This document shows positions 1-64,000 of a DNA stretch of 64,000 nt, piece after piece. The DNA is from Cyclobacteriaceae bacterium (GTDB lineage Bacteria; Bacteroidota; Bacteroidia; Cytophagales; Cyclobacteriaceae): the NCBI GenBank assembly GCA_019638285.1, contig JAHBUB010000009.1:62001-126000 (forward strand). The letters are read 5' to 3'. How positions within the stretch are numbered: the first letter of the stretch is position 1; each line of letters begins with the position of its first letter. The position numbers and the translations under genes were made by a program. Under the pieces are notes generated by a model. It saw only the letters and a list, made by a program, of their open reading frames with translations. It made no database searches and had not been told where the DNA came from.

Positions 1-172
1 CACCAGCAGTGTAGTAATAAGTGTATATCAGGCCCACACAAATACCCGCTGCAATTTTGACTATAAGTCCGACTAAAAAAATAGGCCTGAACTCTCTGGC
101 TTGGCGAAGAAATAGTTTTGCTAAAAAATAGACAACACTACACCAGAATAAAGAAGATATAACCAATGTCAT
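1..172 (-). CDS. Membrane protein, N-terminal part only (runs off the window)
   Basis: Reading the minus strand from an ATG at 172-170 gives an open frame of 57 codons that continues past the left edge. The visible part is very hydrophobic, with one segment at about residues 1-20 and another at about 33-54, so this is an integral membrane protein whose body lies outside the window. Its ATG overlaps the TGA of the DUF2851 gene (ATGA), which indicates translational coupling and a shared transcript. I do not recognise the family from this fragment. Confidence 0.6.
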   Translation of the reverse strand, partial: MTLVISSLFWCSVVYFLAKLFLRQAREFRPIFLVGLIVKIAAGICVGLIYTYYYTAG

Positions 173-1449
173 GATTTGATTGGTTTGAGAATCTCAATGC
201 CAATGTTGCAGGCAAGGCATCTTCTTTTCAAACAGAAGTTGTTATTAAGTTCAATTAATGCTTGTGAATCAAATGAATCCTTAACGGCTAGTCCTATATC
301 GTTCCATGACTTTGTAATTCTGTTATTTTCAGCTTTTATACCATGAAGCATTTCTACAGCTCTATCAATCATTGGTTGGTCATCCTGTGATTTTCCATAA
401 GCCACTAAAAGCGGAACTACAGTATTAATGATGAGATTATTTATGCTCTCCATTCCCAGATTAGAAATGGAGCGAGCTGTTTTACGGCCAAACCGATAGT
501 GACTGTGCCAATAGGATGAGGTGCTAATTTCAAATAGCTTGACAATATCTATATCCATTTCTATCAGTTTCGAAAAAAAATTTCTGTTTTTATGGAAAAG
601 AGCGCTAAACTGAGCAATCCGAATGGTTGGAAAATTAGCAGGGCGTAGCCTCAGAAATTTCCAGTTTTCCTTATTCAGTTTTTGATTATTCAGACCGTAC
701 TTAACAGCAAGCACTTTGTATTCGCTTTGCAATTCCTTAAAATACTCATCCTTGATTCCGTACTCCAAAAATCCTGCCTGCCCAAATAACAGCGCCTCTA
801 TTTGCATTAAGCTATCCCCATGCTTCAATAAAATTTTCCTTCGAACAGCATTCGCCAATTGAAAAAAAGGGTCGTAATTAATCTTAAAACCAAAATTTCT
901 GGCCATCAACTGATAGGTCACCTCTTCCCAGTCATTATTTGTCGCCTTCAGTAACTGCACAATCTGCTCCGCCTTGTTTTCCAATCGTTGCATCAAGGCT
1001 TTGTCAAGCATTCCATGCTTCACCAAATCGCTGACTTGTGGAAATAGTTTTTCACAGGGAATAGCGGATGGGTTTTGAACAAGATTCTGATACCTGGTAA
1101 TCAATGATTCATCCACCCTGTCTTTTAGAACAAGTGTGGGTATAGCTGTTCCGTCAATTCTAAGCACTTCCTTATCCTCGATCCAGACGACATGCAGCAC
1201 TACATTCTCATAAGCCCCATCAACATCGTGATGATGATCATACCAACCGGAAGATTTAACATGAATTTCAACACTGCCAATCCAATCCATATTGGCCAAC
1301 CTGACCTTAGCTTGGACAAAGTCTGGCCCTGCATCATTATTAAGGGTTCCTGGGAAAAACACTTCCAGTTTCTCTCCTGAAGAAACTGTTAGCTCCTTTT
1401 TATCAAAATACTGGAACTGCCATATGTAATGGAGAAAGGACTCCTGCAT
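169..1449 (-). CDS. DUF2851 family protein
   Basis: A 426-residue cytoplasmic protein matching the Bacteroidota-restricted DUF2851 family, whose function is unknown. The family-typical opening, MQESFLHYIWQFQYFDKKEL, supports the ATG at 1449. There is no signal peptide or membrane segment. Residues about 25-120 contain the conserved NDAGPDF and GSVEIHV blocks; as I recall, such blocks suggest a nuclease-like fold, but this is weak. A cluster of cysteines (CLKRRCLACNIG) sits at the C-terminus and could bind metal. The gene starts 14 bases after pyrF and overlaps the next gene by ATGA, so it is the middle of a minus-strand operon. Confidence 0.85.
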   Translation of the reverse strand: MQESFLHYIWQFQYFDKKELTVSSGEKLEVFFPGTLNNDAGPDFVQAKVRLANMDWIGSVEIHVKSSGWYDHHHDVDGAYENVVLHVVWIEDKEVLRIDGTAIPTLVLKDRVDESLITRYQNLVQNPSAIPCEKLFPQVSDLVKHGMLDKALMQRLENKAEQIVQLLKATNNDWEEVTYQLMARNFGFKINYDPFFQLANAVRRKILLKHGDSLMQIEALLFGQAGFLEYGIKDEYFKELQSEYKVLAVKYGLNNQKLNKENWKFLRLRPANFPTIRIAQFSALFHKNRNFFSKLIEMDIDIVKLFEISTSSYWHSHYRFGRKTARSISNLGMESINNLIINTVVPLLVAYGKSQDDQPMIDRAVEMLHGIKAENNRITKSWNDIGLAVKDSFDSQALIELNNNFCLKRRCLACNIGIEILKPIKS

Positions 1450-1463
1450 AGCTGACTCTTTAC

Positions 1464-2279
1464 CTAAAGATAAGTATCAAGCAGCATTTTCATTTCTTCT
1501 TGTAGTTTTTTCGCTTCTTTATGTGCCCTTTCAGCAAAATCTTCGTTTTGAGATGCATAAATGATTGCCCTGGAGGAATTCACAAGCAAACCACAACTCT
1601 TATTCATGCCATATTTGCTTACCTCCTCAAGGTTTCCGCCCTGAGCTCCAACCCCCGGCACTAGAAAAAAGTGATCAGGTACAAGCACACGAATTTCAGA
1701 AAGCTTATCCGCTCTGGTAGCCCCCACCACATACATCATGGTGTCGGCCGTTGCCCAGCATTTTGATTTTTCTATCACCTCTTCAAAAAGTTTTCTCTCT
1801 GTGCCTTTGGCTACCGTTAGCTGAAAGTCTGCACTACCAGGGTTCGAGGTATGAACCAAGAGAATAATCCATTTTCCCTCTCGCAAAAAAGGAGTTACTG
1901 AGTCCTGCCCCATGTAAGGAGCCACAGTTATTGAATCAAACGACATTTGATCAAAAAATGCTTTTGCATACAGTGCTGATGTATTGCCGATATCACCACG
2001 TTTTGCATCGGCTATTGAGAATATTTCTGAAGGGAAATAATCAACTGTCTTCTCCAAACTTTCCCAACCCTTTGACCCCAAGGCTTCATAAAAAGCTAAG
2101 TTCGGTTTGTAGGCAACAGCAAATTCTTTTGTAGCATCAATGATCTGTTTATTGAATTCAAAAATCGGATCATCCCTATCCAAAAGATGTTTTGGAATTT
2201 TGGCCAGATCGGTATCCAGGCCAACGCATAAATAAGACTGCTTCTTCTTGATTTGTTCGAAAAGCTCACTTCGGGTCAT
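1464..2279 (-). CDS. pyrF: Orotidine 5'-phosphate decarboxylase (type 2)
   Basis: Decarboxylates OMP to UMP, the last step of de novo pyrimidine synthesis, in the cytoplasm. The catalytic signature [10 protein letters not shown] lies at residues 91-100 (Asp91, Lys93, Asp96) of a TIM-barrel protein. The 271-residue length and this sequence fit the long type 2 subfamily found in Bacteroidota and actinobacteria. The frame is open up to 2390, but the extra 37 residues are not family-like and [14 protein letters not shown] is the usual beginning, so I place the start at 2279. DUF2851 follows after 14 bases. A second pyrimidine gene, pyrD, lies at 26.3-27.3 kb. Confidence 0.93.
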
Positions 2280-2440
2280 AAAAGCAAAAATAAGCAGGTT
2301 GACAAACTTTGCTAAGGTCTGAAGGGTTTTATCCCTAAAGTGATCCTGACGGACTCTAAATTCATATATGCTCACCATAGGCCAAGTCAAAAGACCTGAT
2401 TATCCTCCCGGCTGCATTAAGTATTGAAAGGCGGCAAACA

Positions 2441-2468
2441 AAAAGACCCACGATACCGTAGGTCTTTT
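2441..2468 (-). terminator. Rho-independent terminator of the ftsK-lolA unit
   Basis: AAAAGACC (2441-2448) pairs with GGTCTTTT (2461-2468). The stem is extended by a wobble pair and three more pairs around the loop at 2453-2456. On the minus strand the stem ends in a T-rich tail, just beyond the LolA-like stop at 2491. It separates this unit from pyrF. Confidence 0.75.
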
Positions 2469-2490
2469 GATTTATAGAAAAATCAATTAA

Positions 2491-3135
2491 TCATCTCAAA
2501 TCAATCACCTCTACTCCCGGGTATTTTTTAGGATCAAAAGTGAAAAAAGAATCATCCACTTTTACATTGGGTACAAATTTACTGATGGTATACTTATACC
2601 GGTTGCCTGATTTATCAAACATAATCCAACTTTGAATGCTCTTATCCTTCTTCGCAATATTCATTCTTATCTTAAAATACTGCGCGTCCTTTTTCTCAGG
2701 CACTAAATCTACTACTTCACACAATACACCCCCATCGGTCTGATCCTCTAGGTAAAGGTATTTATATCCCTTCTGATATATGGTGTAGAACTTTGAAGGG
2801 TTCATCTCTTCAGTATCCGGATCTACATTATCAATATTTACTTCCGAGGCCGAAGGTAAATAAGTCCAGACAGTAGTACCATTATTAATAATCTCCTGAT
2901 CGTCAACAATCAACTTGAACTTATTCCCTTTCACGGTAATTTTTCCTTTGAACTCCTCATTAATTCCATCTGTTTCGTTGGAAAGTGAAGAAGTAAGATT
3001 TGCCTCAAAAGAGGTCAGGCTTTTGTATTTTGCACTCATCGCCTCCAGAATCTCCAGTGCCTTTGGATCATATTGGGCAAATACGAGTGTTCCAGTAAGT
3101 ATAAATATTAGGGTAAATAGGCTCTTTTTCATCAA
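2491..3135 (-). CDS. LolA-like outer-membrane lipoprotein carrier
   Basis: A 214-residue exported protein with a signal peptide (MMKKSLFTLIFILTGTLVFA, cut before QYDP). The mature part matches the LolA/LolB-type half-barrel: a 'LEAMSAKYKSLTSFEA' helix, then alternating strands with 'NGTTVWTYLP' and 'SKFYTIYQKGYKY'. LolA carries lipoproteins through the periplasm from LolCDE to the outer membrane. In Bacteroidota this gene commonly follows ftsK, as here, 16 bases after the ftsK stop. The start could also be the second Met. Whether it serves general lipoprotein traffic or a specialised client is not visible. Confidence 0.8.
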   Translation of the reverse strand: MMKKSLFTLIFILTGTLVFAQYDPKALEILEAMSAKYKSLTSFEANLTSSLSNETDGINEEFKGKITVKGNKFKLIVDDQEIINNGTTVWTYLPSASEVNIDNVDPDTEEMNPSKFYTIYQKGYKYLYLEDQTDGGVLCEVVDLVPEKKDAQYFKIRMNIAKKDKSIQSWIMFDKSGNRYKYTISKFVPNVKVDDSFFTFDPKKYPGVEVIDLR

Positions 3136-3151
3136 TTATGTTTCAATACGG

Positions 3152-5593
3152 TTATGACGGGCTATGTTTTTCTTTTAATTCATTCAATAATTGTTCCAAA
3201 CTTACCTCATCTGAGATTAAAACCTCCCTGGCTTTAGAACCTTCAAAAGACCCAACTATACCAGCCGCTTCTAATTGGTCGATAAGCCTCCCAGCACGGT
3301 TGTAACCCAGTTTTAGCTTACGCTGAATGAGAGAGGTACTTCCTTGCTGATGCCCAACAATAAGGCGAGCTGCTTCTTCAAACAAAGCATCTCTTTCTGA
3401 TAAATCAATAGCAGATACTCCTTTGTCATCATCTCCTTCAAACTCGGGAAGCATATATGCTGACTCATAACCGCGTTGGGAGCCAATATATTCACAAATT
3501 TTTTCGACCTCATGGGTGTCTACAAATGGACACTGAAGCCTGATGACATCTGATCCCTCCGACAAAAGCATATCTCCTTGGCCGATGAGCTGATCCGCTC
3601 CACCAGCATCCAAGATAGTCCGTGAATCAATTTTAGAAGTCACCCTAAAAGATAAACGTGCCGGGAAGTTCGCCTTTATCACACCGGTAATCACATTGAC
3701 GGAAGGGCGCTGAGTGGCTACCACCAAGTGTATCCCTATAGCACGCGCTAATTGAGCAAGTCTGGCAATCGGAGTTTCTACTTCCTTGCCTGCGGTCATC
3801 ATTAAATCAGCCAACTCATCAATCACCAACACGATGTAAGGAAGAAAGCGATGGCCTTCTTTTGGGTTAAGCTTGCGCGAAACAAACTTGGCGTTGTATT
3901 CTTTTAGGTTTCTGGCTCCTGCATCCTTCATCATTTCGTATCGATTTTCCATTTCAATACAAAGTGAATTGAGGGTATGTACTACTTTGCGCGTATCGGT
4001 AATAATAGCGTCTTCAGTGCCTGGAAGTTTGGCCAAGAAGTGCCTTTCCAATTTACTAAAGAGCGACATCTCCACCTTTTTGGGGTCGACCAATACAAAC
4101 TTAAGCTGGCTGGGGTGACGTTTATATATAAGTGAGGTAAGTATCACATTCAACCCAACTGATTTTCCCTGACCCGTGGCTCCCGCCACTAACAAGTGAG
4201 GCATCTTGGCCAGATCAATAACAAACACTTCATTAGAGATGGTCTTACCCAACGCAATCGGCAACTCTTTGTCCGACTTCATGAACTTCTCAGTACTTAG
4301 TACCTGACGAATACCCACCATCTCACGGTTCTTATTCGGCACCTCAATACCAATGGTACCTTTTCCCGGAATGGGAGCAATAATACGTATTCCCAGTGCC
4401 GCCAAACTTAGGGCTATATCGTCTTCCAAATTTTTAATTCTGGAAATCTTGATACCCGCTTCGGGTACAATCTCATATAATGTTACCGTAGGTCCAATGG
4501 TAGCCTTTATACTTGTGATGCCAATTTTAAAATTGGTAAGGGTTTCAAGAATTTTGTCTTTGTTGTGAGTAAGCTCTTCTTGCGTCACTTGCACTTTTCC
4601 TGAGTCATACTCATCCAAAAGATCAAGTGTTGGGAATTTATAACTGCTCAGATCCATCGTAGGGTCATACACACCATGCTCCGCCACTAATTTGTCTGCC
4701 ATCTGATCGGTATCAGATTTTGATTCCTCCACCACAAAAGTTGGTTCGGCTTTCTTTTCAGCAGATTTCTCTGGCTTTCGTGGCTCAACAGCCAATGCAA
4801 TTTCTGCAGGCTTCTCCTCAATCTCTTCATCATCCATTGGTGTTTCTACTTCCTCCAGCTTCTTATCAATCTGATTAGCTGTCCAGTTATCGCCTTCTTC
4901 CGTATATCCACTGTTGGCTTCATCTTTTAAGAGTGCAGCATTTCCCATCGGCTTTGGATCCTTTACCTGAAAGGCATTGATGGTAGTAACATTGAAGAAA
5001 TAAATAATAAACACAAATAATGAAAACACCAGAACAAGAAATGTTCCCCAACCCAAAAGCCCATTAGAAATTTTCGCCAGTTCAAAGCCCAGCCCCCCAC
5101 TCAAAAAATTTATTTCGTGTACACCGACTACACTATTAGTAATGTATCCCAACAACAGGCACAACCATAGCCCGGAGAATAAAGAGAAAATAAAAACGGA
5201 GAAAAGTGGTAACAAGGCCCGTTTAAAAACCATTTTAAAGCCAAGAAGGAATAATATAGGAGGGATAAAAAATGCAGATATCCCGAACCATTTAAAAATA
5301 AAATAATGGGAGATAATAGCTCCGTATAAGCCGAGCCAATTTTCTACTTCACGTCCCGAGTCAGCAAGACCTGTCTCCCTGACTGCATCTACTACACTCT
5401 GATCCGCTTTCCCGGTAAATAAATACGAAATAAAGGCCGTTACTAGATAAAGGGAAGCGATGAGAAGAAAAAAGCCCAATGCAAGCTTGAGGCGCGGATC
5501 GTTAAAAAAGGAGAATGAAAAACCGGATTTCCCATCCTTTTTCTTTTTCTCTGCTTTCTTGAAAGTATTGGACTTGTATGAGTTTTGGGCCAT
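3152..5593 (-). CDS. ftsK: DNA translocase FtsK/SpoIIIE
   Basis: Septal DNA pump that clears chromosome termini during division and activates XerCD-dif recombination. The 813 residues contain four N-terminal membrane segments (about 35-59, 88-118, 127-150 and 178-200), an acidic and lysine-rich linker (about 215-320), the alpha/beta RecA-type motor with Walker A GATGQGKS (about 469) and Walker B LVIDELAD (about 588), and a C-terminal winged-helix gamma domain (about 745-810) that in the family reads KOPS sites. The length is normal for Bacteroidota. A XerD-type recombinase is encoded at 27.3 kb. A -7 box candidate lies directly upstream. Confidence 0.95.
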   Translation of the reverse strand: MAQNSYKSNTFKKAEKKKKDGKSGFSFSFFNDPRLKLALGFFLLIASLYLVTAFISYLFTGKADQSVVDAVRETGLADSGREVENWLGLYGAIISHYFIFKWFGISAFFIPPILFLLGFKMVFKRALLPLFSVFIFSLFSGLWLCLLLGYITNSVVGVHEINFLSGGLGFELAKISNGLLGWGTFLVLVFSLFVFIIYFFNVTTINAFQVKDPKPMGNAALLKDEANSGYTEEGDNWTANQIDKKLEEVETPMDDEEIEEKPAEIALAVEPRKPEKSAEKKAEPTFVVEESKSDTDQMADKLVAEHGVYDPTMDLSSYKFPTLDLLDEYDSGKVQVTQEELTHNKDKILETLTNFKIGITSIKATIGPTVTLYEIVPEAGIKISRIKNLEDDIALSLAALGIRIIAPIPGKGTIGIEVPNKNREMVGIRQVLSTEKFMKSDKELPIALGKTISNEVFVIDLAKMPHLLVAGATGQGKSVGLNVILTSLIYKRHPSQLKFVLVDPKKVEMSLFSKLERHFLAKLPGTEDAIITDTRKVVHTLNSLCIEMENRYEMMKDAGARNLKEYNAKFVSRKLNPKEGHRFLPYIVLVIDELADLMMTAGKEVETPIARLAQLARAIGIHLVVATQRPSVNVITGVIKANFPARLSFRVTSKIDSRTILDAGGADQLIGQGDMLLSEGSDVIRLQCPFVDTHEVEKICEYIGSQRGYESAYMLPEFEGDDDKGVSAIDLSERDALFEEAARLIVGHQQGSTSLIQRKLKLGYNRAGRLIDQLEAAGIVGSFEGSKAREVLISDEVSLEQLLNELKEKHSPS

Positions 5594-5609
5594 TAGTTTA
5601 AAAAGTACT

Positions 5610-5617
5610 CAAAACTA
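5610..5617 (-). promoter_or_regulatory. Candidate Bacteroidota -7 box for ftsK
   Basis: On the minus strand the sequence is TAGTTTTG, a perfect match to TAnnTTTG, and it ends 17 bases from the ftsK ATG. No convincing -33 TTG lies at the right distance, so this is a weak call. The rest of the 220-base divergent gap (5594-5813) is AT-rich and shows nothing else I recognise. Confidence 0.3.
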
Positions 5618-5813
5618 AGGAAATCTGACGAAAAATACTTTTAAAACAAAGCTTGCAAAGAGGAGGAGTTCAAAAACAACAAATAATTTTTTATTAAATA
5701 CTCTTCGCTCGAATCCTGATTTAAGATATTCCCGTTTTTTTAATAATTTTTAGTTCAGCAACCTTCCACCAGCCCATTGCAAGTGTAGTTCCCCGCTGGT
5801 AAATTTATTTTTA

Positions 5814-7823
5814 ATGAAATCTTCAATAGTAGGTTTACTACTAATCTGCACTTGCTACTGCATTTTTGCCCAAAAAGCCGACAGTCTGCAAACACTTCTT
5901 AAACAAACAAAATCCGATACTTCTAAAATTATTCTATTAAGTCAGTTGGCTGATGAGCTTACTCAATCCAATCCACAGAAATCTATCGCAGTTGCCAAAG
6001 AAGGTCTCGCGCTGGCCAACCGGATTGATTTTGCAAGAGGTGCCTTTGAAAATTACTTCTCCTTAGCCAGTTCATACCAAGGGCAGGCTCAGTTCGATTC
6101 TGCTATTGTCTATTTTCATAGCGCACAATCTATTGCAGATTTGAGACGTGACAAGTCCGGGCAAGCCAAAATATACTCGGCCCTCGGCCACAGCTTCATG
6201 CGGAAATCACAAATGGATTCCGCCCGTTATTATTTAGATAAAGCTCTTACGCTGGCCATAGAAATTAAAAACTATCGCGTGGAGGCCGGCATCTATAACA
6301 ATTACGGAAATGTGTGTTTGGAAGAAAGCAACTACCAGCAAGCGTTAGATTATTTTATCCGCGCGGTGAAATTATACGAGCATCCTTTAGAAGATGCCTA
6401 CGGTCAATGCCTTGCATTATCCAATATTGGCAATATTGAATATCAACTTGGTAATTATAACAAGGCGTTTGATTATGCATGGCAGAGTATGAACCTGGCA
6501 AAGCGAGGATCCTATATATCTCATATCAGCTACGCTCATAAACTTCTTGGGCGGATTTACAGAAAGCAAAAAAAATACGACAGTGCTTTGGCCGAGTATG
6601 AGCAAGCCCAAAAACAGTCTTTGAAATCAGGTGACATGCGCAGTGCTGCCGAGCTTCTTCAAAACATTGGTAACATCTATTTTGATAAAGAGCAATATTC
6701 GGCTGCATTATCAAACTATATAGCCTCACTAAATCTTGCCAAAAAAATTTCGAATAAGTCCTTAATTGCTTATGCCTATTCAGCTATCGGCCAGGCTTAT
6801 TCTATACTGAACAAAAATGATGTTGCTCTGCTTTACTTAGATTCGGCACGAGTTGCTGCAAAAGCCGTAAACAATTCGTATTTATTAATGGATACCTACG
6901 AAGCAATTAGTTCCTCGTATGAAGCCAAAGGCAACTACAGGAAAGCATTAAGCATGCATCAGCAGTTTGGGCTACTGAAAGACAGTTTAACACAATCTGA
7001 AAACCGCGCCATGATGGAAGAAACCCAGGCACGCTACGAGCTTGAAAAAAAGCAAACGCAAATTGATCTACTCAAAAAAGATAATGATTTAAGAACACTA
7101 GACGTACGCAGACAGCGCGCTATTCAAATTGGATCTCTTAGTGCATTGACTTTGGCCCTTGTGATCGGTGCTCTGTTAATCAACCGATATCGAATCACCA
7201 ATCGCGCAAAACGAATGACCGAAATAGAAGCCGTGCGCAACGACATTGCCCGTGATTTGCATGACGACATTGGTTCTACTTTATCTACCATTAACATCAT
7301 CAGCAAATTAGCCATACATGAAAATCCTTTGGGCAATAACATGCAACTTAATCGCATAGCCGAGCAATCGTCAAAAACAATGGAAAGCATGAGTGATATT
7401 GTATGGTCGATCAATCCCATTAATGATACATTCGAAAAAGTGTTGATAAAAATGAAAGTGTTTGCTGCCGAAATTCTGGAACCTCAAAATATTCAATTTC
7501 GATTTTCAGAAGTGGGATTAGCAAGTAATCTTGTTCTTAACGTCAAGCAAAGAAAAAATCTCTTTCTCATCTTTAAGGAAACACTCAACAACGCAGCTAA
7601 ATACAGCCACGCGAAGGAGATCACCATTACTTTCAAACAGCAAAATAAAAACCTTACCCTGATAGTTACCGATGACGGAATTGGGTTTGATGCTCATGAT
7701 GTTATCCATGGAAATGGACTTATCAATATGAAAACAAGGTCCGATGATCTGGGGGCAAAGTTCTTATTGAATTCGGAACCCGGAAAGGGAACCACCCTCG
7801 TTTTGGAAATGCCTATTACATGA
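5814..7823 (+). CDS. TPR sensor histidine kinase (HisKA_3 type), module 1
   Basis: A 669-residue membrane kinase. It has a signal peptide (1-20, ending IFAQ), a long periplasmic array of TPR repeats (about 25-400), a coiled coil (about 400-430), one membrane helix (about 437-458), a HisKA_3 dimerisation domain with the phosphorylated His in RDLHDDIGSTLS (His483), and a HATPase domain with an N-box (FKETLNNAAKYS) and G-boxes DDGIGFD (about 620) and GNGLINM. Such kinases pair with NarL/LuxR regulators, and one follows 47 bases downstream. The TPR array suggests that it senses a protein or peptide in the periplasm (inference). A paralogue with the same architecture begins at 13428. Confidence 0.9.
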   Translation: MKSSIVGLLLICTCYCIFAQKADSLQTLLKQTKSDTSKIILLSQLADELTQSNPQKSIAVAKEGLALANRIDFARGAFENYFSLASSYQGQAQFDSAIVYFHSAQSIADLRRDKSGQAKIYSALGHSFMRKSQMDSARYYLDKALTLAIEIKNYRVEAGIYNNYGNVCLEESNYQQALDYFIRAVKLYEHPLEDAYGQCLALSNIGNIEYQLGNYNKAFDYAWQSMNLAKRGSYISHISYAHKLLGRIYRKQKKYDSALAEYEQAQKQSLKSGDMRSAAELLQNIGNIYFDKEQYSAALSNYIASLNLAKKISNKSLIAYAYSAIGQAYSILNKNDVALLYLDSARVAAKAVNNSYLLMDTYEAISSSYEAKGNYRKALSMHQQFGLLKDSLTQSENRAMMEETQARYELEKKQTQIDLLKKDNDLRTLDVRRQRAIQIGSLSALTLALVIGALLINRYRITNRAKRMTEIEAVRNDIARDLHDDIGSTLSTINIISKLAIHENPLGNNMQLNRIAEQSSKTMESMSDIVWSINPINDTFEKVLIKMKVFAAEILEPQNIQFRFSEVGLASNLVLNVKQRKNLFLIFKETLNNAAKYSHAKEITITFKQQNKNLTLIVTDDGIGFDAHDVIHGNGLINMKTRSDDLGAKFLLNSEPGKGTTLVLEMPIT

Positions 7824-7870
7824 TTGGGGTATAGGCTATGATTTTGATTTATTTTTACTTTGTTGGATAG

Positions 7871-8497
7871 ATGGCGATATCAGTACTTTTATATGAAGAC
7901 AACACCATGCTGCGCGAAAGTATCAGCAGCATGATACGCCTGGATGAACGATTTCAGGTTTCAGGTGCTTTTGAAAACGTGTTGCATGCTGAAAGTCAGG
8001 TGTTGGAAATTAACCCAGACATTATTTTAATGGACATCGATATGCCGGGTCGTAATGGTATTGAGGCGGTAAAACGAATTCGCGCTAAGGGGGTTAAAAT
8101 TCCTATTTTGATGCTTACGGTTTTTGACGATACCCAGCATGTGTTTGACGCACTCTGTGCAGGAGCGTCCGGATATCTGCTCAAAAAAAATCTTTCAGTC
8201 AAACTTTTTGAATCTATTGACGAAGTATTACACGGGGGTGCACCTATGTCACCCCCCATTGCCTTTATGGTAATTACCGCCTTGCAAAAGCCAATGGCCA
8301 ATCCCTATAAGCTCACTATTCGCGAAAGCGAAATCCTTACTTCCCTTTCCAAAGGGAATAGCTACAAAATGATGGCTTCGGAGTTTTCCGTTACCGTGGA
8401 TACTGTGCGTGCACACATCAAAAAAGTTTACGAAAAACTTCAGGTACATTCGCAAACGGAAGCAGTTAGCAAAGCCATTAAGGAGCGGTTGGTTTAA
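7871..8497 (+). CDS. NarL/LuxR-type response regulator, module 1
   Basis: A 208-residue two-domain regulator. The receiver has the acidic pair (YEDN), the phosphoacceptor Asp55 in LMDIDMPG, and the conserved Thr and Lys (LTVFDD, LLKK). The C-terminal LuxR/GerE helix-turn-helix (about 145-205) includes the recognition region SVTVDTVRAHIKKVYEKL. It lies 47 bases after the kinase and 108 bases before a surface-protein gene that carries an 18-base inverted repeat upstream. It is closely similar along its whole length to the regulator at 15524, most of all in the HTH, so the two probably recognise the same site. Confidence 0.92.
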   Translation: MAISVLLYEDNTMLRESISSMIRLDERFQVSGAFENVLHAESQVLEINPDIILMDIDMPGRNGIEAVKRIRAKGVKIPILMLTVFDDTQHVFDALCAGASGYLLKKNLSVKLFESIDEVLHGGAPMSPPIAFMVITALQKPMANPYKLTIRESEILTSLSKGNSYKMMASEFSVTVDTVRAHIKKVYEKLQVHSQTEAVSKAIKERLV

Positions 8498-8538
8498 ACA
8501 AATAAGGAGTGTTCGGTAAGAAGTGAGTGGTGGAGATT

Positions 8539-8556
8539 ATCACATCATCATGTAAT
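8539..8556. promoter_or_regulatory. 18-base inverted repeat, copy 1 (candidate response-regulator operator)
   Basis: ATCACAT-CATC-ATGTAAT: 7-base arms with one mismatch around a CATC spacer. It ends 48 bases before the ATG at 8605. The same 18 bases, with a single G/A difference, recur at 17028-17045 ahead of the other large T9SS surface-protein gene. NarL-family regulators are known to bind paired heptamers, so a role for the flanking LuxR-type regulators is a reasonable inference. Confidence 0.5.
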
Positions 8557-8598
8557 ACTATAGTATAGAAAAACTATTGATTTTTGATTCAAATCAAT
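8555..8598. repeat. Two further inverted repeats before the surface-protein start
   Basis: ATACTATAGTAT (8555-8566) is a perfect 12-base palindrome that overlaps the end of the 18-base repeat. ATTGATTT (8576-8583) and AAATCAAT (8591-8598) form 8-base arms around a 7-base loop, ending six bases before the ATG at 8605. They may be further operator sites or an RNA hairpin near the ribosome-binding region. Confidence 0.4.
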
Positions 8599-8604
8599 TT
8601 AGTC

Positions 8605-11600
8605 ATGAAAAGGGAAGCGCCCTGTTATTTTAAATTATCCATTGCCGCAATTCTATTTTTTGTGTCGATTGAGTATTCTCATGCCCAAATCACCAGCACC
8701 TTCGATGCCGATGCGGACGGCTGGATTCTTAGAAATAATGGCGATAACCTTACTGCAACTATTGTTCAGACTTCCACAGGTGGAAATCCGGATGGTTACA
8801 TTTCAGGTGATGTTCCCTTCGATAACTATCCAGCTTTCTTCTGGTATGCCCCTGCCAAATTTTTGGGGAATCTTACTTACAATTCCTTTGGGCAAACCTT
8901 AAGCTACAGTCAACAACAACTGATTACAGGAGACAACAGTGAGTATAACGGAAACTATTATGAAATTTATTCGGCTGACCTAGTCATATCCAGCGGAGGC
9001 ACCAGTATCTATTATCACACCAGTCCCAAGCCCACACTTAAGCCAGCCTGGTCAAATTATTCAGTAACGTTAGACGAATCCAGTGCGTGGCGAACCGGTG
9101 AATATATATCCAGCGCACTCGCTACACGTGCACAAATAAAAGCCGTGCTCCAAAATGTTACCGAGTTGCGCATCCGAGGGAATTATAATAACACCGCCAA
9201 CACGGTGAGTCTTGATCAGGTTTCGCTTGGCCAACGACCTCACGCTACTCCACTAACAATTTCAAACATCTCCGTGCTTTCAGGGAAACCAGGATCAACG
9301 ATAACAATAACCGGTTCAAACTTTGGGGCAAGTATCAGTGATAACAAAGTCTACTTTGGATCCATCGAGGCGCAAATTTCATCCGCATCCGCCACCTCCA
9401 TAACAGTAACTGTTCCTGCTGGCGCAGTTTATGAAAAAATAACAGTGGTCAATACAACAACAGGGGTATCCAAACAATCCTTAAAACCTTTCAACCCAAC
9501 CTTTGATGGCGGTGGTAGAATTATTCCCGCATCCTTCAAACCCAAAATTGATTTTCCATTGGATGCAGGAAATACTATACGTGGTATTGCGGTTGCTGAT
9601 ATTGATGGTGATGGATGGAATGATTTGTTGGTTGCGGAGGCTGCCACCAATAGCGTTTTAATTTTTCTAAATCTGGGCACGGGTGGAACGCTGTCTGCCT
9701 CTACGTTTGCCCCCAAAGTTACTTTAGCAGGAGCTGGTAATGGTAGCGGCTTACGTATAGTAGATTTAGATGGAGATGGGAAACAGGATATTGTCACTGA
9801 AAAAACTACTACCTCACCTACAGAGTTTGCAACATTTCGAAACACCAGTTCACCTGGCAGCGTAAGTTTTGAAGCCGTGGAGTTATGGCCTGGTATAATG
9901 TACTCGGGCTCCCTCGCTGCTATCGAGGATGTGGATGGTGATGGATTCTTTGATTTAATTGGACAACATGGAAATGGAAGCGCAGGTGCAGACCTTTGGA
10001 TCGCTCAAAATATCAGTAGCCCGGGTAATATAGAATTTGGCGCTTCGGTAAGCTATTTTGGTGGCGCCACATTAGATGCTGGTGCGGGTGTAACCACAGG
10101 CGACTTGGACAATGATGGTATTCCCGAAATTATTGTTACGCATAATTTTGGAGGTCAATTTCAAATCATAAAAAACAATTCCACACCAGGCACCATTTCA
10201 TTTGGCACTCCCTTTCCAATAGTGCAATCAATCAATGGTGGTATTGTCATTGCCGATTTTAATCTGGATGGCAAAAATGATCTCGCATGGAAACAAGGGT
10301 ATTATAATGATGATGTTCATATTCGGTTGAATACCAACAATGGTGGTGCACTCACAGCTTCTGATTTCGCTACAGAAATAATTCTTCAGTCAGAATTAAC
10401 TACCTATGGAGCGATTTCCATGGGGGATATTAATGGTGATGGAAAACCTGACATTCTTATTTCTGACAATGGGCAGGTTGGTGTATTTGAAAACATCTTT
10501 GATGGTGGTGCATTTACAGCCTCATCATTTATAGAGTCGTATGCATTTGAAGCCTCGGGTAACTCTACATATCCTACCGGTATTATTGCTGCTGATTTAA
10601 ATGGCGATCAAAAACCAGAAATGGTAGTGGGAATTACCAACACAAATCCAGTTCGCATTCTTCTTTACGAGAATAAAAATATTCATGCTCCGGTAATCTC
10701 ATTGAATACTATCTATCCATTAAAAGGAGCCGTTGGAAGTACAGTCACCATAACGGGTAGCAATTTCTCAACAATACCTACCAAAAATAGTGTTCGCTTC
10801 GGGGCAACAAAAGCAACTGTGTTAACGGCTACTGAAACACAACTTACCGTAACCGTTCCTCCAGGTGCCACGCTTGGCATGGTCAGTGTTACCCGCGATA
10901 ATCTTACTGCCCGTTATCACCTTCCCTTTGTTCCTACCTTTGGGCCAGGAGTTGTATTTGACAATACCCATTTCTCTCCACCGGTAAGTTTTACCTTAAC
11001 AACAGCTGATTATGATATTGCCATTGCTGATCTGAATAACGATGGTAAACCAGATGTTCTTGCTGAAGGACAGACCGCAAGAGCATACTCATTCCTAAAT
11101 ACGCACTCTGGAGGGTCGATCACCACTACTTCTTTAACAGCCAATGATACGACTGTAAATTCAACACAAAATCCTGTCTTAATCGATTTTGATGAAGATG
11201 GTCTTTTGGATATCATTAGTACAAGCGGAGCCTATAGAAACATTAGCACCATAAGTAAAATAGATTTTGCAGCATTGACAAATTTCGGCAGTGGAAGCAA
11301 TCATTCGTTTGGGGATTTCAATCGGGATGGAAAAACCGATGTACTCGGAGCAAATGGAACCAGTATTTCTATTGCAGAAAATCGATCCATACAACCCGGT
11401 CCTTTTTTAATAGGGAGTTATCCAACACTTAGCCCTATTTTTAATTTTTCCAAATCGGCAACCGGTGGTGGCACCGCTTCCGCTGATTTTGACAATGATG
11501 GCTGGAAAGATGTTACCGCAACAAACCCCGGAACAGATAATGTCACTGTGTGGAGAAATAATAGTGAGTTTAGAATTTCTACAACCGATTTTACTGCACA

Positions 11601-13422
11601 ACCTGTGATTGCAGTGGGTGATAATCCGGGAAGGATTTATGAGGGTGATCTGGATGTGGATGGGAAAATGGATTTAATGCTCTATTACGGTACAGGAACA
11701 TCATCAACTATGATTACTGTTTTACACAATCAAAGTACACCAGGAAATATTGTATTCAATCGTGTTGATTACACCATACCCGGTGCCGCTACGGTTGCTC
11801 ACATTAGTGATTTGGATGGCGATGGGAAACCTGAAATTATTGTGACTAGTGAATCAACTGATCAGTTTTTTATTTTAAAAAATACATCTACGCCCGGAAC
11901 GATGAATGCCTCATCTTTTACAACTCCATTTGCTACAGCAGTCAATAATCCTCGTGGGTTATCAAGCGGAGATTTAAATGCGGATGGTAAGCCTGAGATC
12001 ATTATCACTTCACAACCCAATTCATTATTGGTTTTTGAAAACCTTATTTCTACCACTTCAATTACCATTACGCAACAACCGGCAAGTCCTTTCTATGCGT
12101 GCGAAGGTTCAACCACTACTCTTAGCACCGATGCAACTGGCACAACCAACATCACGTACCAATGGCAAAAGTTTAATTCTGGAACTTCCCTCTTTGAAAA
12201 TCTGGTCAACAACACAACACTTTCCGGAGTTACCACAAAGACTCTTTCTATAGCCAACGTAACCAGTGCCGAAGGGGGTGATTACCGATGTCTCATTAAA
12301 GGTGATCTTGTGGCTGATGTAACCACCAATATTTCGAATGTTGTTTTCAACAATCTGCCCTCGCCCCCTGATGCAGTGAGTAGCACGAGTTGTGGACCTG
12401 GCTCGGTAACGCTTACCGCTTCCGGTGGAAGTCCTGGAGACTATCAATGGTACACTACGTCTCCGCTCACTTTAATTAGTGGAGAAACCAATGAAACGTA
12501 CACAACCCCAGTGTTATCTGCTTCAACACAATATGCCGTTAGTGTTAGCGGTACTTTTTGCAAAAGCCTTCCGGCCAATGTAACCGCATTCATCAATCCG
12601 CTACCTGCTATGCCTGTCATTACCTCAAGTGTTACCGCGGTGGGCAATGCGATAACTATTTGCTCCAGCACCACATTAACTTTATCGGCACCTACGGGGT
12701 TCACCGATTACCTGTGGTCGGATGGATCGATTACTCCACAGATTTCCGTTACAACTGCAGGCACGTATTCGGTCGTAGTTAAAGATGCACATGGATGTTC
12801 GAGTCCTGCTTCCGATGGACTAACAGTTACCATAGTAGCGGCTCCGTGCAACAACTCGGCTCCCGTTATCAATACTACTTCTGTGACTACAATTATTGGT
12901 GGACAAACTTCTATTAATCTCTTAGATCTCATTTCAGACGCGGACGACAATCTCGTGCCTTCTTCCCTCATCGTTATAGTTCAGCCAACCAGTGGCGCAA
13001 CAACAACCCTCACCAATGGTATTTTACTCATTGACTACTCTGGAACAAATTTTACGGGTACCGATCAACTGACCATACAGGTGTGCGATGTGTTTGGGGA
13101 ATGTGTACAGCAACAAATTGAAGTAGATGTAATTGGAGAACTTGAGATATATAATGGCATCTCTCCCAATGGTGATTCATATAATAACAAATGGATCATT
13201 AAAAATATTGAATCCTTGCCAAAGACTAGAGAGAATAAAGTTTCCATTTACAATCGATGGGGAGACGAGGTTTTTACAATAACTGATTACGATAACAACA
13301 GTAGGGTGTTTATTGGCCTCAATAAAAACGGCAATGAACTTCCATCAGGAATCTATTACTATAAGATAGAGTTCGAAAAAAGTGGAGAAACCAAAACTGG
13401 CTACCTTTCCCTGAAGCGATAA
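8605..13422 (+). CDS. Large T9SS-sorted surface protein: laminin-B-like, TIG, FG-GAP, CHU_C
   Basis: A secreted protein of 1605 residues. I start it at the ATG at 8605 rather than an upstream in-frame codon (8584), because MKREAPCYFK leads straight into a signal peptide ending SHAQ. Domains: a laminin-B-like jelly roll (about 25-205, TSTFDADADGW), IPT/TIG (about 215-295), a block of FG-GAP/VCBS propeller repeats, a second TIG (about 700-775), a second FG-GAP block, Ig-like domains (about 1150-1410), a cadherin-like domain, and CHU_C (about 1515-1605, YNRWGDEVF). I count about 14 calcium-binding motifs of the DxDGDGxxD kind. The CHU_C domain is a type B signal for T9SS export, so the protein should reach the cell surface or be released. 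It may bind glycans or mediate adhesion; no enzyme domain is visible. Confidence 0.9.
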   Translation: MKREAPCYFKLSIAAILFFVSIEYSHAQITSTFDADADGWILRNNGDNLTATIVQTSTGGNPDGYISGDVPFDNYPAFFWYAPAKFLGNLTYNSFGQTLSYSQQQLITGDNSEYNGNYYEIYSADLVISSGGTSIYYHTSPKPTLKPAWSNYSVTLDESSAWRTGEYISSALATRAQIKAVLQNVTELRIRGNYNNTANTVSLDQVSLGQRPHATPLTISNISVLSGKPGSTITITGSNFGASISDNKVYFGSIEAQISSASATSITVTVPAGAVYEKITVVNTTTGVSKQSLKPFNPTFDGGGRIIPASFKPKIDFPLDAGNTIRGIAVADIDGDGWNDLLVAEAATNSVLIFLNLGTGGTLSASTFAPKVTLAGAGNGSGLRIVDLDGDGKQDIVTEKTTTSPTEFATFRNTSSPGSVSFEAVELWPGIMYSGSLAAIEDVDGDGFFDLIGQHGNGSAGADLWIAQNISSPGNIEFGASVSYFGGATLDAGAGVTTGDLDNDGIPEIIVTHNFGGQFQIIKNNSTPGTISFGTPFPIVQSINGGIVIADFNLDGKNDLAWKQGYYNDDVHIRLNTNNGGALTASDFATEIILQSELTTYGAISMGDINGDGKPDILISDNGQVGVFENIFDGGAFTASSFIESYAFEASGNSTYPTGIIAADLNGDQKPEMVVGITNTNPVRILLYENKNIHAPVISLNTIYPLKGAVGSTVTITGSNFSTIPTKNSVRFGATKATVLTATETQLTVTVPPGATLGMVSVTRDNLTARYHLPFVPTFGPGVVFDNTHFSPPVSFTLTTADYDIAIADLNNDGKPDVLAEGQTARAYSFLNTHSGGSITTTSLTANDTTVNSTQNPVLIDFDEDGLLDIISTSGAYRNISTISKIDFAALTNFGSGSNHSFGDFNRDGKTDVLGANGTSISIAENRSIQPGPFLIGSYPTLSPIFNFSKSATGGGTASADFDNDGWKDVTATNPGTDNVTVWRNNSEFRISTTDFTAQPVIAVGDNPGRIYEGDLDVDGKMDLMLYYGTGTSSTMITVLHNQSTPGNIVFNRVDYTIPGAATVAHISDLDGDGKPEIIVTSESTDQFFILKNTSTPGTMNASSFTTPFATAVNNPRGLSSGDLNADGKPEIIITSQPNSLLVFENLISTTSITITQQPASPFYACEGSTTTLSTDATGTTNITYQWQKFNSGTSLFENLVNNTTLSGVTTKTLSIANVTSAEGGDYRCLIKGDLVADVTTNISNVVFNNLPSPPDAVSSTSCGPGSVTLTASGGSPGDYQWYTTSPLTLISGETNETYTTPVLSASTQYAVSVSGTFCKSLPANVTAFINPLPAMPVITSSVTAVGNAITICSSTTLTLSAPTGFTDYLWSDGSITPQISVTTAGTYSVVVKDAHGCSSPASDGLTVTIVAAPCNNSAPVINTTSVTTIIGGQTSINLLDLISDADDNLVPSSLIVIVQPTSGATTTLTNGILLIDYSGTNFTGTDQLTIQVCDVFGECVQQQIEVDVIGELEIYNGISPNGDSYNNKWIIKNIESLPKTRENKVSIYNRWGDEVFTITDYDNNSRVFIGLNKNGNELPSGIYYYKIEFEKSGETKTGYLSLKR

Positions 13423-13427
13423 ATAAA

Positions 13428-15011
13428 TTGAGCTTTTTATTCACTACCTTGATTTCAAAACGCAAAGTTTTGAAAAAGGTAGTCTTGATTCTATTCCTAC
13501 TGATAAATGTGGAAATCGCATTTTCCCAAACCACCTTAATTGACAGCCTCAAAAATATAGTTGCAGTACACCCGGGTGACACGATAGGTCTAAATGCCTT
13601 GCTTAATCTAACCGATGAAGTGTCAAGAAAAGACATGGGTCCCGCTAAGGTTTTAGCCCATCAGGCAATAGTCCTTGCCGAGAAATTAAATTATAGCCTC
13701 AAATTAGGAAACGGTTATCAATACCTGATGATCTTTCACCAGAATGGTGGCAGTCTTGACAGCGCTGGTTATTATGTCAATAAATTAGAACAGCTTTCCA
13801 ACGAAAATCCTGATAATAGAAAAATAAAAATAAATTACAATCAAACTGCTGGTCTGTTCTATAAAAATCAGGGGCAATACAGCAGGTCCTTGCCATTTAT
13901 GCTGGACAATCTAAATCTATTAAAGGCTGAAAATGAAAGCCGAGCGGGACAACTTCTCAACCTTGGTAATACTTACAATAACATGGGTGATTTCGCTAAT
14001 GCGGTACACTACCACCTACAAGGCTTAGATCTCTTTGAGAAAATAAATAACATAAGAGGACAGTCTTTCTGTCTGCAAAGTTTGGGAAACGACTTCTTGG
14101 GACTAAAACAATTTGAACAGGCCAAAAATTATTTCGAACGATCAGTCAAATTAAAAGAGGAGCTCGGTGATAGGCGCGGCCTTATAAATACCTGGTCTGG
14201 GCTGGGTGATGTGTATAAAGAACAAAATCAGTTTCGATTGGCGGAAAACTATTACTTAAAGTCACTACGCAGCTTACGCGAAATGAATTTAATCTTAGGT
14301 GAGTCCAAAACACAAAACCAATTGGGCCTGCTTTACAAAAAGATGGGCGATATTCCACGCGCCCATGCAACCCTATCAGCTGGTTTGGCTCTGGCCAAAA
14401 AAGGGGGCGACAGTACATTGAGCGCTGCCATCAATTCCAATTTGGTTGATTTAGTCCTATTAGAAAAAAAAGAGTACGAAATAGAAAACACTTTATTCAA
14501 CAACTTAAACACTTTCATTAATTCGGGCGATCGAATTAATGAAGCCTTAAGCTATTATAGACTTAGTGAATATTATCAAAGCAACAATCAATTTGAAAAG
14601 GCCTACAACAACCTTAAAAAATATGAACAATTAAAAGATAGTGTGGAAGGAAAAGAGGTATTAATTCAAATTAAAGATTTGGAGCAAAAGTACGAGACTG
14701 AAAAAAAGGAAAAAGAAATCATCCTCTTAAAAAAGGATCAGGAATTACAAGCATTGGCATTAAGTCGAGAGCGAACCAACGTGATTCTATTTGCCTTTGC
14801 CCTATTTTCCGTTCTTATCATAAGCGTTCTTTTGGTCAATAGATATCGCCTAAAGAACAGAGCCAATCGCATGATGGAGATGGAACGCATGCGAAATACC
14901 ATTGCAAGGGATCTTCACGATGACATCGGCTCTACCCTCTCCAGCATTAACATTATGAGTCAGTTGGCCATGAACGAAAATGGTAACACCAATCAACAAT
15001 TAAAAAAATAG
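13428..15011 (+). CDS. TPR sensor histidine kinase, module 2, N-terminal part before the frameshift
   Basis: Five bases after the surface-protein stop a TTG-initiated frame opens; no ATG is available, and a second TTG at 13470 would give a tighter signal peptide (ending IAFSQ). The 527 residues carry the signal peptide, TPR repeats (about 60-400), a coiled coil, a membrane helix (about 455-477) and the start of the HisKA_3 domain with RDLHDDIGSTLSSINI. The frame stops at TAG (15009-15011), directly after seven A. The ATPase domain continues in the -1 frame. Without a shift the product would be a sensor with its phospho-His but no catalytic domain. The rejoined protein would be about 682 residues, matching the 669 of its paralogue at 5814. 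Confidence 0.85.
   Translation: MSFLFTTLISKRKVLKKVVLILFLLINVEIAFSQTTLIDSLKNIVAVHPGDTIGLNALLNLTDEVSRKDMGPAKVLAHQAIVLAEKLNYSLKLGNGYQYLMIFHQNGGSLDSAGYYVNKLEQLSNENPDNRKIKINYNQTAGLFYKNQGQYSRSLPFMLDNLNLLKAENESRAGQLLNLGNTYNNMGDFANAVHYHLQGLDLFEKINNIRGQSFCLQSLGNDFLGLKQFEQAKNYFERSVKLKEELGDRRGLINTWSGLGDVYKEQNQFRLAENYYLKSLRSLREMNLILGESKTQNQLGLLYKKMGDIPRAHATLSAGLALAKKGGDSTLSAAINSNLVDLVLLEKKEYEIENTLFNNLNTFINSGDRINEALSYYRLSEYYQSNNQFEKAYNNLKKYEQLKDSVEGKEVLIQIKDLEQKYETEKKEKEIILLKKDQELQALALSRERTNVILFAFALFSVLIISVLLVNRYRLKNRANRMMEMERMRNTIARDLHDDIGSTLSSINIMSQLAMNENGNTNQQLKK
15000..15011 (+). other. Slippery A7 run with an immediate stop (-1 frameshift point)
   Basis: The zero-frame codons are TTA AAA AAA TAG. 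The heptamer A AAA AAA (15002-15008) is in exactly the phase needed for -1 slippage. Rereading the last A gives ATA GCC ACA CAC TCT GCA CAG ATG ATG, which restores the kinase sequence that aligns with the paralogue. An eighth A would have the same effect. The strongest downstream stem I found (TGATGG at 15030 with CCATCA at 15060) is weak and too far away to be a classic stimulator. Confidence 0.7.
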
Positions 15012-15028
15012 CCACACACTCTGCACAG

Positions 15029-15475
15029 ATGATGGAAAACATGAGTGACATTGTCTGGTCCATCAATCCTAAAAATGATTTGGCTGAGCAAATGGTCTTT
15101 AAGATGAAAGAGTTTGTTGCTGAAATTTTAGAGCCAACCGGTATAGATTATTCTTTCCATGTAGAAGGTTCCGTTGACATGCTGAAATTAGATTCAGAGA
15201 AAAGAAAAAATTTATTCTTGATTTTTAAAGAAGCCATAAACAATGCGGCTAAATATAGTGAGGGAACAAATGTTACCATCAATTTATTACTTCAAAAAAA
15301 TCACTTACATCTTGAGGTAATTGACAACGGAAAAGGATTTAATATTGAAGAAGGTAAACGTGGTAACGGACTATCTAACATGAAAGATCGGGCTGCTGCC
15401 ATAGCAGGGGCGCTTCAACACAACAGTGAGCTTGGGAAAGGCACTCGAATTTTACTCACCGTTCCCATCACATGA
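15029..15475 (+). CDS. TPR sensor histidine kinase, module 2, C-terminal ATPase part
   Basis: This is the -1 frame continuation; kinase-like residues (IATHSAQ) already start at 15008, and the first ATG is at 15029. The 148 residues contain the end of the dimerisation helices (MENMSDIVWSINPKND) and a complete HATPase domain with N-box FKEAINNAAKYS, G-box DNGKGF and GNGLSNM. On its own it would be a free ATPase domain lacking the histidine. As part of a fused product it completes a kinase like that at 5814. The following response regulator is intact, so the pathway is not obviously decayed. There are no other stops or gaps in either half. Confidence 0.85.
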   Translation: MMENMSDIVWSINPKNDLAEQMVFKMKEFVAEILEPTGIDYSFHVEGSVDMLKLDSEKRKNLFLIFKEAINNAAKYSEGTNVTINLLLQKNHLHLEVIDNGKGFNIEEGKRGNGLSNMKDRAAAIAGALQHNSELGKGTRILLTVPIT

Positions 15476-15523
15476 TTAGGGTATTTTAGAAAACTTAAAT
15501 TATTTTCTGCTTTGTCTCATACA

Positions 15524-16159
15524 ATGAAGCCCCTGTCTGTTTTTATCTTTGAAGATAATGCACTGCTCCGCGAAAGCATTGGTAGTTTAATTTTAGCTAA
15601 GCCTGAGATGAAATTATTAGGAGCCTTCGAAAATGTGCACACTGTCAAAGATCAGGTAAGCAAGTACAACCCGGATCTTATTTTAATGGATATCGATATG
15701 CCTGGTAGGAGTGGCATTGAAGCCGTGAAAGAAATCAGGCAATCAAATATTCAAACTCCCATCATCATGCTCACCGTGTTTGATGACAACACGCATGTGC
15801 TGGATGCGATTAGAGCTGGGGCTTCTGGTTATTTATTAAAAAAGCATCTTTCAACCAAACTTTACGATTCCATTGAAGAAGTACTAGCAGGCGGAGCGCC
15901 CATGAGCCCTAGTGTGGCGCGGATGGTCATTGCCTCGATGCATCAAAAACCACAATTAGAAAATACATACCAACTCACTTCCCGCGAAAAGGAAATTCTT
16001 ACTTCGTTGAGCAAGGGCAACAGCTACAAACTGATAGCCGCGCAGTTTGAGATAAGCATTGACACGGTACGCACCCACATTAAAAAAATATATGAAAAGT
16101 TGCATGTGCATTCTCAGACCGAGGCTGTGTCTAAAGCCATCAACGAAAGACTAGTATGA
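15524..16159 (+). CDS. NarL/LuxR-type response regulator, module 2
   Basis: 211 residues from the ATG at 15524; a TTG four codons earlier is less likely when aligned with the paralogue at 7871. Receiver: FEDN acidic pair, phosphoacceptor Asp56 in LMDIDMPG, LTVFDD, and a Lys pair in LLKK. LuxR HTH at about 148-208 with SIDTVRTHIKKIYEKL. It lies 48 bases after the split kinase, and its TGA overlaps the ATG of the next gene (ATGA). The HTH helices match those of module 1 closely, fitting the shared inverted repeat upstream of 8605 and 17079. Confidence 0.92.
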   Translation: MKPLSVFIFEDNALLRESIGSLILAKPEMKLLGAFENVHTVKDQVSKYNPDLILMDIDMPGRSGIEAVKEIRQSNIQTPIIMLTVFDDNTHVLDAIRAGASGYLLKKHLSTKLYDSIEEVLAGGAPMSPSVARMVIASMHQKPQLENTYQLTSREKEILTSLSKGNSYKLIAAQFEISIDTVRTHIKKIYEKLHVHSQTEAVSKAINERLV

Positions 16160-16794
16160 TAAGATCCATCTCTATTGGAAAATCTATATTCTGGGCAATA
16201 CTCATCCTATTATCGGCAGCATTTTATTTCGAAAACGCAGTAGTTTATTTATTTGGATACAGAAATGCGCGTTTTGCGGGCAACGAGTTTTGGTTTGTTG
16301 CACACATTTTGGGAGCCACATGCTCATTGTTTCTAGGGCCCATTCAATTTTGGAAATCCATTCGCACAAAATATATCCGCTATCACAGACTGGCTGGAAA
16401 GATTTACATTATCGGTTCGTTGATTGCTGGTGTTGCCGCACTCCGGCTTTCGCTAATTTTTGGTTGCGTAGGTTGTCGGTTCTCCTTATTCCCATTATCG
16501 ATCTTATTTATTCTCACTACCTCACTGGCCTGGTACGCTATCACGCAAAAAAACATTACGGCACACAAACAATTTATGGTAAGAAGTTATACGTGCGCGT
16601 TGGCTTTTGTTTTTGCCCGATTATATCAAGTTATACCGATGGAATTTATTTTTGGTATCATTGACGATCCTACGGTTAAACGGGTGGTGATCGAGTGGAT
16701 GTTTTCAATCTTACCCTTAATCATTGTCGAAATAGCAATTATTTGGATACCTTCTATTCAGACTGCTCCTATCATAAACAATAAAGTGCGCTAA
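16156..16794 (+). CDS. DUF2306 membrane protein
   Basis: A 212-residue integral membrane protein with about six hydrophobic segments. The features YHRLAGKIYIIGSLIAG and AHKQFMVRSYTCALAFVFAR are typical of DUF2306, a family of unknown function. The histidines and the conserved Arg near membrane boundaries are sometimes taken to suggest cofactor binding, but this is unproven. It is translationally coupled to the response regulator (ATGA overlap), so it is probably expressed with the module 2 signalling genes. Module 1 has no equivalent gene at this place. The gap after it (16795-17078) holds an inverted repeat at 17028-17045 and nothing else recognisable. Confidence 0.8.
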   Translation: MIRSISIGKSIFWAILILLSAAFYFENAVVYLFGYRNARFAGNEFWFVAHILGATCSLFLGPIQFWKSIRTKYIRYHRLAGKIYIIGSLIAGVAALRLSLIFGCVGCRFSLFPLSILFILTTSLAWYAITQKNITAHKQFMVRSYTCALAFVFARLYQVIPMEFIFGIIDDPTVKRVVIEWMFSILPLIIVEIAIIWIPSIQTAPIINNKVR

Positions 16795-17027
16795 ACTATC
16801 TCCTGACATATGGCTTGCCAGACTTGTTAACATGATTATGAATGAGACCTTGTAAGGCTAAAATTCAATATGTGTCCTAAGTGCTAAAACGTAAACGGAA
16901 GTTCAACAATCATCTTATCCCAAGCGAAGCGAATTACGCCACTGTTCTTGCTTGTACTCCAAATTGAATGGCAAAATTCTCAACTCTGTTTTGTCAATCA
17001 AAAGACATTAATCTCAAACATTGAGGC

Positions 17028-17045
17028 ATCACATCATCATGTGAT
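17028..17045. promoter_or_regulatory. 18-base inverted repeat, copy 2 (candidate response-regulator operator)
   Basis: ATCACAT-CATC-ATGTGAT: perfect 7-base arms around CATC, ending 33 bases before the ATG at 17079. It differs from copy 1 (8539-8556) at one base. Both copies sit in non-coding DNA ahead of CHU_C surface-protein genes and downstream of a LuxR-type regulator gene. Confidence 0.5.
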
Positions 17046-17078
17046 TTCATTTCATTCCAATTCTAAGAAGATTTGAAT

Positions 17079-19415
17079 ATGAAATGGAATAGGCCAAGAC
17101 TCTTAAAAATACTTAGTGTCATTATCATTATATCATCAGGCTCATTCAAACAGTTAAGGGCTCAAACGCCATCACTTGATTGGGCAAAGGCATTAGGGGG
17201 AACAGGTAATGATGAGGGTCGCTCTGTTGCTACTGATTTAGCAGGAAACGTGTTTACAACGGGTAGATTCAATGGCACTGCTGATTTCGACCCCGGAGCT
17301 GGCACCTTTAACCTTACTTCCGCTGGGAACGATGACATCTTCATTTCTAAGCTTGACGCTACTGGAAATTTTGTTTGGGCCGTTGGCTTCGGAAGCACTA
17401 GTTATGATCAAGGAAGATCCATCGCTATTGATCCATTCGGAAATATTTTAGTCACTGGTGAATTTCGAAACACGATTGACTTTGATCCAGGAGCTGGCAT
17501 ATTCAACTTAACTGCACCATCAGGATTATATGATATTTATGTTTTGAAGTTAGATGGAAACGGAAATTTTGTTTGGGCGGTTTCCTTTGGAGATCCGGCC
17601 TCCAATTCAGATATCGGTTATGCGATCGATACTGATGTAACAGGAAATGTTTATGTAACTGGAATTTATAGTGGCACTGCCGACTTTGATCCTGGTGTAG
17701 GTACATTTCCTTTAACCGCCTTAGGGCCTGCTGGTTTCCCTGAAGTATTTATTTTAAAATTAAGCGCTGCTGGCAATTTTGTTTGGGCTAAATCGATTGG
17801 AGGCACAGCACAAGACCATGCTTATGGTATTTCAATCGATCCCTTGGGCAACGTGATTGTGGGCGGAGATTTTATTGGAACTGTTGATTTTGATCCAGGT
17901 GCGAGCATAGCCAATCTTACACCAATCGGTTTTCTGGATCCATTTATTTTGAAATTAGATGGTGATGGAAATTTTGTTTGGGCTAAATCTATTGGAGGAG
18001 GAGCTAGCGAGCAAATTTGGGCGGTGACAACTGATACAAATGGAAATATCTTTGCTACTGGTGATTTTCAAGGCAGTATTGACCTAGATCCTGGGGTCGG
18101 AACTTTTATTCAATTAGATGCAGGAACCGGGCCAGGAAGTGGAGATATTTTCATCCTAAAACTGGATGTCAATGGTAACTTTATATGGGGCGCAGGTTTT
18201 GGCGATAATCAGATAGATCGGGTTAGAGGCACGGCTGTTGATGGATTGGGAAACAGTTATTTTACTGGCTACTTTAGAGGTACGGTGGATTTTGATCCAG
18301 CAGTAGGTGTTTTCAATTTAAGTTCTACCCCTAGCACTGCCTCTGACATTTTCATATCTAAATATGATCCTTCCGGCAATCTTATTTGGGCAGGAAGCAT
18401 GGGCGGCACCAGCGATTTTGAAATAGGCAATTCCATTACTGTAAGCGCTGGAAATATCTATGTGACAGGAGGATTCTTTAACACAGCCGATTTCGATCCG
18501 GGAAGTGGAACGTTTAATCTTATAAGCAATGGCTCATTCGTAGATGCTTTTGTTGTAAAATTGGCACCAACCATTCCAGCCATTCCAACTATTATTTCAT
18601 TCACTCCAACAAGTGGAGCAGTCGGCAACATCGTTACAATTACTGGAACAAACTTCAGCACAACACCAACTGATAATCTTGCTATGTTTAATGGAGCAAC
18701 TGCAATGGTAACAGCAAGTACAACTACAAGTATTACTGTTATTGTTCTAGCAGGGGCAACCACAGGAAAAATTACCGTAACGGTTGGCGGAAATACAGCC
18801 ACCAGTGCAAGTAACTTTACAGTAACCACAAATCCCAACAATCAACCACCCGTTATTGCACCGAGCACAAGCGCTGCACCCATCAATGGAATTATTACGA
18901 TTGATCTCTTACGATTAATAAGCGATCCCGATGACAACGTTGATCTTTCAACACTCAGTCTTACCAGTAATATTTCAGAACAGGGCGCAGCGGCAAGCAT
19001 TACCTCAGCATTCGAGTTAGTATTAAATTATGGAGGTGTAGCTTTTGCAGGTACGGATCGAGTACTTCTATCTGTATGCGATTTATTAGGTGAGTGTGAT
19101 CAACAGGAACTAAGTATTGAAGTGAGAAGTGATGTTATTGTTTACAATGCCGTTTCTCCAAACAATGATGGCCTCAACGATATTTTCTACATCCGGTACA
19201 TCAATTTACTTCCAGAAACCAGAGAAAATAAAGTTTCTATTTATAATCGTTGGGGTGACTTGATTTTCGAAACAACTAATTATGACAATGATGTCAATGT
19301 TTTCAAAGGCATTAATAAAAATGGGAATGACGTGACTTCAGGTACTTACTTTTACAAAATTGAGTTTAAAAGTGGTCGGGAAAAAATAACTGGGTTTCTG
19401 TCTGTAAAGCAATAA
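17079..19415 (+). CDS. T9SS-sorted surface protein with SBBP propeller repeats, TIG and CHU_C
   Basis: 778 residues from the ATG at 17079 (a TTG two codons upstream is less likely). A signal peptide ends RAQ at about 29. Then come seven repeats of about 66 residues, each with a 'GNVFVTGxF.GTxDFDPGxG' strand pattern typical of SBBP beta-propeller repeats. Seven FDPG-like motifs can be counted, which would fit one seven-bladed propeller. IPT/TIG (about 505-585), a cadherin-like domain (about 590-690, shared with the protein at 8605) and CHU_C (about 690-778, IYNRWGDLIFE) follow. It is predicted to leave the cell by T9SS. There is no catalytic domain; a binding or structural role is likely. The inverted repeat upstream points to control by the adjacent two-component system. 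Confidence 0.88.
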   Translation: MKWNRPRLLKILSVIIIISSGSFKQLRAQTPSLDWAKALGGTGNDEGRSVATDLAGNVFTTGRFNGTADFDPGAGTFNLTSAGNDDIFISKLDATGNFVWAVGFGSTSYDQGRSIAIDPFGNILVTGEFRNTIDFDPGAGIFNLTAPSGLYDIYVLKLDGNGNFVWAVSFGDPASNSDIGYAIDTDVTGNVYVTGIYSGTADFDPGVGTFPLTALGPAGFPEVFILKLSAAGNFVWAKSIGGTAQDHAYGISIDPLGNVIVGGDFIGTVDFDPGASIANLTPIGFLDPFILKLDGDGNFVWAKSIGGGASEQIWAVTTDTNGNIFATGDFQGSIDLDPGVGTFIQLDAGTGPGSGDIFILKLDVNGNFIWGAGFGDNQIDRVRGTAVDGLGNSYFTGYFRGTVDFDPAVGVFNLSSTPSTASDIFISKYDPSGNLIWAGSMGGTSDFEIGNSITVSAGNIYVTGGFFNTADFDPGSGTFNLISNGSFVDAFVVKLAPTIPAIPTIISFTPTSGAVGNIVTITGTNFSTTPTDNLAMFNGATAMVTASTTTSITVIVLAGATTGKITVTVGGNTATSASNFTVTTNPNNQPPVIAPSTSAAPINGIITIDLLRLISDPDDNVDLSTLSLTSNISEQGAAASITSAFELVLNYGGVAFAGTDRVLLSVCDLLGECDQQELSIEVRSDVIVYNAVSPNNDGLNDIFYIRYINLLPETRENKVSIYNRWGDLIFETTNYDNDVNVFKGINKNGNDVTSGTYFYKIEFKSGREKITGFLSVKQ

Positions 19416-19553
19416 CCAACTTTTACTGCCACTCCTTTTTGGTCATTACTCCTCACACAAAATGCTTTCAATTTATAGCCAGAAAAATAATGCAGATCAC
19501 AACAATGAAATATTGCTTTAAAGACCGATATTTAAATACACATAAAGTTTATT

Positions 19554-20414
19554 ATGCGGAATATCGGAATCAGCCTGTGTTTTGTTCTATTTATTGTAAG
19601 TGCCAAGGGGCAAATAATCAGCACTTTTGATAGTGATGCTGACGGATGGACAGGCATCGACAATCTAACAGGATCTAACCCAACTTATCAATCCAACGGA
19701 GGAAATCCGGGTGGATACATTGAAGTAGTAGATGGGGTGCAGGGCACAGCCACTTATTTCAATGCACCAGCCAAATTCTTAGGCAACAGATCCTCTTCTT
19801 ATGGAGCCACACTTCGATTTGACCTACAGGTTTCGATAACACCCAACAGCAGTACGGCTGGAGTGCGACTTATAGGGGGTGGTATTACATTGGTAAAATT
19901 GCTACCTGACTTACCGGCTGTCGCGCCTGCCTGGACATCCTATACATTTAAACTGGACGAATCGGAAGATTGGAAAATCATTAACACCTACGGAAATATT
20001 GCCGATGCAGAAGATATCAAAACTGTGTTGGGCTCATTAACTGCCATTGGAATTAATGGCGAGTACAGTACAGTTGCTGATGATGGTGGAGGTTTGGATA
20101 ATGTAGTTTTGGAAACAACCGTTGTTCCAGATATTGAAGTTTACAATGGAATTTCCCCAAACAACGATTCCAAAAATGATTCATTCAAAATTCTCAACAT
20201 TGACTTATCTCCCGATACGCAAAATAACAATGTAACGATATACAATCGCTGGGGCGATTTGGTTTTCGAAACCGTCAATTATGATAACACAAAAAATGTG
20301 TTTAAAGGCCTAAATTCAAGTGGCGACAGACTTCCTTCAGGAATTTACTTTTATAAAATTGAATTTGCTAGTGCAAGAGAATCAATAACAGGATACCTCA
20401 CCTTAAAACATTAA
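19554..20414 (+). CDS. Short T9SS-sorted surface protein: laminin-B-like domain plus CHU_C
   Basis: 286 residues: a signal peptide (1-19, ending AKG), a laminin-B-like jelly roll (about 20-190, beginning ISTFDSDADGWTG) and CHU_C (about 195-286, NGISPNNDSKND, IYNRWGDLVFE). It is in effect the N- and C-terminal domains of the 1605-residue protein at 8605 joined together without the propeller and TIG parts. The opening ITSTFDADADGW / IISTFDSDADGW is nearly identical in the two. It starts 138 bases after the previous stop and could be co-transcribed with it. No inverted repeat like that at 17028 is present in the gap. Confidence 0.85.
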   Translation: MRNIGISLCFVLFIVSAKGQIISTFDSDADGWTGIDNLTGSNPTYQSNGGNPGGYIEVVDGVQGTATYFNAPAKFLGNRSSSYGATLRFDLQVSITPNSSTAGVRLIGGGITLVKLLPDLPAVAPAWTSYTFKLDESEDWKIINTYGNIADAEDIKTVLGSLTAIGINGEYSTVADDGGGLDNVVLETTVVPDIEVYNGISPNNDSKNDSFKILNIDLSPDTQNNNVTIYNRWGDLVFETVNYDNTKNVFKGLNSSGDRLPSGIYFYKIEFASARESITGYLTLKH

Positions 20415-20483
20415 TGCCCTTAATAAAAAGAAGAACATTAGTGCTGTAACCTAAGTGGGGTTAAAAATTGTCAGTTTGTTTAA

Positions 20484-21182
20484 TTACAAAACTGTTAACG
20501 CATTTAACAAGTCTTTTCTGTATGATTTACCAATGGGCACCCTGAGATGGTCGATAAAAGCATATCCTTCTTGAATTGTTGTAATCAACGACAAGTTGAT
20601 AAGATAGGATTTATGAATTCTGAAAAATTGCTGATTCACCAATTTATCCTCCACCGCCTTTAATGTATGGGTAAGTAAGTACCGATCATTCTCTAACTGT
20701 ACGTAAGCATAATTATCGTATGCTTCCACCCAAAAAATATCTTTTGGATTCAGGCCTATCAATTGCTGGTCTTTCTTAACAAATACTTTTTCAAAGGAAT
20801 CAGAACTATTTTTAGGTCGTTGCTTAAACAAGGCCAATTCGATATTGGCAATCAGGTTATTCTCCTGAAAAGGTTTAACCAGATAGGCGTCAGGCTTTAA
20901 TTTCCTTAAGGAATCAATCGTCTTGTTGTCAGAGAAAGCCGTTATAAAAATAAATGGTATGGACGAACGAATTTTCATACGCTCTGCCAGTGCAATCCCA
21001 CTCATTGCACCTGCTAGTCCTACATCCAACAACACGAGGTCTGGAGTTTCTTTCAGAATAAAAGGCAATGCCTCCTCACCAGAATCAAATGAACCTAAAA
21101 CCTTGTGACCCATGCGTTTCAGCATCATGGCAAGGTCAAGAGCAATAACAGACTCGTCCTCTACGATTACAATTCGAGTCAT
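20484..21182 (-). CDS. LytTR-family response regulator
   Basis: 232 residues. Receiver domain with Asp9/Glu10, phosphoacceptor Asp53 (LVLLDVGLAG), FITAFSD and the Lys in YLVKPFQ. A LytTR DNA-binding domain (about 135-230) has IFWVEAYDNYAYVQL and FFRIHKSYLINL. It regulates transcription in response to the partner kinase, whose TGA overlaps this ATG (ATGA at 21179-21182). It is a different regulator class from the two LuxR types upstream. The gap 20415-20483 between the convergent genes shows no clear terminator. Confidence 0.92.
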   Translation of the reverse strand: MTRIVIVEDESVIALDLAMMLKRMGHKVLGSFDSGEEALPFILKETPDLVLLDVGLAGAMSGIALAERMKIRSSIPFIFITAFSDNKTIDSLRKLKPDAYLVKPFQENNLIANIELALFKQRPKNSSDSFEKVFVKKDQQLIGLNPKDIFWVEAYDNYAYVQLENDRYLLTHTLKAVEDKLVNQQFFRIHKSYLINLSLITTIQEGYAFIDHLRVPIGKSYRKDLLNALTVL

Positions 21183-23122
21183 AACACCGGGGCTTTAACA
21201 AGGAAGATCAACTCTGTACTCACTCCGTTGGTTGTTTCAATTCTCAATTCAGCTTTCAATTTTTTACTTAAATCCCTAATCAAGACCATCCCTAAACTTC
21301 CTTCCCTCATTAAATCAATTCCTCCATTTCCTCTTCCGTTATCACAAACCGAAAGCAGGTATTTGTCATTGTTCTTTTGGAAGCGTACCGTTATAATGCC
21401 TTTGGATAAATCATTAAATGCATGCTTAAAACAATTGCTCACCAATTCATTTACTATCAAACCCATGGGTATTGCCACGTCTACATCCATTACTACATCA
21501 ATCGCTTTAAATTTTACTTCAATATCTTTATCATCAGTCTGGTAGCTGCTCTCCAAATTATCTAACAAATTTAGTAGATACTGCCGAATATTGATTTCCG
21601 TTACAGAATCCTGGCTGTACAAATTATGATGAATAAGCGACATGGCGTGAACCCTGTTCTTACTCTCTAGCACAGTCTCTGAAGCCGTGCGTTCAGTTAT
21701 ATTATGAGATTGAAGGTTTAATAAGCTTGTAATCATCTGAAGATTGTTCTTCACACGATGGTGGACCTCCTTCATCAGAAGCTCCTTTTCAGTCAACGAA
21801 GTCTGGATAAGAGTATTCTTTTCTTTCAATATTGTAGCTGTGCGTTTCCAACTCCGGTAAAAAATAATAATTGAAATAAGAAAAATGAATAAAACGGCAG
21901 AACTAAAAATGAAAGCATTTCGCTCCTTACTTTTTTCAATTGCGAATAGTTCCGCCTGTTGATTAGCCAATTTTAATTCTGCAATTTCTCTCGCCTTTTC
22001 TTGATTCTGATAGCGTTGTTCCCATTCTGTAGTGCGATCAATTACTTCATTGGTAAGCACTTGGGCGTTTAGTCGGGCATATGCTTTTTGATAAAACAAA
22101 GATTGTCTATAGTCTCCTTGCCTTTCATGGTGCTCTGCCAATTGCAAATAGAAACCCATAGTTTGATCTACCAGTTCTTTCTCTGACACAAATTGTTGCC
22201 CCTTTGTAAAGTATTGATTGGCCGCAGTATAATTACCAATAAGTGATTCAATCGCCCCAAGATACCCATAAGCGGTAATCTTCAGATTAAGATCAGTAAG
22301 CTTTGAGTCGTTAGCAGCTGGGGTAAAATAGTTCCTCGCCTGATTGTAATCCTTATTGTCAAAGTAAATTATTCCCAATCCATTGGATGCATAATATTGA
22401 AATAGATTATCATCTGTGTCCAATGAAAAATCATATACCTTTTTAAAATATTTCTTTGCGCTATCATACTGATTAAACGAGCTAAATGCGTTTGCTAGAT
22501 TAATAAAAAGATTGGCTGTTTGTTCATTCTCTTGGTTTCCTCCTGACAGCTTCAATGCACGTTGATATACATCAATTGCTTTTTCATACTGACGAGAGCG
22601 TCTATATATTATTCCAAGGTTATTGTAAACCTTAGACAACCCTATTGCCCCACGGCTATGATTGTTATACACAGCAATTGCATCTTCATAATAAAGTAAG
22701 GCAGCTACATAATCACCATCTAGCAATTTTAATGTCCCTAGGCTAAAATATGAATCAGCAATTTGCAGGGTATCCTTGGACAGAATAGATAGGTTTAATC
22801 CGGCTAAATAATATTGTCTAGCAGAATCGATGTGATATGCATAGTCATGGGCATAGGCTATACCCCTCAGGCCATATATAATATTTAAAGTATCATTCGC
22901 AATCAGTGCCTTTTTATACAACAGTTGTCCATACCAAAGGGCAGAATCAAAATTAGATTCAGCCCAAGCCTGGTTGAGACCATGATACAACTTCAATCTG
23001 GCGCCTTCATCAGAAGCCGCCTCCAATTGAAGCTTCAAACTATCAATTTTGTCCCTGGACTGCGCTCTTAAATTAAATACTAACCCCGCCAGTACAATTA
23101 CACTCAAATACCATTTACCCAT
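21179..23122 (-). CDS. TPR sensor histidine kinase (HisKA_2 type)
   Basis: 647 residues from the ATG at 23122; the frame extends to a TTG at 23146 but the signal peptide fits MGKWYLSVIVLAGLVF better. An exported TPR array (about 35-340) is followed by a coiled coil, a membrane helix (about 395-415), a HisKA_2 domain with EVHHRVKNNLQMITSLLNL (His at about 451) and a HATPase domain (NELVSNCFKHAF, DNGRGN). The pairing with a LytTR regulator is usual for this kinase type in Bacteroidota. The gene is divergent from the FISUMP lipoprotein genes that begin 136 bases away, which makes them possible targets (inference). Confidence 0.9.
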   Translation of the reverse strand: MGKWYLSVIVLAGLVFNLRAQSRDKIDSLKLQLEAASDEGARLKLYHGLNQAWAESNFDSALWYGQLLYKKALIANDTLNIIYGLRGIAYAHDYAYHIDSARQYYLAGLNLSILSKDTLQIADSYFSLGTLKLLDGDYVAALLYYEDAIAVYNNHSRGAIGLSKVYNNLGIIYRRSRQYEKAIDVYQRALKLSGGNQENEQTANLFINLANAFSSFNQYDSAKKYFKKVYDFSLDTDDNLFQYYASNGLGIIYFDNKDYNQARNYFTPAANDSKLTDLNLKITAYGYLGAIESLIGNYTAANQYFTKGQQFVSEKELVDQTMGFYLQLAEHHERQGDYRQSLFYQKAYARLNAQVLTNEVIDRTTEWEQRYQNQEKAREIAELKLANQQAELFAIEKSKERNAFIFSSAVLFIFLISIIIFYRSWKRTATILKEKNTLIQTSLTEKELLMKEVHHRVKNNLQMITSLLNLQSHNITERTASETVLESKNRVHAMSLIHHNLYSQDSVTEINIRQYLLNLLDNLESSYQTDDKDIEVKFKAIDVVMDVDVAIPMGLIVNELVSNCFKHAFNDLSKGIITVRFQKNNDKYLLSVCDNGRGNGGIDLMREGSLGMVLIRDLSKKLKAELRIETTNGVSTELIFLVKAPVL

Positions 23123-23258
23123 GTAATTATAACTTTTACTTACCAAAATAAGGCGTTCACTCAGATTAATCCCAATAATACTTAAGAGCGGGTATTTTGC
23201 AGTTTAAATACAGCAAAACTGTTAGGTATTTTTTACACAGCAATAAATTTTCTATACG

Positions 23259-24842
23259 ATGAAAGGCAAGTATTTTAGCTATCCATTTACCATCACAATC
23301 CTATGTCTCCTTTTTTTGATCAGTTGTAAGGATGATGAATTGGAGATCAATTTACCTGAAATCACCACTACAGCTGTTATCGATATTACTGAGACTACTG
23401 CCATCAGTGGAGGTACTATTATCTCTGATGGAGGGGCAGCCGTTACTGCACGTGGTGTATGCTGGAGTGAGAATGAAAACCCCACCACTGCAGATTTTAA
23501 AACTACTGACGGTAAGGGCACCGGAAGTTTCAGCAGTCAAATGGAAGGAATGTCCTCTGGTACTGCATTTTTTGTAAGAGCATATGCCACCAATGCAAAA
23601 GGCACTGCCTATGGCAACAGTATCTCAATAGCTACTTTGCCTGAACTTGTGGCACCAACGTTAACCACAACAGCCGCAACTGAAATTACCCAGACTACCG
23701 CCATGAGCGGTGGCGCCATTACCTCCGATGGAGGTGCGGCTGTTACAGCACGTGGTGTATGTTGGAGTAGCAATGAAAACCCCACCACAGCAGATTTTAA
23801 AACCATTGACGGTGAGGGCACAGGAAGTTTCAGCAGTCAACTGGAAGGAATGTCGCCTGGTACTACATTTTTTTTAAGAGCATACGCCACCAATGCAATA
23901 GGCACTGCCTATGGTAACAGTATTTCAATAGCTACTTTGCCTGAACTTGTGGCACCAACGTTAACCACAACAGCCATTTCCCAAATTGGCTATATCGCAG
24001 CAAGTAGCGGTGGAGAAACTTTATCCGATGGCGGCTCAGCGATTACCTCCAAAGGCATATGTTGGAGTACAACACAGAACCCCACTATAGCGGATAGTAA
24101 AACCACCGATGGTACCGGGACCGGAAACTATACCAGTGCACTAACCGGACTCACACCAAACACCAAGTACTATGTAAGAGCATACGCCACTAATACCGTA
24201 GGAACAGGATATGGAAGTGATGTGTCCTTCACTACTTTGGAGGGCGTTGTAGATGGTGATGACAATTTATACACCACCGTAACAATTGGCACGCAGGTAT
24301 GGCTGAAAGAGAATTTGAAAACAACAAAGTATACCAATGGCGATATAATTGGAACAACCGATCCAGATAACTTCGATTTAGGTAATGATGCAGACGTTAA
24401 TGCTAAATACCAATGGCCAGTTAATCGTGATGAAAGTACCGAGTCCGTTTATGGAAGACTTTACACCTGGCATGCTATCACGGATAGTCGTGGCGTATGC
24501 CCAGCAGGGTGGCATGTACCGACTTTTACAGAAATGGATGCAATGACAAATGAGTTAGGAGGTAACTCTATTGCCGGAGATAAACTAAAGGAAGCTGGCA
24601 CCACACATTGGGCAAGCCCAAATGCAGGCACCAATGAGACTGGATTCTCTGCATTGCCAGCAGGCTTTCGGCAAGCCAATGGATATTTCGATGTTTTGGG
24701 TTATCGCAATATTCTGTGGACACAAAGTGCCAATGGCGAAACGACTGCCTATATCTTTAAGTTATACGAAAGTGATGGTTCATTTACTCTTGGCTACGAA
24801 AATAAGAAGTCAGCCTATACGGTTCGCTGTTTAAAAGACTAG
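23259..24842 (+). CDS. FISUMP-domain lipoprotein with three fibronectin-like repeats
   Basis: 527 residues with a lipoprotein signal (lipobox LISC, Cys23, followed by KDD). Three repeats of about 100 residues (from about 30 to 330) follow, each with 'SGG.I.SDGG..VT.RGVCWS..ENPT' and 'FFVRAYATN..GTAYG'. The C-terminal about 190 residues are a Fibrobacter succinogenes major paralogous (FISUMP) domain, with GTQVWLKENLKTTKY, SRGVCPAGWHVPT and a final 'YTVRCLKD'. It is likely anchored on the cell surface; its function is unknown and binding or adhesion is assumed. Repeats 1 and 2 are nearly identical at the DNA level, in a 300-base register. Confidence 0.85.
   Translation: MKGKYFSYPFTITILCLLFLISCKDDELEINLPEITTTAVIDITETTAISGGTIISDGGAAVTARGVCWSENENPTTADFKTTDGKGTGSFSSQMEGMSSGTAFFVRAYATNAKGTAYGNSISIATLPELVAPTLTTTAATEITQTTAMSGGAITSDGGAAVTARGVCWSSNENPTTADFKTIDGEGTGSFSSQLEGMSPGTTFFLRAYATNAIGTAYGNSISIATLPELVAPTLTTTAISQIGYIAASSGGETLSDGGSAITSKGICWSTTQNPTIADSKTTDGTGTGNYTSALTGLTPNTKYYVRAYATNTVGTGYGSDVSFTTLEGVVDGDDNLYTTVTIGTQVWLKENLKTTKYTNGDIIGTTDPDNFDLGNDADVNAKYQWPVNRDESTESVYGRLYTWHAITDSRGVCPAGWHVPTFTEMDAMTNELGGNSIAGDKLKEAGTTHWASPNAGTNETGFSALPAGFRQANGYFDVLGYRNILWTQSANGETTAYIFKLYESDGSFTLGYENKKSAYTVRCLKD
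23632..23976 (+). repeat. 300-base direct repeat within the FISUMP lipoprotein gene
   Basis: The stretch beginning GCTACTTTGCCTGAACTTGT occurs at 23632-23676 and again at 23932-23976: 45 identical bases at exactly 300-base spacing. The intervening units (about 23340-23640 and 23640-23940) are also closely similar, so the copy number could change by recombination. Confidence 0.75.
24024..24242 (+). repeat. Repeat unit shared between the two FISUMP genes (copy A)
   Basis: The unit beginning TCCGATGGCGGCTCAGCGAT is closely matched at 25372-25587 in the next gene, with long identical runs such as GGAGTACAACACAGAACCCC. This points to recent duplication or gene conversion. Confidence 0.7.
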
Positions 24843-24896
24843 CTACCTCTTAGGTAGTTTTTTTCTAAAAAAGATCTGATAAAAAAACATAGCCCA

Positions 24897-26192
24897 ATGA
24901 AAATAAAATATTTAAGTGTATTAATAATCTTTGGCATTTTCTTAGCCATTAGTTGTAAAGATGATGTTGATCCTACTGTTGACAGTATCAAAATTGTAAC
25001 ACCAACACTTACTACAGGTGCGGCCACCAATATTACAATAACAACAGCAACCAGTGGCGGGGAAATTACTGATGACGGTGGTGATAACATTTCCATACGT
25101 GGTATCTGCTGGAGCACAACAGAAAACCCTACCATGGTTAACGATAAAATTGCCAGTAGTGCGGGGACAGCTGCTTTTAGTAGTACAATGGAAGGCCTCG
25201 TCCCGAACACCAAATATTATGTGAGGGCATTCGCGTCCAACTCTGCTGGAACGGGATATGGAAACCAAATATCCTTCACCACATTGCAAGAAATAAAATT
25301 GCCTATATTAACAACTGCCGAGATTACCGACATTACATTGATCACAGCAAGTGGCGGTGGTGAAATTTCATCCGATGGTGGCTCAGCGATTACTTCCAAA
25401 GGCCTATGCTGGAGTACAACACAGAACCCCACTATAGCGGATAGTAAAACCACAAATGGTACCGGGACCGGAAACTATACCAGTGCATTAACCGGATTAA
25501 TCCCAAACACCACGTACTATGTAAGGGCGTACGCCACCAATACAGTAGGGACAGGTTATGGAGGTGATGTGTCATTCACTACGTTGGATGGAATAGTAGA
25601 TGGTGATGGAAACATCTATACCACTGTAGCCATTGGCACGCAGGTATGGCTCCAACAAAATCTAAAAACAACCAAATACAACAATGGTGACCCAATAGGC
25701 ACTACTGATCCAGTATACTTAAACATTGACACTGAAACTTCCCCTAAATACCAATGGGCCTATTCAGGTGAAGAAAGTAATGTCACTACCAATGGATTAC
25801 TCTATACGTGGTATGCTGTAACAGATAGTAGGGGTGTATGTCCTTCTGGATGGCATCTACCCACGAGTAATGAATGGGAGGCACTCATCGCATATCTTGG
25901 TACCAGTGCTGTTGCAGGAGGTAAACTGAAAGAAGAAGGGACAACCCATTGGGGCGAACCTAATACAGGAGCTACAAACGAAAGTGGGTTTACCGCACTC
26001 CCATCTGGCTATAGAGCAAGACATGGTAATTATTATCAAAAAAATACCACAGGGAATTTCTGGTCAGCCACCGAAACAAACATAGGTAATGGAACGGTTG
26101 GTTCGTATATTTTAAATAAATCAAATTCAGAATTTAATTACGGGATCACTCATCCTAATAATGGATTGTCTGCCCGTTGCTTAAAAGGTTAA
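24897..26192 (+). CDS. FISUMP-domain lipoprotein with two fibronectin-like repeats
   Basis: 431 residues, a paralogue of the preceding gene. Lipobox AISC gives Cys20, again followed by KDD. Two repeats (about 40-235) carry RGICWSTTENPT and KGLCWSTTQNPT, and the FISUMP domain (about 240-431) has GTQVWLQQNLKTTKY, SRGVCPSGWHLPTSNEW and 'LSARCLKG'. It starts 54 bases after the first gene and ends at a strong terminator, so the two probably form one operon. The second repeat is nearly identical in DNA to the third repeat of the neighbour. It is probably surface-exposed. Confidence 0.85.
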   Translation: MKIKYLSVLIIFGIFLAISCKDDVDPTVDSIKIVTPTLTTGAATNITITTATSGGEITDDGGDNISIRGICWSTTENPTMVNDKIASSAGTAAFSSTMEGLVPNTKYYVRAFASNSAGTGYGNQISFTTLQEIKLPILTTAEITDITLITASGGGEISSDGGSAITSKGLCWSTTQNPTIADSKTTNGTGTGNYTSALTGLIPNTTYYVRAYATNTVGTGYGGDVSFTTLDGIVDGDGNIYTTVAIGTQVWLQQNLKTTKYNNGDPIGTTDPVYLNIDTETSPKYQWAYSGEESNVTTNGLLYTWYAVTDSRGVCPSGWHLPTSNEWEALIAYLGTSAVAGGKLKEEGTTHWGEPNTGATNESGFTALPSGYRARHGNYYQKNTTGNFWSATETNIGNGTVGSYILNKSNSEFNYGITHPNNGLSARCLKG

Positions 26193-26217
26193 CTTCACTT
26201 AAAATTTTGCTACGTAA

Positions 26218-26254
26218 AAAAGGGATTCCTGCTATGGAGTCCCTTTTGCTTTTT
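26218..26254 (+). terminator. Terminator after the FISUMP genes, possibly bidirectional
   Basis: AAAAGGGA (26218-26225) pairs with TCCCTTTT (26240-26247). The stem is extended by TTCC/GGAG around a six-base loop and followed by GCTTTTT. The A-run on the left gives a U-tail on the other strand, so it could also end pyrD, whose stop is at 26272. Confidence 0.8.
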
Positions 26255-26271
26255 AGTATCACTTGCATCAG

Positions 26272-27309
26272 CTACATTCTTCTATTTACAATCGTTTTAT
26301 TTATTCTCTTAATAATCCCCGGCCCTTCATAAATAAAGCCTGTATAGATTTGTATTAAATCCGCACCAGCCTCCAGCTTATCAAGTGCATCTTGTGGGGT
26401 CATAATTCCACCCACACCAATGATTGGATAATCAGGGCCCAGGTTTTTTCGTAAATAACTAATGACTTCAGTTGATCTCTTTATTAGTGGCTTTCCACTC
26501 AACCCCCCCATACCTATCGCAGATACTTCCTCGCTTTGTGTCAGTAAACCATCTCTGCTTATTGTAGTGTTAGTTGCTATCACTCCGTCTGTTTTGGTCT
26601 CTTTGAGTATCTCGATTATATCGTTTAATTGATCCGTGTTCAGATCGGGTGCAATTTTTAGTAATACGGGTTTTACTTTATCCTTCGATTTACTCAATCC
26701 CTTTATATGCGACATTAATTGCATTAGTGGTGCTTTGTCTTGCAATTCTCTTAAGCCAGGAGTATTCGGGGAACTTACATTCACAACAAAATAATCTACA
26801 TAAGGATGCAACGCTTCAAAACACATCATGTAATCAGAAAAGGCTTTGTCGTTGGGCGTGTCTTTGTTCTTACCAATGTTACCACCGATAATAACTTTTG
26901 AATTTCGTTTTCGTAATCTATTCACTGCCGCTTCTACCCCTTCGTTATTAAATCCCATACGGTTAATAAGCGCCTGATCCTCTGGCAACCGAAATAATCT
27001 TGGCTTTTCATTTCCGGATTGTGCGCGGGGTGTAAGTGTACCAATTTCAATAAAGCCGAATCCAAAACAGGCCAACTCATCAATGAGCTTCGCATCTTTA
27101 TCAAACCCAGCAGCCAGACCCACCGGATTGGAAAACCTGATACCAAAAAGGGTTTTTTCAAGTCGGGGATCCCGATAATCAAACAGGGCTTTCAACAAGG
27201 GATTAAATCCGGGGATTTTACCCTTTATGGATAGTACTTTGAAAACAAAATGATGAATGGCTTCCGGATCAAAGAGGAAAAGAAAGGGTCGAATGAGAAT
27301 TTTATACAT
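26272..27309 (-). CDS. pyrD: Dihydroorotate dehydrogenase (quinone), class 2
   Basis: Oxidises dihydroorotate to orotate and passes electrons to membrane quinone (menaquinone is expected here, as ubiE is present). The 345 residues start with the amphipathic membrane-binding segment of class 2 enzymes ([20 protein letters not shown]). They contain the FMN-binding LAAGFDKDA and [12 protein letters not shown], the catalytic Ser in [10 protein letters not shown], and the C-terminal phosphate loop [10 protein letters not shown]. The ATG at 27309 gives the usual N-terminus. It is 32 bases downstream of the xer gene on the same strand, with a candidate -7 box between them. Confidence 0.95.
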
Positions 27310-27328
27310 TGATCACTTCTAAGTTAGG

Positions 27329-27336
27329 CAAAGGTA
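27329..27336 (-). promoter_or_regulatory. Candidate -7 box for pyrD
   Basis: The minus strand reads TACCTTTG, a perfect TAnnTTTG match ending 20 bases before the pyrD ATG. No clear -33 element is visible, and it overlaps the end of the recombinase region. Confidence 0.3.
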
Positions 27337-27341
27337 AGGGT

Positions 27342-28262
27342 TTAACTTCTCGGATGAAATTCCTGGATCACTTGCCTCAAATAATCCCGATCCAGATGGG
27401 TATAAATTTCAGTGGTGGTAATGGACTCATGCCCAAGCATCTCCTGTACCGCACGCAAGTCTGCACCACCCTCAATGAGATGGGTGGCAAATGAATGACG
27501 AAAAGTATGAGGGCTTATCCTTTTTTTTAGACCGATTTGATCTGCCAATTGTTTTATAATCGTAAAAATCATCACGCGCGTTAGCTTCATTCCTCTGCGA
27601 TTAAGAAACATATAGCTTTCAAAATCCTTTTTTACAGGTACATGTATCCTTATCTGCTCTTTGTAAATGGTAAGAAATTTAAGCGCATCCCTGCCCACCG
27701 GCACAAGCCTTTCCTTATTGCCTTTCCCCACTACCTTCAAAAAACCCAAATCAAAATACACGTTATTAATTCGCAGGTCTACCAACTCAGTAACACGGAG
27801 CCCGGAGCTATAAAGCACCTCCAACATTGCCCTGTTCCTCCCTCCTTCCGGTGAGGACATATCGATGGCCTCTAAAAGTTGTTCGATCTCAATATAGCTA
27901 AGGGTATCAGGTAGCTTCCTCCCCAGCCTAGGGCCCTCGATTAATAAAGTAGGATCCTTATCTAACAATTCCTCGTAAATCAAGTACTTATAAAAAGCCT
28001 TGACTCCCGAAAGAATCCGTGCCTGGCTATGTGCACTCATTCCTAGTTCGTTCACGTAAGTAAGGAATGCTTGCAAGTGTTTGGAGGTAATTTTCAATGG
28101 GGACAACCCCTTAAGACTCATATCAGCAAACTGCTGCAGTTTTTCAATATCCCGCACGTAGGCCTCAATAGAATTTCCAGAAAGTGATCTTTCCAACTTT
28201 AGGTAGTTACTAAATTGCTTGATATGAAGCGCCCACATGCTTTGACAAAATTCAAGATTCAT
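27342..28262 (-). CDS. xerD: XerD-type site-specific tyrosine recombinase
   Basis: 306 residues with an N-terminal SAM-like core-binding domain (about 10-105) and a catalytic domain with all active residues: Arg156 (SSGLRVTEL), Lys180 (GKGNKER), His252 and Arg255 (HTFRHSFATH), His278 (LGHESITTT) and the nucleophile Tyr287. It resolves chromosome dimers at dif together with a partner and FtsK (ftsK is at 3152-5593). It lacks integrase extras, and the neighbours are housekeeping genes, so a mobile-element origin is unlikely. The family usually begins near MWALHIKQF, so the start may be 28238 rather than 28262. Confidence 0.88.
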   Translation of the reverse strand: MNLEFCQSMWALHIKQFSNYLKLERSLSGNSIEAYVRDIEKLQQFADMSLKGLSPLKITSKHLQAFLTYVNELGMSAHSQARILSGVKAFYKYLIYEELLDKDPTLLIEGPRLGRKLPDTLSYIEIEQLLEAIDMSSPEGGRNRAMLEVLYSSGLRVTELVDLRINNVYFDLGFLKVVGKGNKERLVPVGRDALKFLTIYKEQIRIHVPVKKDFESYMFLNRRGMKLTRVMIFTIIKQLADQIGLKKRISPHTFRHSFATHLIEGGADLRAVQEMLGHESITTTEIYTHLDRDYLRQVIQEFHPRS

Positions 28263-28332
28263 GAATCAGGAAACAAGTAGGACATCTCGAATGAATTTTG
28301 GTTCATAAATGACTACCCGCTATCTTTCCAAA

Positions 28333-28752
28333 ATGAAAATCCAGGTTATCAACGGCCCCAATCTCAATCTTCTAGGAACACGTGAGAAAACCGTCTATGG
28401 AGATCAAACTTTTGAGGACTACCTAATAACATTGCAAAAAAGGTTCCCCGAAATCACTATTGATTACTATCAGTCCAACGTAGAGGGCGAAATTATCAAT
28501 AAACTGCATGAAGTAGGATTCTCTTATGACGGTATTGTTCTCAATGCTGGTGCCTACACACATACCTCTATTGCTATCCACGATGCAATAGGAGCTATTA
28601 CCACAAAGGTGGCCGAAGTGCACATCTCTAATTTACACGCTCGGGAGGAATTCAGACATAAAAGCCTGATCACATCGAAGTGTGTGGGGCTTATTACCGG
28701 GTTTGGAATGGAGGGCTATGCAATGGCCATACAATATTTTCTAACACGATAA
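28333..28752 (+). CDS. aroQ: 3-Dehydroquinate dehydratase, type II
   Basis: Converts 3-dehydroquinate to 3-dehydroshikimate, step three of the shikimate pathway. 139 residues from the ATG at 28333. An in-frame ATG at 28309 would add eight residues, but MKIQVINGPNLNLLG is the standard beginning. Catalytic Tyr22 lies in the flexible loop (TREKTVYGDQ). The HISNLHAREEFRHKS segment (97-111) carries the catalytic His and Arg. The enzyme normally forms dodecamers. It is divergent from xerD with a gap of about 70 bases and stands alone from other aro genes. Confidence 0.94.
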   Translation: MKIQVINGPNLNLLGTREKTVYGDQTFEDYLITLQKRFPEITIDYYQSNVEGEIINKLHEVGFSYDGIVLNAGAYTHTSIAIHDAIGAITTKVAEVHISNLHAREEFRHKSLITSKCVGLITGFGMEGYAMAIQYFLTR

Positions 28753-28772
28753 CAACACCTGACGCTAATTGT

Positions 28773-28780
28773 TAATTTTG
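28773..28780 (+). promoter_or_regulatory. Candidate -7 box for the marC-rnhA unit
   Basis: TAATTTTG, a perfect TAnnTTTG match ending 18 bases before the ATG at 28799. The -33 element is unclear. Confidence 0.3.
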
Positions 28781-28798
28781 TGACCTAATATTTTTATT

Positions 28799-29377
28799 AT
28801 GGGGACATTCAATTTTACAGAAGTCTTTTCCGTTACCCTTATTCTTTTTTCCGTTATTGATATACTGGGCTCAATCCCGCTAATCCTTATTATTAAGAAA
28901 AGGGATGGTAGGATTTATGCAGAGAAGGCCACAATTATTTCTGCTGTGATTATGGTTATTTTTCTTTTTCTAGGGCAATCCATACTCATGCTTTTTGGCT
29001 TGGATGTAGCTTCATTTGCATTGGCCGGAGCTATCGTCATTTTCATTATCGCTCTGGAGATGATATTGGGCATCACCCTCATTAAAGATGACCCTGACGC
29101 CAGTGGATCAGGGTCAGTGGTGCCATTGGCATTTCCATTAATTGCTGGAGCGGGTACCCTTACCACCATTCTCTCCTTGAGGGCGGTATATTCGGAAATA
29201 AATGTGCTTATCGGCATACTTGTCAACACAGTTTTTGTCTATGTGGTTTTGCGACTTTCCGGTTGGATGGAACGCGTTATTGGCAAATCCGGTTTCTCTG
29301 TGCTTAGGCGTGTATTCGGAGTTATCCTTCTGGCGATTGGTGTTAAAATATTCAAATCAAATTTAGGAACGGTCTAA
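28799..29377 (+). CDS. MarC/UPF0056 family inner-membrane protein
   Basis: 192 residues with about six membrane helices. Family features include FSVIDILGSIPLILII near the start, 'ALAGAIVIFIIALEMILGI' in the middle and VPLAFPLIAGAGTLTTIL. MarC proteins were once linked to multiple antibiotic resistance, but that role is not supported, and no transport substrate is established. The ATG at 28799 fits the family. It sits just upstream of rnhA (three-base gap), so the two are probably co-transcribed. Confidence 0.88.
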   Translation: MGTFNFTEVFSVTLILFSVIDILGSIPLILIIKKRDGRIYAEKATIISAVIMVIFLFLGQSILMLFGLDVASFALAGAIVIFIIALEMILGITLIKDDPDASGSGSVVPLAFPLIAGAGTLTTILSLRAVYSEINVLIGILVNTVFVYVVLRLSGWMERVIGKSGFSVLRRVFGVILLAIGVKIFKSNLGTV

Positions 29378-29380
29378 TTA

Positions 29381-29836
29381 ATGATTCAAATTTTTACAGA
29401 TGGAGCCGCACAAGGCAATCCGGGGCCGGGAGGTTATGGAACCATACTTCGCTATGGAAAGCATGAAAAAGAATTGAGCGGAGGATTTAGATTGACCACA
29501 AATAATCGGATGGAATTAATGGCTGTTATTGCTGGGCTAGAGTCTATTAAGAAAAGTGGAATTCCCGTAGTGGTCACCTCTGACTCAAAGTACGTAGTAG
29601 AAGCTGTAGAAAAAGGATGGATATGGACCTGGGAAAAAAATAATTTCAAAAAGAACGCCAATCCCGATTTATGGAAAAGATTTATTCCCCTGTACCACTT
29701 ATACAAGCCAAAGTTTAGATGGATAAAGGGACACGCAGGACACGCAGAGAACGAACGCTGCGACCAACTGGCCGTAGCCGCTGCACAGAGTTACAACCTT
29801 AAGGTTGACGAGGAATACGAAAAATCAAATGCCTGA
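29381..29836 (+). CDS. rnhA: Ribonuclease HI
   Basis: Cuts the RNA strand of RNA:DNA hybrids (R-loops, primers). 151 residues, standard size, with the four carboxylates in place: Asp7 (FTDGAA), Glu45 (NRMELMAV), Asp68 (TSDSKYV) and Asp128 (NERCDQLA), plus the basic 'handle' region rich in Trp and Lys (GWIWTWEKNNFKKN). It follows the MarC-family gene by three bases. Its stop lies four bases from the stop of the convergent saccharopine dehydrogenase-like gene, with no room for a terminator between them. Confidence 0.95.
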   Translation: MIQIFTDGAAQGNPGPGGYGTILRYGKHEKELSGGFRLTTNNRMELMAVIAGLESIKKSGIPVVVTSDSKYVVEAVEKGWIWTWEKNNFKKNANPDLWKRFIPLYHLYKPKFRWIKGHAGHAENERCDQLAVAAAQSYNLKVDEEYEKSNA

Positions 29837-29840
29837 TTTT

Positions 29841-31187
29841 TTAATCTAACATCCGCTCAACTTCGTCAACATGGATACCCAGGGATTTTATTTCTTTTAA
29901 AAGCGGGCTATATAATTCCTTATGCACAGGTATGCACACTCCTCTCTGGTTTATTTTCCCTTCAAGAAAAAGTTTTGTAGCAATAGCAATGGGCAAACCT
30001 ACCCCTTTTGCCATGGCAGTGTTTACTGCATCATCCCCTAGCATGATTATATAAGACTGTATTTCATGCGTCTTCTGATTAAGCCTGTAGGTAAAGCGAT
30101 GCCACATAATGACCATATCTTTATCTTGTGGATCCAGTTTCCATCGTTTATTCAAAATATGCTCTAATACCTGGGCAGGTGTTCCCTTTTTGATTTCCAC
30201 TAAATCATTATCAAAAAGACCTGACCATTTCAGCTTCATCATTTCCGGACCAGATTCATTTAGATTAAATCGGCTCAAAAGTTTTCCTTCCACCATCTTC
30301 GTGTCGTCATAGGGTAAAAAGGAATTGATAAAATCTCGATGCGTCATTGTATCTACATTTTCCATCTGATAGGAATCATCTGTACATCCCAATTGCACCA
30401 ATATATTCCAAGCAGAACAAAATCCTTCGCTCCTTAAAGTTCCGCGTAGCATTGTCTTCACTCCCTTCAAGCCATAGGTGTCGAGGTATTTTAGAGAGTC
30501 GCGATTTGCATATCCTTCAAAATCTCCATACCCCGGAATATTAAGGTGGGTAGTTCGAGTAAACAACTGTTGATAGGAAATAAATTTGTATTGACTTTCT
30601 TGTAAATATTTCGCTGTTCCGTGGCCCGCCATCACCACATTGCGAGGGTTCCAGGTAAACTTATATCTCCATGGATTAGTTACATCCGTTTCAGGTGCAA
30701 TCAACCCTCCAGTAAAAGACTCAAATGATAAAATTTCACCTCCTTTTGTTTTCACCCTGTCAATGATCTCCATGGCACTCATATGATCAATGCCTGGATC
30801 CAGACCACATTCATTCATAAATAATAGCCCTTTCTCCTTTGCTTCCTTGTCAAAGGATTGCATTTCATCTGATACATAGCTTGCATTAAAGAGGTGCTTT
30901 CCCTGCGCGAGACAATGCCGCGCTACCTTTGGATGCAAGTCGGCAGGTAATAATGAAATAACAATATCAGAGGAAGCAATTAGCTGTTCACATAATTGTG
31001 TCTCCTCTATATTAAAACGAATTGCCGTTCCATTTTTAGAGGTCCCAATTCTTTCCTCAGCGGAATGGACACTAAAATCACCCACAGTAACGTGCCAATT
31101 ACCTTTCTCCGCATTATTCAACAGATAAGTAATCACCGCGGAAGATGACCTTCCGGCACCCAACACCAAAATAGATTTTTTCTTCAT
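29841..31187 (-). CDS. Saccharopine dehydrogenase-like oxidoreductase (LYS9 type)
   Basis: 448 residues. An N-terminal Rossmann fold begins with VLGAGRSSSAV. The central segment has NECGLDPGIDHMSAMEII, typical of saccharopine dehydrogenase (glutamate-forming) and related enzymes, and a substrate-binding domain follows (GGLIAPETDVTNPWRYKFTW). It probably acts in lysine breakdown by the saccharopine route, but no lysine-ketoglutarate reductase gene is visible here. A second, shorter relative is at 52505. The ATG at 31187 fits. The upstream gap (31188-31333) is shared with the divergent cytidine deaminase gene. Confidence 0.85.
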   Translation of the reverse strand: MKKKSILVLGAGRSSSAVITYLLNNAEKGNWHVTVGDFSVHSAEERIGTSKNGTAIRFNIEETQLCEQLIASSDIVISLLPADLHPKVARHCLAQGKHLFNASYVSDEMQSFDKEAKEKGLLFMNECGLDPGIDHMSAMEIIDRVKTKGGEILSFESFTGGLIAPETDVTNPWRYKFTWNPRNVVMAGHGTAKYLQESQYKFISYQQLFTRTTHLNIPGYGDFEGYANRDSLKYLDTYGLKGVKTMLRGTLRSEGFCSAWNILVQLGCTDDSYQMENVDTMTHRDFINSFLPYDDTKMVEGKLLSRFNLNESGPEMMKLKWSGLFDNDLVEIKKGTPAQVLEHILNKRWKLDPQDKDMVIMWHRFTYRLNQKTHEIQSYIIMLGDDAVNTAMAKGVGLPIAIATKLFLEGKINQRGVCIPVHKELYSPLLKEIKSLGIHVDEVERMLD

Positions 31188-31333
31188 TTCAGAATCCTTA
31201 TAATCAGAAGAGTTACTTCAAAATGCATTCCCTTAACACAATTGTGTGTCAAATTTAATGGAATTATGCTTTAATTCTTTTTAAGAAGATGCCGGTTTAT
31301 TAACTTTAATTGAATACCTCCCCACTTTACCTT

Positions 31334-31801
31334 ATGAAAGGATTACTAACTTTCCAACAAGTTGAGGATTTGGATGCAGAATCTAGATACCTTGTCCATA
31401 AGGCAAAGGAGGCCGCGCAGCATGCCTATGCTCCTTATTCAAAATTTTATGTCGGAACCGCTATACTCCTTGAAGATGACATTTTGGTTATTGGAAACAA
31501 TCAGGAGAATGTGGCCTACCCTCTTTCTATGTGCGCAGAACGGGTTGCATTGTATACCGCTGCCTCCTCCCATCCTGATAAAAAACTTAAAAAAATGGCA
31601 GTAGTTGCTCATAAAAAGAATCAAAAAGAGTTAACTCCCATTACTCCTTGTGGAGGATGCAGACAGGTAATGCTGGAATATGAAACTGCACAAAAGAAAC
31701 CTATCCAAATCGTTATGCTAACGGAGGGGTCTGGATGGATCATACTTCCATCGGTTTCCTTTTTATTGCCTTATAGTTTCAATCAGGAGAATCTTATATA
31801 A
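31334..31801 (+). CDS. cdd: Cytidine deaminase
   Basis: Deaminates cytidine and deoxycytidine to uridine forms in pyrimidine salvage. 155 residues from the ATG at 31334; a TTG eight codons upstream is possible but less likely. Zinc site: Cys67 with catalytic Glu69 (MCAERVAL), and Cys106 and Cys109 (PCGGCRQ). Three cysteine ligands mark the small tetrameric type. The N-terminal YAPYSKFYVGTAI substrate loop is present. It is monocistronic or loosely linked to the SiaC gene 107 bases on. Confidence 0.93.
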   Translation: MKGLLTFQQVEDLDAESRYLVHKAKEAAQHAYAPYSKFYVGTAILLEDDILVIGNNQENVAYPLSMCAERVALYTAASSHPDKKLKKMAVVAHKKNQKELTPITPCGGCRQVMLEYETAQKKPIQIVMLTEGSGWIILPSVSFLLPYSFNQENLI

Positions 31802-31908
31802 TATCGCGCTAATCAGACACCATAATGCTTTATTAATACACCATTATGCCCTAACTTGGCCAAGTAAATTGCTTTTTATTGCACCGAACAATTCAAAAAA
31901 ACTAATTA

Positions 31909-32274
31909 ATGGATCCTCTTATAATAAAAGAAACCGCTGAAACACCAAGCATTCTCATGGACAAGGCCAAAGGCAAATTTGAGTTAACAGGAAAATCACT
32001 TACCGACAATCCCAGCAACTTCTACAAACCAGTTATTGAATGGCTGACAGTGTATGTAAGGACGCCTAATCCAGAAACTAATATTTCATTCAAATTTGAA
32101 TATCTTAATATTGAGTCATCAAAATCAATACTAGATTTGATGACTGTTTTAGATAAAATAAAGGGTGCTACGGTCACCTGGTATTTCAATGAAGATGATG
32201 AAGACATGGAAGAAATTGGTGAAGAACTGGCAGAACTTGTAAATATTCCCTTCAATTTCAAAATCTACTCTTAA
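31909..32274 (+). CDS. SiaC-type regulatory phosphoprotein (DUF1987)
   Basis: 121 residues of DUF1987, the family of Pseudomonas SiaC, which is switched by a kinase/phosphatase pair and binds a diguanylate cyclase. Visible features: an ETPSILMDKAKGKFELTGKS opening, 'FYKPVIEWLTVYVRTP', and 'EYLNIESSKSILDL', where I would expect the phosphorylated Thr of an NTSS motif. Here that position appears to be Ile followed by Glu. No SiaA, SiaB or SiaD homologue is nearby. The gene lies 29 bases upstream of the ABC transporter gene, so the two are probably co-expressed. Confidence 0.8.
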   Translation: MDPLIIKETAETPSILMDKAKGKFELTGKSLTDNPSNFYKPVIEWLTVYVRTPNPETNISFKFEYLNIESSKSILDLMTVLDKIKGATVTWYFNEDDEDMEEIGEELAELVNIPFNFKIYS

Positions 32275-32303
32275 GCTAGGCGTGTGGGCAGTGCCATAAA
32301 AAT

Positions 32304-35300
32304 ATGAGTGAAGAAATATTAAAGGCGCTTACACAGTTATTCGCAATTATTACCAAGCAGGATGGTGGAGTAACTGCAAATGAACGCCACTATATCCATC
32401 GGTTCTTTCTGCAGGAACTAGATCAGGCTTCAATCCAAGCTTACCTAGAACGATACGATGAGCTTTCTGGCTATAATAAAAACGGACCAACTCACAAGGA
32501 AATAACATCCTCCCCTTCAGTAAAAGATTCTATTGTAACACTTGGGATTTGTAAAAAGATCAATCGTACGCTCACCCAAAAGCAAAAAGTAATCGTATTG
32601 ATAAAGTTACTTGAGCTTGTGGGATCAGACAATAAATTTACACCGCAGCGAATGGAGATCATCAACACGGTTTCCACAGTATTCAATATAAGTGCGGAAG
32701 AGTACAAACTGATTGAAACCTTCGTGGTTACTACGAATATGTCTGAATTGGATTTTGCAGATATCCTGGTTGTAAATGCGCAACAAAAAAAAGCAGCCAA
32801 AAGGCAGAAACATATTCAAACAGAGATTGATGGAAGCCTATTTTTCATGAAGGTTCCAAGTGTGGAGTTGTACTTCACCCAGTACCTTGGCGATGAGTCC
32901 CACTACCTCAACGGATTCGTAATGCAGCACAATCGCATTTACCTATTCTCTCATGGAAGCACCATAAAAATACAATCCGGAACGGCACTCTATTACAGTG
33001 ATATTGTTGCTGACTTTAATGATGAGCTGCAAACCACAAAGCTTTCTTTTAATGCACGCATTGATGAATTTCGGTTCACAAGTGGTGCCATAGGACTTAG
33101 AGACATTGTTGTTTCTGAAGGACCTGGTAAGTTAGTTGGAATAATGGGGGCCAGTGGCGCAGGTAAAACAACTCTTCTAAATGTGCTTGCAGGACTAGAG
33201 AAGCCCACAAACGGTGAAATTCTCATCAATGGTTACAATATCCATTCACGACCAGACAAAACCAATGGAGTGGTGGGGTATGTATCGCAAGATGATTTGC
33301 TAATTGAAGAATTAACCGTATTTGAAAACCTGTATTACAATGCAAAACTTTGCTTTGCACAACTTTCTGAATCAGAGATTAATGATCGCGTTCAGAAAGT
33401 GCTTGAAAATCTAGGACTTGAAACCCGAAAAAACTTAAAAGTGGGGAGTGTGCTGGATAAAAAAATAAGTGGCGGTCAGCGTAAGAGGCTAAATATTGCC
33501 TTGGAACTCATTCGAGAACCTGCTATTCTATTTTTAGATGAACCTACCTCCGGATTATCTTCCCGTGATTCAGAAAATGTAATAGATCTTTTAAAAGAAT
33601 TATCGCTAAAGGGAAAACTGATATTCGCAATTATCCATCAGCCATCATCAGACATTTATAAAATGTTTGATAAGTTGATTATTATGGATACCGGAGGATA
33701 TCTCTCTTATTACGGAGCACCCGTAGAAGCTGTCTCTTACTTTAAGCGTGCCACTCACCAGGCACACAGCAGTAGGGGACAGTGCGAAACTTGTGGAAAC
33801 GTGAACCCTGAACAAATTTTTAATATTATTGAAGCCAAGGTAGTGGATGAATATGGGCAACCTACCAACAAAAGGAAAGTAACCCCCATGCAATGGCACG
33901 ATATGTTCAAAAGCAAGTTTCGTGTTTTGTCGTTGGCCAATGAAAAAGAAGACCCACCTCAATCTCTACATATTCCAGGTAAAATAAAGCAGGTGGTTAT
34001 TTTCGCCACCAGAGATTTAAAAGCCAAAATCAGCAATCGCCAATATTTGCTCATCAACCTTCTAGAGGCACCCCTTCTGGCACTTATACTTTCTCTCATC
34101 ATCAAATATAAAAGTGCACCTGGAGGTGAGAGCTACTTGTTCCGCTTTAACGAAAACCTTCCAGCCTTTCTGTTGATGAGTATCGTAGTTGCTCTTTTTA
34201 TGGGGCTTACAGTAAGTGCAGAGGAGATAATCAGAGATCGTAAAATCTTAAAAAGAGAGTCCTTTTTGAATTTAAGTTGGAATAGCTATCTCGTTTCCAA
34301 ATTAGGAATATTGTTTTTACTGTCTGCTATCCAAACTTTGATGTTTGTTTTGGTGGGCAATCTCGTGTTGGAGATCAAAGGAATGACCTTACCCTTTTGG
34401 TTTATTCTCTTCTCCACCTCATGCATGGCCAATGTACTTGGGTTAAACATCTCTTCAGCCTTTAACTCCGCAGTGACTGTTTATATATTAATTCCTTTGC
34501 TTCTAATTCCGCAAATGATATTAAGTGGTGTGCTATTTAGTTTCGACAAGCTTCATCCATTTATCAACAACAAAGAAAAGGTTCCGATTGTTGCTGATCT
34601 CATGGCTTCACGTTGGGCTTACGAGGCCATGGCTGTTCATCAGTTTGTAAACAATGATTATGAAAAATATTTTTACCGCTACGATAAAGAAGCTGCAATT
34701 GCTGATTTTAAGTCTTCTTATCTAGCCGAAGAATTGCTAAAGCAGAATCAATTCCTTCTGAGCAATTATCTTAATGACAAAGATTCAATACAGCGGGAAG
34801 TCCTCATTTCCTTAAGCATCTTAAAAAATGGGCTGAAAAACGAGCCCTTCAAAGAAGGGTTTGAGAACATTAATCTAAATACTGCTTTAACCCATGATGC
34901 CTATTCAAAAGAATTTGGTGATCAACTGGAGAGATACCTGAACAACCTCAGAAAACACTATCAAAATGTATATAATGAACAGGTGAGAACGGGTGATTTG
35001 AAAAAAACATATTTTGAGAAGGAGGGTTTTGACCTAAACAAAGAGAAAAACGAGTATTACAATGAAAGTCTTGCCGATCTGGTAAAGAACGTAAATACTA
35101 AGGAGAGGCTGACCATTCATAATAATCGTCCCATTCAGTTAATTGACCCGATTTTTCAGACTCCCAATCCTCTCCACCCGCTGGATTATCGGACTGGATT
35201 CTTTTTCCCTAAAAAGAGCTTGTTCGGCATCCAATTCAGCACCTATATCTTCAATAGCATGGCCATATGGCTAATGACCCTCTCTCTTTACATTATACTT

Positions 35301-35360
35301 TATTTCGAAATTCTAAGGAAACTCCTTGGCCTCTCTGGAAGGGCCTCATTTGTAAACTGA
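32304..35360 (+). CDS. ABCG-like ABC transporter (ATPase-permease fusion) with TerB-like N-terminus
   Basis: 1018 residues. Residues about 1-145 form a helical TerB-like domain (LFAIITKQDGGVTANERHYI). About 165-250 is an uncharacterised, possibly beta-rich linker. The ABC ATPase (about 255-480) has Walker A GASGAGKTTLLN (about 283), signature SGGQRKR (about 390) and Walker B ILFLDEPTSG (about 412). A CETC pair lies near 493. Then come an ABC-2 type permease (about 570-780, six helices), a large insert rich in charged residues, and a last helix near 990-1010. This reversed ATPase-permease order is the ABCG/White layout seen in large Bacteroidota exporters. The substrate is unknown. SiaC precedes it and a lipoprotein gene follows. 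Confidence 0.87.
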   Translation: MSEEILKALTQLFAIITKQDGGVTANERHYIHRFFLQELDQASIQAYLERYDELSGYNKNGPTHKEITSSPSVKDSIVTLGICKKINRTLTQKQKVIVLIKLLELVGSDNKFTPQRMEIINTVSTVFNISAEEYKLIETFVVTTNMSELDFADILVVNAQQKKAAKRQKHIQTEIDGSLFFMKVPSVELYFTQYLGDESHYLNGFVMQHNRIYLFSHGSTIKIQSGTALYYSDIVADFNDELQTTKLSFNARIDEFRFTSGAIGLRDIVVSEGPGKLVGIMGASGAGKTTLLNVLAGLEKPTNGEILINGYNIHSRPDKTNGVVGYVSQDDLLIEELTVFENLYYNAKLCFAQLSESEINDRVQKVLENLGLETRKNLKVGSVLDKKISGGQRKRLNIALELIREPAILFLDEPTSGLSSRDSENVIDLLKELSLKGKLIFAIIHQPSSDIYKMFDKLIIMDTGGYLSYYGAPVEAVSYFKRATHQAHSSRGQCETCGNVNPEQIFNIIEAKVVDEYGQPTNKRKVTPMQWHDMFKSKFRVLSLANEKEDPPQSLHIPGKIKQVVIFATRDLKAKISNRQYLLINLLEAPLLALILSLIIKYKSAPGGESYLFRFNENLPAFLLMSIVVALFMGLTVSAEEIIRDRKILKRESFLNLSWNSYLVSKLGILFLLSAIQTLMFVLVGNLVLEIKGMTLPFWFILFSTSCMANVLGLNISSAFNSAVTVYILIPLLLIPQMILSGVLFSFDKLHPFINNKEKVPIVADLMASRWAYEAMAVHQFVNNDYEKYFYRYDKEAAIADFKSSYLAEELLKQNQFLLSNYLNDKDSIQREVLISLSILKNGLKNEPFKEGFENINLNTALTHDAYSKEFGDQLERYLNNLRKHYQNVYNEQVRTGDLKKTYFEKEGFDLNKEKNEYYNESLADLVKNVNTKERLTIHNNRPIQLIDPIFQTPNPLHPLDYRTGFFFPKKSLFGIQFSTYIFNSMAIWLMTLSLYIILYFEILRKLLGLSGRASFVN

Positions 35361-35428
35361 AAGTAAATCTTGCATTTTTGGCAAGTAACGATTGATTTTT
35401 TTTATTTTGTGACGGTAAATGATAGGTT

Positions 35429-36325
35429 ATGAGAATTTTAAGTGCGGCCTTAGTAGTCTTTTTTTTAATATCCTGTAGCTCTGGAAAAAAACCGGACGAG
35501 CAGGCTTTTGAAAAAAGTCTTGATTCAATATCAAACCAAGGCTCATCAATAGATGATGAGGTCATCGGAAGCATTTTGGACCAAATTCCAAGCCCGCTAG
35601 AAATCTCCGCATTGCTAAAAAAGTCCGGTATTAAGTATAATCCTGATTTACTAAACTCTCCCGATAACCTACCAAAATACAATACAAACTATAAGATGGC
35701 CTTAAACCTGGGCATCTACGGCACCGATTTGGGATACACCAACATTTATGAACAAAACCAAAGCGGAATCAAGTATTTGTCTTCGATCAAGAGTTTGGCA
35801 AACCAATTAAATATTGGTCAATTTTTTGATATTGAAACAATTGGAAGGCTGGCTACCAACAGCAAAAACCTTGACTCGTTGTTACTAATAACCACACAGA
35901 ATTTTAATAGCATCAATCACTACCTACAGCAGCAAAACAGGTCCAATTTGAGCGTTTTGTTACTTACCGGTGGATGGATTGAAGCCATGCAGGTGACGTG
36001 TCAGGTAGCAGTCAATAACCCAGGCCATACTGAGCTGAAGGAAAAGATTGGTGAACAAAAGATTACCCTGGAACAAATTATGCTCCTTTTTTCTTTTTAT
36101 GAAAAGGATGAAAATATGGCATCTTTATTGAATGACCTCAAAGAATTGGAGGCAGCTTTTAACAAGATCACCATTACCTATACCTATAAAGAGTCATCTA
36201 TGGAGGTAGTAGATGGTGTGGCTGTAATTAAGGATAACAGCACTTCAACGATAGAGATTACAGATGATGATGTAAAAAACATCATGTCAAAAATCAATTC
36301 CATTAGAAATAAAATCATTAGCTAA
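35429..36325 (+). CDS. Lipoprotein of unknown function
   Basis: 298 residues with a clear lipobox (LISC, Cys16, then SSGKKP), so it is anchored in a membrane. The mature part is mostly helical and acidic, with no repeats, no cysteine pairs and no known motif. It contains 'NYKMALNLGIYGTDLGYTNIY', a pattern I associate with uncharacterised Bacteroidota lipoproteins. It follows the ABC transporter by 68 bases and precedes a small secreted protein by 13 bases. It may be a partner of either; this is inference from position only. Confidence 0.75.
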   Translation: MRILSAALVVFFLISCSSGKKPDEQAFEKSLDSISNQGSSIDDEVIGSILDQIPSPLEISALLKKSGIKYNPDLLNSPDNLPKYNTNYKMALNLGIYGTDLGYTNIYEQNQSGIKYLSSIKSLANQLNIGQFFDIETIGRLATNSKNLDSLLLITTQNFNSINHYLQQQNRSNLSVLLLTGGWIEAMQVTCQVAVNNPGHTELKEKIGEQKITLEQIMLLFSFYEKDENMASLLNDLKELEAAFNKITITYTYKESSMEVVDGVAVIKDNSTSTIEITDDDVKNIMSKINSIRNKIIS

Positions 36326-36338
36326 TATTGTATTGAAT

Positions 36339-36770
36339 ATGAAAAGAATAATTTTTCTGATTTTATTAATCTGTGTGTCAAGCCTGGGGTCGGCCAGATT
36401 AGTGGGGCAGTGTGATGCTGAAAACCTGAGCAATGCTTGTATTCCTAAATTATCCGGGGGGTTTAACTTTCTGAAAAGTTATAAGATTGACGGAGAAGGT
36501 GGCGCGAAAAATAAGGTAGAGTATTCTTATGTGTTCACGAAAGGCACGCAGTATATGATCAATTTATGCGCAGGAGGAAACGGGCCTGATGGCTTGGTCG
36601 TGAGTCTGTATGATTCTCAGCGGAATCAGGTAGCTAGCAGTAAAGTAAATGGTCAATTTATCTCTGCTATCGCATTCCCCTGCAATGCTACAGGTATCTA
36701 TTACATTCAATATACTTTTGATGGATCCGCATCGTATTGCGGAGGCAGTGCATTGGGATTCAAGCGATAA
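36339..36770 (+). CDS. Small secreted protein of unknown function
   Basis: 143 residues from the ATG at 36339 (a TTG two codons earlier is less likely). The signal peptide ends SARLVGQ. The mature part has five cysteines (after GQ, NA, NL, FP and SY), suggesting disulfides outside the cytoplasm. The 'NLCAGGNGPDGLVVSLYDS' and 'CNATGIYYIQYTF' pattern resembles small beta-sandwich domains of the pre-peptidase C-terminal kind. No enzyme motif is visible. It is likely co-transcribed with the lipoprotein upstream and ends at a terminator. Confidence 0.75.
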   Translation: MKRIIFLILLICVSSLGSARLVGQCDAENLSNACIPKLSGGFNFLKSYKIDGEGGAKNKVEYSYVFTKGTQYMINLCAGGNGPDGLVVSLYDSQRNQVASSKVNGQFISAIAFPCNATGIYYIQYTFDGSASYCGGSALGFKR

Positions 36771-36790
36771 TAAAAAAATGATTTAAAATT

Positions 36791-36827
36791 AACAGCCGCC
36801 TCAATTCCTTGGGGCGGCTGTTGTTTT
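36791..36827 (+). terminator. Rho-independent terminator
   Basis: AACAGCCGCC (36791-36800) pairs with GGCGGCTGTT (36813-36822) around a 12-base loop, followed by GTTTTT. It ends the lipoprotein / small secreted protein unit. Confidence 0.85.
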
Positions 36828-36834
36828 TACTAAT

Positions 36835-37497
36835 ATGAAGGAACAACGACTGCACTTTGATTTTGAAGCTCGTTACTACACCCTTGGAGAATTAACAAAA
36901 GACACCAAACAGGTATGGTTTGTTCTTCATGGATATGGGCAATTGGCGAAATATTTTATTAAAAAATTTGAAACGCTTGAACATAAAGGCGTTTATGTAA
37001 TCGCCCCGGAAGGTCTCTCTCATTTCTATTTAGAAGACATACCCACCCGGGTATCAAGCGGAAGCAATCGTGTGGGAGCCACCTGGATGACACGAGAAAA
37101 CAGGGAGATGGACATTCAGAATTACATTAGTTACCTTCAAAGTATCTACGACCTGGAACTCAATCAAATTGATAAGCCTTCGGTTTCTATCTTTGGTTTT
37201 TCACAAGGAGGTGCCACTGCTACCCGGTGGGCATTAAGTGGAAAACCTCACTTTAATAAATTTATCTTATGGGCTGGTGTTTTTCCGCCTGATATGAATT
37301 TCGAAAGCGGAAAAAAAATTTTGAAAGGCAAAAAGGTAATTACCGTTTATGGTGATAACGACCCATTCGTTACACCAGAAAGAATGAAAGAAATGGAATA
37401 CCTCTCTTCCAAAATTGAGCTGACTCCAAAAAAGATAACGTTCCATGGGAAGCATGAAATAGATGACAAAACGCTGCTGAGTCTTGTTGATCTATAA
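36835..37497 (+). CDS. Alpha/beta hydrolase, phospholipase/carboxylesterase type
   Basis: 220 residues of cytoplasmic alpha/beta-hydrolase fold. The nucleophile elbow GFSQGGA gives Ser123; Asp176 (GDNDPFV) and His207 (GKHEID) complete the triad, and an oxyanion loop HGYGQ is at 32-36. Length and motif match the bacterial carboxylesterase / acyl-protein thioesterase-like group, which hydrolyses short esters. The true substrate is unknown. It starts just seven bases after a terminator and overlaps the stop of the convergent SDR gene by six bases. Confidence 0.87.
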   Translation: MKEQRLHFDFEARYYTLGELTKDTKQVWFVLHGYGQLAKYFIKKFETLEHKGVYVIAPEGLSHFYLEDIPTRVSSGSNRVGATWMTRENREMDIQNYISYLQSIYDLELNQIDKPSVSIFGFSQGGATATRWALSGKPHFNKFILWAGVFPPDMNFESGKKILKGKKVITVYGDNDPFVTPERMKEMEYLSSKIELTPKKITFHGKHEIDDKTLLSLVDL

Positions 37498-38253
37498 ATC
37501 TTTCTTCACGATGGTAGCATTTGCCTGCGCAACTGGAAATACGACCAGATCGGCCACTACAACGTGTGCCGGCCGCGTGAGGGCAAATAAAATCAAGTCT
37601 GCGATATCCTCAGGCTTCAAGGGCTCAAAGCCTTTGTATACTGCACTTGCACGCTCTTCATCTCCCTTAAATCTTACCAACGAAAATTCTGTTTCCACCA
37701 ATCCGGGATGTATAGCCGTTACTTTTATTCCATTGGCATTTAGGTCAATCCGCATACTTTTTGTAAGCGCATCCACCGCAAACTTGCTGGCGCAATACAC
37801 ATTCCCATTGGGATAAGCTTCTTTCCCTGCTATTGAACCAAGGTTGATAATATGTCCCTGATTCATTTTTATCATTCCCGGTAACACTTCGCGAGAGACG
37901 TATAATAAACCTTTCACATTAATATCAATCATTGCGTCCCAATCTTCCACATTTCCCGTTTGAATAGGAGCAAGCCCATGTGCATTTCCTGCATTATTGA
38001 TTAGGACATCAATCTGTTTCCACTTGTCATCCAAAGATTGAAATGCGGCAGACACTTCTTTTTTGTTTCTCACCTCAAATGATAAGGTAGTTACTTCGGT
38101 TTTCAGTTCAAGCTCGCGCTTCAATTGTTCCAGTCGGTCCTTCCTTCTTCCACAGATAATTAATCGGAAGGAATGATCCGCCAATAGTCTTGCTGTTGCT
38201 TCACCTATTCCAGATGTAGCCCCTGTTATAAGTGCTGTTCTTTTTTGTGACAT
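37492..38253 (-). CDS. Short-chain dehydrogenase/reductase (YdfG-like)
   Basis: 253 residues, classical SDR. The nucleotide loop TGATSGIG is at 10-17, and CGRRKDR after strand 2 favours NADP(H). NNAG is at 87-90, and the catalytic Ser140, Tyr153 and Lys157 (YCASK) are present. Its close relatives are NADP-dependent 3-hydroxy acid / serine dehydrogenases, but the substrate cannot be told from sequence. It follows porT on the minus strand after one base, so it is likely in the porE-ubiE-porT-SDR run. Its stop overlaps the convergent hydrolase by six bases. Confidence 0.88.
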   Translation of the reverse strand: MSQKRTALITGATSGIGEATARLLADHSFRLIICGRRKDRLEQLKRELELKTEVTTLSFEVRNKKEVSAAFQSLDDKWKQIDVLINNAGNAHGLAPIQTGNVEDWDAMIDINVKGLLYVSREVLPGMIKMNQGHIINLGSIAGKEAYPNGNVYCASKFAVDALTKSMRIDLNANGIKVTAIHPGLVETEFSLVRFKGDEERASAVYKGFEPLKPEDIADLILFALTRPAHVVVADLVVFPVAQANATIVKKDL

Positions 38254-38254
38254 T

Positions 38255-38989
38255 CTATTGAAATATAAAGTAAACTGATATGGTGTTGGTATTTACCCTG
38301 CTCAAAGGTTCTTTAAACTTGCTGGGATCCGGACCTAATACATTGGAAATACCTCTCGAAAATCGAATCTCTTGTGAGAACTTGAACAAAGGGAAATAAA
38401 AATCAAAACCAAGGCCTGCATCCAGTGAAAGATTGGTTTGTCTGATATCTAACACATCTGTCGCTGATTGGATATCATTTTTTCCAGAAGCTTCAATTGA
38501 AGGGGTAACGCCTCCTATCATGTACATACGCACATTGCCTCTGCGCATCGATTTATATTTCAACAGAACAGGAAACTCAACCATGGTGGTCTCAACAAGT
38601 TGACTCTGTCTGGACTCATCCGTATAGTTGTACTCCAACTGGTGATCATAAAACCCGGCCTTTGGCATGATTCTTAAATCCAAATCGCTGTTGAGCCTAA
38701 GATTGACAAGAAATCCAAGGGAGAAACCGGGTGCAAATGGCGTAAGCACAGAGTGGACAGTGTCAAATGACTGGGTAACAAATTTATCCGAATATTTTAC
38801 CTGGTAAGCAGATGTATGGATACCAATCATAAACCCATAACTGATTTTGCGTTCGTCATAGTTAGGATTGTGCTGCCTCGCCCACTTAAAGCTTTGGCCC
38901 CAGGCATTGGAACAAAACAATAGTAATCCTATCAGAACTATTTGGTTCCGGTATAGAGCGAGCTTATGCCGAAAGTGAGTGGCTTGCAT
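38255..38989 (-). CDS. porT: PorT-family outer-membrane protein of the type IX secretion system
   Basis: 244 residues with a signal peptide ending AWGQ (about 32), followed by a small outer-membrane beta-barrel of alternating strands (FMIGIHTSAYQVKY, GFLVNLRLNSDLDLRIMPKAG, GLGFDFYFPLFKF). PorT is needed for T9SS secretion and gliding in Porphyromonas and Flavobacterium. The ubiE-porT order seen here is, as I recall, conserved in Bacteroidota. The reading frame begins 52 bases inside ubiE and no later ATG precedes the signal peptide. It should serve export of CHU_C proteins such as those at 8605, 17079 and 19554. Confidence 0.83.
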   Translation of the reverse strand: MQATHFRHKLALYRNQIVLIGLLLFCSNAWGQSFKWARQHNPNYDERKISYGFMIGIHTSAYQVKYSDKFVTQSFDTVHSVLTPFAPGFSLGFLVNLRLNSDLDLRIMPKAGFYDHQLEYNYTDESRQSQLVETTMVEFPVLLKYKSMRRGNVRMYMIGGVTPSIEASGKNDIQSATDVLDIRQTNLSLDAGLGFDFYFPLFKFSQEIRFSRGISNVLGPDPSKFKEPLSRVNTNTISVYFIFQ

Positions 38990-39660
38990 GATGTGTTTTT
39001 ATACCCCAACTGGTTTAGAATCTCCACAAAACGCTCTCCATCAGGAAAGGCTTGTACAGATTCAGGCAAATAGGTGTAGGCTGAACTGTCTTTAGAGACC
39101 CATCGGCCGATTTTAGGTAAAACGAATTTAAAATAAAAGTTATATAACTGTTTAAATGGAAATTTGCGCGGCTTAGAGAATTCCAGTACAACAACTTTAC
39201 CCCCTGGCCTTACTACCCTCAGCATTTCTGCCAGCCCCTTCTCGAGGTGCTCAAAGTTGCGCACCCCAAATGCAACGATGACAGCATCAAATTTATTCTC
39301 CTCAAAGGGAAGATTTTCTGAATCCCCATACAGAAGTTCAATTTTTCCATCAAGCTTTCGGTTCTTCATTTTAACCCTTCCCACTTCTAACATCCCCTCA
39401 GAAATATCGACCCCCACCACCTTGTCAGGAGCTAGTCTAAGCGCTTCTATCGCAAAATCACCCGTGCCAGTAGCTACATCCAATATTTGCTTTGGACCGA
39501 TTGGCACCAATTGTCTAATGGCCTTTTTCCGCCAGACTACATCAATACCCAGACTCAAAAAATGGTTTAAAAAATCATAATTACCACTGATGTTATCAAA
39601 CATCTTGGCTACCTGATCTTTCTTTGTTGATTTGTCCGTTTTGTAAGGTAATACTGTCAT
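38938..39660 (-). CDS. ubiE: Demethylmenaquinone methyltransferase
   Basis: Methylates demethylmenaquinone to menaquinone using S-adenosylmethionine. 240 residues from the ATG at 39660 (MTVLPYKTDKSTKKDQVAKM); the longer frame to 39708 adds an untypical extension. Class I methyltransferase features: DVATGTGDFA (SAM loop), VVGVDISEGML, and the UbiE signature RNFEHLEKGLAEMLRVVRPGG. Its C-terminal coding region overlaps the porT start by 52 bases. It lies 64 bases after the PorE-like gene. Confidence 0.94.
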   Translation of the reverse strand: MTVLPYKTDKSTKKDQVAKMFDNISGNYDFLNHFLSLGIDVVWRKKAIRQLVPIGPKQILDVATGTGDFAIEALRLAPDKVVGVDISEGMLEVGRVKMKNRKLDGKIELLYGDSENLPFEENKFDAVIVAFGVRNFEHLEKGLAEMLRVVRPGGKVVVLEFSKPRKFPFKQLYNFYFKFVLPKIGRWVSKDSSAYTYLPESVQAFPDGERFVEILNQLGYKNTSCKPLTFGISSLYTGTK

Positions 39661-39724
39661 AAAAAAATTAACCAACGATCTAACAATCGCTGGTTCTAGA
39701 AGTTTCAAATTTGGTTAAAAGAAT

Positions 39725-41704
39725 CTAATTATCGAGTACTTTAAACTCCACTCTCCTATTTAATTCTCTACCATCTTCTTCATCATCGTTGCTGGCGATA
39801 GGTCTTTCTTCACCGTAACCCACTGTTGTCACTCTCCTTGGATCAATTCCTTTTGATACCAAAAATTCTTTGACTGCATTGGCTCTTTGCAAAGATAATC
39901 GCATGTTAAAATCAGCGCTACTTACATTATCCGTATGTCCGGATATTTCAACTCTAATTCCTTCATTTTCCTTAAGCATGCTTTCCAATTTATTGAGTTC
40001 GTTGTAAGAGCTTTGCTGAAAAGTAGCCTTTCCATAATCAAAATAAATATTTCGCAATACCGAAACCATGCCCACTTCTAACCTCTTCATCAACACAACC
40101 AAAGAAGCACTCCGTTCAAATTCAGAGGCTCCTCTTATTTCAACCATAAAATTCTGAAAAGCATATCCTTCACTTTCAACAGAGAGGTTATACTCGTCTG
40201 TTTCAGGTGACTTCACAGCAAAGATGTATTTTCCAGGCCCTTCAGTTTGAAATCCTGAAACCATATTATCTGTGATGCGAAACAATTTTACCTTTGCATC
40301 AATGGGTTCTTTGGTTTCACTGTCTTTCACATTGACCTCATATTGCAAAGGCAATAATTCCTTATCGTCTGCCGGAGGCGTGCCTTTTGGAGTCGTTATT
40401 ACATATATATCGGAATAGCCCATTCCATCATCACGAATGGAGGAATAGTAACCTCGCTCCCCATCTTTCGATCCCACATAGAAAATATCATCTTCAGGCG
40501 TATTCATCGGATAGCCAAGATTTTCAGCTTCTGTCCATTCATTTTTCTTTGCATTTACCAATGTGCTTTTGAAAATATCAAATCCACCCATCCCCTTTCT
40601 TCCCTGAGAAGAAAAATATAAGGTGGTATTATCATAATCTATAAATGGGCTATCTTCATCAAATTCGGAATTTATATTAGGGCCAAGGTTTTTTATTTTT
40701 GTCCACTCTCCTACTCCGTTTTTCGTAGCCATATAGATATCCGATCCTCCCAATCCTCCAAGTCGGTCGCTTGCAAAATAAAGCGTATTGCCATCCTTAG
40801 AGAGAGACACTGAGGTTTCCCTGTAATTGGAGTTTACTTCTCCTGGCAACGGTTCTGGTGTGGCCCATGTACCATCCGGTTGACGTTTGCTGAAGTATAT
40901 ATCTCCATCATTCAAATCCTTATAAATAAATAATGTTTTTCCATCGGCAGACAATGCCAGGTTGGAGTCATTAAATGGGGTATTCACTACATTACTGATA
41001 TTTTTTGCTTTACTCCACTTGCCGTCTATTTTCGTTGAAATAAAGATGTCTTCAAAGGGCTTATTGTCATCGGCAACATTTTCATTGGTATTACCCTCTT
41101 TTCTTCGAGAAGTAAAAACAAGTTCGTCTTCGTTTTCGGCAAGTACCGGTGCATAGTCATCAAACTCAGAATTAATTTCCCTCCCAAGGTTTACAATAGA
41201 GTAATTGCTCGGATTGGCTACAAATTCCTTTCCATTATTACACTCATATATTTTGCGATCAACACGTTTAACGTCAATCTTGTCCTTACCTGAATAACTT
41301 GGATTAGCCTGGAGCCTTGCTTTATACAGATCATAAAATTCAATGGCCTTATCAAATTCAAGTCCATATTGATAGCTCTGACCGATCAAGTATTCAAGAT
41401 CAAAACGATAGTTAGGATTTTGTCTATACACCCGCAAAAAGTACTTAGTAGCCCTTGCCTTTCCTGTAGTAAATAGATGCATATTACCTGCCTCAAAATT
41501 GGCTTTCATACTGGTGGTATCGAAATTAGCGGCAATCACCATTAAGTCAAGGGCGTCATCAACAGCCTGCGTGGCTGACATAATTAATTCGGCCTGCTCC
41601 ATATACAAGGCCGACTGCTCTTTATCCTGAGTTTGTGCAGTCGCTTGATAAGTAAATGCAATGAATAGGGCAAAAAAAATCAGTATTCGGTAGATACTGT
41701 GCAT
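39725..41704 (-). CDS. PorE-like outer-membrane protein: TPR, PD40 propeller, CRD, OmpA
   Basis: 659 residues from the ATG at 41704, where the signal peptide starts (MHSIYRILIFFALFIAFTYQ); the open frame extends 26 codons further but is not signal-like. Order: TPR helices (about 30-150), PD40/WD40-type propeller strands (about 170-440, with DIYFSKRQPDGTW and GGSDIYMATKNG), a carboxypeptidase-regulatory-like domain (about 460-540), and OmpA_C (about 545-659, SGHTDNVSSADFN) that binds peptidoglycan. This four-part layout is that of PorE of the T9SS, and porT is two genes away. Other OmpA/PD40 proteins share the layout, so the PorE name is an inference. Confidence 0.85.
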   Translation of the reverse strand: MHSIYRILIFFALFIAFTYQATAQTQDKEQSALYMEQAELIMSATQAVDDALDLMVIAANFDTTSMKANFEAGNMHLFTTGKARATKYFLRVYRQNPNYRFDLEYLIGQSYQYGLEFDKAIEFYDLYKARLQANPSYSGKDKIDVKRVDRKIYECNNGKEFVANPSNYSIVNLGREINSEFDDYAPVLAENEDELVFTSRRKEGNTNENVADDNKPFEDIFISTKIDGKWSKAKNISNVVNTPFNDSNLALSADGKTLFIYKDLNDGDIYFSKRQPDGTWATPEPLPGEVNSNYRETSVSLSKDGNTLYFASDRLGGLGGSDIYMATKNGVGEWTKIKNLGPNINSEFDEDSPFIDYDNTTLYFSSQGRKGMGGFDIFKSTLVNAKKNEWTEAENLGYPMNTPEDDIFYVGSKDGERGYYSSIRDDGMGYSDIYVITTPKGTPPADDKELLPLQYEVNVKDSETKEPIDAKVKLFRITDNMVSGFQTEGPGKYIFAVKSPETDEYNLSVESEGYAFQNFMVEIRGASEFERSASLVVLMKRLEVGMVSVLRNIYFDYGKATFQQSSYNELNKLESMLKENEGIRVEISGHTDNVSSADFNMRLSLQRANAVKEFLVSKGIDPRRVTTVGYGEERPIASNDDEEDGRELNRRVEFKVLDN

Positions 41705-41862
41705 GTTCAAAAACTGGTTTCGTACGAATTTAACACAAAAGCGGACATTGCAATCGGAGCAATTTAATAAAATCTTACACAAAGAAAGCCTAAAAACAAC
41801 CAGATAAGGTACCTTGGACTTTTATTTATTAACTTATCAAGCCTGCGATTTTAGAATTAAGA

Positions 41863-42462
41863 ATGGAAATTAAGTCTGCCGAATTTATCATTAGCAACAC
41901 CGAACTGAGCAAATGTCCCAATCCGGATAAGCCCGAGTTTGCATTTATAGGCCGCTCTAATGTAGGCAAGTCATCGCTAATCAACTTGCTTACAAAGCGG
42001 AAGGATTTGGCTAAAACATCGGGCAAACCCGGTAAAACACAAACAATCAACCACTTTCTGGTGGACAAAGAATGGTTTTTAGTAGATCTACCTGGTTACG
42101 GCTATGCAGGAGTAAGCCGCACAGCCCGTAAAGGATGGGGTAAGATGATTGAGACTTACTTACTGAATCGTGAAAATTTATACTGTATTTTCGTATTGGT
42201 CGATGCTCGCCACGAACCTCAGAAAAAAGACATAGAATTTATCACATGGCTGGGCGAAAAGCAACTTCCACTTGGTATCATTCTGACTAAAGCCGATAAG
42301 CTATCTCGTGTAGAATTGGCCAAATCCGAGAAACAATACAAAAAAAAATTATTGGAAACATGGGAAGATCTGCCTCCGCTGTTTGTTACCTCCGCTGAAA
42401 AAAAGACAGGGAGAGAAGATGTGCTTGATTTTATAGGTAAAGCCATTAAAGGTCAACTCTAA
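41863..42462 (+). CDS. engB: Ribosome-biogenesis GTPase YsxC/EngB
   Basis: Small GTPase needed for assembly of the large ribosomal subunit. 199 residues: G1 [10 protein letters not shown] (about 28-37), G2 Thr in [12 protein letters not shown]3 [10 protein letters not shown]4 TKAD and a G5-like TSAEKKTG. The length and the YihA-type N-terminus ([19 protein letters not shown]) are as expected. It is followed by DUF5606 after 35 bases and is divergent from the porE operon. It has no unusual features. Confidence 0.94.
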
Positions 42463-42497
42463 ATCGCTAATTTTAGCTTTTCAAAAAAAAATAAAGT

Positions 42498-42935
42498 ATG
42501 AAGTTAAAGGAGATTGCAGCCGTTTCCGGTAAAGGTGGATTGTTTAAAGTTTTGAAACCTGCCAAAGCCGGACTTATTCTTGAATCTATGGATGAAAGTA
42601 AGACTAGGATTATGGCTTCGGGGTCTCACAAGGTTTCATTGTTAGACGAAATTTCTATTTACACTCACACCAAAGAAGGAACGATACCTTTGGAAGATGT
42701 ACTAAAAAAAATACACAAAGATTTTGGTGATGACATCGGACTTGATGCAAATGCTGAAGGCTCAGAACTGAAGGCTTTCCTTAAATCTGTTTTGCCAGAT
42801 TATGATGAGGATAAGGTTTACGTTTCTGATATTAAGAAACTGGTGAAATGGTATTCTTTGCTTCTACAGCATGCTCCCGAAATCTTTGAAGAGAGGAAAG
42901 AAAAGCCTGCAAAAAAAACTAAAAAAGAAGACTAA
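42498..42935 (+). CDS. DUF5606 family protein
   Basis: 145 residues, a Bacteroidota-specific family of unknown function. Typical start [21 protein letters not shown] compact N-terminal beta-rich domain (about 1-55, '[21 protein letters not shown]') is followed by a helical part and a lysine-rich tail ([11 protein letters not shown]). The family often lies near engB or translation-related genes, and the basic tail suggests nucleic-acid or ribosome contact (inference). Its stop overlaps the convergent fbp stop by four bases. Confidence 0.82.
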
Positions 42936-43945
42936 AAAGACTCAGCTAGTTTCACCATTTTTTTTGATCCTACAAAAAAAGGTGTGCGTTGATGCAATGC
43001 TGTCGGCTCAATATCCATTATTCTGTTTTTCCCATCGGTAGCCACACCTCCTGCCTGCTCAGCAATAAATGCCAAGGCATTGCATTCATACATCAGACGA
43101 AGCTTTCCATTTGGATCTTTGGATGTGGAGGGATAAATATAAATGCCACCTTTCAGAAGGTTTCGATGAAAATCTGCTACTAATGATCCAATGTACCTGG
43201 CTGTCATTTTCTTATCCTTACAATCCTGTAAGTATTTTTTCACGGGCTCAGAAAATGAGTTAGCCAAGCCCTCATTGATGGAATAAATTTTCCCGTCTTC
43301 TGGCATTTGCATATCTGGGTGAGACAGGAAGAATTCACCCAATGATTGTTCAAAGGTGAAGCCATTTACACCATAACCAGTGGTATATACCATCATGGTT
43401 GACGACCCGTACAAAATATACCCAGCCGCAACCTGTTCAGCTCCTTTTTGTAAAATATCAGCCTGCTGTATGGGGCCTCCCACTTTACTTATCCTTCTGT
43501 AAATAGAGAAAATTGTTCCGATGGACACGTTCACATCAATATTGGAAGACCCATCCAAAGGATCAATAGCAATGACATACTTTCCGTTGTTATTGAGATC
43601 TTCATAAGACTCCGATTCTTCAGAAATCAAAGCACATACTTCACCCCCCTTTTTCAGTGCACGTGTAAATCGAATATTGGCAAGTACATCTAGTTTTTGT
43701 TGATCGTCACCCGCCATATTTTGAGATCCCAAGGGACCCATAATATCAATTAATCCAGCCTTATTTACCTCCCTGTTTACCACCTTCGCTGCCAGCGCTA
43801 TGTCTCGCAATAGCTGAGAGAGCTCTCCGTTTGCATATTGAAATTGATCCTGATTATTCTTGATGAAACGGTCTAAAGTAAATCCAATTGATTCTCCTAT
43901 TCTGGAAGCTTCCATTAATTGTGTGTATTTCTTAGTCTTGCCCAT
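42932..43945 (-). CDS. fbp: Fructose-1,6-bisphosphatase, class I
   Basis: Hydrolyses fructose 1,6-bisphosphate in gluconeogenesis. 337 residues, typical. The metal and active-site segment [20 protein letters not shown] (about 128-147) holds the key Asp and Glu network. Phosphate-binding residues appear in [19 protein letters not shown] and '[19 protein letters not shown]'. Mg2+-dependent and AMP-inhibited enzymes of this class are common. It is divergent from lysC with a gap of about 70 bases and a -7 candidate at 43982-43989. Confidence 0.95.
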
Positions 43946-43981
43946 TTTTGACCTAAATTCGCAACCTAATAGGTTCTATCA

Positions 43982-43989
43982 CAAATATA
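43982..43989 (-). promoter_or_regulatory. Candidate -7 box for fbp
   Basis: The minus strand reads TATATTTG, a perfect TAnnTTTG match about 37 bases before the fbp ATG. The -33 element is not clear. Confidence 0.3.
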
Positions 43990-44018
43990 GGACTGTTATT
44001 TGAATTCAGTTTTAAAAG

Positions 44019-45260
44019 ATGAGGGTATTCAAGTTTGGGGGCGCTTCTGTAAGAAATGCAGATGCCATTAGAAAAGTAGCAACAATAATTAAATCCTATA
44101 CCGATCAACCCTTGCTAGTGGTGGTATCAGCCATCGGCAAAACCACAAATGCGCTGGAACAACTGCTCAGTCTAAAGAATCAGCCTTTTGAAAAGGAACT
44201 GGATGAAATCATAAACTATCATTTTCAAATCGTTGATGGACTCTTTGGCCATCACCATGAATTAACACAAGAGCTCACTGGCATAAAATCACATATTAGT
44301 GCCTTACTGAAAAAGCATCTTTCAAACACAGATGAATTATACGATCAGATTGTCTCGCAGGGAGAAATCATTGCTACCCGAATTGTAAGCACTTATCTTA
44401 TTACAATCGGGTTACCCGCTTTATGGATTGATGCCAGAAAATATATTACCACCGACTCTACATTTCGAGAGGCGAAAGTAGATTGGGATCAGAGCATCAT
44501 TCAGATACAATCCCTGGCAGGTGTTTTAGATGAAAACATAATAGTCACCCAAGGATTTATCGGTTCGGCACAAGATGGGCTTACCACCACGCTCGGAAGA
44601 GAGGGTTCAGACTTTAGTGCGGCTATATTTGCCTCTTGTCTTCGGGCAGAATCAGTAACCATTTGGAAAGATGTACCAGGGGTGATGAGCGCAGACCCCA
44701 AGCGGCTCCCCACAGCCATCATATTTGAAGAATTGCCTTTTAAGGAAGCGGCTGAAATGACCTACTATGGCGCTACCGTCATCCACCCCAAGACCATCAA
44801 ACCGTTAGCCAATCGTAATATTCCTCTTTTCGTAAAAAGCTTTGATAATATTGATTTGCCGGGTACCCGAATTCATGAATGTAAGGTAAATGACCTCCCA
44901 CCTTTAATCGTTTTTAAGGATAATCAGTGTCTGATCTCATGCCAGGTTACAGATTATACTTTCATTGATGAGTCACAAATAGGTATTATTTTTAATGCAC
45001 TTTCAGCCCGTAGTTTAAAGGTGAATCTGATTCAAAATTCAGCCATTTCATTTTCCTTCTGCCTCGATTTTAAGGAAGAGAAAGTTCTGGCGCTCATTGA
45101 AGAACTTGGTAAAAACTTTGAAGTGTACTACAACACCGATCTCACTTTAATAACAATTAAAAATTACGATACAGAAACTTTTAATAAATACAAGGGTCAA
45201 AAAGATGTGGTGATCGAACAATCTTCCAGGTCCACATTACAAGTATTGATCAAATCATAG
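44019..45260 (+). CDS. lysC: Aspartate kinase (monofunctional)
   Basis: Phosphorylates aspartate, the first step toward lysine, threonine, methionine and diaminopimelate. 413 residues: an N-terminal kinase domain beginning FKFGGASVRN and carrying LVVVSAIGKTTNALE, GFIGSAQDGLTTTLGREGSD (ATP/substrate site) and DVPGVMSADP, then a C-terminal ACT-type region (about 305-413) that in the family senses lysine or threonine. It is not fused to homoserine dehydrogenase. It stands alone, convergent with the phosphatase gene and overlapping it by six bases. Confidence 0.92.
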   Translation: MRVFKFGGASVRNADAIRKVATIIKSYTDQPLLVVVSAIGKTTNALEQLLSLKNQPFEKELDEIINYHFQIVDGLFGHHHELTQELTGIKSHISALLKKHLSNTDELYDQIVSQGEIIATRIVSTYLITIGLPALWIDARKYITTDSTFREAKVDWDQSIIQIQSLAGVLDENIIVTQGFIGSAQDGLTTTLGREGSDFSAAIFASCLRAESVTIWKDVPGVMSADPKRLPTAIIFEELPFKEAAEMTYYGATVIHPKTIKPLANRNIPLFVKSFDNIDLPGTRIHECKVNDLPPLIVFKDNQCLISCQVTDYTFIDESQIGIIFNALSARSLKVNLIQNSAISFSFCLDFKEEKVLALIEELGKNFEVYYNTDLTLITIKNYDTETFNKYKGQKDVVIEQSSRSTLQVLIKS

Positions 45261-45725
45261 CAATCCCTTTGATTGTAAATGGATAATAAACCCATCTATT
45301 GATCTGTCCAAAATATCAAAAACCTCCTGGAAACCATCCTCATCACCATAATAGGGATCAGGCACTTCTTCCCCTTTATCAGCATCAAATTCCCTCATCA
45401 GCATCACTTTATTCTGCACAGATAGGTCTTCGGTAAGTTTGAGAATGTTATTAATATTAGAGTGATCCATTGCCAAAATAAAATCAAAATAATCAAGGTC
45501 ATCAATGCTTAATTGTCTTCCACGATGATCTAATATGACTCCATTTCTTTCAGCATTTCGTCTGGTCCTATCATCCGGCAAATCTCCAATATGGTAATTG
45601 GAAGTACCACAGGAATCTACCATTACGCTACTGCCTAAGTCCAACAATTTTAACTTATGCTTCAGGATTCCCTCAGCAAGTGGAGACCTACAGATATTGC
45701 CAAGGCAAACAAAAAGAATTTTCAT
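45255..45725 (-). CDS. Low-molecular-weight protein-tyrosine phosphatase
   Basis: 156 residues from the ATG at 45725; the frame extends 11 codons upstream to 45758 but the family starts MKILFVCLGN. The P-loop C-x5-R reads CLGNICRS with nucleophile Cys7 and Arg13. The general acid Asp lies in PDPYYGDEDG (about 117), which also has the double Tyr often seen in this group. Substrates may be protein tyrosine phosphates or, in exopolysaccharide loci, BY-kinases, none of which are visible here. It has a good promoter candidate at 45743-45772. Confidence 0.9.
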   Translation of the reverse strand: MKILFVCLGNICRSPLAEGILKHKLKLLDLGSSVMVDSCGTSNYHIGDLPDDRTRRNAERNGVILDHRGRQLSIDDLDYFDFILAMDHSNINNILKLTEDLSVQNKVMLMREFDADKGEEVPDPYYGDEDGFQEVFDILDRSIDGFIIHLQSKGLL

Positions 45726-45742
45726 TACACTAAGTTTTAGAG

Positions 45743-45772
45743 CAAATTTAAACTGCAAGTACGCTTACCAAA
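45743..45772 (-). promoter_or_regulatory. Promoter of the tyrosine phosphatase gene
   Basis: On the minus strand TTTGG (45772-45768) is followed 18 bases later by TAAATTTG (45750-45743), ending 17 bases before the ATG at 45725. This fits the Bacteroidota -33 / -7 pattern, with spacing as expected. Confidence 0.45.
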
Positions 45773-45883
45773 CTGGAATTTCTGGTATTCGTCACCGAAT
45801 AGCATTTATTTCCCTCTTTTGGTTGAGAAGCTGCACGCTATAGGCTTTTCTGTTTTAAACAAGCCTGAATTTAAAGTATTCCG

Positions 45884-45891
45884 TAATTTTG
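45884..45891 (+). promoter_or_regulatory. Candidate -7 box for the enoyl-CoA hydratase gene
   Basis: TAATTTTG, a perfect match, 22 bases before the ATG at 45914. No convincing -33 element is seen. Confidence 0.3.
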
Positions 45892-45913
45892 GAGGCAATT
45901 AACAAATTTTACT

Positions 45914-46687
45914 ATGGAACTAATTAAAGTAACCGAACAACATGAGCCCAATGTTGCACTTATAGAACTTAACAGGCCAAAAGAATTAAATGCGTTGAAT
46001 CCGCAACTAATGCAAGAAATGCGAGATGCGTTATTAGAACTTGATAAAAATGACAATGTGAGAGTCATAGTCATTACAGGCAATGAAAAAGCATTTGCAG
46101 CCGGGGCTGACATCAAGCAAATGGCCGATAAAAGTGCCATTGACATGTTGTTGCTTGATCAGTTTAGTACCTGGGACCAAATAAGAAAAACCAAAAAGCC
46201 CATCATTGCAGCGGTTTCCGGTTTTGCTTTGGGAGGTGGATGTGAGTTAGCCATGACTTGTGATATGATTATTGCCTCTGAAACCGCAAAGTTTGGGCAA
46301 CCGGAAATAAAACTTGGGGTAATCCCAGGTGCAGGAGGAACACAAAGACTTACGAAAGCTGTGGGGAAAGCCAAGGCCATGGAATTAATCTTAACGGGGC
46401 GATTCATCTCAGCAGAAGAAGCTCATTTTTACGGACTTGTCAATATAGTGGTTCCTATTGAAATGTATTTGAAGGAAGCGCTTCAACTGGCAAAGGAGAT
46501 TGCTCAAATGTCTCCCATTGCAGTACAGTTAGGCAAAGAAGCCATCAATCGTTCTTTTGAAACTCAACTGGACGAAGGACTGGCTTTTGAGCGAAAAAAT
46601 TTCTACATGACCTTTGCCTCAGAAGATCAGAAGGAGGGAATGAGTGCTTTTATTGAAAAAAGGGCTCCGAAATTTGAGGGTAAATAA
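45914..46687 (+). CDS. Enoyl-CoA hydratase/isomerase (crotonase family)
   Basis: Hydrates enoyl-CoA in fatty-acid or amino-acid breakdown. 257 residues. The oxyanion-hole segment KAFAAGADIKQM lies at about 59-70 and GFALGGGCELAM at 103-114. The two catalytic Glu are Glu111 and Glu131 (FGQPEIKLG), both present, so true hydratase activity is likely. It is not in an operon with other beta-oxidation genes. A strong terminator directly follows. Confidence 0.9.
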   Translation: MELIKVTEQHEPNVALIELNRPKELNALNPQLMQEMRDALLELDKNDNVRVIVITGNEKAFAAGADIKQMADKSAIDMLLLDQFSTWDQIRKTKKPIIAAVSGFALGGGCELAMTCDMIIASETAKFGQPEIKLGVIPGAGGTQRLTKAVGKAKAMELILTGRFISAEEAHFYGLVNIVVPIEMYLKEALQLAKEIAQMSPIAVQLGKEAINRSFETQLDEGLAFERKNFYMTFASEDQKEGMSAFIEKRAPKFEGK

Positions 46688-46688
46688 A

Positions 46689-46712
46689 AAAAGGCTGCAC
46701 CCGCAGCCTTTT
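46689..46712. terminator. Bidirectional terminator between the hydratase and outer-membrane protein genes
   Basis: AAAAGGCTGC (46689-46698) pairs perfectly with GCAGCCTTTT (46703-46712) around a four-base loop. T-runs on both strands let it serve the hydratase gene (plus) and the gene ending at 46735 (minus). Confidence 0.9.
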
Positions 46713-46734
46713 CTCTTTTCACATTAATGTTCTT

Positions 46735-47760
46735 CTACCTCACGTTAATACCAATTCCCGCTGTTAATGCTTTGTACTTTTGCAAAGTGTAATCCGCATG
46801 GAATGTGAGAACAGCAAGTTTTAATCGCATCCCGGCTGTGGCGCGCATTCCTGAGGCTGCAAAACTTAAATCCACCGGATCTTTTACTGAAGTTCCTCCG
46901 ACATCATAAGTTCCTTGCATTGCCAAACTAGACTTAGCAATATTGTAACCCACTCCTCCATAAAAAGTGATCACAGAAAGCTTTTTTGAAATCAATCCCT
47001 GGATGGTGGTAGCTTTCACTTCAAAAATACCTCTTTGGTCGGGATTTGCTGTCGCATCCAGTTGAACATCCAACTTCATTTGGGTATAGCCAACTAATGC
47101 AGACAAATCAAATGGAAGGTTTTTAATCCCCGGGATGTATTGTTTTATATCGTGCATCACTCCGATTCCAAACAAATTAAATGTACCATTATCCCCTACA
47201 TCTGTTTTTGGTACAAGTCTAAGCTTAACATCGGTTCCCTTAGGCAAACCAAATCCCAATTGAACCATCGCTGCAGGCATCTTATTTTTTAAGAATTTAA
47301 CATCTGATCCCAGCTCAAGTCCCCCCGGGCCTTGAAAGTCATCTGTTGTGTTACCCATTGAAAGTGGATCATTGGGAGAAAATGTGGGCGGTGTGTCGGG
47401 GCCTAAAATAGTGGGGATATTACCATCACTTTTGGGATCACCGAACTCATCTACCAATACTATTTTGGTCAAGCCCAGTTTATTGGCATCAAACATTTGA
47501 TCAGATGATGGAACTGTCATCAGGCTACCTGTAAATGTCAAATCTATTCCAGCAATTTTATGTGGTTTTGCAGTGTTGTACCAACCTTGGTTCATACCCA
47601 AACTGAATGCCTTAATGGCGGGCGCTATATAGGCCCCAATAAGCTTCTCCCCATCCTCTACACTCTCCCCAAGGAATTTATCGATATCATCCTGGGCTTT
47701 TGCCTGAAATACGAAGGTAAGCGGTATAACAATTAGTAATAGGGTACGTAGTTTGTTCAT
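46735..47760 (-). CDS. Outer-membrane beta-barrel protein, DUF6588-like
   Basis: 341 residues with a signal peptide ending AKA (about 22). The mature protein begins with a DDIDKFLGESVEDGEKLIGAY helix and continues as a long series of amphipathic strands ('PFDLSALVGYTQMKLDVQLD', 'LSVITFYGGVGYNIAKSSLA', 'GMRLKLAVLTFHADYTLQKY'), as in porin-like barrels. I recall the DUF6588 family for this type, but the family name is uncertain and the function is unknown. It is a single gene with AT-rich tandem repeats upstream. Confidence 0.75.
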   Translation of the reverse strand: MNKLRTLLLIVIPLTFVFQAKAQDDIDKFLGESVEDGEKLIGAYIAPAIKAFSLGMNQGWYNTAKPHKIAGIDLTFTGSLMTVPSSDQMFDANKLGLTKIVLVDEFGDPKSDGNIPTILGPDTPPTFSPNDPLSMGNTTDDFQGPGGLELGSDVKFLKNKMPAAMVQLGFGLPKGTDVKLRLVPKTDVGDNGTFNLFGIGVMHDIKQYIPGIKNLPFDLSALVGYTQMKLDVQLDATANPDQRGIFEVKATTIQGLISKKLSVITFYGGVGYNIAKSSLAMQGTYDVGGTSVKDPVDLSFAASGMRATAGMRLKLAVLTFHADYTLQKYKALTAGIGINVR

Positions 47761-47788
47761 AGTTGTTCTTTTAATTAATCAATTCTAA

Positions 47789-47812
47789 TAAAATACTAAA
47801 ATACTAAAATAT
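47789..47812. repeat. Three tandem copies of an 8-base AT-rich unit
   Basis: TAAAATAC, TAAAATAC and TAAAATAT in direct tandem, 29 bases before the minus-strand ATG at 47760. They lie in its promoter region, and repeat-number change could alter expression. Confidence 0.5.
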
Positions 47813-47863
47813 TGTTTAGACACATCCAATGTGGCTAATTTCCACTGCCCAATGTTTTAAGAT

Positions 47864-47871
47864 TATATTTG
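47864..47871 (+). promoter_or_regulatory. Candidate -7 box for the waaA-rsgA unit
   Basis: TATATTTG, a perfect TAnnTTTG match, 26 bases before the TTG start at 47898. Confidence 0.35.
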
Positions 47872-47897
47872 CTCCAACTTATTATTACTAAGTCATT

Positions 47898-49136
47898 TTG
47901 TATTCATTAGGAATCCATCTCTTTGCCGGACTTGCACGGATTGCTGCATTGTTTAATGCCAAATCAAAGGCTTTTGTAAACGGTAGAAGCAAAATATTTT
48001 CAAATCTAAAAAAAGCACTTAAGAATGAGCAATCCCCCATTGCATGGGTACATTGCGCCTCCCTGGGAGAATTTGAACAGGGTAGGCCCGTGATTGAGCA
48101 ATTCAGAAAAGAGTTTCCATCATTTAAAATTCTTCTTACCTTTTTTTCTCCTTCTGGCTATGAAGTGAGAAAGGACTATCCTCAGGCCGACTATACATTC
48201 TACCTGCCCTGGGATACCACCACTAACGCAAGGAGATTTGTTGAGATCGCAAGGCCACAAATCGCATTTTTTATTAAGTATGAATTCTGGCGTAACTATA
48301 CATTGACTTTAAGTCGAAAAAACATTCCAATACTTTCCGTCTCTTCTATCTTCCGAGAAAACCAGATATTTTTTAAGATTTATGGCGGATGGTTTCGATC
48401 CATACTTAAAAAGTTTGATCATTTCTTTGTGCAAAATGAAAAGTCCAATCAATTACTTAAATCTATCGGGATAAAAAATATTACTATTGTTGGAGACACT
48501 CGCTTTGATAGAGTAAACGAAGTAGTAAGAAATGCTAAAGAAATTCAAATCGCCAAAGAATTCAAGGGAAATAACAATATCATTGTCGTTGGTAGTTGTT
48601 GGTCAGAAGATTTAGAACTTTTGGCTCCTCACATCAATGGCAGTGCAGGAAAATTAAAGTTTATTATTGCACCCCATGAGATAAAAGAATCCATTCTGAC
48701 TGAAATAGAAACATCTTTAAATGTTAAAACAATTCGGTACTCGAAGGCAGGTCAAAATTTAAACGAACTTGATGTATTGATTATTGATAACGTGGGTATG
48801 CTTTCAAGTCTATACCAGTATGGAGAATTTGCATTTGTAGGCGGAGGGTTTGGAAAAGGGCTTCACAATATTCTCGAAGCAGCCTGTTATGGAATCCCCA
48901 TATTTTTTGGAAATAAAAATTATAAGAAGTTTCAGGAAGCAACAGATCTTATTATGCGTGGAGGGGCCTTTGAGGTAAGTGATTATGCCGACTTCAAATC
49001 TAAGTATGAATTATTAATTAGCAGACCAGAAAATTATCAGCTTGCCTGTGAGGTAACCAAATCTTATATAGTCGAAAACATTGGTGCTACACAAAAAGTA
49101 ATTGACCATTGCCACACCTTACTGGATAAATCATGA
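47898..49136 (+). CDS. waaA: 3-Deoxy-D-manno-octulosonic acid (Kdo) transferase
   Basis: Adds Kdo to lipid A at the inner membrane. 412 residues of the GT30 family: an N-terminal membrane-associated segment (YSLGIHLFAGLARIAALF), the GT30 domain with WVHCASLGEFEQGRPVIE and 'TFFSPSGYEVRK' (about 47-92), and a C-terminal GT-B half with VVGSCWSEDLELLAPH and 'GGGFGKGLHNILEAACYGIP'. The start must be TTG at 47898, because the only in-frame codons between it and the upstream TAA (47889-47891) are GTC and ATT. Its TGA overlaps the rsgA ATG (ATGA). Confidence 0.9.
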   Translation: MYSLGIHLFAGLARIAALFNAKSKAFVNGRSKIFSNLKKALKNEQSPIAWVHCASLGEFEQGRPVIEQFRKEFPSFKILLTFFSPSGYEVRKDYPQADYTFYLPWDTTTNARRFVEIARPQIAFFIKYEFWRNYTLTLSRKNIPILSVSSIFRENQIFFKIYGGWFRSILKKFDHFFVQNEKSNQLLKSIGIKNITIVGDTRFDRVNEVVRNAKEIQIAKEFKGNNNIIVVGSCWSEDLELLAPHINGSAGKLKFIIAPHEIKESILTEIETSLNVKTIRYSKAGQNLNELDVLIIDNVGMLSSLYQYGEFAFVGGGFGKGLHNILEAACYGIPIFFGNKNYKKFQEATDLIMRGGAFEVSDYADFKSKYELLISRPENYQLACEVTKSYIVENIGATQKVIDHCHTLLDKS

Positions 49137-50050
49137 AAGGGCGCATAATGAGATCTACCGGACTGTGGTATAAGGTATTGGGAGAAGATTCAAACATCTA
49201 CACCTGCCGCGCACGGGGCAAATTTCGTTTGGATGAAATCAAAGAATCAAACCCGATTGCGGTGGGCGATTTTGTAATATTTGATCATGACCAAAAAGAA
49301 GGTCACATCACAGAGCTACTTCCACGCGAAAATTTAGTCGAGCGAAAATCGGTAAAAAAGACCGGACACAGTCATGTATTGGCAGCCAACGTGGATCAAG
49401 CCATGCTTATTGTGACCCCCAAGCAACCTCGCACTTCATTGGGTTTTATTGATCGATTTCTCGTCTCATCTGAAGCTTATCGAATTCCACAGATTATTAT
49501 ATTTAATAAAAAAGATACCCTAAGCGAAGACGAACTTAAAGATCAGAATGACCTAATTCGTCTGTACTCAACATTGGGTGTAATCACAAAATCCATTTCA
49601 GCCCGGGATGATAAAAATCTTGAAGAAGTTCAATCCATTCTTCAAGGAAAAACAACGCTGGTCGCAGGCCATTCAGGTGTGGGTAAGAGTACGATTCTAA
49701 ACAGATTGTCAGGCGCGATTTTTCAATCTGTAAATGAAATCTCTGATTATTCAGAAAAGGGAACACACACTACTACCTTTGCTGAAATGTTTCAAGTCAA
49801 TTCATCCACATTTGTGATTGATACTCCTGGCGTAAAAGAATGGGGCCTCATGGATATGAGTAGCCAGGAAATTTCAGATTATTTTCCGGAAATGAGGGAC
49901 AGAAGACTCCATTGTAAATATGGATCTCGATGCCTTCATCTTACTGAACCCGATTGTGCAATCCTTGCCGCAATAGAGAGCGGTGAAATTGCTTTATGCC
50001 GTTATCAAAGCTATGTAAGCATGGTCGCTGGCGATGACAATAGAAGATAA
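49133..50050 (+). CDS. rsgA: Small-subunit ribosome-biogenesis GTPase RsgA
   Basis: Circularly permuted GTPase that checks late 30S assembly. 305 residues: an OB-fold (about 1-75), then G4 NKKD (about 124), G5-like SARDD, G1 GHSGVGKST (about 176), G3 DTPGVKEWG, and a C-terminal zinc domain with Cys-x-Tyr-x3-Cys-x-His and a further Cys (CKYGSRCLHLTEPDC). All are present. Translation is coupled to waaA by ATGA. The stop abuts the convergent glycosyltransferase stop. Confidence 0.94.
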   Translation: MKGRIMRSTGLWYKVLGEDSNIYTCRARGKFRLDEIKESNPIAVGDFVIFDHDQKEGHITELLPRENLVERKSVKKTGHSHVLAANVDQAMLIVTPKQPRTSLGFIDRFLVSSEAYRIPQIIIFNKKDTLSEDELKDQNDLIRLYSTLGVITKSISARDDKNLEEVQSILQGKTTLVAGHSGVGKSTILNRLSGAIFQSVNEISDYSEKGTHTTTFAEMFQVNSSTFVIDTPGVKEWGLMDMSSQEISDYFPEMRDRRLHCKYGSRCLHLTEPDCAILAAIESGEIALCRYQSYVSMVAGDDNRR

Positions 50051-50902
50051 TTACACCTTAATACTTTTTAGTAATTTGAAATAGTCAACCGCCAACCTCA
50101 AGTCAAATAATTTCAAGCAAACTTTAATTTCATAACGAATACGGCCAATGAGCGCTTGCCTTTCCTCCTGTGTTTCATTCAGTTCGTTGATCTTTTTACA
50201 TACCGCAAAGGTTGACCTCAGCTGTTCAGATCCTCTCACAAATTGTCGGCTTTTCATGGAAGAATCCAATACTCTTCGCTTCACCAATGGCTGAGGGATA
50301 TATAAATACTTAAAAAGTCTGGATGAACGAACCCAAAAATCAAAATCTTCATAGGCCAATTTTTCATCGTAACCATTTAAAGTCTCCAATACCTTCCTCC
50401 TAATCAGCATCGTAGGGCCTGAAATAAAATACCGTGCGATAATATCTCTGTAAATATTACCCTGAGGGATTTTGTCACTTGAATAGTGGTCTGAGTGGAG
50501 ACCAAGAAAATCCCCCTGGGAATCAATCAATTCAGCATCCGAAAACTGAACACCAAAATCTTCACCAACTGCCTCCAGGGCTTCTACCCCTGCCTCAATT
50601 CGATGAGGAAGTAAAACATCATCCGCTGCCAAATCTATTACATAAGCACCACTGCTATGCTCAAATCCTCTATTGAATGCGGCACAGTTTCCTATGTTTT
50701 TTTTTAATTGAATAAATTTTATGTGACTCTGATTTTTCAATAAGGCACTTATCACTTCCACACTATTATCTGTACTCGCGTCATCCACAACGATCAGCTC
50801 CACTGCAGGATGGGTTTGGTGAATGACAGATAAAATCGCCTCATTTATATAACGCGCATGGTTGTAACACAAACATATTACAGACACCAATGGAGATGCC
50901 AT
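50051..50902 (-). CDS. Glycosyltransferase family 2
   Basis: 283 residues of GT-A fold. It opens with SVICLCYNHARYINEAILSV, then VVDDASTDNSVEV (nucleotide-sugar site), FNRGFEHSSGAYVIDLAADD (DxD-like ADD for metal) and 'ISGPTMLIRRKVLETLNGYDE', with Glu/Asp (YEDFDFWVRSSR) as the likely base. There is no membrane segment. The acceptor and donor are unknown, with surface-polysaccharide decoration likely. Its ATG overlaps the TAA of the upstream GNAT gene by one base (TAATG), so it is the third gene of a minus-strand operon. Confidence 0.88.
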   Translation of the reverse strand: MASPLVSVICLCYNHARYINEAILSVIHQTHPAVELIVVDDASTDNSVEVISALLKNQSHIKFIQLKKNIGNCAAFNRGFEHSSGAYVIDLAADDVLLPHRIEAGVEALEAVGEDFGVQFSDAELIDSQGDFLGLHSDHYSSDKIPQGNIYRDIIARYFISGPTMLIRRKVLETLNGYDEKLAYEDFDFWVRSSRLFKYLYIPQPLVKRRVLDSSMKSRQFVRGSEQLRSTFAVCKKINELNETQEERQALIGRIRYEIKVCLKLFDLRLAVDYFKLLKSIKV

Positions 50903-51873
50903 TACACAATAGTTTTTTCAAATGTTAACTTCATGGAAGGGATTGCACCCAGACGAAGCTTAAAATCAATTAGTGGAAAATTTGGCTTTCCATCCCATGC
51001 AGAGGTTCCTAAGTCAAGTATTTCAGTGTGGTGCTTACTGCACCAACCATATATTTTATCAATAAGAAAAACTACAGGACTCAGGGAATCAGAAGATTTA
51101 CTATGTGCTGAATAAAAATTGTATAAAATATTTTTTTTCACCCTTATAGCTATCGATGCTGCCACCAAATCACCATCATGATAAACTCCAAATAAAATAA
51201 AGTAGTCTTCTGATTTTCTAACAGTGTTATAAAGTTCCTTATAAGTCATACTTAGGCTTTGATTCCTTTCCTCACGACAAGTCAATATGAAATTATAGAT
51301 TTCATTAAGTTGATCCATTGGAATTATTTTGAATTTTAAATTCGCTTTTATTCCTTGATTTAATTTTCTCTTCTCCCAGCTGTCAAGCAAATCAAAAAAT
51401 GGAGCTTTTGATATTTGGAGGCAGGCACCCAGTTCGGCATTGCTAATTTGGTATTGATGATTAAAAAGTAAAACGGTTAAAATATTATGTTGACTAACAT
51501 TAAACTGTTCAGGAGGACACTTGATAATAATTTTTTTTGTTCCATGCTTAATTAGTTTCTCTTCAATAAATCTTATGAACTCAAATAATTGGGAGGGTGT
51601 AACGGTTACTGATATTCCAAATGATCCAAAGGGTGCGTGAGCAGGGCTCAATGCAATGAACTTCTCCAAACAAAAATGGATAGATGCCACAACAAACCTC
51701 TTGTCCTTTCTCAATAAATGGAAAGAATGCCATCCACTAGAGGACTGTAACTTCCTGTGTGCCTTTGAATTGAAAAGAGACTCATCAAAATCAATTTTGA
51801 ATCCAACCGGAATAATCCCTTCAAGCATTTGAAAATTACTCCGCTCACTTTCCTTATCATTCTCAATCATCAT
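50902..51873 (-). CDS. GNAT/FemAB-like acyltransferase
   Basis: 323 residues with two GNAT-like halves. The C-terminal half (about 180-310) has 'FILTCREERNQSLSMTYKEL', 'ILFGVYHDGDLVAASIAIRV', 'SLSPVVFLIDKIYGWCSKHH' and 'LDLGTSAWDG', a pattern seen in FemAB/GNAT proteins linked to polysaccharide or peptidoglycan aminoacylation. No motif clearly identifies the acyl donor. It is embedded between a hotdog-fold protein and a GT2, which suggests acylation of a surface glycan (inference). The start could be the second Met (51870). Confidence 0.72.
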   Translation of the reverse strand: MMIENDKESERSNFQMLEGIIPVGFKIDFDESLFNSKAHRKLQSSSGWHSFHLLRKDKRFVVASIHFCLEKFIALSPAHAPFGSFGISVTVTPSQLFEFIRFIEEKLIKHGTKKIIIKCPPEQFNVSQHNILTVLLFNHQYQISNAELGACLQISKAPFFDLLDSWEKRKLNQGIKANLKFKIIPMDQLNEIYNFILTCREERNQSLSMTYKELYNTVRKSEDYFILFGVYHDGDLVAASIAIRVKKNILYNFYSAHSKSSDSLSPVVFLIDKIYGWCSKHHTEILDLGTSAWDGKPNFPLIDFKLRLGAIPSMKLTFEKTIV

Positions 51874-51875
51874 GC

Positions 51876-52391
51876 TTATGCCGCCACTTTAGTCTTCACT
51901 TTATCCCAATTCTTAATTTGCCAATGCACCAATCCTGTGGTGAGGTGATTCCCATCTTTGTCATGAATTTTCACTTCACAGATTACAACCACCGCCTCTG
52001 CACTGTCTAATGGATAGTAAATCTCGTTATTGAGCCACTCCTCACTGATACTAAATTCTGCATAAGCATCCATCTTACCTTGATAGTGATAGTTCATTTC
52101 CAATTTTTGCATGATGAGTCTGTATTTCTTTGCATCTAGTTTGGTAATCAACAAAAAACCTGTTGTAAATTCCGAAATAGTAGCCAATGCGCATGCATGC
52201 AGTCCTCTGATGTGATTAAAATTACTTTTTCTGTAAGGTATCCCTGTTTTTAAATAATAATCCCCAATCTCCATCACATGAAAGCCATGGGGCTTGTTGA
52301 AGGGAATCATCCTATCCAATGAGAAATTAAGAAGCCTTCTATAAAAAGATGACTTTTTTGCTTTTTCAAGTATCTTGGCGGTGTCAAACAT
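51876..52391 (-). CDS. DUF4442 hotdog-fold protein
   Basis: 171 residues resembling DUF4442, a thioesterase-like hotdog family. Visible features: 'RMIPFNKPHGFHVMEIGDYY', 'NHIRGLHACALATISEFTTG' (the central helix, where the hotdog active site lies), and a C-terminal strand series ending 'HLTTGLVHWQIKNW'. An acyl-CoA thioesterase activity is possible, but no catalytic residue can be named with certainty. It is the first gene of the DUF4442-GNAT-GT2 operon (two-base gap to the GNAT gene). The gap to the divergent gene (52392-52504) has nothing recognisable. Confidence 0.75.
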   Translation of the reverse strand: MFDTAKILEKAKKSSFYRRLLNFSLDRMIPFNKPHGFHVMEIGDYYLKTGIPYRKSNFNHIRGLHACALATISEFTTGFLLITKLDAKKYRLIMQKLEMNYHYQGKMDAYAEFSISEEWLNNEIYYPLDSAEAVVVICEVKIHDKDGNHLTTGLVHWQIKNWDKVKTKVAA

Positions 52392-52504
52392 ATTTGAATT
52401 TTTAGTAAGTTATGAATTGTGGCCTCAGTGCGCAAAACACAAATAATGATTATCATTGATGATTTTATGCATCAAAGGAAAAAACTTTTTATAATAATTA
52501 ACAC

Positions 52505-53635
52505 ATGAAAAAAAACATAATCGTACTTGGATCAGGATTGGTAGGGAGAGCAATGGCACTTGATCTCGCCAAAGATTTTAACGTTACCGCCACCGACTTT
52601 AACCAGGAAGCACTTAATTCATTTAAAAATACGGAGGTCAAAACCCTGCAGCTTGATTTTTCTAAGTTAGATGAACTAAAAAAGGCCATTGCACCATTTG
52701 ATCTGGTGGTAGGGGCTGTTCCTGGTTTTATGGGGTTTCAAACCGTAAAGGCAGTAATTGAATCCGGTAAAAATATGGTCGATATCTCCTTCTTCCCTGA
52801 AGACCCATTTCTCCTCGATGAACTTGCAAAGAAGAATAATGTAACCATAGTTACCGATTGTGGCGTGGCACCAGGAATGGGCAATATTATTTTGGGATAT
52901 CATAACCAAAGGATGAAGATTGAAAAATACGAATGCCTTGTGGGTGGCTTACCTGTAGTGCGCGAATGGCCCTATGAGTATAAGGCCGTCTTCTCCCCCA
53001 TAGATGTAATTGAAGAATACATTCGTCCGGCACGTTATATACAGAACAGTGCCATCGTGGTAAAGGAAGCTTTATCAGACCCCGAAAATATTTACTTTGA
53101 TGGTGTGGGCACGCTTGAGTCCTGGAATTCAGATGGGCTTCGCTCATTGATTAAAACTATGCCCGACATTCCTAACATGATTGAAAAAACGCTTCGTTAC
53201 CCAGGTTGTGTGGAATATCTCAGAGTATTAAGAGATACTGGTTTCTTTTCCTATGACCCTGTAGAGGTGAATGGACAACAAATAAGACCCGTTGATGTGA
53301 CTGCTAAACTTCTATTTCCCAAATGGAAATTGAAACCCGGAGAAGAAGAATTTACGGTAATGAGAATAATTATTGAGGGCATTGAAGAAGGGAAAAATAA
53401 AAAATACCAATATTATTTACATGATCGCACCGAAAAGAAAACTGGCATTCTGTCAATGGCGCGCACTACGGGATATACCTGTACGGGTACTGTGAATCTC
53501 GTCATTGATGGTCGCTTCAGCCGAAAAGGAATTAACCCTCCCGAATTTATTGGTGAGCAAGAGGAACATTTTCAATTTATGATACAGTATCTAAAAGCAA
53601 GGGGTGTACACTACCATGTAGATAACAAGTCCTAA
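52505..53635 (+). CDS. Saccharopine dehydrogenase-like oxidoreductase (short type)
   Basis: 376 residues: Rossmann fold from VLGSGLVGRAMALDL, then TDCGVAPGMGNIILGYHNQR (substrate loop, compare DPGIDHM in the paralogue at 29841) and a C-terminal domain with FDGVGTLESWNSDGLRSLI. It resembles the lysine-biosynthesis/degradation enzymes of the saccharopine group and other carboxylate-amine-forming reductases. The exact reaction is uncertain. It differs from the 448-residue protein at 29841 in length and loops, so the two are probably distinct enzymes. It precedes the antiporter gene by 74 bases. Confidence 0.83.
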   Translation: MKKNIIVLGSGLVGRAMALDLAKDFNVTATDFNQEALNSFKNTEVKTLQLDFSKLDELKKAIAPFDLVVGAVPGFMGFQTVKAVIESGKNMVDISFFPEDPFLLDELAKKNNVTIVTDCGVAPGMGNIILGYHNQRMKIEKYECLVGGLPVVREWPYEYKAVFSPIDVIEEYIRPARYIQNSAIVVKEALSDPENIYFDGVGTLESWNSDGLRSLIKTMPDIPNMIEKTLRYPGCVEYLRVLRDTGFFSYDPVEVNGQQIRPVDVTAKLLFPKWKLKPGEEEFTVMRIIIEGIEEGKNKKYQYYLHDRTEKKTGILSMARTTGYTCTGTVNLVIDGRFSRKGINPPEFIGEQEEHFQFMIQYLKARGVHYHVDNKS

Positions 53636-53709
53636 TAACTGGGGTAGTTCACAATTATTATTATCTTCAAATCTTTATCCAACTTGTCTTACGCCATCAA
53701 CTAAAAAAA

Positions 53710-55167
53710 ATGACAGTAGAAAAGAGGAAACCAAGCCTTCTACACGCACTCATACCAATTATCGTTTTAATTTTTCTTTTGGCGATTAACGTAATCGTGC
53801 TGGGAACGGATGCTACAAGCGGGCCAAATCAAATTGGATTGTTATTGGCAGCAGCTGTTGCAGGTATTATCTCCATTCGGCTTGGTTATACATGGGAAGA
53901 AATTCAAGAGAGTATGCTGCGAAGCATTAACTCTGCCATGGGAGCCATGCTCATTCTTCTGATGATAGGTGCACTTTCTGGTACTTGGCTGTTAAGTGGA
54001 GTTGTGCCTGCAATGATATACTACGGTCTTAAAATTCTTAATCCTACCATATTCCTTTTTGCCGCATGTATAGCTTGTTCTATTGTGTCTATTGCTACAG
54101 GAAGCTCATGGACAACAGTAGCTACTATTGGAATTGCCTTGCTGGGTATTGGTAAGGCACTTGGCCTTGATGAAGGAATTATTGCTGGCGCTATCATTTC
54201 AGGGGCTTACTTCGGAGACAAAATGTCTCCACTTTCTGACACTACCAATCTGGCTCCTGCCATGGCAGGCACAGATTTATTTACCCACATTAGATATATG
54301 GCGATCACCACCATGCCCACTATGATACTTACGCTCGGTATCTATCTTGTGTGGGGCTTCGTCCAGGACACCTCAGGAACTCTTGTCAATACAGATTCGG
54401 TTTTAGTGACCATTGAAAACTCATTTAATCTTAATCCACTTTTGTTTTTAGTACCCGTGGGTGTTGTAGTTTTGATTGTGAAGAAAGTACCCGCGCTACC
54501 TGCATTACTTATAGGCTCTTTGTTGGGAGGAGTTTTCGCAATAATATTCCAACCCAATATTGTTAATCAAATCTCCGGTGTCGAAGGGAATTACCTGAAA
54601 TCATCATTTATTGCAGTTATGAGAGCAATGACAACTACCATCAACGTACAAACTGACAATCAAATGATTACGGATTTGCTTACAGGCAAAGGCATGGCAG
54701 GGATGTTAAACACAATTTGGTTGATACTAACCGCTATGATTTTTGGAGGTATCATGGAGTCTTCCGGATTACTTCACCGAATTGCAGAAGAAATAATCAG
54801 ATTCGCCAATAGCACCGGCTCATTGGTTGCATCTACAGCAGCCACCTGTGTATTCTTTAATGTGACTGCTTCTGACCAATACATGGCCATTGCCGTACCC
54901 GGAAGGATGTTTGCCAATACTTATAGAGAAAGAGGATATAAACCCGAATTACTTAGCCGAACACTTGAAGATTCAGGAACTGTTACTTCTGTATTAGTCC
55001 CGTGGAATACCTGTGGAGCTACTCAAGCAGGAGTATTGGGCGTAGCCACTATGGTATATGCTCCTTTCGCCTTTTTCTGCATTATCAGTCCTTTTATGAC
55101 TGTATTACACGCTTACCTCAATTACAAAATACGAAGAACCTCCGATGCCGAACCCGCAAAGGTATAG
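53710..55167 (+). CDS. nhaC: Na+/H+ antiporter NhaC family
   Basis: 485 residues with about 11 membrane helices. NhaC-type features: an N-terminal PSLLHALIPIIVLIFLLAIN helix, 'ATGSSWTTVATIGIALLGIG', 'SGAYFGDKMSPLSDTTNLAP' (ion-binding region with Asp residues) and 'FFNVTASDQYMAIAVPGRMF'. It exchanges internal Na+ for H+ or acts on a related solute pair (malate:lactate exchange in MleN relatives). The next gene starts inside its last 23 bases, so the two are coupled. Confidence 0.88.
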   Translation: MTVEKRKPSLLHALIPIIVLIFLLAINVIVLGTDATSGPNQIGLLLAAAVAGIISIRLGYTWEEIQESMLRSINSAMGAMLILLMIGALSGTWLLSGVVPAMIYYGLKILNPTIFLFAACIACSIVSIATGSSWTTVATIGIALLGIGKALGLDEGIIAGAIISGAYFGDKMSPLSDTTNLAPAMAGTDLFTHIRYMAITTMPTMILTLGIYLVWGFVQDTSGTLVNTDSVLVTIENSFNLNPLLFLVPVGVVVLIVKKVPALPALLIGSLLGGVFAIIFQPNIVNQISGVEGNYLKSSFIAVMRAMTTTINVQTDNQMITDLLTGKGMAGMLNTIWLILTAMIFGGIMESSGLLHRIAEEIIRFANSTGSLVASTAATCVFFNVTASDQYMAIAVPGRMFANTYRERGYKPELLSRTLEDSGTVTSVLVPWNTCGATQAGVLGVATMVYAPFAFFCIISPFMTVLHAYLNYKIRRTSDAEPAKV

Positions 55168-55744
55168 CGAACAAAAATTAACGATTACTAAAGAGGAGAT
55201 CAATACACTCCCACTGGCTTCTTTTGACGGTACCGTGCAGCTCATTACTGAAAAAGAAAAGGTAGCAGAGGCATTTGAAGAAATCTCTTCTCATGAGATA
55301 GTTGGATTCGATACTGAAACCAGGCCAAGCTTTCATAAGGGTCAATCTTACAATGTATCACTCCTTCAACTGGCCCTTCCAGATAAGGCATTTCTCATCC
55401 GGCTGAATTGTACTGGACTCACGAAAGAAATGATTTCCTTTTTCGAAAATGATGAAATACTGAAAGCCGGAGTAGGTATCAGAGATGATATAAAGGCCCT
55501 TCAAAAACTAGAACGGTTCCATGCAGATGGGTTTGTAGAGCTGTCAACTATTGCCAGAAATAAGGGACTACAGGTGGAGAGTGTAAAAAAACTCGCAGGG
55601 CTCATGCTCGGATTTCGAATATCAAAAAGTGCCCAAACCAGTAATTGGGAAGCGGAGCAGTATACGGAGAAGCAAATCAGTTATGCGGCTACAGACGCTT
55701 GGGTCTGCCTGAAACTCTATTCCTCCCTGATGGAATATAAGTAA
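55145..55744 (+). CDS. 3'-5' exonuclease, RNase D-like (DEDD)
   Basis: 199 residues. Exo I 'IVGFDTETRPSF' supplies the first Asp and Glu (about 53-58), Exo II 'LKAGVGIRDD' the second Asp, and Exo III 'SYAATDAWVCLKLYSS' a Tyr/Asp pair, so all four carboxylates of the DEDDy type are present. It lacks HRDC domains, so it is the single-domain type seen in Bacteroidota. The ATG at 55145 overlaps nhaC by 23 bases. Nucleic-acid processing is likely; the substrate is unknown. Confidence 0.85.
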   Translation: MPNPQRYSEQKLTITKEEINTLPLASFDGTVQLITEKEKVAEAFEEISSHEIVGFDTETRPSFHKGQSYNVSLLQLALPDKAFLIRLNCTGLTKEMISFFENDEILKAGVGIRDDIKALQKLERFHADGFVELSTIARNKGLQVESVKKLAGLMLGFRISKSAQTSNWEAEQYTEKQISYAATDAWVCLKLYSSLMEYK

Positions 55745-55753
55745 TTGATGAGT

Positions 55754-56506
55754 CTAATGGCTCTCCTTGGAAATTAAGGAATTGTAATGCAGAAAAATAT
55801 TCGACAACCCACGCTGCTCCTTAATATTGAGATGATTCACCTTTATAAATTCGCCCATCTCCACCCCCTTATCACCAAAAAGAGCGATAAGTTGTTTCTT
55901 TTTCCTTATTTCAAATAGTGTTTTGCCTTTCGCATAATAAAAAGCTTCCCGCTTATTGATCTTGGTGTCTTTACTCCCAACATCAAATGCTGGCACATAA
56001 TTAGGACGCTTCACCCAAATAGTAGTTTTTCTTATAAGGGGAATATCACCATCTACCAACACCTCCAATAGGCCACTTAACGCTACATTATTTTCACTAA
56101 ATCCTTTTGCATTAATAAAAGCAAGTGGCACATTTGTAATAGAGTCATACCAAATCATACTTTCAACCTGACTAACTTTTATTAATTTAATCTGCTTACC
56201 CACCATCACTTCAATAGCATCCCCTTCTATATCATACTTTACAGGATATCCTTCTATAATTTTTTCAGATCCAACCATCAGTATCGAAGCCGGATTCCAT
56301 TTTGTGTCCAGGTAATAATCACCTAAAACTCTACCCTGATCAATATCAACACCATAAAGCACATCGGATCGGCTTAAGCCACCTGCAGATGATAATCCAT
56401 CCATCGTCTGTCTGATTCTGATTTGAGGAGGCAGCACATTTTGGCCCAAACACAAATCGGACAACAATACAAAACTCACACAAATCAAGACTACTCTTAC
56501 ATTCAT
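55754..56506 (-). CDS. Secreted protein of unknown function
   Basis: 250 residues with a signal peptide (1-22, ending CLGQ). The mature part is mostly beta-strand, with 'GRVLGDYYLDTKWNPASIL', 'YPVKYDIEGDAIEVMVGKQI' and a GDKG loop near the C-terminus. No cysteines remain after the signal peptide, and there is no lipobox and no CHU_C tail, so it is probably periplasmic. I do not recognise a family. It is alone, convergent with the exonuclease gene, and its upstream region holds the possible attenuator of the divergent MFS gene. Confidence 0.65.
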   Translation of the reverse strand: MNVRVVLICVSFVLLSDLCLGQNVLPPQIRIRQTMDGLSSAGGLSRSDVLYGVDIDQGRVLGDYYLDTKWNPASILMVGSEKIIEGYPVKYDIEGDAIEVMVGKQIKLIKVSQVESMIWYDSITNVPLAFINAKGFSENNVALSGLLEVLVDGDIPLIRKTTIWVKRPNYVPAFDVGSKDTKINKREAFYYAKGKTLFEIRKKKQLIALFGDKGVEMGEFIKVNHLNIKEQRGLSNIFLHYNSLISKESH

Positions 56507-56626
56507 TTCAATAAAATTTACTTTTTCTATAAGTACAATAAATTATATATCCAGCTAAGATAAGTTATTCCCAAGTAATTTATATCAAATGTAATTTAGG
56601 AATAATTGATTTATTTATAGTCATTT

Positions 56627-56691
56627 GCGCCCTCCCGCTTTAGTTGGTAACCAAAATTGGGCGATTCTCAGACAAGGAGTGGGCTTTTTTT
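56627..56691 (+). promoter_or_regulatory. Possible transcription attenuator in the MFS leader
   Basis: A hairpin formed by GCCCTCC (56629-56635) and GGAGTGGGC (56676-56684, two-base bulge) is followed by seven T. The 5' arm can instead pair as CGCCC (56628-56632) with GGGCG (56659-56663), which excludes the terminator stem. No plus-strand gene upstream needs this terminator, the MFS ATG is 39 bases on, and TTGGTAACCAA (56644-56654) adds another palindrome. Confidence 0.35.
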
Positions 56692-56729
56692 AATAAACCA
56701 GACAATCAAGCTATAGCAAAATTGCTACT

Positions 56730-57914
56730 ATGACCTCCCTTCCCCGTAATGTCTGGCTGTTGACCTTTGCCCAATCATTGATGATGGCAGTTTCCTCCAT
56801 GGTAGTCTTTGCAGGGGGGTTGATTGGAGCTAAACTTGCACCCATTGATAAGTTATCAACGCTACCCATCGCGTGCATGGTAATAGGAACAGCAACAGCC
56901 GTAGTGCCAGTAACCTTTTTAATGAAGCGTATCGGCAGAAAATATTCGTTTATCTTTATTCTAATTTATTCTATTGCCATTGCCCTGCTGGCAGCTTATA
57001 CAATTTACTTACAAACGTTTTACTGGTTTTGTGTCACTACCTTTCTATTTGGAGTTACTAATGCCTGTGTGATGCAATTTCGGTTTGCCGCCATGGAAAG
57101 CGTTACCCCAGAACTAATTCCCAATGCAGCTTCTAATGTATTGCTAGGTGGAATTGCCGCTGCATTTATTGGCCCGGAAGCTGCGGTTTTCGGTAAAGAT
57201 TTATTTTCAACAGAATTTTTAGGATCCTTTATACTATTGGCAGGGCTTTTTGTAATTGCAATATTGGTTTTATTGGCACTTAAAAATCCAAAAATTGAAT
57301 TGGTTGAGTTTAAAAATGCACCAAGATCATTAAAATCAATTTCAAAACAGTCCGTATTTTGGATAGCTATACTAAGTGCTGCGGTAGGCTACATGATCAT
57401 GAGTTTTATAATGACGGCCACACCAGTAAGCATGCATGTAATGGATGAGCATTCGTTAAGCCATACCAAGTGGGTTATTCAAAGTCATATCATTGCCATG
57501 TATCTCCCTTCAATTTTCACTGCTTGGATTGTACAAAAAATGGGCATTAAAAAAATGATGATTTTTGGATTGATCGCTTATCTCATCTGCATAGCTATTG
57601 CCTATTCAGGACATTATCTGAGCAACTATTGGATTTCATTGGTTCTGCTGGGGATTGGATGGAACTTTCTGTTTATTGGCGGCACCACACTTTTACCTCA
57701 ATCCTATCATGCCAATGAACGATTTAAAGTACAGGCTTTTAATGACTTTATTGTATTTGGCACACAGGCCATTGCATCACTTTCGGCAGGATGGATTGTT
57801 TATACTGTTGGCTGGGAAATGATGCTGCTATTTACCCTACCAATCATATTACTTCAACTTATTGTAATACTAAAATGGACATCCACTAAAACCAGGGTGC
57901 AAGCTGACCAGTAA
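56730..57914 (+). CDS. Major facilitator superfamily transporter
   Basis: 394 residues with 12 predicted membrane helices. The loop 2-3 motif appears as 'LMKRIGRKYSFIFI' and the N-terminus as TFAQSLMMAVSSMVVFAGGL. The second half has 'SFIMTATPVSMHVMDEHSLS' and 'GIKKMMIFGLIAYLICIAIAY'. Substrate not identifiable; small-molecule efflux is the common role of this group. It precedes the M20 gene by 66 bases on the same strand, so they may share a transcript. Confidence 0.87.
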   Translation: MTSLPRNVWLLTFAQSLMMAVSSMVVFAGGLIGAKLAPIDKLSTLPIACMVIGTATAVVPVTFLMKRIGRKYSFIFILIYSIAIALLAAYTIYLQTFYWFCVTTFLFGVTNACVMQFRFAAMESVTPELIPNAASNVLLGGIAAAFIGPEAAVFGKDLFSTEFLGSFILLAGLFVIAILVLLALKNPKIELVEFKNAPRSLKSISKQSVFWIAILSAAVGYMIMSFIMTATPVSMHVMDEHSLSHTKWVIQSHIIAMYLPSIFTAWIVQKMGIKKMMIFGLIAYLICIAIAYSGHYLSNYWISLVLLGIGWNFLFIGGTTLLPQSYHANERFKVQAFNDFIVFGTQAIASLSAGWIVYTVGWEMMLLFTLPIILLQLIVILKWTSTKTRVQADQ

Positions 57915-57980
57915 TTTTGTACTTTAAGTACATTATTGGCTAATTATAACATCTCATACAATCACACTATCACAAGCGCT

Positions 57981-59123
57981 ATGATAGATTCTGATTTTAT
58001 CACCAATACATTAGTTGATCTGGTAAGAATCAATTCTGTAAATCCTGATTTAGAAAAAGGAGGAGCGGGCGAAGTCGAAATAGGTACCTATCTACACAAT
58101 ACACTTTCATTATTAGGGTTTAGCTCAACTGTTGATACTATTACAGAAGGAAGAGTTAACGTAATAGGAAAATACCCTGGTACCCGCAATGGTAAATCAT
58201 TAATACTCAATGCACACATGGACACGGTAGGTGTACAGGGCATGAAGAATCCGTTTGGTGCCATAATCAAAGAGGGAAAATTGTTTGGTAGAGGCGCCTA
58301 TGACATGAAAGGAAGTATAGCAGCAATCCTTGGAGTTGCTAAAGCCATATCAGAAGGGCATGTCAATTTATCAGGAGATCTAATATTGGCATTTGTGGCT
58401 GATGAAGAGTATGAGTCCATCGGCACCAGCAAATTGATAAAGGAAATATCGGCAGATGCGTGTATCGTAACAGAGCCTACAGATCTAAGAGTCTGTTTAG
58501 GTCATCGAGGCTTTGGTGTGTACGAAATCACCACGCATGGAAAGGTTGCTCATGGGGGTTTGCACAAGGAAGGTATCGATGCCAATATAAAAATGGGGAA
58601 GGTACTCTATCAACTCGACCAACTCTCCAAAGAAATTACAGCCTCAAGAAAACATAAGTTATGTGGTGAAGCCTCACTACATGTTCCGCTAATAAAAGGC
58701 GGTCAAAGTCTATTCATTTATTCTGATCGTTGTATCATTCAGGTAGAGCGAAGAACATTACCTGGTGAAATGGAGACTACTGTATTTGAAGAATTGAAGG
58801 GGATTCTTGATAAATTAAATAAAGAAGACAAAGACTTCAAGGCAACAATTAAACAAGTAATTTGGAGAAACCCACATGAGATATCAAAAGACGCTGCTAT
58901 CGTTAAATCGCTATCAAAGAGTATCTTACCACCTAATCATTTGGAATACATTGGTCACACCTGGTGGGAAGACTCAGGCTTATTTGCAGAGGCAGGTATT
59001 CCTACAGTAATCGTTGGCCCAAAAGGAGGAGGTATTCACCAGCAAGAAGAGTGGGTAGAAATTGATTCTGTATTTGACCTATCCAAAATATTATTACAAA
59101 CTGCAATCAATTTTTGTCAATAA
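57981..59123 (+). CDS. M20-family peptidase/deacylase (ArgE/DapE type)
   Basis: 380 residues from the ATG at 57981; the TTG at 57936 would add 15 untypical residues. The dinuclear zinc site shows NAHMDTVGVQG, GAYDMKGSIAAI (bridging Asp), ADEEYESIGT (catalytic Glu), TEPTDLRVCLGHRG and a C-terminal His in GPKGGGIHQQEEW. A dimerisation lid lies at about 175-285. The enzyme hydrolyses N-acyl amino acids or dipeptides, with acetylornithine or succinyl-diaminopimelate as the family's best-known substrates. The stop overlaps the ATG of the next gene (TAATG). Confidence 0.88.
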   Translation: MIDSDFITNTLVDLVRINSVNPDLEKGGAGEVEIGTYLHNTLSLLGFSSTVDTITEGRVNVIGKYPGTRNGKSLILNAHMDTVGVQGMKNPFGAIIKEGKLFGRGAYDMKGSIAAILGVAKAISEGHVNLSGDLILAFVADEEYESIGTSKLIKEISADACIVTEPTDLRVCLGHRGFGVYEITTHGKVAHGGLHKEGIDANIKMGKVLYQLDQLSKEITASRKHKLCGEASLHVPLIKGGQSLFIYSDRCIIQVERRTLPGEMETTVFEELKGILDKLNKEDKDFKATIKQVIWRNPHEISKDAAIVKSLSKSILPPNHLEYIGHTWWEDSGLFAEAGIPTVIVGPKGGGIHQQEEWVEIDSVFDLSKILLQTAINFCQ

Positions 59124-59464
59124 TGGTAAGCATAGACACTTTCTACACACTGGCTTTATCTTTTCCTGATGCATCAGAGCTTTCTCACTTTGAAAAAAGG
59201 TCTTTTAGAGTCAATAAAAAAATATTTATCACGCTAGATATTATCAATAAACGAGCAGTGGTAAAACTATCGCCCATTGATCAATCTGTGTTTTGTGAAT
59301 TTGATAAAGATGCAATTTATCCAGTCAAAGGAGCTTGGGGCAAACAAGGGTGGACGGCAGTAGAATTGAAGAAAGTAAACAAAAGCATGATGGTCGATTT
59401 ACTCACCCTCTCTTATGATTTGGTAAAAACAAAGAGAACAAAACCAAGGAAATCCAAAATATAA
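59123..59464 (+). CDS. MmcQ/YjbR family DNA-binding-like protein
   Basis: 113 residues of the YjbR/CyaY-like fold (PF04237). Visible pattern: 'YTLALSFPDASELSHFEKRS', 'FITLDIINKRAVVKLSPIDQ', 'YPVKGAWGKQGWTAVELKKV'. The family's role is unresolved; a double-wing DNA-binding motif has been proposed. The start overlaps the stop of the M20 gene (TAATG), so it is translated from the same mRNA, and the RidA gene follows five bases later. The lysine/arginine-rich C-terminus is a notable local feature. Confidence 0.83.
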   Translation: MVSIDTFYTLALSFPDASELSHFEKRSFRVNKKIFITLDIINKRAVVKLSPIDQSVFCEFDKDAIYPVKGAWGKQGWTAVELKKVNKSMMVDLLTLSYDLVKTKRTKPRKSKI

Positions 59465-59469
59465 AAATT

Positions 59470-59928
59470 ATGAATAAGTCCATGTCCCTGTTGTTGGTTG
59501 CTCCATTATTTTTTATTTGTTGTCAACAAAAGAAAACAGAGCCTGTATCTTTTATTGTTTCTGATGCGCTTGAAAAATCAAATCTTCCTTTTTCGGAAGT
59601 GGTCACAGTGGGCAACACAATGTACCTATCAGGCCAAATTGGTAGCTCACCTGATGATCCTATGACTTTGGTTCAGGGAGGAATAAAAAACGAAGCGAGG
59701 CAGGCACTAGAAAATATTAAAAATGTCCTTGAAGAAAATGGATCTTCAATGGAAAATGTGGTAAAATGCACCGTCATGCTCACAGATATCAAAGAATGGG
59801 CAGATTTTAATACTGAATATGTGAAGTATTTCCCGCATAAAAAGCCGGCCCGGAGTGCTTTTGCTACGAATGGCTTGGCAATGGGTGCCCGGGTGGAGAT
59901 TGAATGTATCGCTGTAATCAAAAAATAA
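59470..59928 (+). CDS. RidA-family protein with a signal sequence
   Basis: 152 residues. Residues about 30-152 are a complete RidA/YjgF domain, with LPFSEVVTVGNTMYLSGQIG, 'KNEARQALENIKNVLEENGS' and 'PARSAFATNGLAMGARVEIE', so the enamine-deaminase Arg and the Glu (VEIECIAV) are present. Before it lies a hydrophobic leader, MNKSMSLLLVAPLFFICCQQ, that looks like a lipoprotein signal, although FICC is an imperfect lipobox. Most RidA proteins are cytoplasmic and have no leader, so this one is probably exported. Inferred activity: deamination of reactive imines/enamines outside the cytoplasm. The gene continues the M20-YjbR transcript. Confidence 0.83.
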   Translation: MNKSMSLLLVAPLFFICCQQKKTEPVSFIVSDALEKSNLPFSEVVTVGNTMYLSGQIGSSPDDPMTLVQGGIKNEARQALENIKNVLEENGSSMENVVKCTVMLTDIKEWADFNTEYVKYFPHKKPARSAFATNGLAMGARVEIECIAVIKK

Positions 59929-60059
59929 CGCAGGCCACAACCCTGTTAATTTATACACGATTTTTTCCGTTTAGGTTATAAATATTCAAGTTATCAAATT
60001 CATCACTATTACTCGTTAGGATTATCTATCTTGAAAACTATCATAACCCCATAAAATCA

Positions 60060-62678
60060 ATGAAAATCAAACTATCAATATTGACAGCGGCATTGGTGGT
60101 AACTGCCACCACGGTCTTTTGTCAAATCCCAAAACCATCAGAAACCTTTGGATTTGAACCAGGTGCCGATTACAAAATGGCCACCTACGATCAAATGTTG
60201 TCCTATTATGAAAAGCTAGACGCAGCCACAGATCGCGTGAAGGTAACCGAAATAGGAAAGTCCGTAAGAGGCAGGCCTATTAAATTGATCTTTATTTCCA
60301 GTGAGGAAAATATGAAATCGCTAGATAAATGGAAGGACATCAGCACAAAAATGGCGCGTGCCAGTGTTTCTGATGAGGAGGCTAAACGTTTATCCAAAGA
60401 AGGAAAAGCAATTATTTGGTTTGATGGTGGCATGCATGCTTCCGAAAAAGCACACGCACAAATGACTCCCGAACTTCTCTACCGCATTGCGGCTGAGGAG
60501 TCTGACGAAATGAAAAAAATACGTGACAATGTTGTCACCCTTATTGTTCCGGTTATTAATCCTGATGGACTGGATATTGAAGGTGCATGGTACAGAAAAA
60601 ATCTTGGAACTATTTATGAAACATCTGGACCTCCTATCCTCTATCAGGAATACGTAGGTCATGATAATAACCGTGATTGGTTTATGGGCAACATGCCTGA
60701 AACCAAAGCTGCAATGAAAGTACTTTATAATGAATGGTACCCACAAATCGTGCACAATCACCATCAATCTGCACCTGCCTGGGCAAGGATTTTTATTCCT
60801 CCATTTAGAAGCCCGGTTAATATGAAAATACATCCGGGTGTTACTACAGGTGTCAACCTGGTGGGCACTGCCATGGCCAATCGTTTTGCCATGAAAAAAA
60901 TGCCTGGCGCCATTTCAATGACTACTTACGAAATGTGGTGGAATGGAGGAATGCGTACTGCTCCTTATTACCATAATCAAATTGGTATTCTTACAGAAAC
61001 AGCACACACATCCCCCACTCCTCGATTTTACCCTCCTGACTCCATTCCAAAATCAATTGGTGGACGATTTGCCAGTGATGGCATTTCAAAATCAGTAGAT
61101 GGTACCGAAATCTTCTATCCTTATCCATGGAAAGGTGGTGAATCTCATTTCAGAGATGCTGTGGACTATATGTTGGAAGCATCTATGGCGGTATTGGATC
61201 TTGCCGCAGAAAAGCATGATGAACTGTTATACAATATTTACTCGATGGGAAAAGATGCCATTGAGGATAAAGAAGGTGCATTCGCCTATGTAATTCCGAC
61301 TAACCAATGGGATAAAACTGAAGCCGTCAACATGGTGAATGTTTTCATGAGAGGCGGAATCGAAGTATCAGAAGCAACGAGTGCATTTCAAGCGGGTGGC
61401 AAGGAGTACGCTGCTGGTAGCTATATCATGTATGGCGCACAATCTTTCCGCCCGTACCTTTCCGACCTGATGGAAAAACAGAACTACCCCGATCTTTACC
61501 AATATCCGGGTGGCCCCCCCATCGCACCCTACGACCTTACCGGCTGGACTTTGCCAATGTCTATGGGGGTGAATGTTGATCGTATCAAACAATCATTTAC
61601 AGCCAAAACAAAAAAAGTCAATGAAGAAATAAAAATGCCTGCTGGAGACTTAGCTGGTAAAGCATCCTTTGGGTATGCCTTGAACGGGAAAGAGAACATA
61701 ACTGCTACCGTAATAAATCGCTTACAAAAAGCGGGGGAAAAAATTTCAATTGCTCAAGCAACCTTCACAGATGGCAAAACCAATTTTGATAAAGGAACTT
61801 TTATTATAGAAAAAGGAGATCAGACTCAAAAAGCAATTAGCGATCTGATCAAAGAATTAGGGGTGTCCTTTACAGGACTAACCACAAAACCATCCGTTGC
61901 GCTCAAGCCTATGAAAAAGATAAAAGTAGGCTTATATAAATCATGGGACGCAAGTATAGATGAGGGATGGACACGCTGGGTGTTAGAGCAATTTGAGTTT
62001 GATTTGGATACACTGCATGACGTTAATATTCAGGGTAAAGATTTGAGCAAATATTCAGCAATTATTTTCCCTTCGCAATCGCCTGAAGATATCATCAACG
62101 GTCATAGGCCAGGCACCATGCCTAAACCATATGTGGGAGGTTTAGGATTGCAAGGACTGGTGGCTATTAATAATTACGTAAACAATGGAGGTGTTTTAAT
62201 AACATTTGATCAAGCCTGTGATTTGGCCATTGATGAATTCAATCTTCCCGTTAAAAACTCCGTAAGGGGATTGTCATCCAGCCAATTTTTCATACCAGGC
62301 TCCATCATTAGGATGAAAATAAATGCAAACGATCCACTGGCCTACGGCATGAAAGAAGAGGCTGCTGCTTCCTATTCAAGAAGTCAGGCTTTTGAAACCA
62401 TCATTCCTTCCCGCAAGGAGGAAGGTGGGAATGAATTGATTAAGTTACCAGTACCTCGCCCTAACGTAACAGCAGTTGCCACCTACGCTTCATCCGACTT
62501 ATTAATGAGTGGCTGGGCGCTTAATCCCAATAGAATTAAAAATAAAGGCGCTATGATGAATGTGGCACACGGAAACGGCAATGTAATTTTGATTGGTTTT
62601 CGACCCCAGTTTCGCGGACAGTCCCGTAATACTTACAAATTGATTTTCAATTCAATTTATTTGGGTGCTACCAAATAA
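60060..62678 (+). CDS. Secreted zinc carboxypeptidase (M14 family)
   Basis: 872 residues with a signal peptide ending VFCQ (about 22). The M14 domain (about 45-370) has GGMHASEKAHAQ with zinc ligands His126 and Glu129, VIVHNHHQ-like segment IVHNHHQSAP with the third ligand (about 243) and catalytic Glu in ILTETAHT (about 312). A C-terminal extension (about 380-872) of unclear fold follows; it includes a class-I-glutamine-amidotransferase-like region near 640-790 (KVGLYKSWDASIDEGW, AIIFPSQSPEDIING). No CHU_C domain, so it is likely periplasmic or outer-membrane-associated. It may digest exogenous peptides. Confidence 0.87.
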   Translation: MKIKLSILTAALVVTATTVFCQIPKPSETFGFEPGADYKMATYDQMLSYYEKLDAATDRVKVTEIGKSVRGRPIKLIFISSEENMKSLDKWKDISTKMARASVSDEEAKRLSKEGKAIIWFDGGMHASEKAHAQMTPELLYRIAAEESDEMKKIRDNVVTLIVPVINPDGLDIEGAWYRKNLGTIYETSGPPILYQEYVGHDNNRDWFMGNMPETKAAMKVLYNEWYPQIVHNHHQSAPAWARIFIPPFRSPVNMKIHPGVTTGVNLVGTAMANRFAMKKMPGAISMTTYEMWWNGGMRTAPYYHNQIGILTETAHTSPTPRFYPPDSIPKSIGGRFASDGISKSVDGTEIFYPYPWKGGESHFRDAVDYMLEASMAVLDLAAEKHDELLYNIYSMGKDAIEDKEGAFAYVIPTNQWDKTEAVNMVNVFMRGGIEVSEATSAFQAGGKEYAAGSYIMYGAQSFRPYLSDLMEKQNYPDLYQYPGGPPIAPYDLTGWTLPMSMGVNVDRIKQSFTAKTKKVNEEIKMPAGDLAGKASFGYALNGKENITATVINRLQKAGEKISIAQATFTDGKTNFDKGTFIIEKGDQTQKAISDLIKELGVSFTGLTTKPSVALKPMKKIKVGLYKSWDASIDEGWTRWVLEQFEFDLDTLHDVNIQGKDLSKYSAIIFPSQSPEDIINGHRPGTMPKPYVGGLGLQGLVAINNYVNNGGVLITFDQACDLAIDEFNLPVKNSVRGLSSSQFFIPGSIIRMKINANDPLAYGMKEEAAASYSRSQAFETIIPSRKEEGGNELIKLPVPRPNVTAVATYASSDLLMSGWALNPNRIKNKGAMMNVAHGNGNVILIGFRPQFRGQSRNTYKLIFNSIYLGATK

Positions 62679-62693
62679 GTTGATTTGAATCTG

Positions 62694-62726
62694 AAAAAGA
62701 AACCCCACTCGTTGGGGTTTCTTTTT
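62694..62726 (+). terminator. Rho-independent terminator after the M14 gene
   Basis: AAAAAGAAACCCCA (62694-62707) pairs perfectly with TGGGGTTTCTTTTT (62713-62726) around a five-base loop, with a T-rich 3' arm. It is one of the strongest hairpins in the window. Confidence 0.9.
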
Positions 62727-62763
62727 GAGCATTGGCTCAATTTATTAACTTAACCCATTATTT

Positions 62764-63345
62764 ATGAAACCTAAGTTCTTCTCAAAATCTTCCGATTTTA
62801 GAGAGTGGTTGGAAAGAAATCATAAAAAGAAGACTGAACTTCTGGTCGGCTATTACAAAAAGGATTCAGGCAAACCCAGTATAACATGGCCAGAATCAGT
62901 AGACACGGCATTGTGCTTCGGATGGATCGATGGCATAAGAAAGTCATTGGCAGAAGAAACTTACACGATCCGATTTACGCCAAGAAAAGAAAAAAGTCAC
63001 TGGAGTGCTGTGAACCTCAAACGCTTTGTTGAGCTAAAAAAGAAGGGGCTCATTCATCCAGCAGGGCAACTGGCATTTGAAAAAATGGAAGCAAATAATT
63101 CAAAGCAAGCTTCTTTCGAGCAAAATAATGTTATACTGGATAAGGAATTCAAAGCCAAGCTTAAAGCCAACGAAAAGGCATGGGCATTCTTTCAAAAACT
63201 TGCGCCTTCCTACAAAAAAACTTCTATCTGGTGGGTTATAAGCGCTAAGAAAAATGAAACAAAGTGGAGAAGACTTAACATATTAATAAAATCGTGTGAA
63301 GCCAAAGAGAAAATACCAATCCTGAAAATTACTAAGAAGGAGTAG
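62764..63345 (+). CDS. YdeI/OmpD-associated family protein
   Basis: 193 residues with the typical KPKFFSKSSDFREWLERNHK opening, CFGWIDGIRKSL, and 'TYTIRFTPRKEKSHWSAVNL' of the YdeI family. Members have been linked to peptide resistance and OmpD levels in Salmonella, but the biochemical role is unknown. It is highly basic (many Lys). It stands alone after a terminator and abuts the convergent membrane protein gene stop-to-stop. Confidence 0.83.
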   Translation: MKPKFFSKSSDFREWLERNHKKKTELLVGYYKKDSGKPSITWPESVDTALCFGWIDGIRKSLAEETYTIRFTPRKEKSHWSAVNLKRFVELKKKGLIHPAGQLAFEKMEANNSKQASFEQNNVILDKEFKAKLKANEKAWAFFQKLAPSYKKTSIWWVISAKKNETKWRRLNILIKSCEAKEKIPILKITKKE

Positions 63346-63906
63346 TTAACTTTTCCATCGCACTAAACTTCTTACTAACCTCAGGACAATTACCATAATC
63401 AACACTATTACTAATCCAAACTTAATGCTGGCAGGAATAGCAAAGGTATAGGAAGGGATTGAGTACACTTTCAAAAATATCATCATCATGATATTTTCAA
63501 CTACATCTAACAAACCAGTCAATAGTGCCGCATCAATTAATAGTGTTGAGATTCCTTCATTGGATCCAGTTCGTTTTTGAGTAATCACAATAAGTACGAT
63601 GAAGAAACATGTATAGGAAACGAGAAACGGGAAATCTAAAAATATATTGACAATAGCGGCCTCTAACCCATTGCGACTAAAAGACAAAATGCTACTGCAG
63701 TCATTATTAATCCACAATTCCTTTATCGTTAAAGCTTCTCGCTGATCAAACGCAAGCTCCAAATTGATGATAGCCTGCGGAGTGGAGGAAGTGGTAAGAC
63801 AGGCAGAGGATGGGCGCATACTCAGTGATGTGAGTATCACCATAAACAAAGTAATCCAAAATGATTTTACTTTATAATGAATTATAAATTGAATCCATTT
63901 ATCCAT
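63346..63906 (-). CDS. Membrane protein of unknown function
   Basis: 186 residues: an N-terminal hydrophobic segment (about 15-32), an exposed loop with two cysteines (Cys36 and Cys69), then three further helices (about 80-108, 118-143 and 155-180). The loop Cys pair could form a disulfide. It has an internal run of Met residues (NIMMMIF). No family recognised. The start at 63906 follows an AT-rich stretch. It is not obviously in an operon; its neighbour on the right lies beyond the window edge. Confidence 0.65.
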   Translation of the reverse strand: MDKWIQFIIHYKVKSFWITLFMVILTSLSMRPSSACLTTSSTPQAIINLELAFDQREALTIKELWINNDCSSILSFSRNGLEAAIVNIFLDFPFLVSYTCFFIVLIVITQKRTGSNEGISTLLIDAALLTGLLDVVENIMMMIFLKVYSIPSYTFAIPASIKFGLVIVLIMVIVLRLVRSLVRWKS

Positions 63907-63962
63907 ATTTAAAAAAACCTCATCAATATTAATGGCTTATTAATCTTTGTACTCAAGAAAAA

Positions 63963-63988
63963 AAAGCCCGGAATACTATCCGGGCTTT
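63963..63988 (-). terminator. Terminator of an off-window minus-strand gene
   Basis: AAAGCCCGG (63963-63971) pairs perfectly with CCGGGCTTT (63980-63988) around an eight-base loop. The A-run to its left becomes a U-run on the minus strand, so it should end a gene to the right of the window. Confidence 0.8.
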
Positions 63989-64000
63989 CTAAAACCTAAT

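Follow-up and report, generated by a model that had tools for sequence, protein, structure and literature searches.

A sensor kinase gene in the genome of a Cyclobacteriaceae bacterium is cut in two by a stop codon directly behind a run of seven A residues, raising the question of whether a programmed −1 frameshift joins the halves or the gene has recently been inactivated; a sequence-only reading of the locus had left the choice between the two. We analysed the gene within the window, a stretch of 64,000 nucleotides that is part of contig C85 (genome of 3.98 Mb in 85 contigs, 99.39% complete). The kinase, its neighbouring regulator and an intact paralogue are laid out as follows.

13428–15011, + strand: N-terminal ORF of the broken kinase, 527 aa as listed, ending at TAG.
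15002–15008, + strand: A7 run in A_AAA_AAA phase and site of the frame break (sequence reading and relatives' frames).
15009–15011, + strand: zero-frame TAG stop directly 3' of the A7 run (sequence reading).
15014–15475, + strand: C-terminal half in the −1 frame, with the second DHp helix and HATPase (relatives' frames and profile match).
15512–16159, + strand: response regulator, whole, Response_reg plus GerE (profile matches).
5814–7823, + strand: paralogous TPR–HisKA_3–HATPase kinase, whole (profile matches), with its regulator next at 7871–8497.

The N-terminal ORF, whose TTG start is mechanically assigned, encodes TPR repeats, a hydrophobic segment recognised by eye and the N-terminal portion of HisKA_3 (profile positions 2–29 of 68), including the H-box helix DLHDDIGS. 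The C-terminal half contains an ORF of 148 aa with its own ATG (15029–15475), which covers HATPase_c and stops at 15475. At the junction the zero frame reads TTA AAA AAA TAG (15000–15011), the slippery phase and immediate stop that the sequence-only reading had described. When intact homologous ORFs from relatives are aligned to the window, the match runs in frame 3 to about 15008 and switches to frame 2 from that point; the frame change therefore falls at the A run, which bears out the earlier proposal that a −1 shift restores the kinase. H-box and HATPase, which a HisKA_3 kinase is expected to carry on a single chain, lie in separate ORFs here and on one chain in the paralogue. The frame break is thus a real feature of the given sequence. 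It is also beyond chance, unlike the A7 heptamer as such: mechanically chosen ORFs of at least 100 aa, read on the sense strand over 135,556 bases of the contig, hold 47 A7 runs and 21 longer A runs; 18 of the A7 runs, that of the broken kinase among them, are in slippery phase.

The site was then compared among relatives by locating the H-box motif, with up to two substitutions allowed, in 56 loci (L001–L056). The motif was not found in four of these (L037, L054, L055 and L056); the remaining loci gave 26 distinct sequences from the bacterium's own genome and 26 other genomes (counted from locus origins), 25 of the same genus and one of the same order. This set includes paralogues and weaker homologues and covers matches with a fetched locus; matches of G019, G041, G060, G069 and G070 are among those outside it. 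A stop at the site occurs in the window copy only, and the frame break is absent from every examined copy of the 26 other genomes and from the bacterium's own paralogue, which is open as well. In all other copies 186–207 residues separate the H-box from the stop, except for L016, which runs for 169 residues to the edge of its locus. A scan of named genomes gave three distant matches, none with the H-box motif. Matches to the N-terminal half at E ≤ 1e-40 were present in 14 of 57 other genomes (at most 25 candidates scored per genome), and the gene therefore looks accessory.

The nearest copy, from G029, is 78% identical in nucleotides over 776 bases, with 777 of its bases aligned to 776 of the window. 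Both this copy and that of G027 also carry an A7 run, whose first A occupies codon position 1, and their frame is continuous. Another 17 copies (16 from relatives, plus the bacterium's own paralogue) have a longest A run of 3 to 7 in the 110-nt stretch concerned. An ancestor with eight A residues is therefore possible without being required, and the lost base cannot be pinpointed. The sequence-only reading had taken A8 in all relatives as the mark of a simple mutation; this does not hold literally, as the two nearest copies have A7 in another phase and the 17 others never exceed seven, but the meaning of the test is borne out by the relatives' continuous frame.

Selective constraint was assessed on either side of the break. 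Synonymous distances are mostly saturated, and the usable ratios for the broken kinase are those of the C-terminal half and of the last 450 nt of the N-terminal half, both against G029. The C-terminal half is 81.6% identical to G029 in amino acids (dS 1.71, dN 0.110, dN/dS 0.064), and the last 450 nt of the N-terminal half give a dN/dS of 0.051. Relative-rate counts of unique changes in the C-terminal half (window:G029) were 5:7, 5:5, 6:1, 5:1, 7:2 and 3:3 with six outgroups, with no significant rate excess (chi-square at most 3.57 over the six). With three of these outgroups (6:1, 5:1 and 7:2) the balance tips towards the window copy, so a slight relaxation is possible. For the N-terminal half (13428–15008), three of the six outgroups show the window exceeding G029 in amino acid changes (chi-square 3.92, 5.55 and 10.78), and its last 150 residues show a window excess with one of six (chi-square 6.25); this N-terminal excess is not explained by the frame break. 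With little or no relaxed constraint downstream yet, the break looks recent on these substitution counts.

Taken together, these comparisons point to a recent deletion of a single base within or next to the A run, found in this genome alone among those examined, as the probable cause of the break in an accessory TPR/HisKA_3 sensor kinase. Inactivation is thus the part of the earlier proposal that stands, with unbroken copies in 26 other genomes and a conserved C-terminal half; programmed frameshifting is not supported, given the lack of a conserved break, the lack of RNA structure above shuffles (see below) and a heptamer phase that is a by-product. A conserved C-terminal half without significant excess of changes is what a young lesion should show. 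The same strong constraint would also be expected if a full-length product were still made, which counts against a deletion.

The remaining rivals rank, from the likeliest down, as sequence error, phase variation and programmed recoding. A sequencing, assembly or consensus error, with an unbroken frame in the true chromosome, is rather unlikely and nonetheless the alternative to be taken most seriously: the break is a lone one next to a homopolymer and is flanked by conserved sequence, and BLASTp-validated singletons, or unclustered frame breaks, are described as expected sequencing errors, not genuine indels (PMC3711429). That published expectation favours an error more than the ranking given here does, and the lack of other breaks in the contig is weighed against it. 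We surveyed contig C85 with 349 ORFs from relatives' stretches as queries; comparable bases amounted to 79,243 (45,818 in the window, 33,425 in the left flank and none in the right flank), and the broken kinase was the only own-gene break among them, despite the 47 A7 and 21 longer A runs, not all of which lie in the comparable part. This speaks against a generally indel-ridden assembly, and a general homopolymer error is unsupported in the sampled stretch; the completeness and contig number of the genome also count against an error. An antisense pair returned by the survey at the broken-kinase site is the same break. Another pair, at 19575–19872, was rejected as a break of the window because it belongs to the copy of a relative, G009, whose homologue (L066:12751-13577) of the 19554–20414 protein is frame-broken, with residues 8–69 and 64–286 in different frames. 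Reversible change of run length by slipped-strand replication, with the off state caught here, is improbable by comparison. Phase variation is a known outcome for kinase and regulator genes, flgR varying in A and T runs (PMC3930126), but a run of seven is short, the 17 other copies measured stay at seven or below in the 110-nt stretch, the off state appears in no examined copy of the 26 other genomes, and ORFs of the contig commonly contain A7 and A8 runs.

A programmed event at the A7 run, either −1 ribosomal frameshifting or transcriptional slippage, that would yield both a truncated sensor and a full kinase is very improbable in our judgement. It would account for the classical-phase heptamer with its immediate stop and for the constrained C-terminal half, and seven A residues gave 10% frameshifting in an E. 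coli cassette (PMC3711429); but a one-base loss beside or within the run puts the remaining A7 in the −1-restoring phase, as the codons imply, so the phase is not independent evidence, and no examined copy in the 26 other genomes shares the break. In line with the sequence-only reading, which had seen no stable stem, downstream RNA structure, folded without pseudoknots, did not exceed shuffled sequence (z −0.15 and −0.29; 88 and 78 of 200 shuffles fold at least as well). No Shine–Dalgarno-like sequence was seen upstream by eye, which says little in this phylum because Bacteroidia ribosomes are reported not to recognise such sequences (PMC9976891), and one proven insertion-sequence frameshift is described as having no established stimulator (PMC4066793). 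The same source reports AAAAAAA as underrepresented in E. coli genes in all three frames (PMC4066793). Slippage on runs shorter than nine may occur in some bacteria, but selection against slippage runs is described as evident at nine A or T in a large proportion of genomes (PMC1088944), and the tssM1 case involves eleven A residues (PMC4256274). Least credible of all is a split kinase whose C-terminal half would be made separately by reinitiation at ATG 15029 and work in trans. That ATG lies 17 nt after the stop and opens the 148-aa HATPase ORF, but 6 of 7 aligned intact relatives have the matching Met within the helix, so the start codon did not arise anew; that no Shine–Dalgarno-like sequence was seen by eye is a further point against reinitiation, of little weight in this phylum.

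If a recent deletion is the cause, it would split the kinase between the two helices of the dimerisation and phosphotransfer domain, and the main product would be a sensor that retains the phospho-acceptor His and lacks the ATPase. Such a truncated sensor is incapable of autophosphorylation, which most likely leaves the kinase off. The adjacent regulator, intact as the sequence-only reading had noted, would then be silent or driven by another source, for example the paralogous kinase. The run left behind is by chance a slippery heptamer, so full-length kinase may still arise as a minor, unprogrammed fraction; with the 10% frameshifting of an A_AAA_AAA cassette in E. coli (PMC3711429) as a guide, loss of the kinase may be incomplete. 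It is a long shot that this leak is in use, with mostly truncated sensor and a few percent of full kinase, the truncated form titrating or dampening the full one in mixed dimers, so that the deletion would have turned into a dosage device for the two-component system.

The paralogue at 5814, which the sequence-only reading had likewise taken to be intact, forms with its regulator an unbroken kinase/regulator pair ~5 kb upstream of the broken kinase, and the two regulators are 65% identical. HisKA_3 matches number seven in the bacterium's own genome, and only the broken kinase was seen to be split; the match on contig C12 was inspected, while the five remaining ones sit in open frames of 637–1011 aa, the paralogue being the one inspected among them. 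The C12 match, a partial HisKA_3 match that had been considered as a second truncated kinase, was rejected because it lies in a 281-aa ORF with HATPase motifs recognised by eye. The last four bases of the regulator gene are shared with the gene of a DUF2306 membrane protein (16156–16794), possibly a member of the same operon. T9SS type B sorting domains, which suggest a member of the Bacteroidota, occur in three proteins (8584–13422, 17073–19415 and 19554–20414) located between and after the two kinase/regulator pairs; the C-terminal part of the first of these recurs in additional copies on the G029 contig. DNA identity to G029 varies along the region: 70–72% in the upstream ORF 3152–5593, 89% over 5868–9331 (the paralogous kinase with its regulator, plus the beginning of the secreted protein that follows), 76–83% at the end of that secreted protein (11611–13367) and 74% in the broken kinase and its regulator. 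The 89% stretch possibly reflects recent exchange between species or unusual conservation. Scanning for promoters and terminators returned no more than chance would give (8 versus a mean of 8.2, and 1 versus 2.5).

Among described systems, the locus resembles the GeneTack singletons and young pseudogenes (PMC3711429) in having one break, intact homologues elsewhere and an unconserved frameshift site; it differs in that its leftover sequence is a slippery heptamer, making a slight leak possible. It shares a poly-A site with the magnesium chelatase −1 frameshift cluster (PMC3711429), where cassettes with 7, 9 and 11 A residues, the shortest being A_AAA_AAA, are reported to give 10, 40 and 63% frameshifting in E. 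coli; that cluster comprises 23 genes in six genera, whereas the kinase break is found in one genome only, and a conserved site is listed there as a requirement for programmed clusters. Transcriptional frameshifting in tssM1 of Citrobacter rodentium (PMC4256274) likewise involves poly-A before a premature stop, with the remainder in another frame; that gene is rescued at eleven A residues, compared with seven here, and both of its forms are reported as shown to be required, whereas a role for both forms of the broken kinase would be hypothetical. The phase-variable flgR and flgS of Campylobacter jejuni (PMC3930126) are also a kinase/regulator pair with a break in or beside a short A run, but run length varies there, in contrast to the single A7 reading here.

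Loss of a single base next to an A run thus yields an in-phase slippery heptamer at no further cost, and conservation should be shown before such a site is called programmed. If the leak from the A7 run were functional, the broken kinase would be a natural and young example of an indel being rescued in a Bacteroidota two-component system.
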